DNA of 64,000 bases from contig NZ_CP015285.1 of NCBI RefSeq assembly GCF_001639105.2, positions 302,501-366,500 of the forward strand, read 5' to 3'. This document shows positions 1 to 64,000 of the stretch, piece after piece. Under the pieces are notes generated by a model. It was given only the letters and a program-made list of their open reading frames with translations. It made no database searches and was not told where the DNA came from. The position numbers and the translations under genes are program-made. Numbering within the stretch: the stretch's first letter is position 1; every line of letters starts with the position of its first letter. The DNA comes from Azospirillum humicireducens (GTDB taxonomy: Bacteria; Pseudomonadota; Alphaproteobacteria; Azospirillales; Azospirillaceae).

Positions 1-893
<893 letters not shown>

Positions 894-1036
894 TCTCGAC
901 ACCACAGACCGCGCCATGCGCAGCAGCAAGCCTGCTCAAAGGCCCTGCTTGACGCAAGCCCGCCAGTTCGATACATCCTCACATCACTTGCACGACAGCG
1001 AAAACGCTTTGGATAGCGTCGGTCTTGAGCCTGGGT

Positions 1037-1155
1037 GACCTGGTGGTCATGGCGAGGTGTCAAACACCCGATCCCATCCCGAACTCGGCCGTGAAAAGCC
1101 TCCGCGCCAATGGTACTGCGTCTTAAGACGTGGGAGAGTAGGTCGCCGCCAGGTC
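1037..1155 (+). rRNA. 5S ribosomal RNA
   Basis: This is a 5S rRNA of normal length, about 119 bases. The ends pair as helix I (ACCTGGTGGT at the start with GCCGCCAGGT at the end). The conserved loop segments CACCCGATCCCATCCCGAACTCGG and GGGAGAGTAGGTCGCCGCC are both present in place. It follows 23S in the same operon and precedes tRNA-fMet. The exact ends are uncertain by one or two bases. Confidence 0.95.
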
Positions 1156-1234
1156 ACTCAGCCTCAAGAGACGCTCATTCAAAGCATATTCGCTGGCATC
1201 GTCACGACACCCATCACCCCATATGACAGACATC

Positions 1235-1311
<77 letters not shown>

Positions 1312-1316
1312 AATTA

Positions 1317-1347
1317 AGCCCGCCGAGCGTCAGCTCGACGGGCTTTT
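1317..1347 (+). terminator. Rho-independent terminator of the rRNA operon
   Basis: A GC-rich hairpin (AGCCCGCCGAGC with GCTCGACGGGCT, one mismatch, small loop) is followed directly by TTTTT. It lies six bases after the tRNA-fMet CCA end and so closes the rRNA transcript. Confidence 0.88.
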
Positions 1348-1485
1348 TGCTGTGTTCGGCCCGGACTCCGCGGCAGCAGCAAACGCGTTGCGTGGTTTCA
1401 AATGAAACGATATGGTTGGGTCAACCGATCAATGGCGGCCATATCCATCGACGCTTGATACAGGCCGCGCCTGGGGAGAAACGGG

Positions 1486-2436
1486 ATGTCCAAGAACTTT
1501 GCCTCTCATGCCGATCTCGAGGAGAAGACAGTCAGCTTCGACAAGCTGTCCGACAATGCCTATGCCTATACGGCGGAAGGCGATCCCAACACCGGCGTGG
1601 TCATCGGCGACGATGCGGTGATGGTGATCGACACCCAGGCTACACCGGTGATGGCGCAGGACGTCATCCGCCGGATCCGCGAAGTCACCGACAAGCCGAT
1701 CCGCCATGTCGTGCTGTCGCACTACCATGCGGTGCGCGTGCTGGGCGCGTCGGGCTATGCGCCGGAGCAGATCATCGCCAGCGAGGACACCCGCGACCTG
1801 ATCGTCGAGCGCGGCGAAGCCGACATGGCGAGCGAGATCGGACGCTTCCCCCGCCTGTTCCGAGCGGTCGAATCGGTTCCCGGCCTCACCTGGCCGACCA
1901 TCACCTTCCGCGGCACGATGACGATGTGGCTCGGCGCGCTGGAGGTGCAGTTGCTGCAACTCGGCCGTGGCCACAGCAAGGGCGACACCGTGGTGTGGCT
2001 GCCACAGCAGAAGATCCTGTTTTCCGGCGACCTCGTCGAGTACGGCGCTACCCCCTATTGCGGCGACGCCTATTTCACCCACTGGCCGGCGACGCTCGAC
2101 GCGATTGCCGCGCTGAAGCCAGAGAAGCTGGTGCCCGGCCGCGGCGCCGCCCTGACCACGCCGGAACAGGTGGAGGAGGGGCTCCGCGGCACCCGTGCCT
2201 TCACCAGCGAATTGTTCGATCTGGTGAAGCAGGGGGTTGCCGCCGGCAAGGACCTGCGGACGATCTACCAGGACACCCACGCCGCGCTGAAGCCGAAGTT
2301 CGGCCATTGGGTGATCTTCGACCACTGCATGCCCTTCAACGTCACCCGCGCCTATGACGAGGCGACGCAGTACCCGGATCCCCGCATCTGGACCGCCGAG
2401 CGCGACCTGGAGATGTGGCGCCAGCTGGAGGGCTGA
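1486..2436 (+). CDS. MBL-fold metallo-hydrolase with degenerate metal motif
   Basis: This 316-residue protein has the metallo-beta-lactamase fold. A VIGDDAVMVIDTQ strand pair lies near residues 39-51, VVLSHYHAVRVLG near 75-87, GRGHSKGDT near 161-168 and ILFSGDLVEYG near 177-187. In the canonical HxHxDH motif the first two histidines are kept (H79, H81), but the aspartate and third histidine are replaced by V83 and R84. H163 and D182 remain. A full binuclear zinc site of the usual type is therefore doubtful, although relatives with this HYHAVR form appear to exist in proteobacteria. It has no signal peptide. It stands alone after the rRNA operon and converges on tyrS. The substrate is unknown. 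Confidence 0.82.
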   Translation: MSKNFASHADLEEKTVSFDKLSDNAYAYTAEGDPNTGVVIGDDAVMVIDTQATPVMAQDVIRRIREVTDKPIRHVVLSHYHAVRVLGASGYAPEQIIASEDTRDLIVERGEADMASEIGRFPRLFRAVESVPGLTWPTITFRGTMTMWLGALEVQLLQLGRGHSKGDTVVWLPQQKILFSGDLVEYGATPYCGDAYFTHWPATLDAIAALKPEKLVPGRGAALTTPEQVEEGLRGTRAFTSELFDLVKQGVAAGKDLRTIYQDTHAALKPKFGHWVIFDHCMPFNVTRAYDEATQYPDPRIWTAERDLEMWRQLEG

Positions 2437-2452
2437 CGCCACCGGCGCTCCA

Positions 2453-3697
2453 TCAAGGCGTCAGGATCAGGCGGACATGGCGCTTGCGGCCCGCCGACAG
2501 GACGGCGGTGGTCGTGAGCACCGCCGCCTCGTCGGTCACCGGCTCGCCGTCCAGCCGGGCGCCGCCCTCGCGGATCAGGCGGCGCGCCGCGCCTTTCGAG
2601 GCGCACAGGCCGGCTGCAACCAGCGCATCGGCCAGCGGCACGCCATCGGCCCCCTCACGCTGCAGGGCGATTTCCGGCAGGCCGTCGCCGCCCGGTGCGA
2701 AGGGGGACCCGGCCGCCGCAGCCGCCTTTTCGGCCTCGGCCGCCCCGTGGCACAGGCGGGTGGCCTCTGTCGCCAGCACGATCTTCGCCTCGTTGATCTC
2801 GGCCCCCTGCAGCCGCTCCAGCCGGGCGATCTCGTCCAGCGGCAGTTCGGTGAACAGGCGCAGGAACCGGCCGACATCGGCATCCTCGGTGTTGCGCCAG
2901 AACTGCCAGAAGTCGAAGGGGCTGCGCGCATCGGCGTTCAGCCACACCGCACCGCCCGCCGTCTTGCCCATCTTTGTGCCCGAGGCGGTGGTCAGCAGCG
3001 GCGTGGTCAGGCCGAACAGCTCGCGCCGCTCCACCCGGCGGGCCAACTCGATGCCGTTGACGATGTTGCCCCACTGGTCCGACCCGCCCATCTGCAGCAG
3101 GCAGCCGTGCCGCCGCGACAGCTCCAGGAAATCATAGGCCTGGAGGATCATGTAGTTGAACTCCAGGAAGGTCAGCGGCTGCTCGCGCTCCATCCGTTGG
3201 CGCACCGACTCGAAGCTCAGCATGCGGTTGATGGTGAAATGGCGGCCGACATCGCGCAGGAAGGGCACGTAATCCAGCCCGTCCAGCCAATCGGCATTGT
3301 CCACCATCACCGCGTCGGTCGGCCCATCCCCGAAGGTCATATACTGGCCGAAGACGCGGCGCAGTCCGGCGGCGTTGGCGGCGATCTGCGCATCGTCCAG
3401 CATCGGCCGCGTGGTGTCGCGGAAGCTGGGGTCGCCGATCTTGGTGGTGCCGCCGCCGATCAGCACGATGGGGCGGTTGCCGGTACGCTGCAGCCAGCGC
3501 AAGGCCATGATCGACAGCAGATGCCCGACATGCAGGCTGGCCGCCGTGGCGTCGAAGCCGACATAGGCGGTCAGCACGCCGCCGGGTGCCGCGCCGGCCA
3601 GGCCCGACAGGTCGGCGGCCGGGTCGCTGCACTGATGGAGGAAGCCGCGCTCGCGCAGGATATGCAGGAACTCGGCGGCACTGGATTTGGAAGACAT
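2453..3697 (-). CDS. tyrS: Tyrosyl-tRNA synthetase
   Basis: This class I aminoacyl-tRNA synthetase charges tRNA-Tyr in the cytoplasm. The 414 residues match the bacterial TyrRS length. The HIGH-type motif is HVGH (residues 56-59) and the KMSKS-type motif is KMGKT (242-246). The tyrosine-binding and dimer segment includes [14 protein letters not shown] near 202-215. A C-terminal S4-like RNA-binding domain occupies roughly the last 65 residues. It is encoded alone on the minus strand, with only 16 bases between its stop and the end of the convergent metallo-hydrolase gene. The start has an AAGAGAGCT-type purine stretch upstream. Confidence 0.95.
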
Positions 3698-3932
3698 GGG
3701 ACAGCTCTCTTGCGGATGGACCGTTGCCGTCCGGAGACTGTCTCTGTCGGGGAGAGAACCATGGCCGCCGGACTTGCGACGGCATGGTTTCGGGGATGAC
3801 CGATCGACGCCGCGCTATGAGAGCGGCGGATAATACATCGGAGCGGTGAGGGCGATGCGATCAGTCATGATGTCTTCCCTACACCGGGTTGCCGGAAAGA
3901 TCCACCCCCGGCAGGTCAATGCTGCCAACCGC

Positions 3933-4592
3933 TCAGCGCCTGCCGAGAAGCTGGCGGCGGGCGAGCGCGCGGTGAAGCTGCATGCGCTGGGATACGGTGC
4001 GGGGGCGGGCGCCGCGGATTCCGGGGGCGAACAGCCCGTCCAGATTCTGCCCGAACATCTCCCAGCTGCGCAGCGGGCCGGTGTCGATGTGCAGGAAATG
4101 CGAGCGCGGATACCAGCCGACCCCGCCGCGCTTGAGCTCCAGCGCGCTGCGATGCGCATCGGGCAGGCGGGAGGGCAGGGTGATGTCCAGCGCACGGCCC
4201 AGCAGATGCTGGCTGTGCTCCGCCACCCCCAGGCTGCGGGCGGCCAGCATGGCGTTGGTTTCCGGCGTGCGGAAGGCCGACAGGATGGTCGCCTTCGGCT
4301 CCCCCACCGCCTCCATGATGTCGGCCAGGAAATCGAGCGTGCCGACGTCGATCGGCCCCTCCTTGTTGGCGCGGTGGTCGCGCAGAAGTTTGGAAAGGTC
4401 GGCCATCGCGTCGGGCAGCGGACCGGAGGCGTCGCGGTAGGGCCCCTCGAACGTCTCGCCGGTGTGCTGGTTCCGGAGGCTGAGGCGGCGGGGTGCCGCG
4501 GGTGCGGCCAGCGCGCGGTCCGACATCAGGACGAGCGCTCCGCAGCCGATCAGCAGGCTTCGGCGCTTCAGGGAGAGGGGCGAGGAGGACAT
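3933..4592 (-). CDS. DUF882 / peptidase M15-like secreted protein
   Basis: The 219-residue protein begins with a twin-arginine-like signal (KRRSLLIGCGALVLMSDRALA, cleavage likely after ALA near residue 29). The body matches the YcbK/DUF882 group of M15 zinc peptidase-like proteins: a SAFRTPETN segment, SQHLLGRALDI with the first metal ligands, and HFLHIDTG with the last ligand. Family members act on periplasmic murein or its peptides, but the substrate here is inferred. The C-terminal 30 residues are very arginine-rich. It is encoded upstream of nothing in particular: radC lies 115 bases away on the same strand, too far to claim an operon. Confidence 0.83.
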   Translation of the reverse strand: MSSSPLSLKRRSLLIGCGALVLMSDRALAAPAAPRRLSLRNQHTGETFEGPYRDASGPLPDAMADLSKLLRDHRANKEGPIDVGTLDFLADIMEAVGEPKATILSAFRTPETNAMLAARSLGVAEHSQHLLGRALDITLPSRLPDAHRSALELKRGGVGWYPRSHFLHIDTGPLRSWEMFGQNLDGLFAPGIRGARPRTVSQRMQLHRALARRQLLGRR

Positions 4593-4707
4593 GGAGGGGC
4601 TTGGTCTTTCAGCAGGGCACCGTCACGTCAACAAAATGGAGAGCGATTCGCAAATGCAAAGTGGCGGAGCATGGCCCGGCTGCGCGGAAAGCAGGGGCCT
4701 CCGCCGC

Positions 4708-5634
4708 TCACAGCAGGCGCTGGGCCTTGAAGCTGGTGTGGCGCCCGCCCTTGCCGATCACCAGATGGTCGTGGACGATCAGGCCGACGGCATTGGCCGC
4801 GCGCACGATCTCCTTGGTCATCTCGATGTCGGCCCGGCTGGGGGTGGGATCGCCGGAGGGGTGGTTGTGGACCAGAATCACCGCACTGGCCGACAGCTCC
4901 AGCGCCCGCTTCACCACCTCGCGCGGGTAGACGGGGGTGTGGTCGACGGTGCCGCGCTGCTGCACCTCGTCGGCGATCAGGGTGTTCTTGCGGTCGAGGA
5001 ACAGCAGGCGGAACTGTTCCGTCGGCTCATGGGCCATGGCGGCGGAGCAGTAGTCGATCAGCGCCTGCCAGGAGGCCAGAACCGGCCGGTCGATCACCCG
5101 CTGCTGCAGGGCGCGCAGGGCGGCGGCGCCGACGATGCGAACGATGGCGACGGCATTGTCGGTGCCGAGCGACACGCCCTCCGCCTTCAGCCCGCGCAAC
5201 CGCTCCGGCGGCGCGTTGACCACGCCCCACAGGTCGCCGAAGGTCCGGATCAGCAGCTTGGCGAGCGGCTTCACGTCGCGCCGCAGGCTGACGGCGAACA
5301 GCACCATCTCCAGCAGCTCGTAATCCTCCAGCGCGTCCGGCCCACGGTCGAGGAAGCGGCGGCGAAGCCGCTCGCGATGATCGATGTAGTGAGGATCGTC
5401 GCCGCCGGCCTCGTCGCTGGTTTCGCCCGCGGTTCCGCAAGCGGTCCCGCCGGCCGCATCACCAGGGGAGAGGATGTCTCCGGCTTCCTCCCCCTCCACG
5501 CCCGCGGCGGCGGTCGAGGACAGCAGGTCGGGAAATGGCAGGAGGCCGGCGGTCAGGCCGGCATCGTCCAGTTCCGTTCCGCTCCGCGTGCTTCCCGCCT
5601 TCCGGCTGCGTCCCGTCGTCTTGCGTTCTGCCAT
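4708..5634 (-). CDS. radC: RadC family JAB/MPN-domain protein
   Basis: The 308-residue protein matches the RadC family. A helix-hairpin-helix-like region ([20 protein letters not shown]...[12 protein letters not shown]) comes first, and the C-terminal half is the JAMM metalloprotease-type domain. The metal motif is [14 protein letters not shown], with H256, H258 and D269. An extra N-terminal segment of about 75 residues, rich in Gly, Ala, Arg and Glu, precedes the conserved part and is low-complexity. Despite the name, a DNA-repair role is not well established for the family. The start codon is a clear ATG, but a later start that skips the extension cannot be excluded. Confidence 0.9.
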
Positions 5635-5730
5635 CGATCGTCGCCATCCATATGTATGGCGATGACTATAGCCTCTCGATGCGCGAGCGCACAGGGGCGC
5701 TGCTCGCGCTTTTGGAGAGGTGGGCTCTGG

Positions 5731-6297
5731 TCAGTCGGCAAGGCCGGTTTCCCGGTCGGCCTGCCGGTCGGGCAGCATGCGGCCGAGCACGCCGTCGCGG
5801 CGGACGAGATGGTGCCACAGCGCGGCGGCCATATGCAGGGCGGCCAGGGCAAGGATCAGGTTGGCGGCAAGCTCGTGAATGTCCTTCACCGACCGGCCCA
5901 GCGTGCGGTCGGCCTCGACCGGGGATGGAATCGAGAAGAGGCTGAAGAAGGTCAGCGTGTCGCCGCGCAGCCAGGTCAGCACCACCCCGATCAGCGGGAC
6001 CGCCAGCATCAGGGCGTAGAGACCGAGATGGACCAGATGGGACGCGCCGCGCTCGGCCGGCGCCATGGTGGACGGCAGCGCCGGGATGCCGCGGACTAGG
6101 CGCAGTCCCATCCGGGCAATGACCAGCCCGAGCAGAAGCAGGCCGAAGGAGATGTGCAGCCACCAGATGGTGGCGCGCATCGGGTGTCCGCGTTCGTAGA
6201 ACTCCTCGCCGAAGGTCAGCAGGTAAAGGCCGACGATGAGCAGGGCGATCAGCCAGTGCAGGGATTTCTGGGCCGGGCTGTAGGCGGTGACGGTCAT
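5731..6297 (-). CDS. Cytochrome b561
   Basis: This is a 188-residue inner-membrane di-haem cytochrome of the bacterial CybB/b561 family, which passes electrons between quinol and partner redox proteins. Four hydrophobic segments are visible (about 12-30, 44-66, 88-110 and 140-162). Candidate haem ligands are H14 (KSLHW), H48 (WWLHISFG), H141 (DIHELAAN) and H155 (ALHMAAALWHH). It lies between radC and the sensor kinase gene on the same strand, 63 bases after the kinase stop, so weak co-transcription with the two-component genes is possible but not shown. Confidence 0.9.
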   Translation of the reverse strand: MTVTAYSPAQKSLHWLIALLIVGLYLLTFGEEFYERGHPMRATIWWLHISFGLLLLGLVIARMGLRLVRGIPALPSTMAPAERGASHLVHLGLYALMLAVPLIGVVLTWLRGDTLTFFSLFSIPSPVEADRTLGRSVKDIHELAANLILALAALHMAAALWHHLVRRDGVLGRMLPDRQADRETGLAD

Positions 6298-6360
6298 GGC
6301 GATGCTCCGGAAGGAGGGGAGGGTCGCCGTCCGGTCTAGACCGCCAAACTTACGTGCCGC

Positions 6361-7782
6361 TTACACGCCGCCGGCCGCGGCATTCTCGGCCGGTGGTGCG
6401 GCAGTCCGCCGCAGCTGGAGGGGAAAGCGCAGGGTGAAGGTGGTGCCGCCGCCCGGCGTGTCGGCGATGGCGACGCTGCCGCCATGCGCGGCCATGGTGC
6501 GCGCGACGATGGAAAGCCCGAGTCCCGCGCCGCCGGACTCCGTTGGCTCCGTGGTCCGGTCGCGGCCGCCCTGCCAGAAGCGTTCGAAGACGCGGGACCG
6601 AAGGGCCGGCGGAATGCCGGGACCGCGGTCGATCACCCGCAACAGCGGCTCGCCCGTGGCCGAGACCGCCACCTCGATGCTGACCGTGCTATCGGCGGGG
6701 GCATGGCAGACGGCATTCTCCACGAGGTTGCGCAGGGCGCGGAACAGCGGGTCGTGCGCGCCGCGCACCGGCAGGGCGTCCTGCCGTCCGATGACCTCGA
6801 TCCCGCGGCGTCTGTCCAAGGCCAGCGGGGCGATGTGGGTCGCGACCTCCACCGCGAGCGCGGTCAGGTCTACGGTCTCGCCCGGCGCGATCCGCAAGGC
6901 GTCCAGCCGGGCGAGGTCGAGCAGCTGGTCCACCAGCCGGGTCATGCCGGCGACATCCGCCCGGATCGGGGCGCCGGGCGTGCCGATCAGCGCCAGATGC
7001 GCGTCCAGGACGGCCAGCGGCGTGCGCAGTTCGTGCGCGGCGTCGGCGATGAAGCTGCGCTGGGCCCGATAGCCCGCTTCCAGCCGGTCCAGCGCCTGGT
7101 TCACCGCGCGGACCAGCGGCAGGACCTCGCGCGGCATGCCCTCTTCCGGCAGGCGTTCCGACACGCTGTCCGGCCCGATCGCGGCGGCACCGGCCGACGC
7201 CCGGCGCAGGGGCCGCAGCCCGCGATGGATGATGACGAGGTTGACGAGGATCAGAACCAGGGCGAAGGGCAGCCATATCCAGCCGAAATGCTCGACGAAC
7301 TCCTCCAGCAGCCACTCGATGTGCAGTTCCTCCTCGCCGGAGACCACCTGGATCCACAGGCGGCGGCCATCGACTTCGATGCGGCGGCTCAGCCCGTAGA
7401 GAGCCGGTTCGCCATCGCGCGCCGGCACCCGGAAGACGGCATGCGACCGGTCGGAGCCGGTCGGATCGAGCGGACCCGACACCCCGTCGGAGCCAAGCAG
7501 CAGCCGGCCGTCCCCGTCGACGATGGCGAAGGAGGCGGCATTCACCCGCAGCATCGCGCGGACGGAGTCGGGCAGGGCGGCGACGAGCCGGTCGTCCGGC
7601 CCCCGCACCGCCTTCTCGATCATGCGGGCGACGCCGGACAGCGTGCGTTGGCGCATCCGGTCGTGGGTGCCCTTGAATTCGACGTAGAGCAGCAGCGCCG
7701 TGGTCGCGACCGCCAGCAGCGTGACCAGAACGAGCCAGCGCGCGATGGCGGCCATCAGGGAGGGCGGCTGCCTGCCGGTCAT
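6361..7782 (-). CDS. TctE/QseC-like sensor histidine kinase
   Basis: This is a 473-residue membrane sensor kinase. TM1 lies near residues 15-34. A periplasmic region of about 130 residues of the two-component-sensor N-terminal type follows, then TM2 near 168-186 and a HAMP-like linker. The HisKA segment FIADAAHELRTPL has phospho-acceptor H250, and the ATPase domain contains DRGPGIP and GLGLSIVARTMAAHGG. Its ATG overlaps the stop of the response-regulator gene in an ATGA, so the two are translationally coupled. Similarity to TctE and the nearby TctC-type proteins suggest sensing of a tricarboxylate or other carboxylate; the ligand is inferred. A longer in-frame reading that extends across the regulator gene is a shadow. 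Confidence 0.9.
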   Translation of the reverse strand: MTGRQPPSLMAAIARWLVLVTLLAVATTALLLYVEFKGTHDRMRQRTLSGVARMIEKAVRGPDDRLVAALPDSVRAMLRVNAASFAIVDGDGRLLLGSDGVSGPLDPTGSDRSHAVFRVPARDGEPALYGLSRRIEVDGRRLWIQVVSGEEELHIEWLLEEFVEHFGWIWLPFALVLILVNLVIIHRGLRPLRRASAGAAAIGPDSVSERLPEEGMPREVLPLVRAVNQALDRLEAGYRAQRSFIADAAHELRTPLAVLDAHLALIGTPGAPIRADVAGMTRLVDQLLDLARLDALRIAPGETVDLTALAVEVATHIAPLALDRRRGIEVIGRQDALPVRGAHDPLFRALRNLVENAVCHAPADSTVSIEVAVSATGEPLLRVIDRGPGIPPALRSRVFERFWQGGRDRTTEPTESGGAGLGLSIVARTMAAHGGSVAIADTPGGGTTFTLRFPLQLRRTAAPPAENAAAGGV

Positions 7783-8504
7783 CCGCCGCTTCCCACGCCG
7801 CTTCCCACGTCGCTGCCCGCACCGGCTCCGGGCGGGTCCTCGATCAGGATATAGCCGATGCCGCGCAGGGTCTGGACGCCGGCGCTGGCGCCCGCCGCCT
7901 GCAGCCGCTTGCGCAGCCGGTGGATCAGCACCTCCACCGCGTTGGAGCCGACCTCCTCGCCGAAACCGTAGAGGCCGTTCTCCAGCGCCGCCTTGGACAC
8001 CACGCGGCCGGCACGGCGCAACAGAAGTTCCAGCGCGTCCAGCTCCCGCCGTGTGAGGTCCAGCGGCTGGCCGGCGACGGTCGCCAGCCGGTCGGCCGAA
8101 TCGAGGGCGATGTTCCCGAGTTGCAGCACCATTCCCAGCGCCGCCCCCGGCCGCCGCAGCAGGGCGCGGATGCGCGCCACCAGCTCCTCCAACGCGAAGG
8201 GCTTCAGCAGATAGTCGTCGGCCCCCAGGTTGAGGCCGCGGACCCGGTCGTCCACCGCGTCGCGGGCGGTCAGGATCAGCACCGGGGTGGTGTCGGCCTT
8301 CGCCCGCAGGGCGGACAGCAGACTCAGCCCGTCGGCATCGGGCAGGCCGAGGTCGAGCAGCACGGCGTCGAAGCCGGCGACCGCCAGGGCGGCCGACGCC
8401 TCCTCCGCGCTGTGGACGGGGTCGACGGCGAAGCCGGCCTTGCGCAGCCCCTCCGCGGTCAGGGACGCGAGCCGGCGGTTGTCTTCGATCAGCAGCAGCC
8501 GCAA
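7779..8504 (-). CDS. OmpR/TctD-family response regulator
   Basis: The 241-residue protein has a receiver domain (acidic pair E7/D8, phospho-acceptor D51 in LLDLGLPDADG, T79 and K101 in LLKPF). A winged-helix DNA-binding domain follows, with the typical TRRELDALELLLR and NAVEVLIHRLRKRLQ helices and RGIGYIL near the end. It is the first gene of the pair with the kinase. The start is TTG, preceded by a GGAAGG Shine-Dalgarno sequence. The last 20 residues are a Gly/Ser-rich tail (GAGSDVGSGVGSGG) produced by a short tandem repeat in the DNA. It probably regulates local carboxylate-use genes. Confidence 0.92.
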   Translation of the reverse strand: MRLLLIEDNRRLASLTAEGLRKAGFAVDPVHSAEEASAALAVAGFDAVLLDLGLPDADGLSLLSALRAKADTTPVLILTARDAVDDRVRGLNLGADDYLLKPFALEELVARIRALLRRPGAALGMVLQLGNIALDSADRLATVAGQPLDLTRRELDALELLLRRAGRVVSKAALENGLYGFGEEVGSNAVEVLIHRLRKRLQAAGASAGVQTLRGIGYILIEDPPGAGAGSDVGSGVGSGG

Positions 8505-8595
8505 GGCGGTGGCCTTCCAGAACCGGTGGTGAGGCGGGGTGCCGTGCCGCGACTCTCCGCCTTTTGCCCCGTCGCCGCAAGCCGGGGCAAGAAAA

Positions 8596-8630
8596 GGGCC
8601 TTTCCCCGGCGGATGGGGAAAGGCCCGTTT
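8596..8630 (-). terminator. Rho-independent terminator after the hydroxyacid dehydrogenase gene
   Basis: A perfect 12-base-pair hairpin (GGGCCTTTCCCC with GGGGAAAGGCCC, 7-base loop) lies just past the dehydrogenase stop. Read on the minus strand it is followed by TTTTCTTG. It separates the dehydrogenase/aldolase transcript from the two-component genes. Confidence 0.88.
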
Positions 8631-8647
8631 CCCTCACGAGGCTGCGG

Positions 8648-9601
8648 TCAGACGATCGCGGTGTCCGGGATGGTGCCGGTCAGCACGGCGCGGACATTGT
8701 CGGCGATCATGTGGCCGGTGCGGACGCGCGCCTCGTCGGTGGTGGCGCCGATGTGCGGGGTCAGGATCAGGTTCGGCACGTCCTGGAACGGGTTGCCGGC
8801 CGGCAGCGGTTCCGTCGCGAAGACATCCAGCAGGGCGCCGCCGAGATGGCCGCTCTTCAGCGCCGCGGCCAGCGCCGCCTCGTCGACGATGCCGCCGCGG
8901 GCGACGTTGACCAGGATGGTGCCGGGCTTCAGCCGGGCGATCACCTCGGCGCTGACCAGATTGTGGGTCTCCGGCGTGTAGGGCAGGTGGAGCGACAGCG
9001 CGTCGGCACTGTCCCAGATGCGGTCGAACGAGACCTTCTCCACGCCCATGCGGGCCCAGACCGGATCGTCGGCCGGCACATGCGGGTCGGCGGCGATCAC
9101 CGTCATGTCCAGCCCCTGGGCGCGGCGGGCGACATGGCGGCCGATGCGGCCGAAGCCGACGATTCCCAACGTCTTGCCCGAAACCTCGCGCCCGATCAGC
9201 CGGCCGCGCGGCCATTTGCCGGCGACCACGTCGGGCGTGGCGAAATAGGTGGTGCCGCGCACCAGCATCATCAGGCCGGCGATGGCCAGCTCGGCCACCG
9301 ACACCTCGTTCGCGCCGGTGGCGGGCAGGACGGCGATGCCGCGTTCCCGGCAGGCCGGCACGTCGATGTTGTCCAGCCCGACGCCCAGCCGGCCGACCGC
9401 CTTCAGGTTGGGGAAGGCGTCGAAGAAGGCGCCGCGGATCTCCGTCTCGTTGCGGATGCAGATGGCGCGGGCGTCCTGGCCCATCGCATACAGCTCGTCC
9501 AGGCGCTTGTAGAGCGTCTCGTCGTAATGCACGTCGAAGTCGCGGCGCAGATCGTCCACGGCGCTCGGCTGCATGAATTCGGAAATGATGATGTCGGGCA
9601 T
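8648..9601 (-). CDS. D-2-hydroxyacid dehydrogenase (NAD-binding)
   Basis: The 317-residue protein is a 2-ketoacid reductase/2-hydroxyacid dehydrogenase of the SerA/GyaR superfamily. The Rossmann dinucleotide motif is GFGRIGRHVARRA. The catalytic arginine lies in VNVARGGIVDEAAL, the glutamate in DVFATEPLP and the histidine in LTPHIGATTDEA. No C-terminal ACT domain is present, which argues against a dedicated serine-pathway SerA. It is encoded 42 bases after an RraA-type aldolase on the same strand, so the two form a likely operon for hydroxyacid metabolism. A sulfolactate-dehydrogenase (SlcC-like) role is another possibility that sequence alone cannot decide. Confidence 0.88.
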   Translation of the reverse strand: MPDIIISEFMQPSAVDDLRRDFDVHYDETLYKRLDELYAMGQDARAICIRNETEIRGAFFDAFPNLKAVGRLGVGLDNIDVPACRERGIAVLPATGANEVSVAELAIAGLMMLVRGTTYFATPDVVAGKWPRGRLIGREVSGKTLGIVGFGRIGRHVARRAQGLDMTVIAADPHVPADDPVWARMGVEKVSFDRIWDSADALSLHLPYTPETHNLVSAEVIARLKPGTILVNVARGGIVDEAALAAALKSGHLGGALLDVFATEPLPAGNPFQDVPNLILTPHIGATTDEARVRTGHMIADNVRAVLTGTIPDTAIV

Positions 9602-9643
9602 GGCGGGGGCTTCCGTCGAAGGGGGGCGGATGCGGGGGACGGG

Positions 9644-10312
9644 TCAGAGCGTGATGCCGGCGGCGTCCAGATAGGGCTTCAGGTTCAGAAGCTCGATCGT
9701 CGTCTCGCCGGCTTCCAGCTTGTGGCGGTAGGCCTCTTCCGCGGCCTCGCGGGCGGCGGCCTTCTCCAGCGTGTCGGCGGCCAGATCGCGCGGCACCACC
9801 ACCACCCCGTCGTCGTCGGCGACCACGATGTCGCCGGCCGACACCATCACGCCGCCGCAGACGATCGTCGTGTTGATGTCGCCCTTGGCGTCGGTCTTGT
9901 TGGTGCCCTTCATGTTGGTGCCGCGGCAGAAGACGGGGAAGCCCATGTCGCGGATGGCAACGGCGTCGCGCACGCAGCCGTCGATCACCAGCCCGCCCAG
10001 GCCGCGGGCGATGGCCGACGCGGTCAGCACGTCGCCCCAGGGGCCGGCGTCGGTCATGCCCTTGAAGTCGACGACCAGGATGTCGCCCGGCTTCGCCAGC
10101 GCCACCGCGATGTGGATCATCAGGTTGTCGGTCGGGCCGCAGGACACGGTCAGCGCCGGTCCGCACAGACGCATGCCGGGGAACAGCGGCTTGATCGGGT
10201 GGCCCATGGCGCCCTTCTTGCCCATCGCCTCGTGCAGGGTGGCGGGAGATTGGGCGCGCAGAGCCTCCAGCGTCGTTGCGTCGGGGCGGATGAAATCCTT
10301 GTGAACGGTCAT
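9644..10312 (-). CDS. RraA-family aldolase (4-hydroxy-4-methyl-2-oxoglutarate aldolase-like)
   Basis: This 222-residue protein belongs to the RraA/HMG-CHA aldolase fold. Class II members cleave 4-hydroxy-4-methyl-2-oxoglutarate or 4-carboxy-4-hydroxy-2-oxoadipate to pyruvate plus an oxoacid, and decarboxylate oxaloacetate. The signature is visible: a glycine-rich phosphate or pyruvate loop (GPWGDVLTASAIARG), then VIDGCVRD with the Arg-Asp pair, as in the G-x20-R-D pattern of active enzymes. That favours an enzyme over the RNase E inhibitor RraA. It is the promoter-proximal gene of a pair with the hydroxyacid dehydrogenase and divergent from a TctC gene. Confidence 0.87.
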   Translation of the reverse strand: MTVHKDFIRPDATTLEALRAQSPATLHEAMGKKGAMGHPIKPLFPGMRLCGPALTVSCGPTDNLMIHIAVALAKPGDILVVDFKGMTDAGPWGDVLTASAIARGLGGLVIDGCVRDAVAIRDMGFPVFCRGTNMKGTNKTDAKGDINTTIVCGGVMVSAGDIVVADDDGVVVVPRDLAADTLEKAAAREAAEEAYRHKLEAGETTIELLNLKPYLDAAGITL

Positions 10313-10388
10313 GCCGGGAACAGCCTTTCGCGGATGAGCGGTTTACGAGCCGGCTGTATGCCGGATAATCCGCAGAGCGGGTGAACAT

Positions 10389-10406
10389 ATACTGATAAAC
10401 AAGTAT
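10389..10406. promoter_or_regulatory. Candidate operator in the divergent aldolase/TctC promoter region
   Basis: An 18-base imperfect palindrome (ATACT-GATAAACA-AGTAT) lies in an AT-rich stretch of about 130 bases, conspicuous against the GC-rich surroundings, between the aldolase gene and the TctC gene. Its right half ACAAGT resembles half-sites bound by FCD-type GntR regulators; that link is inference. Nearby, TTGACA at 10450-10455 could be a -35 box for the plus-strand gene but has no good -10 partner at standard spacing. Confidence 0.35.
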
Positions 10407-10607
10407 TAGAATATTTGAAGGTTGCTGAAAATATCGAAACGGCGGTTGATTGACAGAAAATCGCCTTTACGATGGAGCGGCCGCAAGAAGGCGCCGATCC
10501 GGCAACCTGCGGTAGATAAAAGCAATTGAAAGATGCCGCATCCACCTGGGCGGCGGTCCTGGGATGGTCCCGGCTGTTCAGCGGATGCGAACCGAAGGAG
10601 GCGATGT

Positions 10608-11696
10608 ATGGATACGAACGCGCGTCCCGCCGTGCGGGGTGGATCGACAGGAACGGCCGCCGGTCCGGCCGCAACCGGGCGGTTCGATGCCCTTTCGCGC
10701 GGACTGCGGCGGCGTGCCGTCCGGCTGGCCGGTGCCGCCGGGATTGCGGTCTCCGCGCTGGCCGCGGCCTTCGGGCTGGCGGGGCCGGGCGCGGCCTGGG
10801 CGGCCTATCCGGAGAAGCCGATCACCCTGATCGTCGGCTATGCGGCCGGCGGCGGATCCGACTTCATCGTCCGTTCGCTCGCCCCCTTCATCGAGAAGGA
10901 ACTGGGCGGCGGCACCCGCGTCATCGTGATGAACCGCCCCGGTGCCGGCGGGGAGATCGGCTTCGCCGCCATCGCCGACGCGGCTCCCGACGGCTACACC
11001 ATCGGGCTGATCAACTCGCCCAACGTCGTGACGATCCCGATCGAACGCCAGGCGCGGTTTTCGCTGGACCGGCTCGACCCGCTCTACAATCTGGTCGACG
11101 ACCCCGGCTCCTTCGTCGTCCACAAGGACAGCCCCTACCAGACGCTGGCCGACGTCGCCGCCTTCGCCAAGGCCAACCCCAACAGCGTGACGGTCGGCAC
11201 CACCGGCATCGGGTCCGACGATCATCTCGCCATGCTGATGTTCCAGCGCCTGACCCAGACCCGGCTGACCCATGTGCCCTTTCCGGGCAGCGCCGACGCC
11301 CACCGCGCGCTTCTGGGCCGGCATATCCAGGTGACCTCGATGAACATCGGCGAATCGGCGCGGGCCCGCGAAGGCGACCCGATCCGCATCCTGGGCGTGA
11401 TGACCGAGGAGCGGTCGGTCCAGGCCTCCGACGTGCCGACCTTCAAGGAGCTGGGGTTCGACGTGAAGATGGCGTCGCTGCGCGGTCTGGCCGCGCCGAC
11501 GGGGCTGCCGCCGGACATCCGCGCCAAGCTGGTGGATGCCATCGGCAAGGCCGTGCTGCATCCGGAATTCCAGGACATCGCCCGCAAGGCCTATCAACCG
11601 CTGCGCCTGCTGCCCCCCGACCAGTATGCGGCGGAGCTGAAGACCCAGGAGGCGACCTTCCGCGCCATGTGGAAGGAGACGCCCTGGCTGAAGTGA
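10608..11696 (+). CDS. TctC-family tripartite tricarboxylate transporter substrate-binding protein
   Basis: The 362-residue protein is a periplasmic solute-binding protein of the TctC/BugT family. The ATG at 10608 is chosen because a GGAG lies seven bases upstream. An earlier in-frame start would add 25 unlikely residues. A long N-terminal segment of about 65 residues ends in a hydrophobic export signal (cleavage near AWA-AYPEKP). The mature part has the family hallmarks YPEKPITLIVGYAAGGG, the NRPGAGGEIG loop that contacts carboxylate ligands, and GLPPDIRAKL. No TctA or TctB gene is nearby. The convergent neighbour is a close paralogue. Confidence 0.92.
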   Translation: MDTNARPAVRGGSTGTAAGPAATGRFDALSRGLRRRAVRLAGAAGIAVSALAAAFGLAGPGAAWAAYPEKPITLIVGYAAGGGSDFIVRSLAPFIEKELGGGTRVIVMNRPGAGGEIGFAAIADAAPDGYTIGLINSPNVVTIPIERQARFSLDRLDPLYNLVDDPGSFVVHKDSPYQTLADVAAFAKANPNSVTVGTTGIGSDDHLAMLMFQRLTQTRLTHVPFPGSADAHRALLGRHIQVTSMNIGESARAREGDPIRILGVMTEERSVQASDVPTFKELGFDVKMASLRGLAAPTGLPPDIRAKLVDAIGKAVLHPEFQDIARKAYQPLRLLPPDQYAAELKTQEATFRAMWKETPWLK

Positions 11697-11741
11697 CGGC
11701 TCCTGCAGGCGCAGTCTGAAGGACAATGCAGACATGGAAAT

Positions 11742-11774
11742 GGGCGCCGGCAGATCGCCGGCGCCCTTTCTTTT
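11742..11774 (+). terminator. Rho-independent terminator between the two TctC genes
   Basis: A perfect 10-base-pair stem (GGGCGCCGGC with GCCGGCGCCC) and a five-base loop are followed by TTTCTTTT on the plus strand. It lies between convergent genes. The minus-strand tail is poorer in T, so it mainly serves the plus-strand gene. Confidence 0.9.
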
Positions 11775-11794
11775 CGCATCGACCTTGCGGAGCT

Positions 11795-12763
11795 TTACTT
11801 CAGCCAGGGGTTCGTGGCCCACAGATCGCGCAGTTCCTTGGTCGACTCGGCCAGTTCGGCGGCATATTTCTCCGGCGGCAGCAGGCGGACCGGCTGATAC
11901 AGCTCCTTCGCCTTGGCCTGGAAGCCCGGATCGTTGGCGGCCTTGTCCAGCGCGTCGACCAGCTTGGTGCGGACATCCGGCGGCAGCCCCTTCGGGGCGG
12001 CGATGCCGCGCAGCGACGACATCAGCGCGGCGAAGCCCTGCTCCTTGAAGGTTGCGACGCCGGGAGCCTGCTCCACCTTCTTGTCGGCCATCACGCCCAG
12101 GACGGTGATCGGGTCCTTCTGCTTGTACTGCATCGCCTCGCCGATGTTCACGGCGCTCAGCATGATCTTCTTGTTGGCCAGCGCCGCTTCGTTCGCGGCG
12201 GAACCCTGGAAGGGCACATGGGTGAAGGTCACGCCGGCCTGGCGCTGGAACACCAGCATCGCCAGATGGTCGTCGGACCCGATGCCGGTGGTGCCGACGG
12301 TGACGCCGTTGGGATTGGCCTTGGCGAAGGCCACAACGTCGGTCAGCGTCTTGAACTGCCCTTCGTTGTGGACCGCGAAGGAGCTGGGATCGTCGACCAG
12401 ATTGTAGAGCGGGTCGAGCCGGTCCAGCGAATAGCGGGCCTGGCGTTCGATCGGGATGGCGTTGACGTTGGGCGAGTTGATCGCGCCGATGGTGTAGCCG
12501 TCGGGGGCCGAATCGGCGATGGCGGCGAAGCCGATCTCGCCGCCGGCGCCCGGCTTGTTCACCACCTCGACCCGGCTGCCGTCGCCCAGCTGCTTCTCAA
12601 GGAAGGGCGCCAGGGCGCGAATCAGCAGATCGGTGCCGCCGCCGGCGCCGAAGGCCACGATCATCGTGATCGGCTTCTCCGGATAGGCCGCCTCGGCGTT
12701 GGTGGCCGACATGAACATCGCACCGGCCGCAGCCGCCAGAGTCAGAGACTTCCAGAACTTCAT
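11795..12763 (-). CDS. TctC-family substrate-binding protein (paralogue)
   Basis: This 322-residue periplasmic binding protein starts at ATG 12763, preceded by AAGGGGGG. It has a normal signal peptide (MKFWKSLTLAAAAGAMFMSA, cleavage near AEA-AYPEKP). It shares long identical stretches with the plus-strand TctC protein, among them RQAR(F/Y)SLDRLDPLYNLVDD and TVGTTGIGSDDHLAML, and both end in PWLK. The ligand loop is NKPGAGGEIG. The two are clearly paralogues, probably from a local or older duplication. Partner membrane subunits must be encoded elsewhere, or the protein works as an extracytoplasmic sensor partner. Its ligand is unknown. Confidence 0.92.
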   Translation of the reverse strand: MKFWKSLTLAAAAGAMFMSATNAEAAYPEKPITMIVAFGAGGGTDLLIRALAPFLEKQLGDGSRVEVVNKPGAGGEIGFAAIADSAPDGYTIGAINSPNVNAIPIERQARYSLDRLDPLYNLVDDPSSFAVHNEGQFKTLTDVVAFAKANPNGVTVGTTGIGSDDHLAMLVFQRQAGVTFTHVPFQGSAANEAALANKKIMLSAVNIGEAMQYKQKDPITVLGVMADKKVEQAPGVATFKEQGFAALMSSLRGIAAPKGLPPDVRTKLVDALDKAANDPGFQAKAKELYQPVRLLPPEKYAAELAESTKELRDLWATNPWLK

Positions 12764-13357
12764 GATCCCCCCTTCGATGATGCACTGCGCGGGGCGGGCC
12801 GGAGTCGGCATGCCATGCGCGGAACGGGGCGGAGTCCGGCCCGGTCCGGCACGAATCGGCGCCGCCCCGGCGGGATCGGCTGTAATCGTGCGCGGCGGCG
12901 GTCCGGATGCCGCTGAATATCTGAGGACGTTCCTACATCAGCAAGAACAGGCCTTCAACTCCGCAGCATACGATTTCGCGTCGTCGCGTCAATACACCGC
13001 AGAATATTGTGAAGGATTGATGAGTGTGATGGAAGTGTGCAAATAAATACTGTGTATTGGTTCGGGTGATTGGTGATTTTTGTTGGGATAGGCTTGCCTT
13101 TCCCAAGTCGAGAATCATGGGCTGACAGTCGTCTTCCGCTCGCCGCCCCTCATGGCCGTCTAACGCGAAGTTGTATATCTTCCATAGCTTCTGCCGGAGC
13201 GCCCACAAGGTTTCCCTTTATTGGAGAACATAAAGGAGTATGGCATCTCATAGGTATGCGCAGTGTTTTCCGCCTCCCGCGCCTGTCGGGCCGCTCCCGC
13301 GGGTCCGGTGCGAAAGACGGTCGGCGGCGGCCGGTGTTTCGGGGGCATTCCCGGACG
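12764..13357. other. Gene-free intergenic region with an AT-rich core
   Basis: About 590 bases lie between the TctC gene (leftward) and the rpmJ promoter (rightward). Bases 12950-13250 are unusually AT-rich for this genome. Short open frames here (for example about 91 codons on the minus strand from 13208) have no recognisable product, no good ribosome binding site and atypical composition, so I do not call them genes. No RNA gene was recognised. Confidence 0.5.
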
Positions 13358-13386
13358 TTGACAGTCGGTGGGCACCGCACTATGGT
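13358..13386 (+). promoter_or_regulatory. Sigma-70 type promoter of rpmJ
   Basis: TTGACA at 13358-13363 is separated by exactly 17 bases from TATGGT at 13381-13386, a near-consensus housekeeping promoter. It lies 43 bases before the rpmJ ATG. The same -10 sequence and spacing occur upstream of ffh. Confidence 0.8.
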
Positions 13387-13428
13387 GCGCGCCTTCAATC
13401 GAGCCGCCGAGCGTTCAGGAACAGCATC

Positions 13429-13554
13429 ATGAAAATCGTCAACTCCCTGAAGTCGATGAAGACGCGCCATAAGGCCTGCCGCGTGATCCGCCGCAAGGGC
13501 CGCGTCTACGTCATCAACAAGCAGAACCCCCGTTTCAAGGCCCGCCAGGGCTGA
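13429..13554 (+). CDS. rpmJ: 50S ribosomal protein L36
   Basis: This 41-residue basic protein is L36, of the form that lacks the full zinc-binding cysteine set. It begins [20 protein letters not shown] and ends [12 protein letters not shown], which matches the long C-minus L36 of many proteobacteria. Only one cysteine (C18) is present. It stands alone, with its own strong promoter upstream and a terminator 70 bases downstream. A longer in-frame reading exists but the L36 start is unambiguous. Confidence 0.97.
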
Positions 13555-13622
13555 CCGATCCGCAAGGGTCGATCGACTGCGAGGCCGGGCATCGCGCCCA
13601 GCCTCTCCGTCATCGGGTGTTT

Positions 13623-13661
13623 ACGCAAGAGCCGCGCCTTCGGGTGCGGCTCTTGCGTTTT
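13623..13661 (+). terminator. Rho-independent terminator of rpmJ
   Basis: A perfect 13-base-pair stem (ACGCAAGAGCCGC with GCGGCTCTTGCGT) with a ten-base loop is followed by TTT. It lies 70 bases past the rpmJ stop. Confidence 0.87.
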
Positions 13662-13763
13662 GGGGTGCCTGCATCCCCGTCGCCGCATCGCCTTGTATTG
13701 GGATCCCTGCGGATGGTACGTGTGGCGGACGAGTTCGCCGCAACGGGATGAGGACCGCCCGCC

Positions 13764-15251
13764 ATGAAGATGCCGGTGCCGGACAGCGGGGTGATCGCCC
13801 GCCGCCGGGAGATCGTGGAGGCGCTGCGCGCCATCGTTCCCGGCGAAGGCGTGATCGTCGACGAGAACGAGCTGCGCGCCTACGAGTGCGACGGCCTGAC
13901 CGCCTACCGCCAGCTGCCGATGGTCGCCGTTCTGCCCAGCACGGTGGAGCAGGTGTCCCAGGTCCTGAAGACCTGCAAGGCGATGGGGGTGAAGGTGGTG
14001 CCGCGCGGGGCCGGCACCTCGCTGTCGGGCGGCGCCCTGCCGCTGGCCGACGGCGTGCTGCTGGGCATGGGCAAGTTCAAGCGCATCCTCGACATCGACT
14101 ATGCCAACCGCTGCGTCACCGTTCAGCCGGGCGTGACCAACCTCGGCATCTCCAACGCGGTCGCGCATGAGGGCTTCTATTACGCCCCCGACCCATCCAG
14201 CCAGATCGCCTGCACCATCGGCGGCAACATCGCCGAGAATTCCGGCGGCGTGCATTGCCTGAAATACGGGCTGACCACCAACAATGTGCTGGGGCTGGAG
14301 ATGGTGCTGATCGACGGCACCGTCATCCGGCTGGGCGGCAAGCATCTGGACGCCGGCGGCTACGACCTGATGGGCATCGTCACCGGGTCGGAAGGGCTGC
14401 TCGGCGTCGTGACCGAGGTCACCGTCCGCATATTGAAGAAGCCGGCGACCGCCCGCGCGGTGCTGCTCGGCTTTCCCAGCAGCGAGCAGGGCGGCGACTG
14501 CGTGGCCGCCATCATCGCCGCCGGCATCATCCCCGGCGGCATGGAGATGATGGACCGTCCCGCCATCCATGCGGCCGAAGCCTTCGTCCATGCCGGCTAT
14601 CCGCTGGATGTCGAGGCGCTGCTGATCGTCGAGCTGGACGGCCCGGCGGCGGAGGTCGACCATCTGATCGACCGGGTCGAGGCCATCGCCCGGACCAAGG
14701 GCGCCTGTTACGCCCGTGTGTCCAAAAGCGAGGAGGAGCGGCTGGCCTTCTGGGCCGGGCGCAAGGCGGCCTTTCCGGCGGTGGGGCGGATCAGCCCCGA
14801 TTACTACTGCATGGACGGCACCATCCCGCGCAAGGCGCTGCCGCTGGTGCTGCAACGGATGCAGGAGATGTCCGACCGCTGCGGCCTGCGCGTCGCCAAC
14901 GTCTTCCATGCCGGCGACGGCAACCTGCACCCGCTGATCCTCTATGACGCCAACAAGCCGGGCGAGCTGGAGGCGGCGGAGGAGTTCGGCAACGACATCC
15001 TGCGCCTGTGCGTCGAGGTCGGCGGTGTGCTGACCGGCGAGCATGGGGTGGGGGTGGAGAAGCGCGACCTGATGACCGACCAGTTCGACGAGGCCGATCT
15101 GCAGCAGCAGCAGCGGTTGAAATGCGCCTTCGATCCCGACGGTCTGCTGAACCCCGGCAAGGTCTTCCCCACGCTGCACCGCTGTGCCGAGCTTGGCCGG
15201 CTGCATGTCCACCAGGGGGAGCTGCGCTTCCCCGACATCCCGCGCTTCTGA
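13764..15251 (+). CDS. glcD: Glycolate oxidase FAD-binding subunit GlcD
   Basis: This 495-residue flavoprotein subunit of glycolate oxidase oxidises glycolate (or D-lactate) to glyoxylate in the GlcDEF complex. The PP-loop FAD domain is clear: VVPRGAGTSLSGGALPLADG, then the SSQIACTIGGNIAENSGGVH segment and DLMGIVTGSEGLLGVVTEVTV. The C-terminal FAD-oxidase domain holds VFHAGDGNLHPLILYD and the GEHGVGVEKRDLM signature with metal and substrate histidines. It opens a three-gene operon, with glcE only 16 bases downstream. Length agrees with E. coli GlcD (499). Confidence 0.95.
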   Translation: MKMPVPDSGVIARRREIVEALRAIVPGEGVIVDENELRAYECDGLTAYRQLPMVAVLPSTVEQVSQVLKTCKAMGVKVVPRGAGTSLSGGALPLADGVLLGMGKFKRILDIDYANRCVTVQPGVTNLGISNAVAHEGFYYAPDPSSQIACTIGGNIAENSGGVHCLKYGLTTNNVLGLEMVLIDGTVIRLGGKHLDAGGYDLMGIVTGSEGLLGVVTEVTVRILKKPATARAVLLGFPSSEQGGDCVAAIIAAGIIPGGMEMMDRPAIHAAEAFVHAGYPLDVEALLIVELDGPAAEVDHLIDRVEAIARTKGACYARVSKSEEERLAFWAGRKAAFPAVGRISPDYYCMDGTIPRKALPLVLQRMQEMSDRCGLRVANVFHAGDGNLHPLILYDANKPGELEAAEEFGNDILRLCVEVGGVLTGEHGVGVEKRDLMTDQFDEADLQQQQRLKCAFDPDGLLNPGKVFPTLHRCAELGRLHVHQGELRFPDIPRF

Positions 15252-15267
15252 AGGGCCGCCGCTCGCC

Positions 15268-16566
15268 ATGACCATCACCACCTTGAAGCCGGAGACCCCC
15301 GCGCAGGCGGCCGACGCGGTGCGTTGGGCGCTGTCGGCCGATGAGCCGCTGGAGATAGTGGGCAGCGGCAGCCGCCGCGGGCTGGGGCGCCCGGTGCGGG
15401 CCGGCCACGCGCTCGACCTGTCGGGCCTGTCCGGCGTCATCGCCTATGAGCCGGAGGAGCTGGTGCTGACCGCGCTGGCCGGAACGCCGATGGACCTGAT
15501 CCGCAGCATGCTGGCCGAGCGCGGGCAGCATCTGGCCTTCGAGCCGCCGGAGGGCGGCACGCTCGGCGGGCTGGTCGCCAGCGGGCTGGCCGGGCCGCGC
15601 CGCATCTCCGCCGGGTCCGCCCGCGACCACACGCTGGGGATATCCGGGATCAGCGGCCGGGCCGAGGCCTACAAGGGCGGTGGCAAGGTGGTGAAGAACG
15701 TCACCGGCTATGATTTGCCCAAGCTGATGGCGGGCTCCTTCGGCACGCTGACCGCGCTGACCGAGATCACGGTGAAGGTGCTGCCGGCGCCGGAGGACAC
15801 CGCGACGCTGCTGCTGTTCGGGCTGGACGACAGGGCGGCGGTGGCGATGCTCGACCGGGCTCTGCGCAGCCCCTACGAGGTGTCGGGCGCTGCCCATCTG
15901 CCGGCGGGGATCGCCGCGCGGTCGCAGGTCGCCGCCGTGGCGGGGGCGGGCGGGGCGGCGACGCTGGTCCGGCTGGAGGGCTTCGGCCCGTCGGTCGCCG
16001 CGCGCGTCACCATGCTGCGCGAGGAATTGCGGGCCGATGCCGTGCTGGGGCGCGACGAGTCGCTGGCGCTCTGGCGCGAGGTTCGGGACGGGGCGGGGCT
16101 GGGGGAGGTGGTTGCTGATGGCCCCCTCCCCAACCCTCCCCCGCCTTTGGCGGGAGAGGGGGCCTTGCCGACGCCGGCCCAATCTCCCTCCACCGCGCAA
16201 GCGGGGGAGGGTCGGGGAGGGGGCAACCGTGGCGACACTCCCCACCTCTGGAAACTCTCGGTTCCCCCCTCGACCGGCCCGTCCACGGTGGACGCCATCC
16301 GCCGCACGCTCGACGTCGAGGCCTTCTACGACTGGGGCGGCGGGCTGGTCTGGCTGACCGCACCGCCCGACTCGGGCGCAACCATCCGCAGCGCGCTCTC
16401 CGCCGGGGGCCATGCGACGCTGGTGCGGGCGCCGGAGGCGGTGCGTGCGGCGACCGACGTGTTCCAGCCCTTGCCGGAGCCGCTGATGACGCTGAGCCGC
16501 CGGGTCAAGGAGAGCTTCGACCCCAAGGGCATCCTCAACCCCGGCCGCATGTATGCGGGGCTGTAA
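15268..16566 (+). CDS. glcE: Glycolate oxidase subunit GlcE, carrying an in-frame repeat insertion
   Basis: This is the second FAD-binding subunit of glycolate oxidase, here 432 residues against about 350 in E. coli. The ATG at 15268 follows the glcD stop by 16 bases. The PP-loop FAD domain shows IVGSGSRRGLGRPV, GGTLGGLVASGLAGPRR and VTGYDLPKLMAGSFGTLTAL. The C-terminal motif DPKGILNPGRMYAGL is intact. Residues about 285-320 are encoded by a palindromic repeat element and read as low-complexity Pro/Gly-rich sequence (PLPNPPPPLAGEGALP...AGEGRGGG). The insertion lies in a loop just before LWKLSVPP. The reading frame stays open, so the protein is probably functional. Confidence 0.93.
   Translation: MTITTLKPETPAQAADAVRWALSADEPLEIVGSGSRRGLGRPVRAGHALDLSGLSGVIAYEPEELVLTALAGTPMDLIRSMLAERGQHLAFEPPEGGTLGGLVASGLAGPRRISAGSARDHTLGISGISGRAEAYKGGGKVVKNVTGYDLPKLMAGSFGTLTALTEITVKVLPAPEDTATLLLFGLDDRAAVAMLDRALRSPYEVSGAAHLPAGIAARSQVAAVAGAGGAATLVRLEGFGPSVAARVTMLREELRADAVLGRDESLALWREVRDGAGLGEVVADGPLPNPPPPLAGEGALPTPAQSPSTAQAGEGRGGGNRGDTPHLWKLSVPPSTGPSTVDAIRRTLDVEAFYDWGGGLVWLTAPPDSGATIRSALSAGGHATLVRAPEAVRAATDVFQPLPEPLMTLSRRVKESFDPKGILNPGRMYAGL
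16121..16225. repeat. Palindromic repeat element, copy A (inside glcE)
   Basis: A 105-base element (35 codons) has two nested hairpins: CCCTCCCCCGCC...GGCGGGAGAGGG on the left and CTCCACCGCGCAAGCGGGGGAG on the right. Outer ends also pair (GCCCCCTCCCC with GGGGAGGGGGC). It shares architecture and most of its ends with the copies at 29143-29273 and 52536-52647. Unlike those it lies inside a coding region, and its length is a multiple of three. Confidence 0.85.
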
Positions 16567-16583
16567 CGGGAAGGCCGATCTCG

Positions 16584-17909
16584 ATGCAAACCAACTTCTC
16601 GCTGGCCCAGCTGGCCGATGCCGCGATCCGCGACTCGGAACAGATCCTGCGCAAATGCGTGCATTGCGGCTTCTGCACCGCGACCTGCCCGACCTACACC
16701 ATCCTGGGTGACGAGCTGGACAGCCCGCGCGGCCGCATCTACCAGATCAAGGACATGCTGGAGAAGGGCGGGCCGCCGCCCGAAACCACGGTCAAGCACA
16801 TCGACCGTTGCCTGTCCTGCCTGTCCTGCATGACGACCTGCCCGTCGGGTGTCCATTACATGCATCTGGTCGATCACGCCCGCGCCCATATCGAGGCGAC
16901 CCACCGCCGACCGCCGGCCGACCGGGCGGTGCGCGACCTGATCGCGCGGGTGCTGCCCAACCCGCGGCTGTTCCGGCTGGCCCTGCTGGGCGCTTCCCTG
17001 GGCCGGCCCTTCCGCGTCCTGCTGCCGAAGCGGCTGTCGGCCATGCTGGCGCTGACCCCGTCCAGCATCCCGGCGCCGAGCTACAGCGACCGGCCGGGCG
17101 TCCATCCGGCCGAGGGGCCGCGGAAGAAGCGGGTGGCCCTGCTGATCGGCTGCGCCCAGCAGGTGCTGGCGCCGCAGATCAACGAGGCGACCATCCGCCT
17201 GCTGACCCGGCACGGTGTCGAGGTCGTGGTGTCGAAGGGCGCCGACTGCTGCGGCGCCCTGACGCACCATATGGGCAAGGAGGATCTCGCCCACGCCGCC
17301 GCGAAGAAGACGATCGACGCCTGGACGAGGGAGATCGAGGGCGAGGGACTCGACGCCATCGTCATCAACGCGTCCGGCTGCGGCACCAGCGTGAAGGATT
17401 ACGGCCACATGTTCCGCGAGGATCCGGCCTATGCCGCCAAGGCGGCGCGGGTGGCGGATCTCGCGAAGGACGTGACAGAGCTGATGGACGGGATCGGGCT
17501 GGCCCGCCCGGTGGTGGAGACGGGGCAGGCCATCGCCTACCACTCCGCCTGTTCGATGCAGCACGGCCAGCGCATCAAGGAGCCGCCGCGCGCCCTGCTG
17601 CGCGCCGCCGGATTCCTGGTGAAGGAGATCCCCGACGCGCATCTGTGCTGCGGGTCGGCCGGCACCTACAACATGCTGCAGCCGGACCTGGCGGGGGAGC
17701 TGCGGACCCGCAAGGTCGCGGCCATCGAAAGCACCCAGCCGCAGGCGGTGGCGGCCGGCAATCTCGGCTGCATCACCCAGATCGCATCCGGCACGGGGCT
17801 GCCGGTGGTCCACACGGTGGAGTTGCTGGACTGGGCGACCGGCGGCCCGATGCCCGACGCGCTGACCGGCCGGGCGGCCTTCCGGCAGGGCGGCGCGCGG
17901 GCGGCCTGA
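16584..17909 (+). CDS. glcF: Glycolate oxidase iron-sulfur subunit GlcF
   Basis: This 441-residue subunit carries electrons from the flavin subunits to the quinone pool. Two 4Fe-4S binding motifs lie in the first 100 residues (CVHCGFCTATCPTY and CLSCLSCMTTCPSG). Two CCG-type cysteine domains follow, with CCGALTHHMGKED and CCGSAGTYN motifs. It starts 17 bases after glcE, which completes glcDEF. Length agrees with the family (about 407 in E. coli, somewhat longer in alphaproteobacteria). No terminator was found directly after it. Confidence 0.95.
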   Translation: MQTNFSLAQLADAAIRDSEQILRKCVHCGFCTATCPTYTILGDELDSPRGRIYQIKDMLEKGGPPPETTVKHIDRCLSCLSCMTTCPSGVHYMHLVDHARAHIEATHRRPPADRAVRDLIARVLPNPRLFRLALLGASLGRPFRVLLPKRLSAMLALTPSSIPAPSYSDRPGVHPAEGPRKKRVALLIGCAQQVLAPQINEATIRLLTRHGVEVVVSKGADCCGALTHHMGKEDLAHAAAKKTIDAWTREIEGEGLDAIVINASGCGTSVKDYGHMFREDPAYAAKAARVADLAKDVTELMDGIGLARPVVETGQAIAYHSACSMQHGQRIKEPPRALLRAAGFLVKEIPDAHLCCGSAGTYNMLQPDLAGELRTRKVAAIESTQPQAVAAGNLGCITQIASGTGLPVVHTVELLDWATGGPMPDALTGRAAFRQGGARAA

Positions 17910-17975
17910 GAGGCGGGGCGCGGACGGCCGTGCCGGACGGCGTGGACGGAGCCGGGGGTTTCGGACCCCCACAAT

Positions 17976-18005
17976 TCTGTGTTTATCTGCGTTCATCTGT
18001 GTCAG
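17976..18005. repeat. Three tandem degenerate 10-base units (TCTGTGTTTA type)
   Basis: Three successive units read TCTGTGTTTA, TCTGCGTTCA and TCTGTGTCAG in the gap between glcF and pcs. The sequence is AT-rich compared with its surroundings. Very similar strings (ATCTGTGTTTATCTGCGTTC and variants) recur in unrelated bacterial genomes, as far as I recall, and their function is unknown. Confidence 0.5.
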
Positions 18006-18107
18006 AAGATCCGCCCGCTCCACCGCCTTTCGTCCCAGCCCCATTCCGTTCAGGTCATCGCCTTGTCCTTGCCACCGTCCTCTTCGCCACCCACGGATAA
18101 CATCGGC

Positions 18108-18815
18108 ATGAGCGCCGGCTATGGAATCACCCATCGCCTGTCGGCCTGGGGCGTCCACATCTTCACGGCCAGCGGCGCCGTGCTGGGGCTGCTCGGCCTG
18201 CTGGCGGCGGCGGCGGGCGATGCCAAGCTGTGCCTGATGTGGCTGGGCATCGCGCTGGTCGTCGACGGCGTCGACGGCACGCTGGCCCGCCGCGTCTCGG
18301 TCAAGCAGGTGCTGCCGGGGATCGACGGCTCGGCTCTGGACCTCGTGATCGACTACCTGACCTATGTCGTGGTGCCGGCGGTGTTCATCCACCGCTTCGG
18401 CCTGCTGCCGGAGGGGCTGGTCAGCATCGCTCTCGCCGCCTGGATCCTGCTGACCGCGCTCTACTGCTTCGCCAATGTCGGGATGAAGAGCGGCGACAAT
18501 TATTTCGTCGGATTCCCGGCGATCTGGAACGTCGTCGCCCTCTATTTCTGGTTGCTCGACCTCAATCCCTGGATCAACGCGGCGGTGGTGGTTGCGCTGG
18601 GTCTGCTGACCTTCACCACGGCCAAGTTCCTGCACCCTTTCCGTGTCAAGGCGCTGATGCCGCTGAACATCGCGGTGACCACGGTCTGGCTGCTCTGCTG
18701 CGTCGCGCTGGTGGTGCTGGAGCCGGCGCGTCCGGGCTGGCTGTTCGGCCTGTGGCTGGCGACCTCGGTCTATTACGCCGCCGTCTGCGCCTGGCGGACC
18801 CTGCGCGGCCCCTGA
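18108..18815 (+). CDS. pcs: Phosphatidylcholine synthase (CDP-alcohol phosphatidyltransferase)
   Basis: This 235-residue polytopic membrane enzyme condenses CDP-diacylglycerol with choline. The CDP-alcohol phosphotransferase signature DG-x2-AR-x8-G-x3-D-x3-D is complete (DGTLAR, then the spaced GSALDLVID aspartates). About seven hydrophobic segments are visible. Pcs is typical of alphaproteobacteria that interact with eukaryotes, which supports the Azospirillum-like assignment. The ATG at 18108 starts MSAGYGITHRL, and a longer upstream reading through the repeat region is not credible. Another CDP-alcohol transferase is possible, but length and the AWGVHIFTASGAVLG start favour Pcs. Confidence 0.9.
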   Translation: MSAGYGITHRLSAWGVHIFTASGAVLGLLGLLAAAAGDAKLCLMWLGIALVVDGVDGTLARRVSVKQVLPGIDGSALDLVIDYLTYVVVPAVFIHRFGLLPEGLVSIALAAWILLTALYCFANVGMKSGDNYFVGFPAIWNVVALYFWLLDLNPWINAAVVVALGLLTFTTAKFLHPFRVKALMPLNIAVTTVWLLCCVALVVLEPARPGWLFGLWLATSVYYAAVCAWRTLRGP

Positions 18816-18902
18816 CGGCCCGGCCTCCGGGGAGGAGGGAACAGCTCCGCGTGCCGGCCGTTGCCTGGAGGGCAAGTCCGGCGCAGCAGAGGAAACCCCG
18901 CC

Positions 18903-19643
18903 TTGGCCGCAGCGTACCCGATCCGGATCGGCACAGCCGGCTGGAGCATTCCCAAACCGTCGGCCCCGGCCTTTCCCGCCGACGGCACCCATCTTGAGCG
19001 CACCGCCCGCATCATGACGATGACGGAGGTGAACAGCAGCTTCTACCGCCCGCACAAGCCGGAAACCTGGGCGCGCTGGGCAGCCTCCACCCCGTCCGGC
19101 TTCCGCTTCGCGGTGAAGCTGCCCAAGGCGATCAGCCATCAAGCCCGGCTGGTGGGCGCCGACGCCGCGCTGGAGCGCTTCCTGGCCGAGGCCGGGATGC
19201 TGGGCGGCCGTTTCGGTCCGCTTCTGGTCCAACTGCCGCCCAGCCTGCGCTTCGACCGGTCGGTCGCGGAGGATTTCTTCGCGCTGCTGCGCGCCCGCTT
19301 CGACGGCGACGTGGTGTGCGAGCCGCGCCATGCCTCCTGGTTCGCCGAAGGAGCCGACGCCCTGCTCGTCGCCCACCGCGTCGCCCGCGTCGCCGCCGAT
19401 CCGGCACCGGTGCCGGGAGCCGGCGAACCCGGCGGCTGGGACGGGGTCCGGTACTGGCGGCTGCACGGGTCGCCGGTGATCTACCGCTCGGCCTACGGAC
19501 CGGCGGTGCTGGACGCGCTGGCCGACCGGCTCATGGCCGAGGCGGTGCTGCGGCCGGTCTGGTGCGTCTTCGACAACACCGCCGACTTCCACGCGGTGGA
19601 CGACGCGCTGGCGACGATGGCGCGGCTGCGGGTCCGATCATAG
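18903..19643 (+). CDS. DUF72 (YecE-like) protein
   Basis: This is a DUF72 family protein of 246 residues, a TIM-barrel-like fold of unknown biochemical role. It contains the family marks IRIGTAGWSIPK at the start, EVNSSFYRPHKPETWARWAASTPSGFRFAVKLPK, LLVQLPPSLRF, the CEPRHASWF segment and YWRLHGSP. The start is a TTG with AGAGG ten bases upstream. Another in-frame TTG lies 14 codons earlier, so the start is uncertain. It follows pcs on the same strand, 87 bases on. Confidence 0.87.
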   Translation: MAAAYPIRIGTAGWSIPKPSAPAFPADGTHLERTARIMTMTEVNSSFYRPHKPETWARWAASTPSGFRFAVKLPKAISHQARLVGADAALERFLAEAGMLGGRFGPLLVQLPPSLRFDRSVAEDFFALLRARFDGDVVCEPRHASWFAEGADALLVAHRVARVAADPAPVPGAGEPGGWDGVRYWRLHGSPVIYRSAYGPAVLDALADRLMAEAVLRPVWCVFDNTADFHAVDDALATMARLRVRS

Positions 19644-19759
19644 GCGCAATTCTCTATCGGATGACCCCCCAGCACGACCGAGACAGTGCATTGTTGCAAG
19701 TCTATCCTGGCGCGAAATGCTCCCGATAGGAGGGGCAACGGCGTGCAGGCGGTGCGGTT

Positions 19760-22576
19760 ATGGAGTTTGTCGTCCTACTGTTGATCTTCGGCTTCATCAC
19801 CCACCGGCTCGACCGGCGGCTGAAGGCGCAGGAGGCGGAGATCGCCGCGCTGCGCGGCAGGCTGGACAAGGCGCTGACCGGCGCCGCTCCCCTGCAGGCG
19901 TCCCCGCCCGACGAGGCTGCGGCCGCGGCGATGGAGGACGCGCCGCAGACGGAGCCGCTCGCCGACCCGGCCCTTGCCGCCGAAGCGGCTCCCCCGCCGG
20001 AGGAGACCGCGCCGCCGGCCAGGCCGGAACCCGCCGCTGCACCGTCTCCCCGCCCGGCGCGGGCGGGCTGGCGCGAACTGGAGGAATCGCTGGCCTCGCG
20101 CTGGCTGATCTGGCTTGGCGGCGGCACCATGGCGCTGGCCGCCGCCTTCTTCATCAAGCTGTCGGTGGAGCATGGCTGGCTCGGGCCCGGCGTGCGGGTG
20201 GCGCTGGGGCTGCTCGCCGGTTTCGCGCTGATGGTGGGCGGCGAATGGCTGCGCCGCCGGCCGATGCAGCGCGCCGTCGCCGCCTTGCAGCCCGATTACG
20301 TGCCGCCGGCCCTGACCGCCGCCGGCCTGTTCACCGCTTTCATCAGCGTCTATGGCGGCTTCGCCCTGTTCGGCCTGTTCGCGCCGCTGGTCGCCTTCGC
20401 GCTGCTGGCCGGCCTGTCGATGGCCGGCATCGCCCTGTCGCTGCTGCAGGGGCCGCTGATCGCGGCGCTGGGGCTGCTGGCCGGCTATGTGTCTCCCCTT
20501 CTGGTGTCCACCGGCAACTCCGATGCCTGGAGCCTGTTCGCCTATCTGCTGGCGCTGAACGGGGCCGGCATGGCGGTGGTGCTGTACCGCCGCTGGCGCT
20601 GGCTCGGCTGGGGGGCGCTGGCCGGTGCGGCGCTCTGGCCGCTGCTGTGGATGATCGACCCGTGGAGCCGCGGCGACGCGCTGCCGACCGGCATCTACCT
20701 GCTGCTGACCTCGGCCCTGTTCCTGGTTCCGGCCATGCTGGGCGTGGTTGCGGGAACCGCGGAGGACCGGCTGGCGGAGCCGGCGCCCGCCACCGGCTGG
20801 CGCCGGGCGCTGCCCGACTGGATCCGGCGCAAGCAGCGCCATCCCGCCGACCGGCTGGCGATGATGGCGATGCGGCTGTTCGGCCTGCTGGTCGCCGCCG
20901 TCACCTGGCGCGCCGGGCATGACGCGGTGTCGCTGACCGTGCTGACCCTGTTCGCGCTTCTCGCCATGACCGCCGGCCGGCGGACCGAGCGGATCGCCGG
21001 AGTCGCCTGGATCACGGCGCTGACCGTGCTGCTGTCGCTGGCGCCCTGGAACCTGCCCTATGTGCCGTCCAGCCCGCCGCCGCTGACTGCGGAGGGCCAG
21101 CCGCTGATCGTCGCCGATCCGGCCGGCTACCCAGCGGCGGTGGTGCGCTTCCTGTGGGTGGCGGGCGGCTTCGCGGCGCTGTTCGGCATCGGCGGTTTCG
21201 CCGCGCTGTGGGGCGCCCGGCGGGCGGCGCTGTGGGCGTCGCTGTCGGCCCTGGTGCCGCTGGCCCTGCTGACGCTGGCCTACGCCCTGGTCGAGCCGCC
21301 GGAGACCGCCATCGGCTGGCCGGCTGCGGCCCTTGCGCTGGCCGCCCTGCTGGTCGCCGGCACCACGCCGCTGGCCCGCCACCGCCACCGGCCGGGCGCC
21401 GCGCTGGGCCTTGCCGCCTTCGCCGCCGGGGCGAGCGGCGCCATCGCGCTCGGCGCCACCATGACCCTGCAGGAGGCGTGGCTGACCGTGGCGCTGGCGA
21501 TGCAGGTGCCGGTGCTGGCCTGGCTGGAGCGGCAGATGAGCCTGCGCGAGCTGCGCGGAGTCGCCCTGCTGGTGGCGGTCGCCGTGCTGGTGCGGCTGGC
21601 GATCAACCCCTATGTGCTGGATTACGAAGGCTATGCCTGGATCGGTTACGGCTATGGCCTGCCGGCGCTGGGCTTCCTGGTGGCGGCGCGCCTGATGCGG
21701 ACGGCGCCCGATGCCCAGGGAAACATCGGACGCGGCGACGATCTGGTGGTGATGGTGCTGGAGGCCGGCGCGCTGATCTTCACCACCCTGATGCTGTCGC
21801 TGGGCATCCATCGCTGGATGGCCGGCAGCCTGGAGGCGGAGCCGTCCGGCCTGACCGAAGTGGCGCTGCACACCCTGTCCTGGCTGGGCCTCGCCCTCCT
21901 GCTGGCCGCCGACCGGCGGTGGAGCGCGCGGCCGGTGGCGGTTTGGGGCCGGCGCCTGCTGGTGCTGCTGGCCGCCGTGACCGCCTTCTTCCTGCATCTG
22001 TTCGCCCTGAACCCGCTGTGGAACTTCGAGTGGGTCGGAACCTGGCCGGTGGTCAACCGGCTGCTGCTGGCCTATGGCGCGCCGGCCGTCCTGCTGCTGC
22101 TCTACCTCTGGTACGACCCGCCGCCGTCGCGCGGCCTGCGCAGCGCCGCGCCGGTCCTGCCGATGCTGCTGATCGCCGCCAACCTCGCGCTGGAGATCCG
22201 CCGCGCCTTCCAGGGGCCGGTGCTGAACGGCTACGGGACGTCGGACGCCGAATGGTACGCCTATTCGGCCGGCTTCCTGCTGTTCGCGGTGGCGATGCTG
22301 GTGGCGGGGATCCGCTTCGGCTGGGGCTGGATGCGCCATGCCGGGCTGGTGCTGGTGCTGGCGGTGGTGGCCAAGGTGTTCCTCAGCGACATGTCGGACC
22401 TCGAGGGGATGTACCGCGTCGCCTCCTTCCTCGGCCTCGGCGTCTCGCTGGTCGGCATCGGCTGGCTGTACCAGCGCCTTCTGCGCCCGTCCGCCGCCGG
22501 CACCCCGCCGGAGCCGCCGCTCTCCCCGGCAGATGATCTGCCAACGGATGATCCGTTGAACCAACGGACTCATTGA
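19760..22576 (+). CDS. Large DUF2339 polytopic membrane protein
   Basis: This is a 938-residue membrane protein with more than twenty hydrophobic segments, assigned to DUF2339. It starts with a transmembrane helix (FVVLLLIFGFITHRL) and a short coiled-coil-like stretch (RRLKAQEAEIAALRGRLDKAL). An Ala/Pro-rich linker of about 70 residues follows, then LEESLASRWLIWLGGGTMALAAAFFIKLSVE, which is characteristic of the family. The rest alternates hydrophobic helices with short charged loops. Function is unknown; some relatives are annotated loosely as envelope proteins. It is encoded 83 bases before the alcohol dehydrogenase gene. Confidence 0.88.
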   Translation: MEFVVLLLIFGFITHRLDRRLKAQEAEIAALRGRLDKALTGAAPLQASPPDEAAAAAMEDAPQTEPLADPALAAEAAPPPEETAPPARPEPAAAPSPRPARAGWRELEESLASRWLIWLGGGTMALAAAFFIKLSVEHGWLGPGVRVALGLLAGFALMVGGEWLRRRPMQRAVAALQPDYVPPALTAAGLFTAFISVYGGFALFGLFAPLVAFALLAGLSMAGIALSLLQGPLIAALGLLAGYVSPLLVSTGNSDAWSLFAYLLALNGAGMAVVLYRRWRWLGWGALAGAALWPLLWMIDPWSRGDALPTGIYLLLTSALFLVPAMLGVVAGTAEDRLAEPAPATGWRRALPDWIRRKQRHPADRLAMMAMRLFGLLVAAVTWRAGHDAVSLTVLTLFALLAMTAGRRTERIAGVAWITALTVLLSLAPWNLPYVPSSPPPLTAEGQPLIVADPAGYPAAVVRFLWVAGGFAALFGIGGFAALWGARRAALWASLSALVPLALLTLAYALVEPPETAIGWPAAALALAALLVAGTTPLARHRHRPGAALGLAAFAAGASGAIALGATMTLQEAWLTVALAMQVPVLAWLERQMSLRELRGVALLVAVAVLVRLAINPYVLDYEGYAWIGYGYGLPALGFLVAARLMRTAPDAQGNIGRGDDLVVMVLEAGALIFTTLMLSLGIHRWMAGSLEAEPSGLTEVALHTLSWLGLALLLAADRRWSARPVAVWGRRLLVLLAAVTAFFLHLFALNPLWNFEWVGTWPVVNRLLLAYGAPAVLLLLYLWYDPPPSRGLRSAAPVLPMLLIAANLALEIRRAFQGPVLNGYGTSDAEWYAYSAGFLLFAVAMLVAGIRFGWGWMRHAGLVLVLAVVAKVFLSDMSDLEGMYRVASFLGLGVSLVGIGWLYQRLLRPSAAGTPPEPPLSPADDLPTDDPLNQRTH

Positions 22577-22659
22577 CAGGCCGGGCGGGGAACGCTCCCA
22601 TACGGTGAAGGATGGGCCGGGACGGAACCTGGCCCCCGCCACCGGAGGAGCAGCGCCAG

Positions 22660-23976
22660 ATGGACCGCGAGACGCACGGCAACGCCTATCCCATCCTTCC
22701 CGACGGCGAGGAGGGCTTCACCGTCGAGGCGGCGCGGATGAAGTTCGGCCCCGGCATGCTGGCGGAACTGGGCGGCGATGCGCTGTCGCTGGGCATGACG
22801 CGGGTGGCGCTGTTCACCGACCCGCGGGTTGCCGCAACCGCCCCCTTCGCCATGGCGCTCGACGGGTTGAAGCGGGCGGGCCTCGATCCGGTGGTCTATG
22901 ACCGCTGCCGGGTGGAGCCGACCAGCGCCTCCTTCCTCGACGCCGCCGATTTCGCGCGGGACGGCGGCTTCGACGGCTATGTCTCCATCGGCGGCGGATC
23001 GGTGATCGACACCGCCAAGGCGGCGAACCTCTACGCGACCTATCCGGCCGACTTCCTCGCCTACGTCAACAAGCCGCTGGGCGAGGGCATCCCGGTGCCC
23101 GGCCCGGTCAAGCCGCACATCGCCTGCCCGACCACCTGCGGCACCGGCAGCGAGACCACCGGCGTCGCCATCTTCGACCATGTGGAAAAGCAGGTGAAGA
23201 CCGGCATCTCGTCGCGTTACCTGCGGCCGAGCCTCGCCGTCGTCGATCCGCGCACCATCGACAGCCTGCCGCCCGGCGCCATCGCCGCCACCGGCTTCGA
23301 CGTGCTGACCCATGCCATCGAGAGCCACACCGCGCGGCCCTTCCGCTCCCGCCCGCGCCCCGAGACGCCGACGGCGCGCCCGCCCTACCAGGGCGCCAAC
23401 CCGTGGTCGGACATCGGCAGCCTGCAGGCGATCCGGCTCGGCGGGCAATGGCTGGAACGGGCGGTCAACGACCCCGACTGTGCGGAAGCGCGCGACGCCC
23501 TGATGTTCGCGGCGACGCTGGCCGGTCTCGCCTTCGGCAATGCCGGGGTGCACATCCCGCACGCCATGTCCTATTCGGTGGCCGGGATGAACCACAGCTT
23601 CACCGCGACCGGCTATGAGGCGGTGGAGCCGATGGTGCCGCACGGCATCTCGGTGGTGCTGAACGCCCCCGCCGCCTTCCGCTTCACCGGCCCGGCCGCT
23701 CCCGAGGCCCATCTGCGCGCCGCCGAGGCGCTGGGGGCGGACGTGCGGGGTGCCTCGCCGGAGGATGGCGGCGAGCTGCTGGCGACCCGGCTGATCGGCA
23801 TGATGCGGGCGACCGGCCTGCCCAACGGGCTGTCGGCGCTCGGCTATGGCGAGGCCGACATTCCGGGTCTGGTCAGGGGCGCCGCCGCCCAGCAGCGCCT
23901 GCTGACCATCGCCCCCCGCCCGGTGTCGGAGGACGACCTGCGCGGGCTGTATGCGGACGCGATGCGTTATTGGTGA
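22660..23976 (+). CDS. Iron-containing alcohol dehydrogenase, hydroxyacid-oxoacid transhydrogenase-like
   Basis: This 438-residue protein is in the iron-dependent (group III) alcohol dehydrogenase family and resembles ADHFE1-type hydroxyacid-oxoacid transhydrogenase. The ATG at 22660 has GGAGGAG nine bases before it. NAD-binding [19 protein letters not shown] and the PTTCGTGSE segment are present. Metal-ligand regions are [10 protein letters not shown] and [15 protein letters not shown], with a further PHG in [12 protein letters not shown]. Family members oxidise 4-hydroxybutyrate or alcohols; the real substrate here is unknown. It converges on a GFA gene that ends nine bases away. Confidence 0.88.
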
Positions 23977-23985
23977 AGGTTGCCG

Positions 23986-24432
23986 CTACTCTGCCATCGT
24001 TTCGCCGGAACCGCCGAACTCGGCCGGGAAGTCCTTCAGCTTCGGCAGGCCGTCCCGCATCGGCAGCACGGTCTCGGCGTAGTTGACGTGGACGGCGGGG
24101 GCGAAGGGCAGGGTCGGCAGGGTCGCGGAGAAAACGTCCACGAGGCCGAGCGGCGGGTGATTGGTCATCAGATGCCCGCCGCACTTCGCGCAATATTGGC
24201 GCTGGCTGAGCGGCGTCTTCTGGAAGGTCGCGAGATGTTCGGCGCCCGCGGTCACGCGCACCGCGTCGGGCTTCCACAGGGTGAAGGCATTGACCGGGCC
24301 GCCGGACCAGGAGCGGCAGGACCGGCAATGGCAATAGCCCATGGCCTCCGGCGATCCGGTGACCTCCACCTCCACCGCGCCGCAGAAGCAGCTGCCCGTA
24401 TGAGTCTCGGTCTGAGTCTCCGTGCTTGTCAT
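23986..24432 (-). CDS. GFA / CENP-V domain zinc protein
   Basis: This small protein of about 148 residues is of the GFA family (glutathione-dependent formaldehyde-activating-like). Zinc cysteines are seen in GSCFCGAVEVEV, YCHCRSCRSW and YCAKCGGHL. Most members have unknown function. Two starts are close: ATG at 24432 (chosen) and ATG at 24447, five codons earlier. Longer readings up to 24714 run through AT-rich, non-coding-looking sequence. It converges with the iron-type dehydrogenase gene, nine bases apart. Confidence 0.83.
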   Translation of the reverse strand: MTSTETQTETHTGSCFCGAVEVEVTGSPEAMGYCHCRSCRSWSGGPVNAFTLWKPDAVRVTAGAEHLATFQKTPLSQRQYCAKCGGHLMTNHPPLGLVDVFSATLPTLPFAPAVHVNYAETVLPMRDGLPKLKDFPAEFGGSGETMAE

Positions 24433-24905
24433 GGCTTTCGACTTCATCTTTGTTGGTGATGCGAACAATAGGACGCTATCACCGATAACAAGTATGTTCA
24501 GTTGGCCATTAGGACCATACTCATTCGATAGGCGATAACAAAGCTCCCCGAAAAAGCAGGGCAATCGGGAGCCGGCGGAAGGATTGAGGGCGGGCGACGC
24601 GGGGAAAGTCCCTCTCCCACTGGGAGAAGGAAAGCTGCGCTGGCTTTGGCAGGATGCCATCTCGATGGCGAATGCCGTCCGGCCCGATTTTCGGCGGAAC
24701 GTTGTCTGAAGCATCTGCTGGATATAGGATTAACATCCTGTTTTTCCGCGGAGTCCCCATGTCCCCCATTGCCCGGCTTTCCACCCCGTTCACTGTCCCA
24801 CGCCGCCATCGCGCGGGCGGCGTTGAACAGTTGAACAGGGTCCGGAAAACCGTTTCACGGTGTTTCAAACGTCCCATCCACCCCCGCGAAACAGGGGTGC
24901 AAACC
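24433..24905. other. Intergenic region, partly AT-rich
   Basis: Roughly 470 bases lie between the GFA gene start and the stop of the acyl-CoA dehydrogenase gene, both leftward. Bases 24440-24550 are AT-rich and probably hold the GFA promoter. Within them CGATAACAAG (24483-24492) and GGCGATAACAAAG (24529-24541) repeat a GATAACAA core. The remaining 300 bases show short open frames without a recognisable product, and I see no terminator or RNA gene. Confidence 0.45.
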
Positions 24906-26702
24906 TCAGAACTGGTCCTCGCTCAGCGCCATCACCGTGTTGCGGGCGCTGGCGATGGTCGGCAGCAGCGCGGGGGCGGTCGCCAGAACCTGCTCGGCGT
25001 AGAAGCGCGCGACGATCAGCTTGGTCTCCAGGAAGGACGCGTTGGCGCCCGGCTGGCGCAGCCCCTCCATCGCCTTCATCGCCGAGCGGGCGAGCATCCA
25101 GCCGCCGGCAACCGTGCCCCACAGCTTCAGATACGCCACCGCACCGGCCGCGGCCCCCTGCAGGTCGCCCTCCGCCTGGGTGGCGACCATCCAGTCGATG
25201 GCCTTGTCCAGCGCGTCCAGCCCGGCCGACAGCTCGGCGCGGATCACCGCCAGATCGTCGCCGGGGGCGGAGCCCAGCTCCTCCACCGTCGCCCGCATGT
25301 CGGCGACGAAGGCTCTCGCCGCCGCACCCTTGTCGCGGCCGGTCTTGCGGAAGGTCAGGTCGTTGCCGTGGATGCCGTTGGTGCCCTCGTAGATCGGGGT
25401 GATGCGGGCGTCGCGGTAATGCTGGGCGGCCCCCGTCTCCTCGATGAAGCCCATGCCGCCATGGATCTGCACGCCGGTGGACGCCACCTCGCAGCCGATG
25501 TCGGTCGACCACGCCTTGACGATGGGGGTCAGCACATCGACCCGCGCCGTGGCCGCGGCGCGGACGCCCGCATCCTTGTGGTGGCGGGAGATGTCCAGCT
25601 GCGTGCCGGCATAGAGCGCCAGGGCGCGGGCGGCTTCGGTCTTGGCACGCATGTCCAGCAGCATGCGGCGCACGTCCGGATGCTTGATGATGGCGACGCC
25701 GGAGCCCTTGGGATCGGCCAGATCCTTGCTCTGCACCCGGCTCTTGGCATAGTCGCGGGCCTGCTGGTAGGCGCGCTCGGCGATCGCCACGCCCTGGATG
25801 CCGACACCGAGCCGGGCGTTGTTCATCATGGTGAACATGTATTCGATGCCGCGGTTCTCCTCGCCGACGAGGTAGCCGATGGCGCCCTCGTCGTCGCCAT
25901 AGGCCATGACGGCGGTCGGGCTCGCCATGATGCCCAGCTTGTGCTCCAGGCTGGCGCAGCGCAGGTCGTTGCGCTGGCCCGGCGTGCCGTCGGCGTTGGG
26001 CAGGAATTTCGGCACGATGAACAGGCTGATGCCCTTGATGCCGGCCGGGGCGTCGGGCAGGCGGGCCAGCACCAGATGGACGATGTTCTCCGTCAGGTCA
26101 TGCTCGCCATAGGTGATGAAGATCTTCTGGCCGGTGATGCGATAGCTGCCGTCCTCCGCCCGCACCGCCCTGGTCCGCACCGCGGCGAGGTCGCTGCCCG
26201 CCTGCGGTTCGGTCAGGTTCATCGTCCCGGTCCATTCGCCGGAGATCATCTTCGACAGGTAGACCGCCTTCTGCTCGGCACTCGCATGCTCGGTCAGCAG
26301 ATCCACCGCGCCCTGGGTCAGCAGCGGGCACAGGCCGAAGGACAGGTTGGCGGCCTGCCACATCTCGTTGACCGCGAAGGCGACGGTCCAGGGCAGACCC
26401 TGCCCGCCATACTCCGGCTCGAAGGGCAGGCTGTTCCAGCCGGCTTCGGTGAACTGGCCATAGGCCTCCTTCCAGCCGGTGGCGGTGCGGACGACGCCGT
26501 TCTCCAGCTTGGCCCCTTCCTTGTCGCCCACCCGGTTCAGCGGGGCGAGCACGCCGGAGGCGAATTTGCCGGCTTCCTCCAGGATGGCGTCGACCAGATC
26601 GGGGGCGGCGCTGTCGCACTGGGGCAGGGCGGCGATGGCGTCGAGGCCCACCACCTCGTTCAGGACGAAGCGCAGATCGTCGACCGGAGCGGTGTAGGTC
26701 AT
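24906..26702 (-). CDS. Acyl-CoA dehydrogenase (DmdC/FadE-like, 598 residues)
   Basis: This flavoenzyme catalyses alpha,beta-dehydrogenation of an acyl-CoA. The order is an N-terminal helical domain, a middle beta domain with MNLTEPQAGSDLAAVRTRA and QKIFITYGEHDLTENI, and a C-terminal helical domain holding RITPIYEGTNGIHGNDL, whose glutamate is the usual catalytic base. About 130 extra C-terminal residues correspond to the extension found in the longer subfamily that includes 3-methylmercaptopropionyl-CoA dehydrogenase (DmdC). The N-terminus MTYTAPVDDLRFVLNEV is typical of that subfamily. The precise acyl substrate cannot be told. It is encoded alone, divergent from the transglycosylase gene. 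Confidence 0.92.
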   Translation of the reverse strand: MTYTAPVDDLRFVLNEVVGLDAIAALPQCDSAAPDLVDAILEEAGKFASGVLAPLNRVGDKEGAKLENGVVRTATGWKEAYGQFTEAGWNSLPFEPEYGGQGLPWTVAFAVNEMWQAANLSFGLCPLLTQGAVDLLTEHASAEQKAVYLSKMISGEWTGTMNLTEPQAGSDLAAVRTRAVRAEDGSYRITGQKIFITYGEHDLTENIVHLVLARLPDAPAGIKGISLFIVPKFLPNADGTPGQRNDLRCASLEHKLGIMASPTAVMAYGDDEGAIGYLVGEENRGIEYMFTMMNNARLGVGIQGVAIAERAYQQARDYAKSRVQSKDLADPKGSGVAIIKHPDVRRMLLDMRAKTEAARALALYAGTQLDISRHHKDAGVRAAATARVDVLTPIVKAWSTDIGCEVASTGVQIHGGMGFIEETGAAQHYRDARITPIYEGTNGIHGNDLTFRKTGRDKGAAARAFVADMRATVEELGSAPGDDLAVIRAELSAGLDALDKAIDWMVATQAEGDLQGAAAGAVAYLKLWGTVAGGWMLARSAMKAMEGLRQPGANASFLETKLIVARFYAEQVLATAPALLPTIASARNTVMALSEDQF

Positions 26703-26922
26703 GGCGGGGCGGTTCTCCCAAGGCAGATTTATAGGGGAAGGATTGTTTGGTTTACCTATACGTTAACATACAGCATCGGATGGCGCTTGGCGAGAGGGCG
26801 GGATGCCGCGTCTTGGCAAGGCTAGGCCCGCCGCAGGGCCGCATCAAGCCTCCAGCCGATTGGCATGGCGTCTGCATAGGAGTGTCCGCCTCCCACCGGG
26901 GCCTTCACACGGGGATCGACCC

Positions 26923-27969
26923 ATGACCTACGCTTCCGCCCTCGGCAATCCCAGCGACACCGCCGCCCAGCAGGCCCGCGCCGCCCGCGGTCCGGCCAAT
27001 GTGGAGGCCGCCGTCCGCAATGCCAGCGCCAGGACGGGGGTCGATTTTTCCTACCTCATGGAAAAAGCTGCCGTGGAGAGCGGCTATCGCACGGACATAA
27101 AGTCCTCCTCCTCGTCGGCGACCGGGCTCTACCAGTTCATCGACAGCACATGGCTGCAGACGATGAAGGAGCATGGCGCCGACCACGGCTATGGCAAATA
27201 CGCCAACGCCATCCAGACCCGCAGCGACGGCCGCCCCTATGTCGCCGATCCGGAGATGAAGAAGGAGATCCTGGAGCTGCGCAAGGATCCGACCGCCTCG
27301 GCCCTGATGGCGGCGGAATACACCCGCGGCAACAAGGAGTATCTGGAGGAGACGGTTGGCGGCAAGATCGGCTCGACCGAGCTGTACATGGCCCATTTCC
27401 TGGGGGCCGGCGGCGCGTCGAAGTTCCTGAACGCGATGCAGGAGAATCCCGGCCGCACCGCCCGCGACGTCTTCCCCGAGGCGGCGGCGGCCAACAAGAA
27501 CGTCTTCTACGACAAGGCCACCGGCAAGGCGAAGTCGCTGAAGGAGATCTACGACCGCTTCGCCGGCAAGTTCTCGGAGAACCCGCTCGCCAGCTTCGCC
27601 CCGGCCCAGGCGGCGACCGACGCCGTGCGCAAGCAGGACATGCCGGACGGCTTCACCACCCAGGTGCCGATGGCTCCGGCCAAGGCGCTGAACGGCACGC
27701 CGCTGTCGATCTATCAGGTGCTGGCGCTGAACGCTCTGGAGACGCCGGACGAGGTCGACAGCATCAGCGGCCGTCCGGCCCGCCTGCGCGACAAGGAGAA
27801 CCGCCGCATGCGCGAGGAGCCGGTGCGGACCGAGCAGACGGCGGGCAACGGCGTCGCCATGGGCTTCGGGCTGGGGCTGGGCCGGATCGTCGGCTCCGAA
27901 TCGGCGACCCCGGTCGCCTCCGCAACCGCGGGCGCCGCCGGCAAGGATGCCGTGACGAAGGCTGCTTGA
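26923..27969 (+). CDS. SLT-domain lytic transglycosylase without a visible signal peptide
   Basis: This 348-residue protein has a goose-lysozyme/SLT-like transglycosylase domain near residues 30-190. The catalytic glutamate is in YLMEKAAVESGYRTD, followed by SSATGLYQFIDSTWLQTM, and an ELYMAHFLGAGGASKFL segment typical of this group. The N-terminus (MTYASALGNPSDTAAQQARAA) is polar with no signal peptide or membrane helix, which is unusual for a murein enzyme. The C-terminal 150 residues are Ala/Pro-rich and not recognised. ATG 26923 is preferred over upstream in-frame codons, which read through non-coding-looking sequence. Export through a flagellar or other non-Sec route is a possibility only. 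Confidence 0.85.
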   Translation: MTYASALGNPSDTAAQQARAARGPANVEAAVRNASARTGVDFSYLMEKAAVESGYRTDIKSSSSSATGLYQFIDSTWLQTMKEHGADHGYGKYANAIQTRSDGRPYVADPEMKKEILELRKDPTASALMAAEYTRGNKEYLEETVGGKIGSTELYMAHFLGAGGASKFLNAMQENPGRTARDVFPEAAAANKNVFYDKATGKAKSLKEIYDRFAGKFSENPLASFAPAQAATDAVRKQDMPDGFTTQVPMAPAKALNGTPLSIYQVLALNALETPDEVDSISGRPARLRDKENRRMREEPVRTEQTAGNGVAMGFGLGLGRIVGSESATPVASATAGAAGKDAVTKAA

Positions 27970-28097
27970 GCGGGGCGGCCCGAGCGGGGCGCCATGAGGC
28001 GGAGAGGGGCAAAATGCCCTACGCTGGCGCTTTGACTTGAGGGCCGGATGGGTGCAAGGTCGCGCCGTTTTTTGGCGCTCACCCCTCAGGACCGATC

Positions 28098-29123
28098 ATG
28101 AGCAACCAGCAGCCCGCCGTCACCTTCGAGGAAATCCGCGCGCTCGTGCGCAACCTGCCCGGCCCCGACCTGGAGGCCGGCACCGCGGCCCTCCAGCGCG
28201 AACGGCAGCTGACCAAGCCGGCGGGCTCGCTCGGCCGGCTGGAGGAGATCGCGCAGTGGATGGCGACCTGGCAGGGCGAGCACCCGGCCGAGGTCCGCCG
28301 CCCGCGCGTCGCCGTCTTCGCCGGCAACCATGGCGTGGCCGCCCGCGGCGTCTCGGCCTTCCCGGCCGAGGTGACGGTGCAGATGGTCGCCAACTTCCAG
28401 AACGGTGGTGCCGCGGTCAACCAGCTCTGCGAGGTGGCCGACGCCGACCTGCGCGTCTACGAACTGGACCTGGAGAACCCGACCGCCGACTTCACCCAGG
28501 GTCCGGCCATGGGTGAGGAGGAATGCTGCCGCACCATGGCCTACGGCATGATGGCGGTGGAGATGGGCGTCCAGCTGCTGGCGCTGGGCGAGATGGGCAT
28601 CGCCAACTCGACCTCGGCGGCGGCGATGTGCCTCGCCCTGTTCGGCGGCGAGGCGGCCGACTGGACCGGCCGCGGCACCGGCATCGACGACGCCGGGCTC
28701 GCCCGCAAGATCGCCGCGGTGGAGGCCGGCGTCGCCGCCAACCCGCAGGCCAAGGACGACCCGTTCGAGGCGCTGCGCTGCCTCGGCGGCTACGAGTTCG
28801 CCGCCATCGCCGGCGCCATCCTGGCCGCCCGCGTCGCCCGCGTGCCGGTTCTGCTCGACGGCTTCGCCTGCACCGCCGCCGCCGCCGTGCTGTACAAGGC
28901 CGACCGCCGCGCGCTCGACCACTGCATGGTCGCCCACCGTTCGGTCGAGCCGGGCCACACCCGCCTGATGCAGGCCATTGGCAAGGAGCCGCTGCTGGAT
29001 CTCGGCATGCGGCTGGGCGAGGGCTCGGGTGCGGCGCTGGCGATCAACATCGTGAAGTCGGCTGTCGCCTGCCACGCCGGCATGGCGACCTTTGCCGACG
29101 CGGGCGTTGCCACGCAGGGGTAA
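28098..29123 (+). CDS. cobT: Nicotinate-nucleotide--dimethylbenzimidazole phosphoribosyltransferase
   Basis: CobT makes alpha-ribazole phosphate from nicotinate mononucleotide and 5,6-dimethylbenzimidazole for the lower ligand of cobalamin. The 341 residues fit the family (about 350). Recognisable parts are KPAGSLGRLEEIAQWMATWQ, VFAGNHGVAARGVSAFP, the GEMGIANSTSAAAMCLALFG ribose-binding stretch and the C-terminal LGEGSGAALAINIV with the catalytic glutamate. No other cobalamin genes are adjacent. It is followed by a palindromic repeat and a convergent membrane-protein gene. Confidence 0.95.
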   Translation: MSNQQPAVTFEEIRALVRNLPGPDLEAGTAALQRERQLTKPAGSLGRLEEIAQWMATWQGEHPAEVRRPRVAVFAGNHGVAARGVSAFPAEVTVQMVANFQNGGAAVNQLCEVADADLRVYELDLENPTADFTQGPAMGEEECCRTMAYGMMAVEMGVQLLALGEMGIANSTSAAAMCLALFGGEAADWTGRGTGIDDAGLARKIAAVEAGVAANPQAKDDPFEALRCLGGYEFAAIAGAILAARVARVPVLLDGFACTAAAAVLYKADRRALDHCMVAHRSVEPGHTRLMQAIGKEPLLDLGMRLGEGSGAALAINIVKSAVACHAGMATFADAGVATQG

Positions 29124-29142
29124 GTGAGGGGCGTGGGGGCCT

Positions 29143-29273
29143 GTCGCCCCCTCCCTAACCCTCCCCCGCGTTCCGCGGGAGAGGGGACTGCCGCCGCTCT
29201 TGCATTTACGTCACGCCGACAAGCGTCCTGCCCCCTCTCCCGCGAAGCGGGGGAGGGATGGGGAGGGGGCGAC
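29143..29273. repeat. Palindromic repeat element, copy B
   Basis: This 131-base element lies between convergent genes. Outer ends pair perfectly (GTCGCCCCCTCC with GGAGGGGGCGAC). Inside are two hairpins: CCCTCCCCCGCGTTCCGCGGGAGAGGG on the left and CCCTCTCCCGCGAAGCGGGGGAGGG on the right, separated by a spacer that includes ACTGCCGCCG and CGCCGAC. The arrangement and spacer words match copy C (52536-52647). On either strand it could act as a strong RNA hairpin at the transcript ends. Confidence 0.85.
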
Positions 29274-29288
29274 CGATGCTGAACTCCC

Positions 29289-29858
29289 TCACAGCATCCC
29301 GTCCGCCAGATCGCTGATCGCCGCCGACAGGAACAGGTCCAGCATCACCAGCGCCGCGGCGGCCAGCCCCGAAAGTGACAGGGCGGTGCGCAGGACGAAC
29401 CATTGATAGGTCAGCATCGCCATCAGCACGCCGAAGACAAGGGCTTCGGATACTCCCGACGGCAGCAGGCCGCTGGCCGACAGAACGATGGCCGGCAGGT
29501 AGATCGCCATCTGCACCACCGCCGACCAGTTGTAGGCGGTCAGTGCTCCGGGATAGAGCTGCTCCTTGCCCAACAGCGACGCGATGCGGAACAGGGCGAG
29601 CGGGAAGGCGGTCCAGCTGACGATGTAGGCGATGCCCTCCACCGTCACCAGTTGCAGGACCGGCGTGCCGTCCAGCTGGTCCCACAGGCGGATCGCCAGC
29701 AGCAGGGCATAGGCAGGCAGCACCACCACGGCGGCGTAGAAGGAGTTCAGCGCCCCATCGGGCGTGCGGTCGAAGAACTCCATTCCGGTCCGGTCGAAAC
29801 GGGCCAGCCGCCAGGCGCCGGTCAGGGCGGACAGGATGGCGGGGGTGGTCAGCGGCAT
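29289..29858 (-). CDS. Hypothetical membrane protein, about 189 residues
   Basis: This is an integral membrane protein with about five hydrophobic segments, without a family I recognise with confidence; its layout is loosely like Yip1-type proteins. The N-terminal 35 residues (LTGAWRLARFDRTGMEFFDRTPDGALNSF) are polar and precede the first helix. I chose ATG 29858 because it lies 22 bases after the dapE stop, which suggests co-transcription with dapE. An in-frame codon 11 positions earlier would overlap dapE. The gene ends near palindromic repeat B. Confidence 0.7.
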   Translation of the reverse strand: MPLTTPAILSALTGAWRLARFDRTGMEFFDRTPDGALNSFYAAVVVLPAYALLLAIRLWDQLDGTPVLQLVTVEGIAYIVSWTAFPLALFRIASLLGKEQLYPGALTAYNWSAVVQMAIYLPAIVLSASGLLPSGVSEALVFGVLMAMLTYQWFVLRTALSLSGLAAAALVMLDLFLSAAISDLADGML

Positions 29859-29880
29859 CGTGGTGTCCCGGTCAGACCTC

Positions 29881-31029
29881 TCACCCGGCAAGGCGCGTGA
29901 ACACGCCCTTCAGGATCGACTCGTAGATGGCGGTCAGCTTGCGCAGATCCTCCACCGAACAATATTCATCCACCTTGTGCATGGTCTGGCCGACCAGCCC
30001 GAACTCCACCACCGGGCAGACATTCTTGATGAAGCGGGCGTCCGACGTGCCTCCGGTGGTCGAGTATTCCGGACGGCGCCCGGTCACCCCCTCCACCGCC
30101 TCGGCCACCAGTTCGGTCAACGGACCGGGCGGGGTGACGAAGCTGTCGCCGGAGCAGTAGACCTCCAGCTCATAGGCGCCGCCGACGGCATCGAAGCTGC
30201 GGCGCAGCCACGCCTCGATGCCGGCCGGGGTGTGGGCGTCGTTGAAGCGGATGTTGAAGGTCGCCTTGCCCTGGGCCGGAATGACGTTGGTGGCTGTGTT
30301 GTCGACGTCGATGGTGGTCAGCGCCAGGGTGGATGGCTGGAAATGCGCCGTGCCCTCGTCCATCGGGTGCTCGGTGATGGCGGCCAGCATGCGGACCAGC
30401 CGCGGCAGCGGGTTGTCGGCCAGATGCGGGTAGGCGACGTGGCCTTGCGCGCCGAACACGGTCAGGAATCCGGTCAGGCTGCCGCGCCGGCCGATCTTGA
30501 TCATGTCGCCCAGCGCCTTGGGGTTGGTCGGTTCCCCCACCACGCAGGCGTCGATGCGCTCGCCGCGTTCGGCCAGCCAATCCAGGACCTTGCGGGTGCC
30601 GTTGATCGCCACCCCTTCCTCGTCACCGGTGATCAGCAGGCTGATCGAACCGGCGGGCGGGCCGTCCTGCAAGCGCCGCGACACGGCGGCGACGAAGGCG
30701 GCGATGGCGCCCTTCATGTCCACCGCACCGCGGCCGAACAGGCGGCCGCCCATCACCTCGCCGGCGAAGGGATCGACCGTCCAGCCCTTGTCGCCCGGCG
30801 GCACCACATCGGTGTGGCCGGCGAAGCAGAAGTTGGGACCCTCGCTGCCGAGCCGGGCATAGAGGTTCTCCACCGGCTCCGTCCCGTCCTGCTGGAAGCG
30901 CAGGCGGTGGCAGGTGAAGCCCATCGGCGTCAGCGCCGCCTCCAGCACGCCCAGCGCGCCGTCGTCGCGCGGCGTGACGCTGGGGCAGCGGATCAGATCC
31001 TGGGCGAGGGCGACTGGGTCGATGGTCAT
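29881..31029 (-). CDS. dapE: Succinyl-diaminopimelate desuccinylase
   Basis: This 382-residue zinc M20-family hydrolase converts N-succinyl-LL-diaminopimelate to LL-diaminopimelate for lysine and murein. Metal-ligand motifs are complete: [37 protein letters not shown], then [12 protein letters not shown] and a C-terminal histidine in [10 protein letters not shown]. It belongs with dapD, which lies about 440 bases upstream on the same strand, separated by a small membrane-protein gene and a hairpin. Confidence 0.96.
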
Positions 31030-31042
31030 GGAATGCCTGTTT

Positions 31043-31360
31043 TCAGACTGGACGGGATGCGGTCAGTTCGCTGCCGGTACGGGCGCTTGAACTTTCCGGC
31101 TTCGTCCTGTGGATTGCCAGGATCGCCAGATGTGCCTCCATCGCTGCGTTCGTGCGTTCGATCCGGTGCAGGATCTGCAGGACATGAACGACAGCCATGA
31201 TGAAGGCGGCGGAAACCAGGGCGCCGAAAAAAGTTGTGGCCACGAGAAGAAGGTTGCCGGTCGCCAGCATGGCGAATGCAGCGAAAAATCCAATTGTCAC
31301 ACTTATAAATGCCAGGATCTTCAAAACTGCGGTGACGAAAGACAGCTTGAATATGTCCAT
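31043..31360 (-). CDS. Hypothetical small membrane protein (105 residues) in a lower-GC patch
   Basis: The protein has two hydrophobic helices (about residues 12-34 and 38-62, for example [19 protein letters not shown] and [20 protein letters not shown]) followed by a polar tail of about 40 residues. An upstream GAGGCGGAA sits correctly before the ATG. It is encoded between dapD and dapE on their strand and ends 13 bases before the dapE start. Codon use is less GC-rich than in the neighbours, especially over 31180-31360. No family is recognised. It may be a recent arrival or a fast-evolving small protein. Confidence 0.6.
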
Positions 31361-31432
31361 TTCCGCCTCGTTCGGCGCTATGCCGTAACCTGAATACGAT
31401 TGTCCGGCAAATTGACTGTTGTGCGGCAGTAA

Positions 31433-31462
31433 GCGCTCCCCGATGACTGTATCGGGGAGCGC
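31433..31462 (-). terminator. Hairpin terminator after dapD
   Basis: A perfect 12-base-pair stem (GCGCTCCCCGAT with ATCGGGGAGCGC) with a six-base loop lies seven bases past the dapD stop. The tail on the minus strand (TTACTG) is short of T, so termination may be incomplete and allow read-through to dapE. Confidence 0.72.
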
Positions 31463-31468
31463 AATGGA

Positions 31469-32311
31469 TCAATCCCGCAGCAGGTCGTTGATCGCGGTCT
31501 TCGAGCGGGTCTTCTCGTCGACGCGCTTGATGATGACGCAGCAGTACAGGCTCGGGCCGGGCGTGCCGTCGGGCAGCGGCTTGCCGGGCAGCGAGCCGGG
31601 GACGACGACCGAATAGGCCGGGACGCGGCCCATGAAGACCTCGCCGGTGTGGCGGTCGATGATCTTGGTCGAGGCGCCGATGTAGCAGCCCATGGAGATG
31701 ACGGCGCCTTCCTCGACGATCACGCCCTCGACGATCTCCGAACGGGCGCCGATGAAGCAGTTGTCCTCGATGATGACCGGATCGGCCTGCAGCGGCTCCA
31801 GCACGCCGCCGATGCCGACGCCGCCCGACAGGTGGACGTTCTTGCCGATCTGGGCGCAGGACCCGACGGTGACCCAGGTGTCGACCATGGTGCCGCTGTC
31901 GACATAGGCGCCGACATTGACGAAGCTCGGCATCAGGATGACGCCGGGAGCGACATAGGACGACTTGCGGGCGATGGCGCCGGGAAGGGCGCGGAAGCCG
32001 GCGTTCTGGAACTGGCCTTCGGTCCAGTTCTCGAACTTCGGCGGCACCTTGTCGTACCAGGAGGAGCCGCCGGGGCCGCCGGGGATCATCTCGTTGGCGT
32101 TCAGGCGGAAGGACAGCAGCACGGCCTTCTTCAGCCACTGGTTGACCGTCCAGCCGTCCGCGGTCTTCTCCGCGACGCGCAGGTCGCCGGCATCCAGCGC
32201 GTCCAGCGCCGCATTCACGGCGTCGCGGACGGGACCGGTGGTGGCGGTGGTGAGATCGGCGCGGCTTTCCCAAGCGGCGTCGATGGTGGCTTGCAGGCTG
32301 GCGTGGCTCAT
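31469..32311 (-). CDS. dapD: 2,3,4,5-Tetrahydropyridine-2,6-dicarboxylate N-succinyltransferase
   Basis: This 280-residue left-handed beta-helix acyltransferase transfers a succinyl group in the lysine/diaminopimelate pathway. Hexapeptide-repeat sequence runs through the middle (for example [20 protein letters not shown] and [18 protein letters not shown]). Other marks are [17 protein letters not shown] and the [20 protein letters not shown] end. The ATG at 32311 starts [15 protein letters not shown]. An extended reading upstream is not supported. It pairs functionally with dapE. Confidence 0.96.
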
Positions 32312-32419
32312 GGCGCGGTCGTTCTGCTGTCGATTGTCCAAGGGACGGCACCATGAAGCGGCATCGCGCCCGCTGTCAACCACACCCGCGGCCGACAATG
32401 GCCGGTTTGCGACAAAGCC

Positions 32420-33151
32420 CTACAGTCCCGCAACGGCGGCCAGCCAGGACGGCAGATCATCCACGGTGTGGTCGATGTGGACCCCGGCGCCGACGCCGGC
32501 CTTCTCGTACTCCTGCTCGCCGCGGACCCAGACCGTGGTCATGCCCAGCGCATGCGCGGGGGCGAGGTTGCGGGCGATGTCCTCCACCATGCAGGCGTCG
32601 GCGGGGTTGACGCCATGGCGCTCGACCAGGCTGGCGTAGGGGCGGGGGTCGGGTTTGGGCACATAGCCGGCCGCGGTGATGTCGAACACCGCCTCGAACC
32701 GGTCGATGATTCCCAGGCGGCCGGCGACATTCTCCGCATGGCGGACCGAGCCGTTGGTGTAGATGATCTTGCGGCCGGGAAGCCGGTCGAGCGCGTCGGC
32801 GAGCTGGGCGGAGGGCTGGACGCCGGTGACGTCGATGTCGTGGACATAGTCCATGTAGGCTACCGGATCGACGTCGTGCTCGCTCATCAGGCCGCGCAGC
32901 GTTGTGCCGTAATCGCGGAAGAACTGCTTCTGCCGCACCCTGGCCTCGTCCATGCCGATGTTGAAATGCGCGGCGATGAACTCGTTGATGCGGCGGTCGA
33001 CCTGGGCGAACAGGTTGCAGGACGCCGGGTAGAGCGTGTTGTCGAGATCGAAGATCCACACCGCGCGGTCCCGCAGAGCGGTCGGAAGCTCGGTGGCGGT
33101 GGCGGTGGCGGTGGCGGGCGCCGGTGCGGCGGAAAAGGTCGGGGCGGTCAT
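32420..33151 (-). CDS. HAD-superfamily pyrimidine 5'-nucleotidase
   Basis: This HAD hydrolase of 243 residues resembles the Sdt1/PpnN-like pyrimidine 5'-nucleotidase group. The nucleophile motif is WIFDLDNTLYP. A cap-domain section follows (RRINEFIAAHFNIGMDEARV), then IYTNGSVRHAENV (motif II), and motif IV MVEDIARNLAPAHALGMTTVWV. It dephosphorylates small phosphate substrates; the specific one is inferred. A tandem hexanucleotide repeat near the start codes for alternating Ala-Thr residues. It shares strand with dapD and ends 108 bases before it. Confidence 0.88.
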   Translation of the reverse strand: MTAPTFSAAPAPATATATATELPTALRDRAVWIFDLDNTLYPASCNLFAQVDRRINEFIAAHFNIGMDEARVRQKQFFRDYGTTLRGLMSEHDVDPVAYMDYVHDIDVTGVQPSAQLADALDRLPGRKIIYTNGSVRHAENVAGRLGIIDRFEAVFDITAAGYVPKPDPRPYASLVERHGVNPADACMVEDIARNLAPAHALGMTTVWVRGEQEYEKAGVGAGVHIDHTVDDLPSWLAAVAGL

Positions 33152-33372
33152 TCCAGAAGAATGGGGCCGACGCCGCCCGGCCGCAAGCCGCTTCACAAGG
33201 TCGCAGCCCGTCGCTGGTACCTTTTGCCGGGCGAGGCAATGGGGAGTCCTCCGCCCCGTTGGTTGATTGAAGATTAACCTCTAAGGAGGTAGCATGACAG
33301 AGAGTATGCAACGGTTTGCTGCCTAAGGTTTTTTGCCCCGCCCGCTTCGTGGATTGCCCATCTGGGATCGCC

Positions 33373-35115
33373 GTGGACCTCCTTCTGACCACCGGTACCT
33401 CCGCCTCTCCCTCCGCCGCCACCGGTGGCCAGACCAGCCCCGTGACGCTGGTCGCGCTGTATCCCGGCCCGGCTCTGCGGCTGGACCCGGCGCTGGCCAT
33501 TGCCGAAGCCAATGCCGAGGCGGAGGACATGATGGACAGCGATCCGCGCTGGCTGCCCGATCTCCGCAGCTGGCTCTCGGCGTCGAGCGTGGCGCCGGGC
33601 CTGCGCTCGGTGCCGGTGGAATCGTTGCGCGGAATCATGATCGTCGAATGGGCCGGCGTGCCGCTGCCGGACGGCGGCTTCCTGCTTCTGGGGCGCGACG
33701 ACACGCTGGAACGGCAGCTGCGCCACACGCTGACCGAGTCGCGCCGCCGCTACAAGGATCTGGTCGAGGTTTCCTCAGACTTCGCATGGGAGACCGGCCC
33801 TGACGGCACCTTCGTCTTCGTCAGCCACAAGGGCGCGTTGGGATATCCGGCCGACGCGCTGATCGGCCGCGATCCGCGCAGCCTCGCGCTGGAGGAGGCG
33901 GAAGACCTGCCGATGCCTTTCGACAGCCGCCGCCCGGTCGACCAGACGGAGCTTTGGCTGAAGGGCGCCGACGGGACACCGGCCTGCGTCGTCGCGTCAG
34001 CCCTGCCGCTGTTCGGGCAGCAGGGCGACTGGATCGGCGCCCGCGGTGTCTGCCGTGACGTGACGGAGCAGGTGCTGCGCTCCAACGAACTGGCGCGCAT
34101 CCGGAACCGTGAGAGATTGCTGGGCCACATCGTCCATACCCTGCGCGACCGTCTGGATGCCGCGGAAGCGCTGGCCGTTGCCGCAACCGAGACGGCGCGC
34201 GCGCTCAGCGCCGATGGCTGCCGCATCTACCGGGCCGAAGAGGGGACCGGGGGGGGCGGCCAGGGTGGCGGCCGCGTCGCCCTGTCGCTGGTCGCGGAAT
34301 TCGGGGCGGAGTTGCCGGATGTCGGCGCGGCGCTGCTCGACCGCATCGCCAATGGCGAGGGGCTGGTGGCCGACCGTTTGGGCGATATCCAACTGATCGG
34401 GGAGCGGACGGAATACCGGCAGGCGGTGAACGGCGCGTTGCTGGTCTGGCGCGCCGGCGATTCGGAGCCCTGGGACGACGACGACCGGCAGCTGATGTCG
34501 GGCGTGGCCGACCATATCGGCATCGCGCATGCCCATCTCGCCTATCAGGAGCGGCTGCGGCGCCTGTCGGAACGCGACGGGCTGACCGGCCTGTTCAATC
34601 GCCGCACCTTCTTCGAACGGCTGGAGGAGTCGATCTCGCGGCCCGACAGCGGTCCGTCGGCCCTGCTTTACGTCGACCTCGACAACTTCAAGGCGGTCAA
34701 CGATCTGCACGGACACCAGCAGGGAGATACGGTGCTGAAGGCCATCGGCACGCTGCTGACCACCGGAGTACGCCCTGGCGACCTGCCGGGCCGGCTGGGC
34801 GGCGACGAGTTCGTCCTGTGGCTGGGCCGCACCGACGAGGCGAAGGCCCGCATCGTCGCCGAACGGCTGTTGAAGGGCATGCGCGAGCTTGCCCACCTGT
34901 CGGCCAGTCCGGAGAAGCCGCTGGGCCTGTCGATCGGCATCGCCGTCCACACTCCCGGCCGCGGCGAGAGTGTGCGGGAGTTGACCGACCGCGCCGATGC
35001 CGCCATGTACGATGCCAAGAAGAGCGGCAAGGGCCATTACGCCCTGGCCCCCGCCTATCAGGCGGTCCCCGAGATGTCTTCTTCCGACGTTTCCGCCGCG
35101 GAGCCCGCACCGTGA
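33373..35115 (+). CDS. PAS/GAF diguanylate cyclase (GGDEF)
   Basis: This is a c-di-GMP synthase of about 580 residues. It has no transmembrane segment. A PAS domain (VSSDFAWETGPDGTFVFVS and the C-terminal PAS tail), a GAF-like domain (ALAVAATETARALSADGCRIYRA) and a C-terminal GGDEF domain (LYVDLDNFKAVNDLHGH then GRLGGDEFVLWLG) follow in order. The active-site GGDEF is intact. RPGD lies five residues before it and matches the RxxD I-site for product inhibition. The start is uncertain: GTG at 33373 is chosen, a TTG 19 codons earlier is possible, and neither has a good Shine-Dalgarno sequence. It overlaps the next gene in a GTGA. Confidence 0.9.
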   Translation: MDLLLTTGTSASPSAATGGQTSPVTLVALYPGPALRLDPALAIAEANAEAEDMMDSDPRWLPDLRSWLSASSVAPGLRSVPVESLRGIMIVEWAGVPLPDGGFLLLGRDDTLERQLRHTLTESRRRYKDLVEVSSDFAWETGPDGTFVFVSHKGALGYPADALIGRDPRSLALEEAEDLPMPFDSRRPVDQTELWLKGADGTPACVVASALPLFGQQGDWIGARGVCRDVTEQVLRSNELARIRNRERLLGHIVHTLRDRLDAAEALAVAATETARALSADGCRIYRAEEGTGGGGQGGGRVALSLVAEFGAELPDVGAALLDRIANGEGLVADRLGDIQLIGERTEYRQAVNGALLVWRAGDSEPWDDDDRQLMSGVADHIGIAHAHLAYQERLRRLSERDGLTGLFNRRTFFERLEESISRPDSGPSALLYVDLDNFKAVNDLHGHQQGDTVLKAIGTLLTTGVRPGDLPGRLGGDEFVLWLGRTDEAKARIVAERLLKGMRELAHLSASPEKPLGLSIGIAVHTPGRGESVRELTDRADAAMYDAKKSGKGHYALAPAYQAVPEMSSSDVSAAEPAP

Positions 35116-36449
35116 CCCCGCCTGCCACCCAGCGCTCCGAAGCGCTCGACCCCGCCGATTACGAATCCGCCAAGCGGATGGTGCAAAGCGAGGATCCGGC
35201 CGTCCGCCGGAAGGTCGCCGAACATCCCAAGACCCGGCCGGAGCTGTTGTATTTCCTTGCCGCAGACGCAGCGGCTGAGGTGCGGCGCGCCATCGCCACC
35301 AATGCCGGCACCCCGCGTCAGGCCGATCTGCTGCTGGCCAAGGACCGTGAGGTCATGGTGCGGCAGGCGGTGGCGCGGAAGATCGCCCGCCTTTTGCCCG
35401 AATTGTCGGCCGATCAGGCGATCCAGATCGAGCGGCTGACGGTGGAATGCCTGGAAACTCTGGCCCGAGACCAGGCGACGGAGGTGCGCGGCATCCTGGC
35501 CGAAGCGCTGAAGGACCTGCCCAACGCCCCGCACGGCGTGATCAACCGACTGGCCCGCGACGTCGAGCTGTCGGTCTGCGGGCCGGTGCTGCAGCATTCG
35601 CCGATCCTCACCGAAGAGGATCTGACCGACATCATCATGAAGGGGCCGGTGCGGGGCGCGATGACCGCCATCGCCAGCCGGCAGAACGTCACGGCGTCGG
35701 TCGCCGACGCCATCGCGCGGTCGGACGACGAGGCGGCGGTGACGGCGCTGCTCGGCAACCCGTCGGCCCAGATCCGCGAGGAGACGCTCGACCGCATCCT
35801 CGATCAGGCGCCCCAGCACGAGCCCTGGCATTCACCGCTGGTCCGCCGTCCGCGGCTGCCGGCGCGCGCGGTGGCGCGGCTCGCCAGCTTCGTCGCCGAC
35901 AATTTGCTGAAGGTCTTGCAGGACCGCGACGACCTCGACCCCGCCGCGACGCGCGGTCTGGTGGAGGCCGTGCGCCAGCGGGTTGGTCAGGCCGCGGCCG
36001 GTGCCGCGCCGGGCCTGCCGCTCGGCCCGGTCGATTTCGGCGAGGAGGCTGTCGGCGGTACTGCCGCTGCCGCCGGACCGGAAAAGCCGGTGGAACGCCC
36101 CAGCGACAAGGCGGCACGCCTGAACAAGGAAGGCAAGCTGACCGAGAGGCTGATCGAAGGATCGATGGTGGAGGGCGACCGCGCCTTCGTCATGGCGGCG
36201 CTGGCGGAGCTGTCGCAGATCGAGTTGGCGGTGGTCGACCGCATCGTCGCCACCCATGCGCCGCGCGCCGTCACGGCCCTGGTGTGGCGTGCCGGGCTGA
36301 CCATGCGCTTCGCCAGGCAGGTCCAGTTGCGGCTTGCCCAGATTCCGCCAAAAACGGCGCTTAATGCTCGCGACGGCACGCACTATCCGATGACCGATGA
36401 AGAGATGCGCTGGCAGCTCGAATTCTTCGGTGTCGAGGCGAAGGCGTGA
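35112..36449 (+). CDS. DUF2336 domain protein coupled to the diguanylate cyclase
   Basis: This 445-residue cytoplasmic protein of the DUF2336 family is built of helical, HEAT-like repeats (for example EDPAVRRKVAEHPKTRPELLYFLAADAAAEVRRAIATNAGTP). It is common in alphaproteobacteria and its function is not established. The start GTG overlaps the TGA of the diguanylate cyclase gene, which gives translational coupling and suggests it acts with c-di-GMP signalling. A Pro/Ala-rich linker lies near residue 310. The protein is fully open with no frameshift. Confidence 0.86.
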   Translation: MTPPATQRSEALDPADYESAKRMVQSEDPAVRRKVAEHPKTRPELLYFLAADAAAEVRRAIATNAGTPRQADLLLAKDREVMVRQAVARKIARLLPELSADQAIQIERLTVECLETLARDQATEVRGILAEALKDLPNAPHGVINRLARDVELSVCGPVLQHSPILTEEDLTDIIMKGPVRGAMTAIASRQNVTASVADAIARSDDEAAVTALLGNPSAQIREETLDRILDQAPQHEPWHSPLVRRPRLPARAVARLASFVADNLLKVLQDRDDLDPAATRGLVEAVRQRVGQAAAGAAPGLPLGPVDFGEEAVGGTAAAAGPEKPVERPSDKAARLNKEGKLTERLIEGSMVEGDRAFVMAALAELSQIELAVVDRIVATHAPRAVTALVWRAGLTMRFARQVQLRLAQIPPKTALNARDGTHYPMTDEEMRWQLEFFGVEAKA

Positions 36450-36479
36450 CGTTCCATTCCCTATCCGGTTCTTCCTGGT

Positions 36480-37112
36480 ATGCGTGTCGCTTTCCTCGCC
36501 TTCTTCGTCATCCTGATCGCCGCAGCCACCAGCTTCGCCGCCCCGCCGCGCGAGACGCCGGAGGAGCGGGCGGTCGCCGCGACCTTCGATGCCGCCCGGA
36601 CCGCTTTGACAGAACAGCGCGGATCGGCGGTGATCCCGCTGCTCACCCGCAATTCGGTCAAGAGGCTGGAGTCGGTGCGCGACGCCGCTCGCCAGCCGGG
36701 TGACGCGCCGCTGCAGAGGCTGGAGCCGGCGGAGCGTTTCGCCGCCATGGGGCTGCGCCGCTATCTCGGCCCGTCGGACCTGCGCCGCATGTCGGTCGGC
36801 GACATCGCCAACCATGCGCTGAAGGCCGGCTGGCTCGGCCCCAACGTCATCTCCCGCAGTTCGCTGGGGCCGGTGCGGGTGAAGGGCGACCGGGCCTCGG
36901 GCCTGCTGATGGTCGACAACCGGCCGGCGCTGGTCCCCGCCGATTTCGTGCGCGAAGGCGGGGCGTGGCGCATCGACCTCGCCAGCGTCTTCACCTTTGG
37001 CAGCCAGATGCTGAAGGGCTTCGCCGCCATGTCCGGCAAGGACGAGACCGCCTACATCGACGATCTGCTCGACCGGTTGCCGGCCAAACCGGGTGCCACG
37101 ACGCTCCGCTGA
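36480..37112 (+). CDS. Secreted hypothetical protein (210 residues)
   Basis: A clear Sec-type signal (MRVAFLAFFVILIAAATSFA, cleavage after SFA-APP) precedes a soluble domain of about 190 residues without a family I recognise. It starts 30 bases after the DUF2336 stop, on the same strand, so it is likely part of that operon. Notable stretches are FAAMGLRRYLGPSDLRRMSV and DRASGLLMVDNRPALVPADF, which look like a mixed alpha/beta lipid- or ligand-binding fold, but that is a guess. No cysteine or lipobox is present. Confidence 0.72.
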   Translation: MRVAFLAFFVILIAAATSFAAPPRETPEERAVAATFDAARTALTEQRGSAVIPLLTRNSVKRLESVRDAARQPGDAPLQRLEPAERFAAMGLRRYLGPSDLRRMSVGDIANHALKAGWLGPNVISRSSLGPVRVKGDRASGLLMVDNRPALVPADFVREGGAWRIDLASVFTFGSQMLKGFAAMSGKDETAYIDDLLDRLPAKPGATTLR

Positions 37113-37217
37113 GGCGGAAAAGGGATACGACGTTCCGCCGCGTCCATACGCGTGATTGCGGGAGCCCCAGCTGTTGCGTAGACTCGCGCCCGCTTCCACC
37201 AAGTGTTGGCGCCGACG

Positions 37218-37862
37218 ATGACCGCACCGGAAGAGACCAGTTCCTTGCCGCCCCCCAGCCGGACCATACCCTGCGGCGCCCGTTTCCGTGCCGCGGTTCT
37301 CGAGCTTGCCGCCGCGCGCGGGGTCGGAGTGCCGCTGCTGCTGGCTGCCGCTCTGCTGCTGGCACCGGAAGGGGCCACCGATCCCGGCCTACGCGACTCC
37401 GATGGGGAAGCGGTTCTCGACGTGGGAGCAAGCGACGCTTCCGACGCTGCGATCCGCAAGGCGCTGGCCGCGGCGCTGGCGCTGGCCGATCCGGGCGCCC
37501 GCATCCTGCCGGGAGCGGATGTCCGCCGGCTTGAAGCGGCGGTCGAGACGCTGGGCTACCGCAACAAGACTCTGGCCCATGCGCTGCAGCGCCTGTCCTT
37601 CCAGCCGCTGGACGGCCGCATCACCGAGGTGCGCGATGCTGCCCAGCTGTTCGGCTTCGTCAACGAATGGTGTTTCGATGAGGATCAGGTCCGGCGCCGC
37701 TTCCGCGAGCTGGCCCCGGTCTACCACCCGGACACCGGGATCGTCGCCTGCCGCGAGCGGATGGGCCAGTTGATCGATGCCCGCAACCTGCTGGTCCACC
37801 ATGTCCGCAGCGTCTACGGTTCCGGTGACTGGATGGCGAAGCGCGGCGGGCCTTCGGCCTGA
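37218..37862 (+). CDS. Hypothetical protein with C-terminal J-domain-like HPD segment
   Basis: This 214-residue protein has an Ala/Leu-rich N-terminal half with a strong hydrophobic patch near residues 37-50. Its C-terminal 65 residues resemble a J domain: VRRRFRELAPVYHPDTG with H170-P171-D172 and then a helix (MGQLIDARNLLVHHV) in the place of J-domain helix III. J domains stimulate DnaK ATPase, but the usual GF-rich region and zinc finger are absent, so it is not a DnaJ. The ATG at 37218 is preferred over a GTG five codons upstream. It follows the secreted protein gene by 105 bases and ends eight bases before the convergent pentapeptide gene. Confidence 0.65.
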   Translation: MTAPEETSSLPPPSRTIPCGARFRAAVLELAAARGVGVPLLLAAALLLAPEGATDPGLRDSDGEAVLDVGASDASDAAIRKALAAALALADPGARILPGADVRRLEAAVETLGYRNKTLAHALQRLSFQPLDGRITEVRDAAQLFGFVNEWCFDEDQVRRRFRELAPVYHPDTGIVACRERMGQLIDARNLLVHHVRSVYGSGDWMAKRGGPSA

Positions 37863-37869
37863 GCTGACC

Positions 37870-39222
37870 TCAGCCTTCCAGCCCGATCGCCTCCTCGACG
37901 ATCGCCTGGTCCAGCGTGGCGCCGTCCAGGACCGCACCGGTGAGGTCGGCCCCGGTCAGGTCGGCTTCGCTCAGATCGGCCCCGGTGAGGTCGGCCCCAG
38001 CCAGGTTGGCTCCGGCGAGATTGGCCTTGCGCAGGTCGGCCCTGCACAGCAGCGCCATGCCCAGCCGGGCCCGCTGAAGATTGGCGCGCCAGATGTGGCC
38101 GCTCATGGTCTGGATATGGACGGGGCCGAGCTGGACGCCGGTCAGGTTGGCGCCGGTCAGGGTGGCCCGCTCGAAATTCACGCCGCGCAGGTCGGCGTTC
38201 GACAGGTCGGCCTTGCGCATGTCGGCCAGCGACAGGTCGGCGATCGCCATCGCCGCACCGGTCAGCGAGGCGCCGCGCAAGGCGATGCATTGCAGGATTG
38301 CCGCGGACAGGTTGATGCCGTCCAGCTTCCGGCCCGACAGGTCGAGAGCAGAGAGGTCGGCGCGCTTGCCGGCCTTGCCGCCACTGTCGATCCAGGACAG
38401 ATGCTCCACCAGAATGTCGCGCAGGTCGTCGTCGGGATTCTCCAGCGTCTTCGCCAGAACCGCCGCCTGGATGTTGGGGGAGCGCAGCTGAGCCGCGTCC
38501 AGAATGGCGCCGATCAGCGTGGCGCCGCTGAAATTGGTGCGGTTGATGGCGCAACCGGTCATCACCGCTCCCGACAGCCGGGCCCCCGAGAGGTTGGCCT
38601 CCGTCAGGTCGGCATCGGTCAGGTCGCAGCCGGTCAGGTTTGAGCCGGTCAGGTTGGCGCGCATGAACTTCGTGCCGCGCAGAATGGCGTCGGTCATGTC
38701 GGTCTGCATGACGAAGGCGTTGGCGACCTTGGCCCGCGACAGGTCGGCGCCGCGGATGGTCGCCGCCGTCAGTTCCGACGTCAGGACGCTGTCCTCATAC
38801 TGGTGGGAGAACATTTCGCCGCTGGAATCGTAATGCAGCAGGGTGCCGTCGCGCAGATCGACCTCGACCAGCGTGGCCTCGCTCAGCACCGCACCGCGCA
38901 GGCAGGCGCCGCGCAGGTCGGCCCGGCGCAGGTCGGCCTTCTCCAGGTTGGCCAGCCGCAGGTCCGCGGCATAGAGATTGGCATTGACAAGATTGGCGCC
39001 GGTCAGCCTTGCGCTGAACAGCTTGGCGCCCGAGAGGTCGGCATCCGACAGGTCGATGCCCGAGAGGTCGAGATGCGACAGGTCGCGCATCTTCAAGTTG
39101 GCGCGCACGCCGCCCGGCTGGCTCTTTCGGAAAGCCTGGTGCCGCAACAGGATCGCGTTGAGCTGGCTCTGGGTCAGCTTGGTTCGCGGGCTGTTGGAAC
39201 CGAAGCCCTGGGCGGACGACAT
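37870..39222 (-). CDS. Pentapeptide-repeat protein (450 residues)
   Basis: This is a long pentapeptide-repeat protein with many A(D/N)LxX units. Two repeat blocks, roughly residues 44-235 and 290-440, are separated by a non-repeat linker with VLAKTLENPDDDLRDILVEHLSWIDSGG. There is no signal peptide. The quadrilateral beta-helix fold is expected. In some bacteria such proteins mimic DNA and protect gyrase; others have different roles, and nothing here identifies the target. A short polar N-terminal stretch (LTQSQLNAILLRHQAFRKS) precedes the repeats. It points away from ffh and towards the J-like protein gene. Confidence 0.9.
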   Translation of the reverse strand: MSSAQGFGSNSPRTKLTQSQLNAILLRHQAFRKSQPGGVRANLKMRDLSHLDLSGIDLSDADLSGAKLFSARLTGANLVNANLYAADLRLANLEKADLRRADLRGACLRGAVLSEATLVEVDLRDGTLLHYDSSGEMFSHQYEDSVLTSELTAATIRGADLSRAKVANAFVMQTDMTDAILRGTKFMRANLTGSNLTGCDLTDADLTEANLSGARLSGAVMTGCAINRTNFSGATLIGAILDAAQLRSPNIQAAVLAKTLENPDDDLRDILVEHLSWIDSGGKAGKRADLSALDLSGRKLDGINLSAAILQCIALRGASLTGAAMAIADLSLADMRKADLSNADLRGVNFERATLTGANLTGVQLGPVHIQTMSGHIWRANLQRARLGMALLCRADLRKANLAGANLAGADLTGADLSEADLTGADLTGAVLDGATLDQAIVEEAIGLEG

Positions 39223-39555
39223 CGCCGGGATACCTTCTCTATTTGGTTAGCCATAATCAGAAAGAGTCGCCAAAATTTCGTTAAGGTGCGGAGATTTGTG
39301 ACAAGCGTCGGACGGATAACCAGGAGACAGCAAGAATGACCTTCGGCTGAAGGCGCTGGGGCGCTTCTAGTGATTGACTCGGTCCGCCGGCTTCTCTATG
39401 GTCTGCCGACCTGTCTTCCGCAAAGCCGATAGACCGGGTACCCCGGCCCCATGCCGGGTATCTCCGCCAGTCCGCGAGGTTCGCGCACTGGCGCTTTCGT
39501 GCTTGTGCGGGTGGCGGTTCTGACGCTGGACCCGGAACTGGGGAACGAGTATCGC
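39223..39555. other. Divergent regulatory region between the pentapeptide gene and ffh
   Basis: This 333-base gap holds a near-consensus promoter at 39374-39402 facing ffh. A four-codon start-stop frame (ATG ACC TTC GGC TGA at 39336-39350) is preceded by a good AGGAGA at 39322-39327. Immediately upstream of the pentapeptide gene the sequence is AT-rich and presumably carries its leftward promoter. No RNA gene is recognised. Confidence 0.5.
39374..39402 (+). promoter_or_regulatory. Sigma-70 type promoter of ffh
   Basis: TTGACT (39374-39379) is followed after exactly 17 bases by TATGGT (39397-39402). It gives a leader of about 145 bases to the ffh start. It is nearly identical in both boxes and spacing to the rpmJ promoter. 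Confidence 0.75.
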
Positions 39556-40941
39556 ATGTTCGAAGGCCTGACCGGACGCCTGGGCGACATCTTCGACAAG
39601 CTGCGCCGCCGCGGCGCGCTGACCGAGGAGGACGTCTCCGCCGCGCTGCGCGAGGTTCGCGTGGCGTTGCTGGAGGCTGACGTCGCTCTGCCCGTCGTCA
39701 AGCAGTTCGTCACCCAGGTGAAGGAACGCGCCGTCGGGCAGGAGGTGCTGAAGTCGGTCACTCCCGGCCAGCAGGTCATCAAGATCGTCCACGACAACCT
39801 CGTGGAGATGCTGGGCGAAGGCTCCGAGATCAACCTGAACGCCGCCGCCCCGGTGCCGATCCTGATGGTCGGCCTGCAGGGCTCGGGCAAGACCACCAGC
39901 ACCGCCAAGATCGCGCTGCGCCTGAAGACGAAGGACCGCAAGAAGGTCCTGATGGCCTCGCTGGACGTCCGCCGTCCGGCCGCCCAGGAACAGCTGAAGG
40001 TTTTGGGCGAGCAGACCGGCGTCGCCACGCTGCCGATCGTGCCGGGCCAGGATCCGGTCGCCATCGCCAGGCGCGCCATCGAGACCGGCCGTCTCGAAGG
40101 CTATGATGTCGTCATGCTCGACACCGCCGGCCGCCTCGCCATCGACGAGGAGCTGATGGCGGAGGTCGCGGCCGTCCGCGACGCGACCAGGCCGGCGGAA
40201 ACCCTGCTGGTCGCTGACGCGATGACCGGCCAGGACGCCGTCACCGTCGCCACCAATTTCAACGACAAGGTCGGCATCACCGGCATCGTGCTGACCCGCA
40301 TCGACGGCGACGCCCGTGGCGGTGCCGCCCTGTCGATGCGCCAGATCACCGGCAAGCCGATCAAGCTGCTGGGCGTCGGCGAGAAGATCGACGCGCTGGA
40401 GCCCTTCCACCCCGACCGCATCGCCGGCCGTATCCTCGGCATGGGCGACGTGGTGTCGCTGGTGGAGAAGGCCGTCGAGACCATCGACAAGGACGAGGCC
40501 GAAAAGCTCGCCCGCAAGATGGAGAAGGGCCAGGGCTTCGACCTCGACGACATGGCGATGCAGCTGAAGCAGCTCCGCAAGATGGGCGGCATGTCCGGCC
40601 TGATGGGAATGCTGCCGGGCATCGGCAAGATCAAGGACCAGCTGAAGGACGCCAACGTCGACGACGGGATGATCAAGCGCCAGGAGGCGATCATCTCCTC
40701 GATGACCAAGGCGGAACGTAAGAACCCCGACATCATCAAGGCATCGCGCCGCAAGCGCATCGCCGCCGGTTCCGGCACCTCGGTGCAGGAGGTCAACAAG
40801 CTGCTGAAGCAGTTCGAGACCATGCGCGGAATGATGAAGCAGGTGCAGAAGCTTGGGAAGAAGGGGATGCTGCGCGGCGGCCTCGGAAACCTGCTGCCGA
40901 AGGGACTCGGCGGCTTTGGCGGCAAGGGGCCTTTCGGCTGA
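39556..40941 (+). CDS. ffh: Signal recognition particle protein Ffh
   Basis: The 461-residue GTPase of the signal recognition particle binds signal sequences and 4.5S RNA. The N domain (MFEGLTGRLGDIFDKLRRRG) precedes the G domain with P-loop GLQGSGKTTSTAK, DTAGRLAIDEELM and TRIDGDARGGAALSM. The M domain is methionine-rich (LDDMAMQLKQLRKMGGMSGLMGMLPG) and the C-terminal tail is GMLRGGLGNLLPKG. A longer in-frame reading of 35 codons was rejected because the family start is at MFEGL. The downstream gene rpsP begins 61 bases later, as often in bacteria. Confidence 0.97.
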   Translation: MFEGLTGRLGDIFDKLRRRGALTEEDVSAALREVRVALLEADVALPVVKQFVTQVKERAVGQEVLKSVTPGQQVIKIVHDNLVEMLGEGSEINLNAAAPVPILMVGLQGSGKTTSTAKIALRLKTKDRKKVLMASLDVRRPAAQEQLKVLGEQTGVATLPIVPGQDPVAIARRAIETGRLEGYDVVMLDTAGRLAIDEELMAEVAAVRDATRPAETLLVADAMTGQDAVTVATNFNDKVGITGIVLTRIDGDARGGAALSMRQITGKPIKLLGVGEKIDALEPFHPDRIAGRILGMGDVVSLVEKAVETIDKDEAEKLARKMEKGQGFDLDDMAMQLKQLRKMGGMSGLMGMLPGIGKIKDQLKDANVDDGMIKRQEAIISSMTKAERKNPDIIKASRRKRIAAGSGTSVQEVNKLLKQFETMRGMMKQVQKLGKKGMLRGGLGNLLPKGLGGFGGKGPFG

Positions 40942-41002
40942 CCCGACCGCCTCTAGAAATCACCTGATACCTGTTTGACTTGAGAAGAGAAAGTTTCGAC
41001 CA

Positions 41003-41359
41003 ATGGCTCTGAAGATTCGTCTGGCTCGCGGTGGTGCGAAGAAGCGTCCGTTCTACTCGATCGTCATCGCGGACGCCCGCAGCCCGCGTGACGGCCGCTT
41101 CATCGAGAAGATCGGCACCTACAACCCGATGCTGCCGCGCGAGCATGAGCAGCGCATCATCCTGAACGCCGAGCGCGCCAAGCATTGGCTGTCGGTCGGC
41201 GCCCAGCCGACGGACCGCGTGGTTCACTTCCTGGCCAATGCCGGCCTGGTCGAGAAGCCCGCCGTCCGCGAGACCCCGAAGAAGTCGGCTCCGAAGGCCA
41301 AGGCGCAGGAGCGTCTGAAGGCCGAGGCCGCTGCCGCCGCTGCCGCCGCCGAGGGCTGA
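41003..41359 (+). CDS. rpsP: 30S ribosomal protein S16
   Basis: This 118-residue S16 has the conserved N-terminus [22 protein letters not shown] and [18 protein letters not shown], then [18 protein letters not shown]. It is longer than E. coli S16 (82), because of a basic and then alanine-rich C-terminal tail ([21 protein letters not shown]), as is common in alphaproteobacteria. It opens the classical rpsP-rimM-trmD-rplS gene order. Confidence 0.97.
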
Positions 41360-41410
41360 GCTTGAGGCCGCAGGGTTCGAGGTCGTGACGACGTGCCGGG
41401 TGTTCCTTCG

Positions 41411-41980
41411 ATGACCGCCAAGATCTGTGTCGGCCAGTTCGCGGGATCGCACGGCGTGCGGGGGCTGGTGAAGCTGCGCAGCTTCACCGCCGAACCCGCC
41501 GACATCATGACCTACGGCCCGCTGTCGGATGAAGCCGGCACCCGCCGCTTCACGGTGACGCTCCAGGGCATGGTCAAGGACAACTTCCTGGCCAAGGTCG
41601 ACGGGGTGACGAGCCGGGAGCAGGCCCAGGCTCTGGCAGGCATGCGGCTCTATGTGGACCGCGACGCCCTGCCGGCGACGGAGGACGAGGACGAGTTCTA
41701 CCATGCCGACCTGATTGGCCTGCGTGCTGAACTCGCCGACGGAACCGCCTACGGCACGGTGAAGGCGATCTACGATTTCGGGGCCGGCGACGTGCTGGAG
41801 ATCAGGACCGCAGGCGGGCCGCTGGAGATGCTTCCCTTCTCCAAGGCCTGCGTGCCGGTGGTGGATGTCCGGGGCGGCCGCATCGTCATCGATCTTCCGG
41901 CCGTTATCGAAGCCCGCGAAGGCTCCGAGGACGAGGCGGAAGACGGGGATGAAGGCGGACTCGGGAGCGAGGGGCCGTGA
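41411..41980 (+). CDS. rimM: 16S rRNA processing protein RimM
   Basis: This 189-residue ribosome maturation factor binds S19 and assists assembly of the 30S head. An N-terminal reductase-like RimM domain ([20 protein letters not shown]) and the PRC-barrel ([14 protein letters not shown]) are clear. The C-terminal 20 residues are acidic ([14 protein letters not shown]). ATG 41411 is preferred over an in-frame GTG six codons upstream. Its stop overlaps the start of trmD in a GTGA. Confidence 0.94.
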
Positions 41981-42786
41981 ACCACGGCGCCGAAGGCCCG
42001 CGGGTCTGGACCGCCAAGGTTCTGACGCTGTTCCCTGAAATGTTTCCGGGGCCGCTTGGCCACTCGCTGGCCGGCAAGGCGTTGGAAAATGGAGTCTGGG
42101 CGCTGGAATCGGTGGACATTCGCTCGTTCGCGCGCGATAAACACCGCTCCGTCGACGACACCCCCTTCGGCGGAGGGGCCGGCATGGTCATGCGGCCCGA
42201 TGTGCTGGACGCGGCTTTGACCGCGACGGCGGGACCTGTGGGGGCACCGGGACGCGGCCGGGCGATCTATCTGTCGCCTCGCGGACGGGTGCTGGACCAG
42301 GAGCTGGTCAAGGAGCTGGCCGCCACCCCGGTGGTGACGCTGCTCTGCGGCCGGTACGAAGGGGTGGACCAGCGGGTCCTCGATGCGCACGGCCTCGAAG
42401 AGGTCAGCCTCGGGGATTTCGTGCTGTCCGGCGGGGAACTCGCCGCGCTCAGCCTGATGGATGCCGTGGTGCGCTTGCTCCCCGGCGTCATGGGCAACGT
42501 GGAGACGGCGGGCGAAGAGAGTTTCGAACGGGGGTTGCTCGAATACCCCCACTACACCCGGCCGGCGGTCTGGACCGACGGGCAGGGTGTGGAGCGCGCG
42601 GTGCCGGAGGTTCTGCTCTCCGGTCACCACGGAAAGGTCAAGGCCTGGCGGCTGGCCGAGGCGGAGAAGATCACGGAGGCCCGACGGCCGGACCTGTGGT
42701 CGCTCTACCAGGCGGGACGTCCGGCAGAAACTGTTACGAACAAGGGTCGGCGGCAGGCTCGCCGGCGCGACCCGAAACCGGAGTGA
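41977..42786 (+). CDS. trmD: tRNA (guanine-37-N1)-methyltransferase
   Basis: This 269-residue SPOUT methyltransferase adds m1G37 to tRNAs. The deep trefoil-knot region ([20 protein letters not shown] and [27 protein letters not shown]) binds S-adenosylmethionine, and [13 protein letters not shown] near the N-terminus is typical. The start is GTG, overlapping the rimM stop, so translation is coupled. The C-terminus has a basic tail ([13 protein letters not shown]). Confidence 0.96.
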
Positions 42787-42827
42787 CGGTCCGCCGCGAG
42801 GCGCGCCGATAGAAAAGGGGTAGTGCT

Positions 42828-43223
42828 ATGAACCTGTTGCAGCAGCTCGAGCAGGAGCAGATCGAGAAGGCCCTCGGTGGCAAGACGATCCCGGAGTTCT
42901 CCTCGGGCGATACCGTCCGCGTGAACGTCAAGGTCGTCGAAGGCACGCGCGAGCGTGTCCAGGCCTATGAGGGCGTCGTGATCGCCCGCAAGAACGCCGG
43001 GCTGAACAGCTCCTTCACCGTTCGCAAGATCAGCTACGGCGAGGGCGTGGAGCGCGTGTTCCCGCTGTACTCCCCGCGCATCGACTCGATCGAGCTGGTC
43101 CGCAAGGGCGCCGTCCGTCGCGCCAAGCTGTACTACCTGCGCGATCTGCGCGGCAAGGCCGCCCGCATCGCCGAGCGCACCACCGGCCGCGGCATGGTCA
43201 ACGGCCGCCGGGCTGCCGAGTAA
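42828..43223 (+). CDS. rplS: 50S ribosomal protein L19
   Basis: This 131-residue L19 has the family pattern [35 protein letters not shown], the [21 protein letters not shown] segment and [11 protein letters not shown] near the end. A GC-rich hairpin terminator follows (43261-43290), before rpmH. It is encoded 41 bases after trmD. Confidence 0.97.
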
Positions 43224-43260
43224 GGCACCTTCCGGTTCGGTCCAGGTTCATAGGTTCGGC

Positions 43261-43290
43261 GCCCGGCCACCCGGCCGGGCGTCTTCTTCC
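43261..43290 (+). terminator. Hairpin terminator between rplS and rpmH
   Basis: A perfect eight-base-pair stem (GCCCGGCC with GGCCGGGC, four-base loop) is followed by GTCTTCTTCC. It may end the rpsP operon transcript partly, with rpmH starting 35 bases downstream. Confidence 0.72.
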
Positions 43291-43324
43291 CGTCACCATC
43301 AGCAAAGCTTAAGGAGTAGGCGCC

Positions 43325-43459
43325 ATGAAGCGCACGTTCCAGCCGTCCAAAATCGTGCGTAAGCGTCGTCATGGCTTCCGCGCCCGTATGGCCACCGTTG
43401 GCGGCCGCAAGGTGATCGCCCGCCGCCGCGCCCGCGGCCGCAAGGTTCTGAGCGCCTGA
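43325..43459 (+). CDS. rpmH: 50S ribosomal protein L34
   Basis: This 44-residue very basic protein is L34: it begins [20 protein letters not shown] and ends ARGRKVLSA. It has an AAGGAG-like ribosome binding site (TTAAGGAG) nine bases before the start. It directly precedes rnpA, separated by eight bases, as in nearly all bacteria. Confidence 0.98.
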
Positions 43460-43467
43460 TCCCCGCG

Positions 43468-43854
43468 ATGGCGGCGCCGGACCGCAGGGTCGGGCGCCTG
43501 ATGCGGCGGCCGGAATTTCTGGCCGTGGCCGGGACACGGCGCAAGCATGTGGCTCCCGGCCTGATCCTCCAGGTGCGCCGGCACGACGACAAACAGCGGC
43601 CCGCCGAAGGCGAGCCGCCGATCCGTCTCGGTCTGACGGCGAGCCGCAAGGTCGGCAACGCGGTGGTGCGCAATCGCGCCCGCCGCCGTTTGCGTGAGGC
43701 CGCGCGGCAGATACTGCCCATCCACGCCGCACCGGGCCACGACTTCGTCCTGGTCGCGCGTGGCGACACGGCCGAGCGGCCGTGGACCGACCTGCTCGGC
43801 GATCTGAAGGCCGGGCTGAAGCGCCTCGGCCTGTGGTGCGAGGCGGAAGGGTAG
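43468..43854 (+). CDS. rnpA: Ribonuclease P protein component
   Basis: This 128-residue basic protein subunit of RNase P helps process the 5' ends of tRNAs. The family mark GLTASRKVGNAVVRNRARRRLREAAR is intact, with a preceding PRRHDDKQRP-type insert. The gene lies eight bases after rpmH and sixteen before yidD. Confidence 0.95.
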   Translation: MAAPDRRVGRLMRRPEFLAVAGTRRKHVAPGLILQVRRHDDKQRPAEGEPPIRLGLTASRKVGNAVVRNRARRRLREAARQILPIHAAPGHDFVLVARGDTAERPWTDLLGDLKAGLKRLGLWCEAEG

Positions 43855-43869
43855 GGGGCCCGCGACGTC

Positions 43870-44241
43870 ATGTTCCGCATCGCCGGCCTCAGCCCACTCG
43901 CGCATCTTCTCCGCGCGCTTGTCTATCTCTATCGCTGGACCTTGTCGCCCTTCGTGGGCTGGCATTGCCGTTTCCAGCCGACCTGCTCCTGCTACGCCAT
44001 CGAATCGCTGGAAAAGCACGGTGCCATCCGGGGGGGATGGCTGACGGTGCGCCGGCTCGGGCGTTGCCATCCCTGGGGCGGGTCCGGCTGGGATCCCGTG
44101 CCCGACACATCGGCCCCTTCATCGTCGCGCGGCGGACTGCGCCGTCACCACTTTGATGCGGCGGATCGGGAAAAGGGCATGCGGCGGTTGCTCAGCCCGG
44201 CGAAAACCCGTAACAAGGCCGCGCACACGCCGCCCTTCTAG
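43870..44241 (+). CDS. yidD: Membrane protein insertion efficiency factor YidD
   Basis: This 123-residue protein is YidD, a small membrane-associated helper of YidC. Conserved features are [39 protein letters not shown], with the cysteine pair, and [13 protein letters not shown]. The C-terminal 45 residues are basic and vary in the family. It lies in the usual rnpA-yidD-yidC order. Confidence 0.94.
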
Positions 44242-44268
44242 TAAAGGCCCCACGGCAACCGGGACGCC

Positions 44269-45996
44269 ATGACCGACCAACGCAACCTCATCATCGCGAT
44301 TGCCCTGTCGATCGCCATCCTTCTGGGCTTCCAGTATTTCTACGAGAAGCCGCGGGTGGAGCAGCAGAAGCAACTCGCCGCCCAGCAGGCCGCCCAGACG
44401 GAGCAGTCGGTGCCGGTGCCGGCCCCCGGCGTGCCAGCCCAGCAGCCCCCCGCCATGGCAGAGGTCGCGAAGGAGCGCCCCGTCCTGCTTGCCGAGCAGC
44501 TGGCGGCCGGCTCCCGCGTGAAGATCGACACGCCTGCCCTGCACGGCTCCGTCAACCTCGTCGGCGGCCGCATCGACGACCTGACGCTGGCCCAGTACCA
44601 CGAGACCCCGGACCCCAAGAGCCCGGAGATCGTGCTGCTGGCGCCGGCCGGCACGCCCGCCGCCTATTACGCCGAGTTCGGCTGGGTCCCGCAGGGCGCC
44701 GGCATCGCCGCCCCGACCGCGACCACCCGCTGGACCGCCGACGGCACCGCGCTGACGCCTGAGAAGCCGCTGACCCTGACCTGGGACAATGGCCAGGGAC
44801 TGGTGTTCGAACGCAAGATCGCCGTCGATCCGGACTTCATGTTCACGGTGACGCAGACGGTCCGCAACACCGGCGCCAACCCGGTCACCCTGCTGCCCTA
44901 CAGCCTGGTGTCGCGCACCGGCACGCCGCAGACCTCGGGCTACTACATCCTGCATGAAGGCCCGCTGGGCGTCTTCAACGGCACGCTGACCGAGCGGTCC
45001 TACGACGACCTCCGCAAGAAGGGCGCCGAGCCGATCGAGACCACCGGCGGCTGGCTCGGCATCACCGACAAGTACTGGCTGGTGTCTGTCATCCCGGATC
45101 CGGCGCAGAAGGTCACCGCGCGCTTCGTCCACAGCACCGTCGCCAATGCCGACCGCTATCAGGCCGATTTCATGGGCGACGCGGTCACCGTGGCGCCCGG
45201 CGCCTCGGCCGAGACCACCGGCCGCCTGTTCGCCGGCGCCAAGCAGGTGAAGCTGCTGGACGCCTATTCCGAAAAGCTGAACATCAAGAACTTCGATCTG
45301 GCCATCGACTTCGGCTGGTTCTATTTCCTGACCAAGCCCTTCTTCTACGCACTCGACTTCTTCGGGCAGGTGCTGGGCAACTTCGGCCTCGCCATCCTGC
45401 TGCTGACCGTCTGCGTCAAGGCCGTCTTCTTCCCGCTCGCCAACAAGTCCTATCAGGCGATGAGCAAGATGAAGGCCCTGCAGCCGAAGATGCAGGAGCT
45501 GCGCGAGAAGTTCAGCGACGATCAGGCGCGCATGAACCAGGAACTGATGGCCATGTACAAGCGCGAGAAGGTCTCGCCTGTGTCGGGCTGTCTGCCGATC
45601 CTGATCCAGATCCCGGTGTTCTTCGCGCTCTACAAGGTCTTGTTCGTGACCATCGAGATGCGGCACGCGCCCTTCTTCGGCTGGATCCATGACCTGTCCT
45701 CGCCCGATCCGACGACCGTCTTCAACCTGTTCGGCCTGATCCCCTGGGATCCTCCCGCCATGCTGCATCTGGGCGCCTGGCCGCTGATCATGGGCGTCAC
45801 CATGTGGCTGCAGCAGAAGATGAACCCGGCCCCGCCGGACCCGATCCAGCAGAAGGTGTTCCAGTTCCTGCCCATCGTCTTCACCTTCATGCTCGCCGGC
45901 TTCCCGGCCGGTCTGGTGATCTACTGGGCCTGGAACAACCTGCTGTCCGTTGCGCAGCAGTGGACCATTATGCGCCGCATGGGTGTGAAGGTCTGA
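44269..45996 (+). CDS. yidC: Membrane protein insertase YidC
   Basis: This 575-residue inner-membrane insertase folds and inserts membrane proteins with or without SecYEG. An N-terminal helix (NLIIAIALSIAILLGFQYFY) is followed by a Pro/Gln-rich linker and a large periplasmic beta domain. The conserved insertase core has five helices near residues 350-575 (for example FFYALDFFGQVLGNFGLAILLL and CLPILIQIPVFFALYKVL). The Gram-negative length is normal. A good terminator follows at 46053-46099. Confidence 0.96.
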   Translation: MTDQRNLIIAIALSIAILLGFQYFYEKPRVEQQKQLAAQQAAQTEQSVPVPAPGVPAQQPPAMAEVAKERPVLLAEQLAAGSRVKIDTPALHGSVNLVGGRIDDLTLAQYHETPDPKSPEIVLLAPAGTPAAYYAEFGWVPQGAGIAAPTATTRWTADGTALTPEKPLTLTWDNGQGLVFERKIAVDPDFMFTVTQTVRNTGANPVTLLPYSLVSRTGTPQTSGYYILHEGPLGVFNGTLTERSYDDLRKKGAEPIETTGGWLGITDKYWLVSVIPDPAQKVTARFVHSTVANADRYQADFMGDAVTVAPGASAETTGRLFAGAKQVKLLDAYSEKLNIKNFDLAIDFGWFYFLTKPFFYALDFFGQVLGNFGLAILLLTVCVKAVFFPLANKSYQAMSKMKALQPKMQELREKFSDDQARMNQELMAMYKREKVSPVSGCLPILIQIPVFFALYKVLFVTIEMRHAPFFGWIHDLSSPDPTTVFNLFGLIPWDPPAMLHLGAWPLIMGVTMWLQQKMNPAPPDPIQQKVFQFLPIVFTFMLAGFPAGLVIYWAWNNLLSVAQQWTIMRRMGVKV

Positions 45997-46052
45997 TCAT
46001 CGGACTTTCGTTCTCCTTGACCCCGATGGATCCGCCCATCGTTTGAGACCTG

Positions 46053-46099
46053 CCGCCGGCAAAGACCCTTGACGGGACTTTGCCGGCGGTATGTTTTTT
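46053..46099 (+). terminator. Rho-independent terminator after yidC
   Basis: A perfect 12-base-pair stem (CCGCCGGCAAAG with CTTTGCCGGCGG) with a 13-base loop is followed by TATGTTTTTT. It separates yidC from engB, so the latter probably has its own promoter, though I did not identify one. Confidence 0.85.
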
Positions 46100-46125
46100 A
46101 GCCCGTACCAACGAAAGCGCCCGCC

Positions 46126-46809
46126 ATGACCAGCCCCGACACGCCGACCCCCAATACCCCCAGCATCGTTTCCGGCTTCGACGAGGCCGCGCTGGAGGCC
46201 GGGCGGCTGCTGTTCGCCAAGGAGTGCGACTTCGTCTGGGGCGCCAACGCGCTGAACCAGTTGCCGGAGGCCGACCTGCCGGAGGTCGCCTTCGCCGGGC
46301 GGTCGAATGTCGGCAAGTCGAGCCTGGTGAACGCGCTGACCGGGCGCAAGACGCTGGCCCGCACATCCAACACGCCGGGCCGCACGCAGCAGCTGAACTT
46401 CTTCAACCTCGGCAACCGGCTGAAGCTGGTGGACATGCCCGGCTATGGCTATGCCAAGGAATCGAAGGAGAAGGTGGAGGCGTGGAACGACATGGTCCGC
46501 CGCTTCCTGCGCGGGCGGGTGACGTTGCGCCGGGCGCTGGTGCTGATCGATTCGCGCCATGGGCTGAAGCCCAACGACCACGAGATCATGGAGATGCTGG
46601 ACCGCACCGCGGTGCCCTATGTCGTCGTGCTGACCAAGGCGGACAAGGTGAAGCCGACGGAGTTGGACAAGATCCGTCGCGACACCCAGGCGGGGCTGAA
46701 GAAGCACCCCGCCGCCTTCCCCGACATCCATGTCACCAGTTCCGAGAAGGGAACCGGCATCGCCGAACTGCGCGCCAGCCTCGCGGCGCTCGCCCTGGCC
46801 GCCGAATAG
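46126..46809 (+). CDS. engB: Ribosome biogenesis GTP-binding protein EngB (YsxC/YihA)
   Basis: This 227-residue GTPase assists late assembly of the large subunit. The G1 loop is FAGRSNVGKSSLVNAL, G3 is DMPGYGYAKES and G4 is TKADKV. An N-terminal acidic extension of about 40 residues precedes the usual start. It follows the yidC terminator and precedes the antiporter gene by 15 bases. Confidence 0.95.
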   Translation: MTSPDTPTPNTPSIVSGFDEAALEAGRLLFAKECDFVWGANALNQLPEADLPEVAFAGRSNVGKSSLVNALTGRKTLARTSNTPGRTQQLNFFNLGNRLKLVDMPGYGYAKESKEKVEAWNDMVRRFLRGRVTLRRALVLIDSRHGLKPNDHEIMEMLDRTAVPYVVVLTKADKVKPTELDKIRRDTQAGLKKHPAAFPDIHVTSSEKGTGIAELRASLAALALAAE

Positions 46810-46824
46810 CACCGGGCGACCGCG

Positions 46825-48123
46825 ATGGGTGGCCTTTCCCCCGCCTTGCTGTTCCTGATGCAGGCCCTGCTGCTGATCGCCGGGCCGTTCCTGCTGTGGC
46901 GGCTCGGCGGCGGGCGTCACATCGCCCCGATGGTGGTGATCCAGATCCTGTTCGGCGTCGCGCTGGGCCCTTCGTTGCTCGGCCGGATGGTGCCGGATCT
47001 GTGGGGCGTGCTGTTCGCGCCGGCAGCCTTGGCGCCGCTGTCCGGTCTCGCGCTGCTGGCCGTGGTCTTCTTCGCCTTTCTCACCGGCCTTCACCTCGAC
47101 CCCGCAGATTTCCGAGGCCGGGGTGGTGCCTTCGCCACGGTGGCTCTGTCCAGCATGATCGTGCCGACGCTGCTGGGCGGGGCGCTTGGCTGGTGGCTGG
47201 CCGGTGCCTTTCCCGAGATGACCGGGACCCACGCCACGCCGGGCCTGTTCGCCGCCGGCTTCGGCATCTGCGTCGGCGTCACCGCCCTGCCGGTGCTTGG
47301 TGCCATCCTGCGCGAGATGGATTTGCTGGGCGATCGGGTCGGGCGGCTGGCTCTCGGCTATGCGGCGGTGAACGACGCGCTGCTGTGGCTGCTGATCACC
47401 GCCGTGCTGGCCTGGGCCTCGGCGGACGGCGCGTCGGATGGTGGGGGCGGCTGGGCGGTCGCCCGGGTCGGACTGCTGGGCTTCGCCTATGTCGGGGTGA
47501 CGGTTCTGATCGTGCGTCCGCTGCTCGACCGCCTGCTGGAGCGGGTGGCGCCCGAGGGGCGGATGGGCGACACCGCGGTGGTGGTGACCTGCGCGGCGCT
47601 GCTGTCCTCGGCGGCCGTGACCGAACTGATCGGGCTGCATTACATCCTGGGCGCCTTCGTCGCCGGCACCGCCATGCCGCGCCGCTATGCCGCCGCGATC
47701 CTCGACCGGCTGGAGCATTTCTCCACCCTGATCCTGCTGCCCTTCTTCTTTACCCTTACGGGACTGAAGGTGACCCTGACTCTGGACGATCCGGCGCAAT
47801 GGACGGTCTTCGCGCTCGCCACAGTGGCGACGCTCGCCGGCAAGATGGCCGGTACGTCGCTGCCCGCCCGCCTGACCGGGGAAAGCTGGCCGGACGCGCT
47901 GAGGCTTGGCACGCTGATGCCCTGCAAGGGGCTGATGGAGGTGATCGTTCTGACCGTCCTGCTGGAAGCGGGGGTGCTGTCCGGCGCCTGTTTCTCGGCG
48001 ATGGTGCTGATGGCGGTGGCGGTCACCGCGCTGACCCAGCCCATGACCCGGCTGGCCGGATGGTGGCGCCCGGCCGGCGCCGCGTCGGCCGCAGCCGCGG
48101 GCGGACGGAACGGGGGCATGTGA
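46825..48123 (+). CDS. CPA-type cation/proton antiporter
   Basis: This 432-residue integral membrane protein of the Na+/H+ exchanger (CPA) superfamily has about twelve transmembrane segments. The conserved ion-binding site appears as a VND motif (YAAVNDALLWLL), an Asn-Asp pair, instead of the DD of electrogenic relatives. It lies 15 bases after engB and 82 before argB. In many alphaproteobacteria engB and argB are neighbours, so the antiporter looks inserted between them. The transported cation is not predictable from sequence. Confidence 0.86.
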   Translation: MGGLSPALLFLMQALLLIAGPFLLWRLGGGRHIAPMVVIQILFGVALGPSLLGRMVPDLWGVLFAPAALAPLSGLALLAVVFFAFLTGLHLDPADFRGRGGAFATVALSSMIVPTLLGGALGWWLAGAFPEMTGTHATPGLFAAGFGICVGVTALPVLGAILREMDLLGDRVGRLALGYAAVNDALLWLLITAVLAWASADGASDGGGGWAVARVGLLGFAYVGVTVLIVRPLLDRLLERVAPEGRMGDTAVVVTCAALLSSAAVTELIGLHYILGAFVAGTAMPRRYAAAILDRLEHFSTLILLPFFFTLTGLKVTLTLDDPAQWTVFALATVATLAGKMAGTSLPARLTGESWPDALRLGTLMPCKGLMEVIVLTVLLEAGVLSGACFSAMVLMAVAVTALTQPMTRLAGWWRPAGAASAAAAGGRNGGM

Positions 48124-48205
48124 CCGTTAAATTGCCCTCTAGGCAACCGGCCGGCCTTTCCGTTAAAGAAACCCGACCGTTCACCCCGACAAAGGGCATC
48201 CTCCC

Positions 48206-49105
48206 GTGCAGACTCCCACCCGTGACGAGTGGCTCGCCAAGGCCCGTACCCTGTCCGAAGCGCTGCCCTACATGCGCCGCTATGCCGGGAGCACCTTCGT
48301 CATCAAGTACGGCGGCCACGCCATGGGCGACGCCAGCCTGGCGGAGCTTTTCGCGCGCGACATCGTCCTGCTGAAGCAGGTCGGCATCAATCCGGTGGTC
48401 GTCCATGGCGGCGGGCCGCAGATCGGCCAGATGCTGGAGCGGCTGAAGATCAAGTCCAGCTTCATCGACGGCCTGCGCGTCACCGACAAGGAGACGGTCG
48501 AGGTGGTCGAGATGGTGCTTGCCGGCTCCATCAACAAGCAGATCGTCGCCGCCATCAACAGCGCCGGCGGCCGGGCCGTCGGCCTGTCGGGCAAGGACAG
48601 CAACCTGATCACCGCCCGCCGGCTGGAGCGCGTGCAGCGCGATCCCGACAGCAACATCGAGAAGGTGCTGGACCTCGGCTTCGTCGGCGAGCCGTACAAG
48701 GTCAACCCGCAGATTCTGCATGCCCTGGCGCAGTCGGACATCATCCCGGTGATCGCGCCGGTCGGCTTCGACGTGAACGGCGACACCTACAACATCAATG
48801 CCGATACGGCGGCCGGCGCGGTCGCGGCGGCGGTGAAGGCGGCGCGCTTCTTCCTGCTGACCGACGTCGCCGGCGTTCTCGACAAGGACAAGACGCTGAT
48901 CGAGAAGATGTCGCTGGAGGATGCCCACAGGGCCATCGCCGACGGCACCGCGTCCGGCGGCATGATCCCGAAGATCGAAACCTGCATCGGCGCGGTGGAG
49001 CAGGGTGTCGACGCCGCGGTTATCCTCGATGGCCGCGTGCCGCATGCACTGCTGCTCGAGATCTTCACCGAAGGCGGCGCCGGCACCCTGATCGGCAAGG
49101 CCTGA
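48206..49105 (+). CDS. argB: Acetylglutamate kinase
   Basis: This 299-residue amino-acid kinase phosphorylates N-acetylglutamate in arginine synthesis. Conserved signatures are [12 protein letters not shown] at the start, [31 protein letters not shown] and [29 protein letters not shown]. The start is GTG. The N-terminal stretch includes the usual family extension that allows arginine regulation in some members, but that is not decided here. Confidence 0.96.
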
Positions 49106-49123
49106 CGCTGCAACGGGGGGCCG

Positions 49124-49423
49124 ATGAGCGACCTGCGCAAGGACCTGCTCCGCCAGATGAAGGCCATCCGCGACCGGATGGACCCCAAGCTGGTGGAGCG
49201 CGCCAAGCTGGCGGCGTTGGGCAAGATCCCCTACGACAGCGACGCGGCGAAGGAGGCGGTCGGCCATTTCCTCGACGCCAAACGGGATGGCGGCGCCTTC
49301 CGCCGCAAGCTGGAACAGGCTTTGAAGGCGGAGGGGGCAACGCTGGACCTCGACACCGAGGGGAAAGCGCCTTCGCCGGTACAGCCGCCCCAGAAGCCCA
49401 GGCGTGGCGGGCGGATGACCTAG
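49124..49423 (+). CDS. Hypothetical protein (99 residues) after argB
   Basis: A small soluble, charged protein of unknown function starts 18 bases after the argB stop, so it is likely co-transcribed. It has a helical, basic N-terminal half (MSDLRKDLLRQMKAIRDRMD) and a Pro/Arg-rich C-terminus (PPQKPRRGGRM). The reading frame and codon bias look genuine. I do not recognise a family. Confidence 0.68.
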   Translation: MSDLRKDLLRQMKAIRDRMDPKLVERAKLAALGKIPYDSDAAKEAVGHFLDAKRDGGAFRRKLEQALKAEGATLDLDTEGKAPSPVQPPQKPRRGGRMT

Positions 49424-49464
49424 CCGCCTCAAGAGCCGCCGCCAACCTCGCAAGGAGCAGTGCC

Positions 49465-50448
49465 TTGCTGCATGTCTTCGTCAATGAGGGCGGTCTGCTG
49501 CGCTGGGCCAGGGAGGCCGCGGAGGGGGCGGATCCGCTGCCCGAGGCCTCCGTCTGGCTGGACCTGATCAACCCGACCGCCGAGGAGTTGGCGCGGGCGG
49601 AGACTCTGATCGGCGCCAGCCTGCCAACCCGCGAGCAGATGGCCGAGATCGAGGAATCGAGCCGGTTGCGCATCGCCGGGGGCGCCTTGACCATGACCGT
49701 CACCGCCCTGGTCTGGGCCGATACCGACGAGCCACGCATCGCCACGGTCAGCTTCGTGCTGGCCGGGCGCCGGCTGGTCACCATCCACGACATCGACCCC
49801 CAGGCCCTGCTGGCTTTCCGCCGCCGCGCCACCCATGGGCAGGTCCCCGCCTCCCGCGGGGAACTGGTTCTGGCGGCGCTGGTCGACGGGATGGTCGACC
49901 GGACGTCGGCTGTGCTGCGGCGGACCGGGGTCGAACTGGACGTGCTGAACCGCCGCTTCTTCCGTGGGCGCAAGCTGCGTTCGCGTGGCGAGACGTTGGA
50001 CGACGCCCAGACGCTGAAGCGCATCGGCCATGCCGGCCACCTGATCGGCAAGGCCCGCATCAGCCTGGCCAGCCTGTCACGGATGGCCGATTTCCTGGCG
50101 CGCGGCGACGGCTGGAACTCCGGCAAGGCGACACGACGCTGGGCCAAGACGACGCTGCAGGATCTGCGCGGACTGGACCAGTACGCCCGCTTCCTGGCCG
50201 GCAAGGTCGCGTTGGCGCTGGACACCGCGCTGGGTCAGATCAACGTGGAGCAGAACGAGATCGTCAAGATCGTGTCGGTCCTGACCGTCCTGCTGTTCCC
50301 GCCAACCCTGGTCGCCAGCATCGGCGGCATGAATTTCAACGAGATGCCGGGGACCGACTCGCCCTTCGGCTATCCAAGCGCCTTGGGGCTGATGCTGTTG
50401 TCGGCGCTTCTGCCGATGATCTATGTTCGTCTGAAACGCTGGCTGTAG
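49465..50448 (+). CDS. CorA-family magnesium/zinc transporter
   Basis: This 327-residue CorA-like (ZntB-type) divalent-cation channel protein begins at TTG 49465. A clear AAGGAG lies seven bases before it. The long cytoplasmic funnel domain precedes two C-terminal membrane helices. The pore motif GMN is present in ASIGGMNFNEMPG, and the last helix ends YVRLKRWL. Mg2+, Zn2+ or proton coupling cannot be told from sequence. A longer same-frame reading far upstream is an argB shadow. Confidence 0.92.
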   Translation: MLHVFVNEGGLLRWAREAAEGADPLPEASVWLDLINPTAEELARAETLIGASLPTREQMAEIEESSRLRIAGGALTMTVTALVWADTDEPRIATVSFVLAGRRLVTIHDIDPQALLAFRRRATHGQVPASRGELVLAALVDGMVDRTSAVLRRTGVELDVLNRRFFRGRKLRSRGETLDDAQTLKRIGHAGHLIGKARISLASLSRMADFLARGDGWNSGKATRRWAKTTLQDLRGLDQYARFLAGKVALALDTALGQINVEQNEIVKIVSVLTVLLFPPTLVASIGGMNFNEMPGTDSPFGYPSALGLMLLSALLPMIYVRLKRWL

Positions 50449-50497
50449 CACCGGATCTCCACAATGGGGTGAGCGGATCGTCCGCTGTTCTTTCCTT

Positions 50498-50526
50498 TTG
50501 ACAGGGGGCGTCCGTCCCGGCAGGAT
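50498..50526 (+). promoter_or_regulatory. Promoter upstream of the TPP riboswitch
   Basis: TTGACA (50498-50503) is separated by 17 bases from CAGGAT (50521-50526). The leader then enters the riboswitch about 16 bases later. The -10 is a weak match. Confidence 0.55.
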
Positions 50527-50542
50527 GGGCGCATTCCAGGGG

Positions 50543-52521
<1,979 letters not shown>

Positions 52522-52535
52522 GGTCTCGGCAGCGA

Positions 52536-52647
52536 TGCCCCCTCCCTAACCCTCCCCCGCTAATGCGGGAGAGGGGACTGCCGCCGAACGCCGACAAAGG
52601 TCCAATTCCCTCCCCCGCCCAGCGGGGGAGGGTCAGGGTGGGGGCAG
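52536..52647. repeat. Palindromic repeat element, copy C
   Basis: This 112-base element in the thiC-greB convergent gap has the same layout as copies A and B. TGCCCCCTCCCTAACCCTCC pairs outwardly with GGAGGGTCAGGGTGGGGGCA. Inside are CCCTCCCCCGCTAATGCGGGAGAGGG and CCCTCCCCCGCCCAGCGGGGGAGGG. The spacer words ACTGCCGCCG and CGCCGAC are shared with copy B. Two strong hairpins could also serve as the transcript ends for the flanking genes. Confidence 0.85.
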
Positions 52648-52659
52648 CAACGCCTCCAC

Positions 52660-53220
52660 TCACCCCGCGTACCTGATCTCCAGCACCTCCACCTGTTCCA
52701 TGCCCGCCGGCGTGCGCACATCGACCAGATCGCCCTCCCGCGCCTTCAGCAATGCGCGGGCGATGGGGGAGATCCAACTGACATGGCCGCGGTCGGGATC
52801 GACCTCGTCGGCGCCGACGATGGTGATGGTGTTCTCGGATCCGTCTTCGCGGGCATAGGTGACGATGGCGCCGAAAAAGACCTGTTCGCGGTTCTTCTGG
52901 TCCTGCGGGTTGACCACCACCGCCGACTCCAAGCGCTTGTTCAGGAAGCGGATGCGGCGGTCGATCTCGCGCAGGCGCTTCTTGCCATAAAGATAGTCGC
53001 CGTTCTCCGACCGGTCGCCGTTGCCGGCGGCCCAGGACACCACCTCCACCACCTTCGGCCGCTCCACCCGCAGCAGATGGCGCAGTTCCTCCTGCATGCG
53101 CTGGAAGCCGGGCGGCGTCATGTAATTCTTGAAGCCCTGCGGCAGCGGTGCCGGATCGTCGAGATCGTCGAGTTCGCTTTCGGGGGGCGTGTCGTTCTCG
53201 CGGGTGAAAGCCTTGCTCAT
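52660..53220 (-). CDS. greB: Transcription elongation factor GreB
   Basis: This 186-residue Gre factor helps RNA polymerase escape arrest by transcript cleavage. An N-terminal acidic stretch precedes NYMTPPGFQRMQEELRHLL and the coiled-coil tip (NGDRSENGDYLYGKKRLREIDRRIRFLNKRLESAVVV). The C-terminal FKBP-like domain includes DPDRGHVSWISPIARALLKAREGDLV. ATG 53220 starts MSKAFTREND; an upstream in-frame reading passes through a terminator hairpin and was rejected. It is probably transcribed on its own, as rne ends in a terminator just upstream. Confidence 0.93.
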   Translation of the reverse strand: MSKAFTRENDTPPESELDDLDDPAPLPQGFKNYMTPPGFQRMQEELRHLLRVERPKVVEVVSWAAGNGDRSENGDYLYGKKRLREIDRRIRFLNKRLESAVVVNPQDQKNREQVFFGAIVTYAREDGSENTITIVGADEVDPDRGHVSWISPIARALLKAREGDLVDVRTPAGMEQVEVLEIRYAG

Positions 53221-53262
53221 GGTCCGACCTGTGCTGTGGCAGGGAAATAACGTCCGGGAAAA

Positions 53263-53290
53263 GGAAAAGGCGCCTTGCGGCGCCTTTTCC
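53263..53290 (-). terminator. Rho-independent terminator of rne
   Basis: A perfect 12-base-pair hairpin (GGAAAAGGCGCC with GGCGCCTTTTCC, four-base loop) lies 31 bases past the rne stop. The minus-strand arm ends CCTTTTCCTTTT, which provides the T-rich tail. The mirrored stem could also stop plus-strand transcripts. Confidence 0.88.
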
Positions 53291-53320
53291 CGTTCCAGAA
53301 GTCCCAACGGGCCGTTCGGC

Positions 53321-56300
53321 TTACCGCTTCCACCAGCCGCGGCGCGGCTTGGCGGCAGCTTCGCCGGTGTCGTCGGCCGCCGCCGGAACCGCAGCGGGTT
53401 CCGGAGCGGTGGCAGGCGCCGTCGCAGCGACGACGGCGGGCGCGGCTTCGGCCGGAGCCTCGGCAGCGGCCTTGCGCTTGCGCGAGGCCTTCTTGGCCGG
53501 AGCCGCGTCGGTCGCGACTGCCGCCGGGGCTTCGGCTGCGGCTGCCTTGCGCTTCCGGCCCTTGGCCGGCGCTTCGGCGACGACAGGCGCGGCAGCGGGC
53601 GCGGCCTCGACCGGGGCTTCGGCAGCGGCCTTGCGCTTGCGCGAGGCCTTCTTGGCCGGAGCCTGCTCCGTCACCGGCTCGGGTGCCGCTTCCACCGGTG
53701 CTTCCACCGGAGCGGCAGCCTTGCGCTTGCGGCCCCTGGCCGGGGCCTGGTCGACGGCAGGCGCGGCGGCGGGCGCGGCTTCCACCGGGGCCTCGGCAGC
53801 GGCCTTGCGCTTGCGCGAGGCCTTCTTGGCCGGCGCCTTTTCGGCAACGGCTTCAGCCGGGGCCGGAGCGGTTACCGGCGGCTCGGCCGCGGGCACCGGA
53901 ACCGGAGCCTCTTCCGGGACGGGTGCCGGAGCGCTTTCACCGGCCAGGATCCAGTCGAGGTCGGATGCCTCGGCCGGAGCCTGTACGGGAGCGGTTTCGG
54001 CCGGAGCGGCAGACGACTGATCGGCCGCAGTCTCCTCGCCTCCTTCCAACCCTTCCGCACCCTCGCGGCGGGACCTGCGGCGACCGCCGCGCTTGCCGCG
54101 GCGGCGCTTCTTGCGGCCCTCGCCGTTGCGATCGCCGGCGTCTGCGCCGGTCTCCTCGTCGCCCTCGCCCTCTTCCTCATCCTCTTCCGAGTCGTCGTCT
54201 TCGGCCGGCTCGGAGACGGCAGCGCCGGGAATCGTCTCGGCGGCAGCCGGCAGGCCGGTCTCCTCGTCGCCCGTCTCGTCGGACTCCTCGGCGTCCTCGC
54301 CCGCACCCGCGTCGCCTTCGATGCGGCCTTCCTCACGGTCACGGCCACGCCCACGGCGGCGGCGGCGGCGGCGGCGGCGGTCCTCGCCATTGCCATCGCC
54401 ATTGGCGCCGTTGGTCTCGCCGCGCTCGCCGACATCCTCGGCCTGGGCGGCTTCGACGTCGGCCTCCTCCTCGACCGGCTCGGCGACCGGCTCCGCCGCC
54501 AGGGCACGATCGGTCTCAGCCATGACGCGGTCGGCGCTGACCAGCGGACCGTCCTCGTCCGGCAGGCGCGCCTTGTTGCGCTCCAGACGATGGTCCGGGG
54601 CGATCAGGCTGTCGTCGGCCTGGACCATGACGTGGAAGCTGTGACGCTCCTCGATCTTGGCCAGCTCACCGCGCTTCTGGTTGAGGATGTAGAGCGCGAT
54701 CGAGGTTGGGACGTAGATGGTGATCTCGGCCGACCGCTTGCGGATGCCCTCCTCCTCGATGGCGCGCAGGACATGCAGCGAGGCGGACTCGACCGAACGG
54801 ACGACGCCGGTGCCCGAGCAGTGCGGGCAGCGTTCGAAGTTGGTCTCCAGCAGCGAGGGGCGCAGACGCTGACGCGACAGCTCCAGCAGGCCGAAGGCGG
54901 AGATGCGGCCGAGCTGGATGCGCGCCCGGTCGTTCTTCATCGCCTCCTTCATGCGGCGCTCGACGGCGGCGTTGTTCCGCGGCTCCTCCATGTCGATGAA
55001 GTCGATGACGATCAGGCCGGCCAGATCGCGCAGACGCAGCTGGCGCGCCACCTCGTCGGCGGCCTCCAGGTTGGTCTTGTAGGCGGTTTCCTCGATGTTG
55101 CGCTCGCGGGTCGATTTGCCGGAGTTGACGTCGATGGAGACCAGCGCCTCGGTCGGGTTGATGACGATGTAGCCGCCGGAGCGCAGTTGCACCACCGGGC
55201 TGTGGATGGCGTCGATCTGGGTTTCCACCTGATAGCGGTGGAACAGCGGGATCTGGCTGTCGCGGTACAGCTGGACGCGCTGGGAATGACCCGGCATCAG
55301 CATGTCCATGAACTCGCGCGCCGTGCGGAAGCCGGCCTCGCCCTCGACCCAGATCTCGTCGATGTCGTTGGCGTAGAGATCGCGGATCGACCGCTTGATC
55401 AGGTTCGCTTCTTCATAGATCAGGCAGGGCGCCGACGACTTCAGCGTCTGTTCGCGGATGTCGTCCCACAGGCGCAGCAGATATTCCAGGTCGCGCTTGA
55501 TCTCGGGCTTGGAGCGCTCCAGCCCGGCGGTGCGCAGGATGACCGCCATGCCGTCCGGAATGTCGAGATCCGACAGGATTTCCTTCAGGCGCTTGCGGTC
55601 GGCCGGGTTGGTGATCTTGCGGGAAATCCCGCCGCCACGGCCGGTGTTGGGCATCAGGACGCAGTAGCGGCCGGGAAGCGACAGGTAGGTGGTCAGAGCG
55701 GCGCCCTTGTTGCCGCGCTCCTCCTTCGTCACCTGCACCAGCATGACCTGCCGGCGCTTCACCACTTCCTGGATCTTGTAGGAGCGCAGCGGGCGCGAGC
55801 GGCGGCGCTGGGTCTCGACCTCTTCATCCTCGTCGCCGCCGACCATATCGGGGGCGTCGGCCGCCTGTGCCGTGTCCTGGGTGGCGGTTTCGGACGGAGC
55901 GGCCTGCCCCTCGGAACCGGTCTCGTTCTCACCCTCCTCGTCGCCGGCATCCTCGTCGGACGCCTCCGGCGTGATGGGGGAGGGCATCGGCGACCATTCC
56001 TCGACCACCTGCTCGGGGCGGATCGGCTCGCCCATCACGGCGCCGTCGGCGGCGGCCTCGGCGCGGGCTTCGGCCTGCTCTTCCAGCCGGCGCTCCTCGG
56101 CCAGCAGGGCCTCGCGGTCGGCGACGGGGATGCGGTAATAGTCGGGATGGATTTCGGAGAAGGCGAGGAAGCCGTGGCGGTTGCCGCCATACTCCACGAA
56201 GGCCGCCTGGAGCGAAGGTTCGACCCGCGTCACTTTCGCGAGGTAGATGTTGCCCTTCAGCTGCTTGCGGCTGGCGATCTCGAAGTCGAGTTCTTCCAGC

Positions 56301-56371
56301 CGGTTCCCATTGACCACGGCGACCCGGGTTTCTTCCGGGTGCGTGGCGTCCACCAGCATGCGCTTGGCCAT
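53321..56371 (-). CDS. rne: Ribonuclease E
   Basis: This 1016-residue endonuclease starts mRNA decay and rRNA processing. The N-terminal S1 domain (MAKRMLVDATHPEETRVAVV, KVTRVEPSLQAAFVEYGG) is split by an acidic insert of about 115 residues near 80-195, as in alphaproteobacterial RNase E. RNase H-like and DNase I-like catalytic regions follow, with NPTEALVSIDVNSGKSTRERNIEETA and DLAGLIVIDFIDME, and the zinc link CPHCSGTG. The C-terminal half is an Ala/Lys/Pro-rich low-complexity scaffold with repeated RKRKAAA units, and ends RGWWKR. In Caulobacter a GWW-containing C-terminal peptide binds PNPase, so a degradosome role is likely. Confidence 0.95.
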   Translation of the reverse strand: MAKRMLVDATHPEETRVAVVNGNRLEELDFEIASRKQLKGNIYLAKVTRVEPSLQAAFVEYGGNRHGFLAFSEIHPDYYRIPVADREALLAEERRLEEQAEARAEAAADGAVMGEPIRPEQVVEEWSPMPSPITPEASDEDAGDEEGENETGSEGQAAPSETATQDTAQAADAPDMVGGDEDEEVETQRRRSRPLRSYKIQEVVKRRQVMLVQVTKEERGNKGAALTTYLSLPGRYCVLMPNTGRGGGISRKITNPADRKRLKEILSDLDIPDGMAVILRTAGLERSKPEIKRDLEYLLRLWDDIREQTLKSSAPCLIYEEANLIKRSIRDLYANDIDEIWVEGEAGFRTAREFMDMLMPGHSQRVQLYRDSQIPLFHRYQVETQIDAIHSPVVQLRSGGYIVINPTEALVSIDVNSGKSTRERNIEETAYKTNLEAADEVARQLRLRDLAGLIVIDFIDMEEPRNNAAVERRMKEAMKNDRARIQLGRISAFGLLELSRQRLRPSLLETNFERCPHCSGTGVVRSVESASLHVLRAIEEEGIRKRSAEITIYVPTSIALYILNQKRGELAKIEERHSFHVMVQADDSLIAPDHRLERNKARLPDEDGPLVSADRVMAETDRALAAEPVAEPVEEEADVEAAQAEDVGERGETNGANGDGNGEDRRRRRRRRRGRGRDREEGRIEGDAGAGEDAEESDETGDEETGLPAAAETIPGAAVSEPAEDDDSEEDEEEGEGDEETGADAGDRNGEGRKKRRRGKRGGRRRSRREGAEGLEGGEETAADQSSAAPAETAPVQAPAEASDLDWILAGESAPAPVPEEAPVPVPAAEPPVTAPAPAEAVAEKAPAKKASRKRKAAAEAPVEAAPAAAPAVDQAPARGRKRKAAAPVEAPVEAAPEPVTEQAPAKKASRKRKAAAEAPVEAAPAAAPVVAEAPAKGRKRKAAAAEAPAAVATDAAPAKKASRKRKAAAEAPAEAAPAVVAATAPATAPEPAAVPAAADDTGEAAAKPRRGWWKR

Positions 56372-57045
56372 ATACGGTCCTCAACGGCGCGACCCAGGGA
56401 ACCCGCGCGACCGGTCGGGCCGCCTGGACGCAGCGTCTGTTGTGGGCGAAGCATACGGCACGACGGACCGGAACCGCCGAACGGCGCTGACGAGAGCAGC
56501 CAGGACGGCCCGGTCGACACGCGCCGGGCTGCCGCCTTGCGGCCACAGCCAGCTTCGAGGTTTCGTCCTCTCACCGCCAACCCGAACGCGCCACCTCACG
56601 ACGTCCCTCCGGCGCGGATGGCCGGACAGGCGGTGTCGGAGGCGACGCCGCAGCCCCTTGGACGGCCCCGTGACCGGCGATCGGCTGACCCCCGGATCGA
56701 TGGAATCGAGTACCGGGGATCAGCGAATCGGCGCTCACCTTGGGAGTCCGACCCGAATCTGGCGAATTGCGGTCTGTCGCAAAGATACCATAGACAAGCG
56801 GTCCCTCTTTCACAACGCGGAAATGCGCCGATTCGGCGAACAAGTTCGTCCCAGGGAAGCGTAAGCGCGGCGTTCCCCGGCAATGGCGGGCCGGGGTGGC
56901 CGCGACGGCAGGGCGCGGAGTCACTGTTGCAGGAACGGCACCCCGGCCCGGAATTGAGACCGGTTGTGACGTTCCGCGTTGAGGGCGTTGAATTGGCTGG
57001 GCTATAGCTGGTCGTCCGCCCGCCGTCCTCCACCGGGGAGACACG
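56372..57045. other. Long divergent gap between rne and amiC
   Basis: About 670 bases lie between divergent genes. They presumably hold the rne promoter and a long 5' leader, as RNase E genes in other bacteria have autoregulated leaders, and the promoter of amiC. A 10-base inverted repeat GAATCGGCGC (56725-56734) / GCGCCGATTC (56825-56834) is 90 bases apart. Open frames here are shadows or composition artefacts. No RNA gene or terminator was recognised. Confidence 0.5.
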
Positions 57046-58554
57046 ATGCAACGGCCGCCCAGCCTGCCGACCGCCGTCATGACCGACCGTCTGCGGACTG
57101 TCGCCCATCCCAAGTGCGGGGTCGGGCGCGGCGCCGTGAAGCGGGGGCTTGCGCGTGTGCTGGGCATGGTGCTGCCGGTCCTGCTGGCTCTGCTGCTTCT
57201 CGCCGGTCTTCTTCCCGCCGTGGCGCAGACCACGGCGGCGCTGCCGTCCCCGCCGCCCCGCACCGCGGTGGTCGATGCCCGGCTGGGCATCCACCCCGAC
57301 AAGACCCGCTTCGTGCTGGAGGTGAGCGACCCGGTGTCCTTCAGCGTGTCGCTGGCCGCCGATCCCTACCGCATCATCGTCGACCTGCCCGATCTGGTCT
57401 GGCCCGGCGGATCGCTGCCGGTGGAGGGCAAGGGGGTGGTGGCGCGCTACCATCATTCGGCAGGCGGACCGCACGGCACGCGCCTGACCTTCGAGACGGT
57501 CGGTCCGGCCAAGCTGCGGGAAGGCTACATGATCCCGCCGCGCGACGGCCGCCAGCCGCGCCTCGTCCTCGACCTGGAAAAGACGACGGCGGCGGAATTC
57601 CGCCAGCTCGCGGCGGCGTCCGGTGCCAGGACGGGCACGGCGTCCGCCAAGGGCCAGCTGACGATGGGTGCGGTCGTCGCATCGGCGATGGCCGTTCCGG
57701 CGCCTCCTCCCGCCCAGGACGATCCGGCCGCGAGCGGGATCGTCTCCGCCCCGCCGCCCTTCGCGCCGCTGCCGCCGATCCCGCCGGCCCAGCTGATTCC
57801 GGCGGCGCTGCCGTCCGCCCCGCCGCTGCCCGACAGCAAGCCGTCCACCGTGGCGGAAAAGCCGCTGATCGTGATCGACCCCGGCCATGGCGGGCAGGAT
57901 CCCGGCGCCATCGGCGTCGGCGGCATCTATGAGAAGGACATCACGCTGGCCGCCGCCCGGGAGGTGAAGCGCCAGCTGGAGGCAACCGGCCGCTACCGCG
58001 TCAGGCTGACCCGTGACAGCGACGTGTTCATCCGCCTGCGCGACCGCGTCGCCATCGGGCGCGAGGCCGGGGCGGACCTGTTCATCTCGCTGCATGCCGA
58101 CAGCATCAGCAGCGACGATATGCGCGGTCTGTCGATCTATACCCTGTCGGACAAGGCGTCGGACCGCGAGGCGGAGATGCTGGCCGCCAAGGAGAACCGG
58201 GCCGACGCGCTGGTCGGGCTCGACCTGTCGGGCGAGAACCAGCTGGTCGCCAATATCCTGATCGACCTGGCCCAGCGCGATACGAAGAACCATTCCAAGC
58301 GTTTCGCAACGCTGGCCCTGCAGAGTCTGGGGCGCGAGGTGCCGCTGATCCCCAACAAGCCGCATCGGCAGGCCGGTTTCGCCGTGCTGACGGCGCCCGA
58401 TGTGCCATCGGTGCTGATCGAGATGGGCTATCTGTCGAACCGCAAGGATGCCGGGTTGCTGGCCTCCGCAGCGCACCGCGAGCGGCTGGGCCGCGGGCTG
58501 GCCCGCACCATCGACGCCTATTTCCGCTGGCTGCACGGCGCCCAGCGGAGCTGA
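57046..58554 (+). CDS. amiC: N-acetylmuramoyl-L-alanine amidase (AmiC-like)
   Basis: This is a 502-residue periplasmic zinc amidase that removes stem peptides from murein during daughter-cell separation. A signal region (LARVLGMVLPVLLALLLLAG, cleavage near VAQ) is followed by an AMIN domain (TRFVLEVSDPVSFSVSLAADPYRIIVDLPD). A Pro/Ala linker leads to the Amidase_3 domain with zinc and catalytic motifs VIDPGHGGQDPGAIG, GIYEKDI, FISLHADS and LIEMGYLSN. The start is the ATG at 57046, which gives a long basic n-region. It is followed by the mrcA gene 228 bases later. Confidence 0.94.
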   Translation: MQRPPSLPTAVMTDRLRTVAHPKCGVGRGAVKRGLARVLGMVLPVLLALLLLAGLLPAVAQTTAALPSPPPRTAVVDARLGIHPDKTRFVLEVSDPVSFSVSLAADPYRIIVDLPDLVWPGGSLPVEGKGVVARYHHSAGGPHGTRLTFETVGPAKLREGYMIPPRDGRQPRLVLDLEKTTAAEFRQLAAASGARTGTASAKGQLTMGAVVASAMAVPAPPPAQDDPAASGIVSAPPPFAPLPPIPPAQLIPAALPSAPPLPDSKPSTVAEKPLIVIDPGHGGQDPGAIGVGGIYEKDITLAAAREVKRQLEATGRYRVRLTRDSDVFIRLRDRVAIGREAGADLFISLHADSISSDDMRGLSIYTLSDKASDREAEMLAAKENRADALVGLDLSGENQLVANILIDLAQRDTKNHSKRFATLALQSLGREVPLIPNKPHRQAGFAVLTAPDVPSVLIEMGYLSNRKDAGLLASAAHRERLGRGLARTIDAYFRWLHGAQRS

Positions 58555-58782
58555 TCCGCGACGCGGAGCCGGGACTTGGCCGGACGGTTTACCCCCTCCG
58601 CGCGGGCGCTTTATCGCGTGCGCCCTCTGCGCGTCACATTTTCCTGACATGACGGGAACGGGGGCGGCGCTTCGCATCGCGGCGGTGTAGGATGCGCCCG
58701 CCCTGTCAGCGCGCCTCGTGGACCGGACCTTCAAAGGGTCGGGAGCGGGGCGCGTCGTTCGTCGTTTCTTGCGGGATCGGTC

Positions 58783-61317
58783 ATGCGCCTTCTTCTGTCC
58801 CTATTGATGGCCTTCGTGATGCTGGCTCTTGCCGGTGCCGGGGGGCTGGTCTTCCTGTTGGATCACTATGACCAGGACCTGCCCGACTACACCAAGCTGG
58901 CCAATTACGAGCCGCCGGTGACCACGCGCATCTATGCCGGCGACGGGCGGCTGATGGCGGAGTTCGCCTCGGAACGCCGCATCTTCGTGCCGATCGACGC
59001 CATGCCACGGCAGGTCATCAACGCCTTCATGGCGGCCGAGGACAAGAATTTCTACGCCCACCAGGGCGTCGACCCGCTCGGCATCCTGCGCGCGATCCTG
59101 ACCAACATCGAGAATTTCGGCCGCGACCGCCGCCCGGTCGGCGCCAGCACGATCACGCAGCAGGTCGCCAAGAACATGCTGCTGACCAACGAGGTGTCCT
59201 TCGCCCGCAAGATCAAGGAGGCGATCCTGGCGGTCCGCATCGAGCGGGCCTTCACCAAGGACCGCATCATGGAACTGTACCTCAACGAGATCTTCCTGGG
59301 GAACCGCTCCTACGGCGTGGCGGCGGCGGCGCTGAACTATTTCAACAAGGCATTGGACGAGCTGAGCATCGAGGAGGTCGCCTTCCTGGCGGCCTTGCCC
59401 AAGGCTCCCTCCAACTACAATCCCGATCGCCAGCACGATGCCGCCGTCGCCCGCCGCAACTGGGTGATCGGCCGCATGTCGGAGGATGGCTACGTCACGC
59501 CCGAGGAGGCGAAGGCCGCGCAAGGACGGCCGCTGCTGACCCGCAAGCGCGACGAGCAGGAAGTGGTGACCGCTGAATATTTCTCCGAGGAGATCCGGCG
59601 CGAACTGGTGAAGCTCTATGGCGAGCAGGCGCTGTATGAGGGCGGCCTGTCGGTGCGCGCCTCGATGAACCCGCAGCTTCAGGCGGCAGCGACCAAGGCG
59701 TTGCGCGACGGGCTGGTGGCCTATGACCGCCGCCATGGCTGGCGCGGGCCGGTCGGCAAGATGGAGAATTTCGACAACTGGTCCAAGAAGCTGGCCGCCA
59801 TGCCGGCCCCCGCGGGCTCCGAGGGCTGGAAGCTGGCCGTCGTGCTGAAGGACGATCAGGCGGACGGGCTGGACATCGGTCTGGCCGACGGCGGCCGCGG
59901 CCGCATCCCGCTGTCGGAACTGCGCTGGGCCCGCGCGGCCAAGGACGGGGAGGCCGTCGGGCCGGCGATCCGCAAGCCGTCGGACGTCGCCAAGCTGGGC
60001 GACATCCTGCTGGTCGAGGCGATCAGCGGCCCTGCTGCCAAGGACGAGGACGAGAAGCCGGCCAGGAAGGGCGCCCAGGCGGCGGCGAAGGAACTGCCGC
60101 CGGGCAGCTATGCCCTGCGCCAGATCCCGCAGGTGCAGGGCGGCCTCGTTGCGCTCGATCCGCACACCGGCCGCGTGCTGGCGATGGTCGGCGGCTTCTC
60201 CCCCGCCATGAGCGTGTTCAACCGCGCCACCCAGGCGTTGCGCCAGCCCGGCTCCTCCTTCAAGCCCTTCGTCTACCTGACGGCGCTGAACCAGGGCTTC
60301 ACCCCGTCCTCGCTGGTGATGGATGCACCCTTCGCCTTCGATCCGGGCGGCGGCCAGCCGGTCTGGCGGCCGGAGAACTACAGCCACGAATTCTACGGCC
60401 CGACCCCGTTGCGCGTCGGCATCGAAAAGTCGCGCAACGTCATGACCGTCCGTCTTGCCCAGCAGATCGGCATGGACAAGGTCAAGGCCCTGGTCGAGAA
60501 GTTCGGCATCGTCGACAATCTGCAGCCCTACCTGCCGATGTCGCTGGGCGCTGGCGAAACCACGGTCCTGCGGCTCGCCACCGCCTACGCCATGCTCGAC
60601 AATGGCGGCAAGCGGGTGGTGCCGACCTTCATCGACCGCGTTCAGGACCGCAACGGCAAGACCGTGTTCCGCCACGACAACCGCGCTTGCGAAGGCTGCA
60701 CCAACGTCGCCTGGAAGGATGGGATGGGCGTTCCCGCGGTGCCCGACACCCGTGAGCAGGTGAACGATCCGCGCACCACCTATCAGATCGTCTCGATCCT
60801 GGAAGGCGTGGTCCAGCGCGGCACCGCCGCGTCGCTTAAATCGCTGGGCAAGCCGCTCGCCGGCAAGACCGGCACCACCAACGACAGCCACGACGCGTGG
60901 TTCGTCGGTTTCTCGCCCGATCTGGTGGTCGGCACCTACATCGGCTTCGACCAGCCGCGCTCGCTGGGCAGCCGCGAAACCGGCGGCTCCGCGGCGGTGC
61001 CGGTGTTCAAGGACGTCATGCAGGTGGCGCTGAAGGACAAGCCGGCGACGCCCTTCCGCGTGCCGCCCGGCCTGCGCCTCGTCCGCGTGAACCCGGCCAA
61101 CGGCCAGCTGGCCCAGCCCGGCGACAACCGCGCCATCTGGGAGGCCTTCCTGCCCGGCACCGAACCCAACCCGGACCAGCCTCAGATGGTTCTGGACGGG
61201 TCGGTCCAGGGGGCCGGCGCGATGATGGGCGACCCGAACGCAGGCTTCGAGGGCGCCCAGCCGGGCGTCCCGACGCAGCCCTCAGCGGCGACGCTCGGCA
61301 CCGGCGGGCTTTATTGA
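58783..61317 (+). CDS. mrcA: Penicillin-binding protein 1A (bifunctional transglycosylase/transpeptidase)
   Basis: This 844-residue class A PBP builds and cross-links murein. An N-terminal membrane anchor lies at residues 3-26. The glycosyltransferase family 51 domain starts near E86 (AAEDKNFYAHQGVDP) and includes GASTITQQVAKNMLL and RIMELYLNEIFLGN. The transpeptidase domain has the SxxK motif at S491-K494 (GSSFKPF), an SxN (KSRN) and K695-T-G697. A signature insert of the OB/PBP1A type (residues about 310-430) lies between the two. The C-terminal tail is Pro/Gly-rich. It pairs naturally with the amidase gene as a cell-wall block. Confidence 0.96.
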   Translation: MRLLLSLLMAFVMLALAGAGGLVFLLDHYDQDLPDYTKLANYEPPVTTRIYAGDGRLMAEFASERRIFVPIDAMPRQVINAFMAAEDKNFYAHQGVDPLGILRAILTNIENFGRDRRPVGASTITQQVAKNMLLTNEVSFARKIKEAILAVRIERAFTKDRIMELYLNEIFLGNRSYGVAAAALNYFNKALDELSIEEVAFLAALPKAPSNYNPDRQHDAAVARRNWVIGRMSEDGYVTPEEAKAAQGRPLLTRKRDEQEVVTAEYFSEEIRRELVKLYGEQALYEGGLSVRASMNPQLQAAATKALRDGLVAYDRRHGWRGPVGKMENFDNWSKKLAAMPAPAGSEGWKLAVVLKDDQADGLDIGLADGGRGRIPLSELRWARAAKDGEAVGPAIRKPSDVAKLGDILLVEAISGPAAKDEDEKPARKGAQAAAKELPPGSYALRQIPQVQGGLVALDPHTGRVLAMVGGFSPAMSVFNRATQALRQPGSSFKPFVYLTALNQGFTPSSLVMDAPFAFDPGGGQPVWRPENYSHEFYGPTPLRVGIEKSRNVMTVRLAQQIGMDKVKALVEKFGIVDNLQPYLPMSLGAGETTVLRLATAYAMLDNGGKRVVPTFIDRVQDRNGKTVFRHDNRACEGCTNVAWKDGMGVPAVPDTREQVNDPRTTYQIVSILEGVVQRGTAASLKSLGKPLAGKTGTTNDSHDAWFVGFSPDLVVGTYIGFDQPRSLGSRETGGSAAVPVFKDVMQVALKDKPATPFRVPPGLRLVRVNPANGQLAQPGDNRAIWEAFLPGTEPNPDQPQMVLDGSVQGAGAMMGDPNAGFEGAQPGVPTQPSAATLGTGGLY

Positions 61318-61325
61318 GCGGAACG

Positions 61326-61357
61326 GAAAGGGGGCGTCCTTGCGGGCGCCCCTTTCG
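61326..61357. terminator. Terminator hairpin between mrcA and the SGNH-like gene
   Basis: GAAAGGGG pairs with CCCCTTTC, and the stem continues inward with CG/CG and a short wobble part around a TTGC loop. It lies directly after the mrcA stop and at the stop of the convergent gene. There is no long T tail on the plus strand, so its efficiency is uncertain. Confidence 0.7.
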
Positions 61358-62464
61358 TCAATGGGTGGAGGCCGCTCCAGCAACCGTCCCCGCCACCGTT
61401 CCTGCCGCCGTCAGCGAGGCGATGGCGTCCACCGGGCAACTGCCGAGCGGGCGCAGGTCCGGTTCGAGTGCCGCGAACATCGCGCGCACGCCGTCCTCGT
61501 TGACGTGCAGGGCGTCCATGAACAGCTCGTCCTTGTCCACCGCGCGCCGGGCGTCGATCAGGGTCACACCGGTGGGCAGGCGGCCCTTCATCTCGGCGAA
61601 GAAGGCGTCGAAATTCTTCAGCTTGCCGGCATAGGTCGGGAAATAGGGGGTGATCACCACCGCCACTCGGGTGCCCTGCGCCTGGGCGCTGCGGATGATG
61701 CGGTCCATCGCCTGCCAATTGGCGTCGTCGGCGGTCATCACCTCTTCCGGCGCGGCGGCGAGCTGGGCCTTCAGCGGCTCCGGGATGACGCCGACCAGGG
61801 TCCGGTCGGCGGCGGGTTTCAGCAGTCCGGCGACCAGCCGCATGGTCTGGTTGTTGTTGAAGGTCAGCAGGTGGAAGGCGTGGTTGGCCATCCACAGCTG
61901 CTCATTCTCCTGCCGGACGAAGGCGTCGATGCGCGGTGAGTAATGGGCCAGCATCGGCAGGTCGGCGAGGTCCTGCGGGTTGTCGACCAGACCGGTCGGC
62001 TCCAGGATCAGCAGGCGCGGGGCGCCATGCCGCTCGACGTAATCCTCCCACAGCAGGGCCGACAGCACGGTCGGCGCCCCGCCCATGCCCAGGTTCAGCG
62101 CCCGGCCGCAGGTCATGTCCTGCAGGGTGGAGACCGGGAAATGGTTGTCCGCCCGCGAATTGCCCAGCACCAGAACGTCGGCCGGCCCGCGGGTGGCGCT
62201 GGCGTCCTGACCGGGGGTGGAGGCGAGCGCCGCCTTCACCATCAGGACGCCCGGCGTTTCGTCCGTCCGGTTTTCCGGCGTCGGCCCGTCCGGCTGCCGG
62301 TCGGCCTTGGCGGCCGGCACCTCCTCCGGCTCGGGCGGACGGTAGATCGCCATGAAGCGGTCGCTGGAGCGCAGAAGCAGCTCGCCCAGCGCCGAAGCCA
62401 GGACCCGGTCCATCGCCGTGACGGTGGCGAGGATCAGCACGATGCAAGCCAGAAGGCGGTACAT
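61358..62464 (-). CDS. SGNH/AlgX-AlgJ-like acyltransferase partner protein
   Basis: This 368-residue protein has an N-terminal membrane helix or signal (LLACIVLILATVTAMDRVLA) and a predicted periplasmic SGNH-like domain. The nucleophile block is VLVLGNSRADNHF and the catalytic Asp-His pair appears as FMDALHVNEDG. Similar proteins pair with MBOAT enzymes to O-acetylate polysaccharides, as AlgJ/AlgX do with AlgI. It starts 21 bases after the MBOAT gene, on the same strand, as the second gene of a pair. The polysaccharide is unknown; no polymerase genes are in the window. Confidence 0.85.
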   Translation of the reverse strand: MYRLLACIVLILATVTAMDRVLASALGELLLRSSDRFMAIYRPPEPEEVPAAKADRQPDGPTPENRTDETPGVLMVKAALASTPGQDASATRGPADVLVLGNSRADNHFPVSTLQDMTCGRALNLGMGGAPTVLSALLWEDYVERHGAPRLLILEPTGLVDNPQDLADLPMLAHYSPRIDAFVRQENEQLWMANHAFHLLTFNNNQTMRLVAGLLKPAADRTLVGVIPEPLKAQLAAAPEEVMTADDANWQAMDRIIRSAQAQGTRVAVVITPYFPTYAGKLKNFDAFFAEMKGRLPTGVTLIDARRAVDKDELFMDALHVNEDGVRAMFAALEPDLRPLGSCPVDAIASLTAAGTVAGTVAGAASTH

Positions 62465-62485
62465 GGGAGGATCTCCGTCCGGTCT

Positions 62486-63922
62486 TCAGAACTGGAAGTA
62501 GATGAAGGCGTGGTTGGCGAAGCTGCCGAACAGCAGCATCACCAGGATCAGGGCGGAACAGGCCATCGATCGCGCCACCACGTTGGTTCCGGCATAGCGG
62601 CGGCCAGCGCCGCGCTCGATCAGCGCATCGACCGTCAGCACGATCAGGCCGGCGACGGCGACGCGCAGCAGCGAGCTGGCCTGGAGGTTGCCCTGCTGCA
62701 GGCCAAAATCGCCGTGGGCGATGATGCCCAGGATGGTCCAGACCGTGTGCAGGCTGTCGGCACGGAAGGGCAGCCAGGTCAGCGTCACCACCGCGAACAC
62801 CAGACCGACCATCACCAGACGGCCGGCGGCCAGCGCCGGGCCGCTGAGGCGCACCGGGCTGAGAGCGGCCAGCCGGCGCGCGCCGTCCTCCACCAGCATC
62901 AGCCCGCCATGAAGCGCTCCCCACAGGACGAAGGTCCAGTTGGCGCCGTGCCACAGGCCGGAGATCAGCATGGTGATGACGACATTGCGGATGCGCAGCC
63001 AGCGCGTCCGGCTGCCGCCCATCGGCACATAGACATAGTCGCGGAACCAGGTGGACAGCGAGATGTGCCAGCGCCGCCAGAAATCGCGCATGCCGGTGGC
63101 GAAATAGGGCCGGGCGAAATTCTGGCACATGGTGTAGCCGAAGATCTGGGCCAGCCCGATGGCGATCAGAGAGTAACCGGCGAAGTCTCCGTAGATCTGC
63201 AGCGAGAAGCAGACCAGCCCGATCATATGCTGGAGCGCGTTGAAGAACTCCGGCTGGTGGAACCGGGCGTCGACCACCACCGCGGCGTTGTCGGCCAGCC
63301 CGATCTTCAGGAAATAGCCCCAGATCACCTTTTCCAGGCCGGCGAAGCGCTCCTCGAACGGGATGTCGCGCGGGCGCTGCTGGATTTGCGGCAGCAGGTC
63401 GCGCGCCCGCACGATCGGGCCGGCCACCAGCTGCGGGAAGAAGGCGACGAAGGTGGCATAGCGCATCAGCGAGCGTTCCGGCTGCTTCACCTCGCCGGTG
63501 TAGAGATCGATGCCGTAGCTCAGATTCTGGAAGGTGTAGAAGGAGATGCCGACCGGCAACAGGATGTCCAGCGTCCGGCGTCCCACGTCGACGCCCAGGG
63601 ATGCGAGTGCGGTCTCCGCGCTGTCGGCGAAGAAGTTGTAGTATTTGAAGAAGAACAGCATGCCCAGGTTGGTGCCGAGGCTTAAGAACAGGTACAGCTT
63701 TTTGGTCTGTCGGTCGGGCGCGTCGGCGATCTTCAGGCCGCAATAGAAGTCGATGAAGGTGCTGAGCGCCAGCAGTGCGCAGAACCGGTAATCCCAATAG
63801 CCGTAGAAAATATAGCTGGCCACCAGCAGGAAGGGCGTGAAGACGCGCGTGCGCGCCAGCGCCATGAAGCCGGCGCTGAACACGGTGATGAACAGCAGGA
63901 AGTTCAGGCTGGTGAAGCTCAT
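62486..63922 (-). CDS. MBOAT-family O-acyltransferase (AlgI-like)
   Basis: This 478-residue polytopic membrane protein is an MBOAT acyltransferase with about twelve helices. The hallmark catalytic histidine is in SGLWHGANWTFVLWGALHG, and WRRWHISLSTWFRDYVYVPMGG is the conserved block of the AlgI-like branch. The ATG at 63922 starts MSFTSLNFLLFITVF; a 12-codon longer reading is less likely. It transfers acyl groups across the membrane to an SGNH-like partner, encoded next in the operon. Only 78 bases of its upstream region lie in the window. Confidence 0.92.
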   Translation of the reverse strand: MSFTSLNFLLFITVFSAGFMALARTRVFTPFLLVASYIFYGYWDYRFCALLALSTFIDFYCGLKIADAPDRQTKKLYLFLSLGTNLGMLFFFKYYNFFADSAETALASLGVDVGRRTLDILLPVGISFYTFQNLSYGIDLYTGEVKQPERSLMRYATFVAFFPQLVAGPIVRARDLLPQIQQRPRDIPFEERFAGLEKVIWGYFLKIGLADNAAVVVDARFHQPEFFNALQHMIGLVCFSLQIYGDFAGYSLIAIGLAQIFGYTMCQNFARPYFATGMRDFWRRWHISLSTWFRDYVYVPMGGSRTRWLRIRNVVITMLISGLWHGANWTFVLWGALHGGLMLVEDGARRLAALSPVRLSGPALAAGRLVMVGLVFAVVTLTWLPFRADSLHTVWTILGIIAHGDFGLQQGNLQASSLLRVAVAGLIVLTVDALIERGAGRRYAGTNVVARSMACSALILVMLLFGSFANHAFIYFQF

Positions 63923-64000
63923 CGTGCCCCCGGCAGAGATGCTCGCGCGTCCGCGCAACCGCGCAAGAAAGGCGAAGTTCGGAGCCGAAGATAACCACGA

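Follow-up and report, generated by a model that had tools for sequence, protein, structure and literature searches.

Most known cases of palindromic repeats inserted in frame into protein-coding genes come from Rickettsia or from isolated reports on REPs, and each usually offers a single snapshot. Rickettsia palindromic elements (RPEs) are 105–146 bp long and are tolerated in frame inside conserved genes (Ogata et al. 2000; PMC2229807); they have been reported in 19 frames, and the gmk product stays active despite its insert (PMC2229807). REPs of the GTAG and CGTC families form inverted hairpin pairs, mostly in the gaps between convergent or unidirectional genes and near the 3′ end, with some copies intragenic, and in two Xanthomonas species recB carries REPs at nearly the same position (PMC3733652). 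CGTC REPs, defined by a CGTC end tag and an 8–9 bp stem whose first two positions are AT, have no known transposase and have been listed from Azospirillum lipoferum (PMC3733652). MITEs such as ERIC/RU-1, NEMIS, and RUP are ~100–200 bp long, with terminal inverted repeats, a stable RNA fold, and occasional in-frame fusion (PMC2229807, PMC2759123).

Here, we discuss a palindrome inside the glycolate oxidase gene glcE of Azospirillum humicireducens, analyzed in a stretch of 64,000 nucleotides (the window), in the whole genome, and across the genus. Like the RPEs, it is read in frame in a conserved gene and tolerated; unlike the RPEs, which occupy many genes, the Azospirillum element is found essentially in one, and the likeness is one of description, not of alignment. 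Our literature coverage was partial, and within it we found no paper on this element or on the glcE case. The type of event is already known, and glcE is an unusually clear natural series: one site can be traced in ~40 related free-living species, from an element-free ancestor through full, half, and remnant copies to loss, and a matched non-coding site (cobT) is available alongside. This enables a direct test of how proteins tolerate and clear a selfish repeat, in soil bacteria amenable to culture and engineering.

The palindrome and its host gene

The host gene, glcE (15268–16566, plus strand, taken from the first in-frame ATG), encodes the FAD-binding subunit of glycolate oxidase (NF008439, 294 bits against a cut-off of 284; PF01565; AlphaFold model). 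It is flanked on the same strand by its operon partners, glcD upstream (13764–15251; best hits NF008408/TIGR00387) and glcF downstream (16584–17909; NF008434 over cut-off). The core of the element, delimited by repeat search, folding, and BLAST against its own genome, lies at 16121–16224, has no assigned strand, and consists of two inverted hairpin halves. Its left terminal arm, GCCCCCTCCCCAACCCTCCCCCGC (16121–16144, plus strand; repeat search and consensus of 104 ends), and its right arm, an inverted copy (16201–16224, minus strand; repeat search), are 24 nt each and 96% complementary, with a 56-nt center between them. A second, shorter inverted repeat pairs 16120–16131 with 16153–16164. The RNA fold of the element reached −89.2 kcal/mol, compared with a mean of −59.0 for dinucleotide shuffles (z = −7.4; 0 of 200 as stable). 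The palindromic element with two nested hairpins reported in the earlier note is present as described, and it is read in frame. However, the inverted repeat proper is 104 bp, and some copies show traces of a longer element for another ~20 bp beyond either end, so the 105 bases or 35 codons given there are not the true length of the insert. In glcE, these traces may correspond to a weakly conserved left outer part of the GTGTCGGCT..GATTGCCCCC type (16102–16120, from the flank listing) and a right outer part (CAACCGTGGCGACACTCCCCACC; 16225–16248), the latter suggested by the flank listing and by scars in A. oryzae and TSO35-2; neither has an assigned strand.

The segment translates as PLPNPPPPLAGEGALPTPAQSPSTAQAGEGRGGG and codes for GlcE residues ~285–319, and the Pro/Gly-rich peptide PLPNPPPPLAGEG...AGEGRGGG directly precedes LWKLSVPP, as had been claimed. 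In the AlphaFold model (mean pLDDT 82.7; 42-sequence alignment), whose fold resembles FAD-linked D-lactate dehydrogenases, pLDDT falls below 50 at residues 282–320, flanked by a confident helix (262–274) and a confident strand (326–331). In this model, the segment has the appearance of a disordered loop joining confident elements.

Copies elsewhere and known families

We found about a hundred copies of the element in this genome (6.86 Mb). BLAST against its own genome returned 91 matches, both strands counted, including many intergenic copies with 80–85% identity to the glcE element over its full length. A search with an 18-base pattern from the arm, in which two mismatches were allowed, gave 185 matches, for which a reversed-pattern control was uninformative because the pattern is nearly identical when read backwards. 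Two further copies outside genes in the window, already noticed from the sequence, are both there, after cobT (28098–29123; copy at ~29146–29270, before a convergent gene) and 3′ of thiC (50653–52521; copy at ~52537–52646), neither with an assigned strand; however, the genome holds around a hundred copies, not three.

From the matches listed, we drew up a catalogue of 85 copies, including 52 with two arms, which is a sample rather than every copy in the genome; a few entries may be chance (e.g., L061 near 2532 and L100 near 2443), and bases are masked in some of the copies on plasmids. The copies share the end consensus TTGCCCCCTCCCYAACCCTCCCCCGC, and the outward similarity seen in some of them reads GTGTCGGCTKMCGA. 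Roughly 80 of the 85 fit an intergenic position, and the distance from stop codon to element peaks near 15–35 nt. With third-position GC as a coding signal, which is a crude heuristic, only the glcE copy (1 of 85) lies in an open frame with high values on both sides (0.91 and 0.92), and it is the only copy that is convincingly intragenic. The genes flanking 81 copies, that of glcE included, were convergent in 31 cases, tandem in 50, and divergent in none; the lack of a divergent pair among 81 would rarely arise by chance. The stem pair adjoining the hairpin loop was paired in 94% of copies versus 73% in shuffles, with G-C, A-T, and T-A all occurring. This pair covaries; the hairpin itself has been kept, at the DNA or RNA level.

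A genus-wide peptide search, in which 30 loci were inspected, found only two glcE copies inside a gene. A translated search of plasmids with the 36-residue peptide had no matches, probably owing to low-complexity filtering. In PLSDB, all 33 element-bearing records are from Azospirillum, and most of their best places have no annotated gene underneath. The earlier view of a dispersing element tolerated inside a gene stands as far as the dispersed copies and the in-frame position in a conserved gene are concerned, but a tendency to enter genes, and with it the frequent in-frame entry into many genes that marks the RPEs, was not found (1 of 85 copies; only glcE among 30 loci). A candidate in-gene copy on plasmid p3 of A. 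brasilense Cd (L213, 3001–3102) was rejected, as its overlap with the annotated gene, which encodes a heavy-metal P-type ATPase, is limited to the final 46 bases, where the copy forms the C-terminal tail of the protein. For two hypothetical proteins in the annotation, the N-terminal end overlaps a copy, and their starts may be misannotated.

The element agrees with REPs and BIMEs in the broad sense: it forms inverted hairpin pairs, occurs in many copies 3′ of genes, and is rarely found between divergent genes. As with the GTAG and CGTC REPs, its hairpin pairs lie near gene 3′ ends, mainly between convergent or unidirectional genes, and the glcE copy is intragenic; unlike in those families, the ends have no tag and the stems are longer and GC-rich. 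A GTAG tag was found in 6 of 129 end regions (2.0 expected), without a consensus, and a CGTC tag in 7 of 129 ends (13.0 expected); the GC-rich stem also lacks the AT at the first two positions of CGTC REPs. A profile search found no Y1/RAYT transposase (PF01797) in this genome; across the genus, 9 of 41 genomes have the family. The element shares with ERIC/RU-1, NEMIS, and RUP the size range, the stable RNA fold, the in-frame fusion, and terminal inverted repeats, here the 24-bp arms and the end consensus; unlike these MITEs, it has no detected target-site duplication (of the many offsets tried, the best gave 5 of 48 versus 1.6 expected, k = 3). Rfam gave only chance matches, far under the gathering scores. 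Because it lacks the tag and transposase of the GTAG family and the tag and stem of the CGTC family, we class the element only broadly, as REP/BIME-like or MITE-like.

The glcE site across Azospirillum

We compared 40 Azospirillum glcE genes (relatives, extra loci, and named genomes) with seven outgroups. The element occupies one site throughout, with both arms in 10 of the 40 genes, the right half in nine, and an eroded remnant in two; it is absent from the remaining 19. Thus, the alignment of related GlcE proteins proposed in the earlier note did reveal orthologues that lack the segment at the same place, close relatives included: the nearest genomes by flanking identity (~93%) have no glcE element. 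Nor, as the genomic copies attest, is the element confined to glcE. Five of the 19 element-free genes belong to basal species, and the outgroups are likewise without the element; in these outgroups and in most basal Azospirillum, the linker from REVRD to WKLS measures ~10–15 residues, and in G027 it is somewhat longer. Both the brasilense-type and the lipoferum-type clades include carriers, and because the site is common to these two large clades, the glcE insertion is neither recent nor lineage-specific.

All 40 glcE alleles, with 19 distinct lengths among them, have a length divisible by three. At the cobT site, copies of the same element fall into all three phases (eight, seven, and six genomes); that is, length is unconstrained there. 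Similarly, 65 of 121 genomic arms would place a TAG in the glcE frame versus none of the 10 two-armed glcE copies (p = 0.0014, computed on copies that are not independent). In the right arm (16201–16224), the common genomic variant GGGTTAGGG would give such a TAG, and the A. humicireducens copy has TCGG, giving CGG. The multiples-of-three lengths and the missing TAG match the demands of a surviving working gene.

The right half is nearly invariant in nine brasilense-type genomes (SPASAGEGRGGG). Arm types (HPNPPPLGGGG, LPNPPPPLAGEG) are discordant with the tree, and strain B21 carries a full copy though nested among empty genomes; both count against a single insertion. We put the discordant arm types down to probable exchange with other copies or to possible recombination between species.

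At the 3′ site of cobT (29124–29288 in the window; loci L216–L245), eight lipoferum-clade genomes (G004, G007, G009, G013, G014, G021, G024, and G025) have the element neither at cobT nor in glcE, and mostly carry a short hairpin in its place at cobT, such as GTGAGGGCTTTCCTGGCCCTCAC.

Origin and fate of the glcE copy

We consider it probable that glcE received one old REP/BIME-like or MITE-like insertion, which was tolerated in a permissive loop and later deleted in frame repeatedly, its arms probably having been exchanged. The source would be the dispersed, two-armed, GC-rich Azospirillum element, whose other copies are nearly all hairpins downstream of stop codons. Entry would have preceded the split of the brasilense-type and lipoferum-type clades and would have taken place in the linker between the helix (model residues 262–274) and the strand (326–331), in a phase and sequence variant free of stop codons, so that GlcE would have gained a disordered Pro/Gly-rich loop that it tolerated. 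Many in-frame shortenings or deletions would have followed, with recombination between short direct repeats of the GGGGAGG and CCCCA types as the route in some lineages, and exchange with copies elsewhere in the genome has probably rewritten part of the arms.

Alternatively, the linker may be an insertion hot spot that received several independent insertions, of which only those in frame survived. On the glc-operon tree, a single gain requires 9 losses and a history without loss requires 9 gains (unordered minimum, 8 changes); the costs are about equal, and parsimony is therefore undecided, on a tree that was built from one operon and with which recombination of glcE alleles between species remains compatible. 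Repeated insertion would also suit the arm variants that disagree with the tree, and orthologous cobT-site copies are likewise very different between close species. However, every carrier has the element at the identical codon site, no target-site duplication or target consensus was detected, and copies are otherwise almost never intragenic. Moreover, scars in several empty alleles indicate that losses did occur. The empty alleles of two A. oryzae genomes (z = 7.1–7.5) and of TSO35-2 (z = 9.8) resemble the right outer part of filled alleles far more closely than shuffles do, and they do not match the outgroup linker; the signal is weaker in A. lipoferum (z = 4.7), and G001, G003, G007, and B506 showed little or no scar in the same comparison. 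In A. oryzae, the break lies within GGGGAGG, a motif found in both the left flank and the right arm (read from the sequences, with no statistics), which fits deletion between short direct repeats. As judged from these alleles, some empty genes are evidently deletion products, clearly so in A. oryzae and TSO35-2. Because of the identical site and the scars, we favor the single old insertion, and independent insertions at a hot spot seem unlikely.

It is very unlikely that the element has been co-opted, with its RNA hairpin or the loop regulating glcE/glcF expression or GlcDEF assembly: the RNA fold is very stable and the right half is nearly unaltered in the nine brasilense-type genomes, but the element has been lost in many species with the operon otherwise visibly unaltered, and the loop is disordered by prediction. 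A home-grown low-complexity expansion that is merely repeat-like, as the Pro/Gly-rich product and the GC-rich gene might suggest, is hardly credible for a two-armed palindrome that folds with z = −7.4, and we rejected it on the full-length matches (80–85% identity) to many intergenic copies.

Beyond the single insertion, it is conceivable, albeit doubtful, that fixed-site copies, both in glcE and between genes, are constantly rewritten by exchange with the ~hundred others, and that copies at gene ends act as an interchangeable 3′-end hairpin, swapped in some lineages for a plain terminator-like hairpin. If so, the loop of an enzyme would be kept in step with a genomic repeat.

We also searched for similar elements outside the genus at one threshold. 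None was found in two sampled genomes of the same family, and elements with 72–93% identity occurred in a few Alphaproteobacteria outside the family (G091, G213, G309, G157, G192, G200, and G298). In addition, several Azospirillum copies (L068, L069, L104, L062, L089, and the cobT site of G002, L218) carry a second, unrelated palindrome within the hairpin loop, e.g., CGATCGGACCGGCCTTTGGCCGGCCGAGG; these are repeats nested in repeats.
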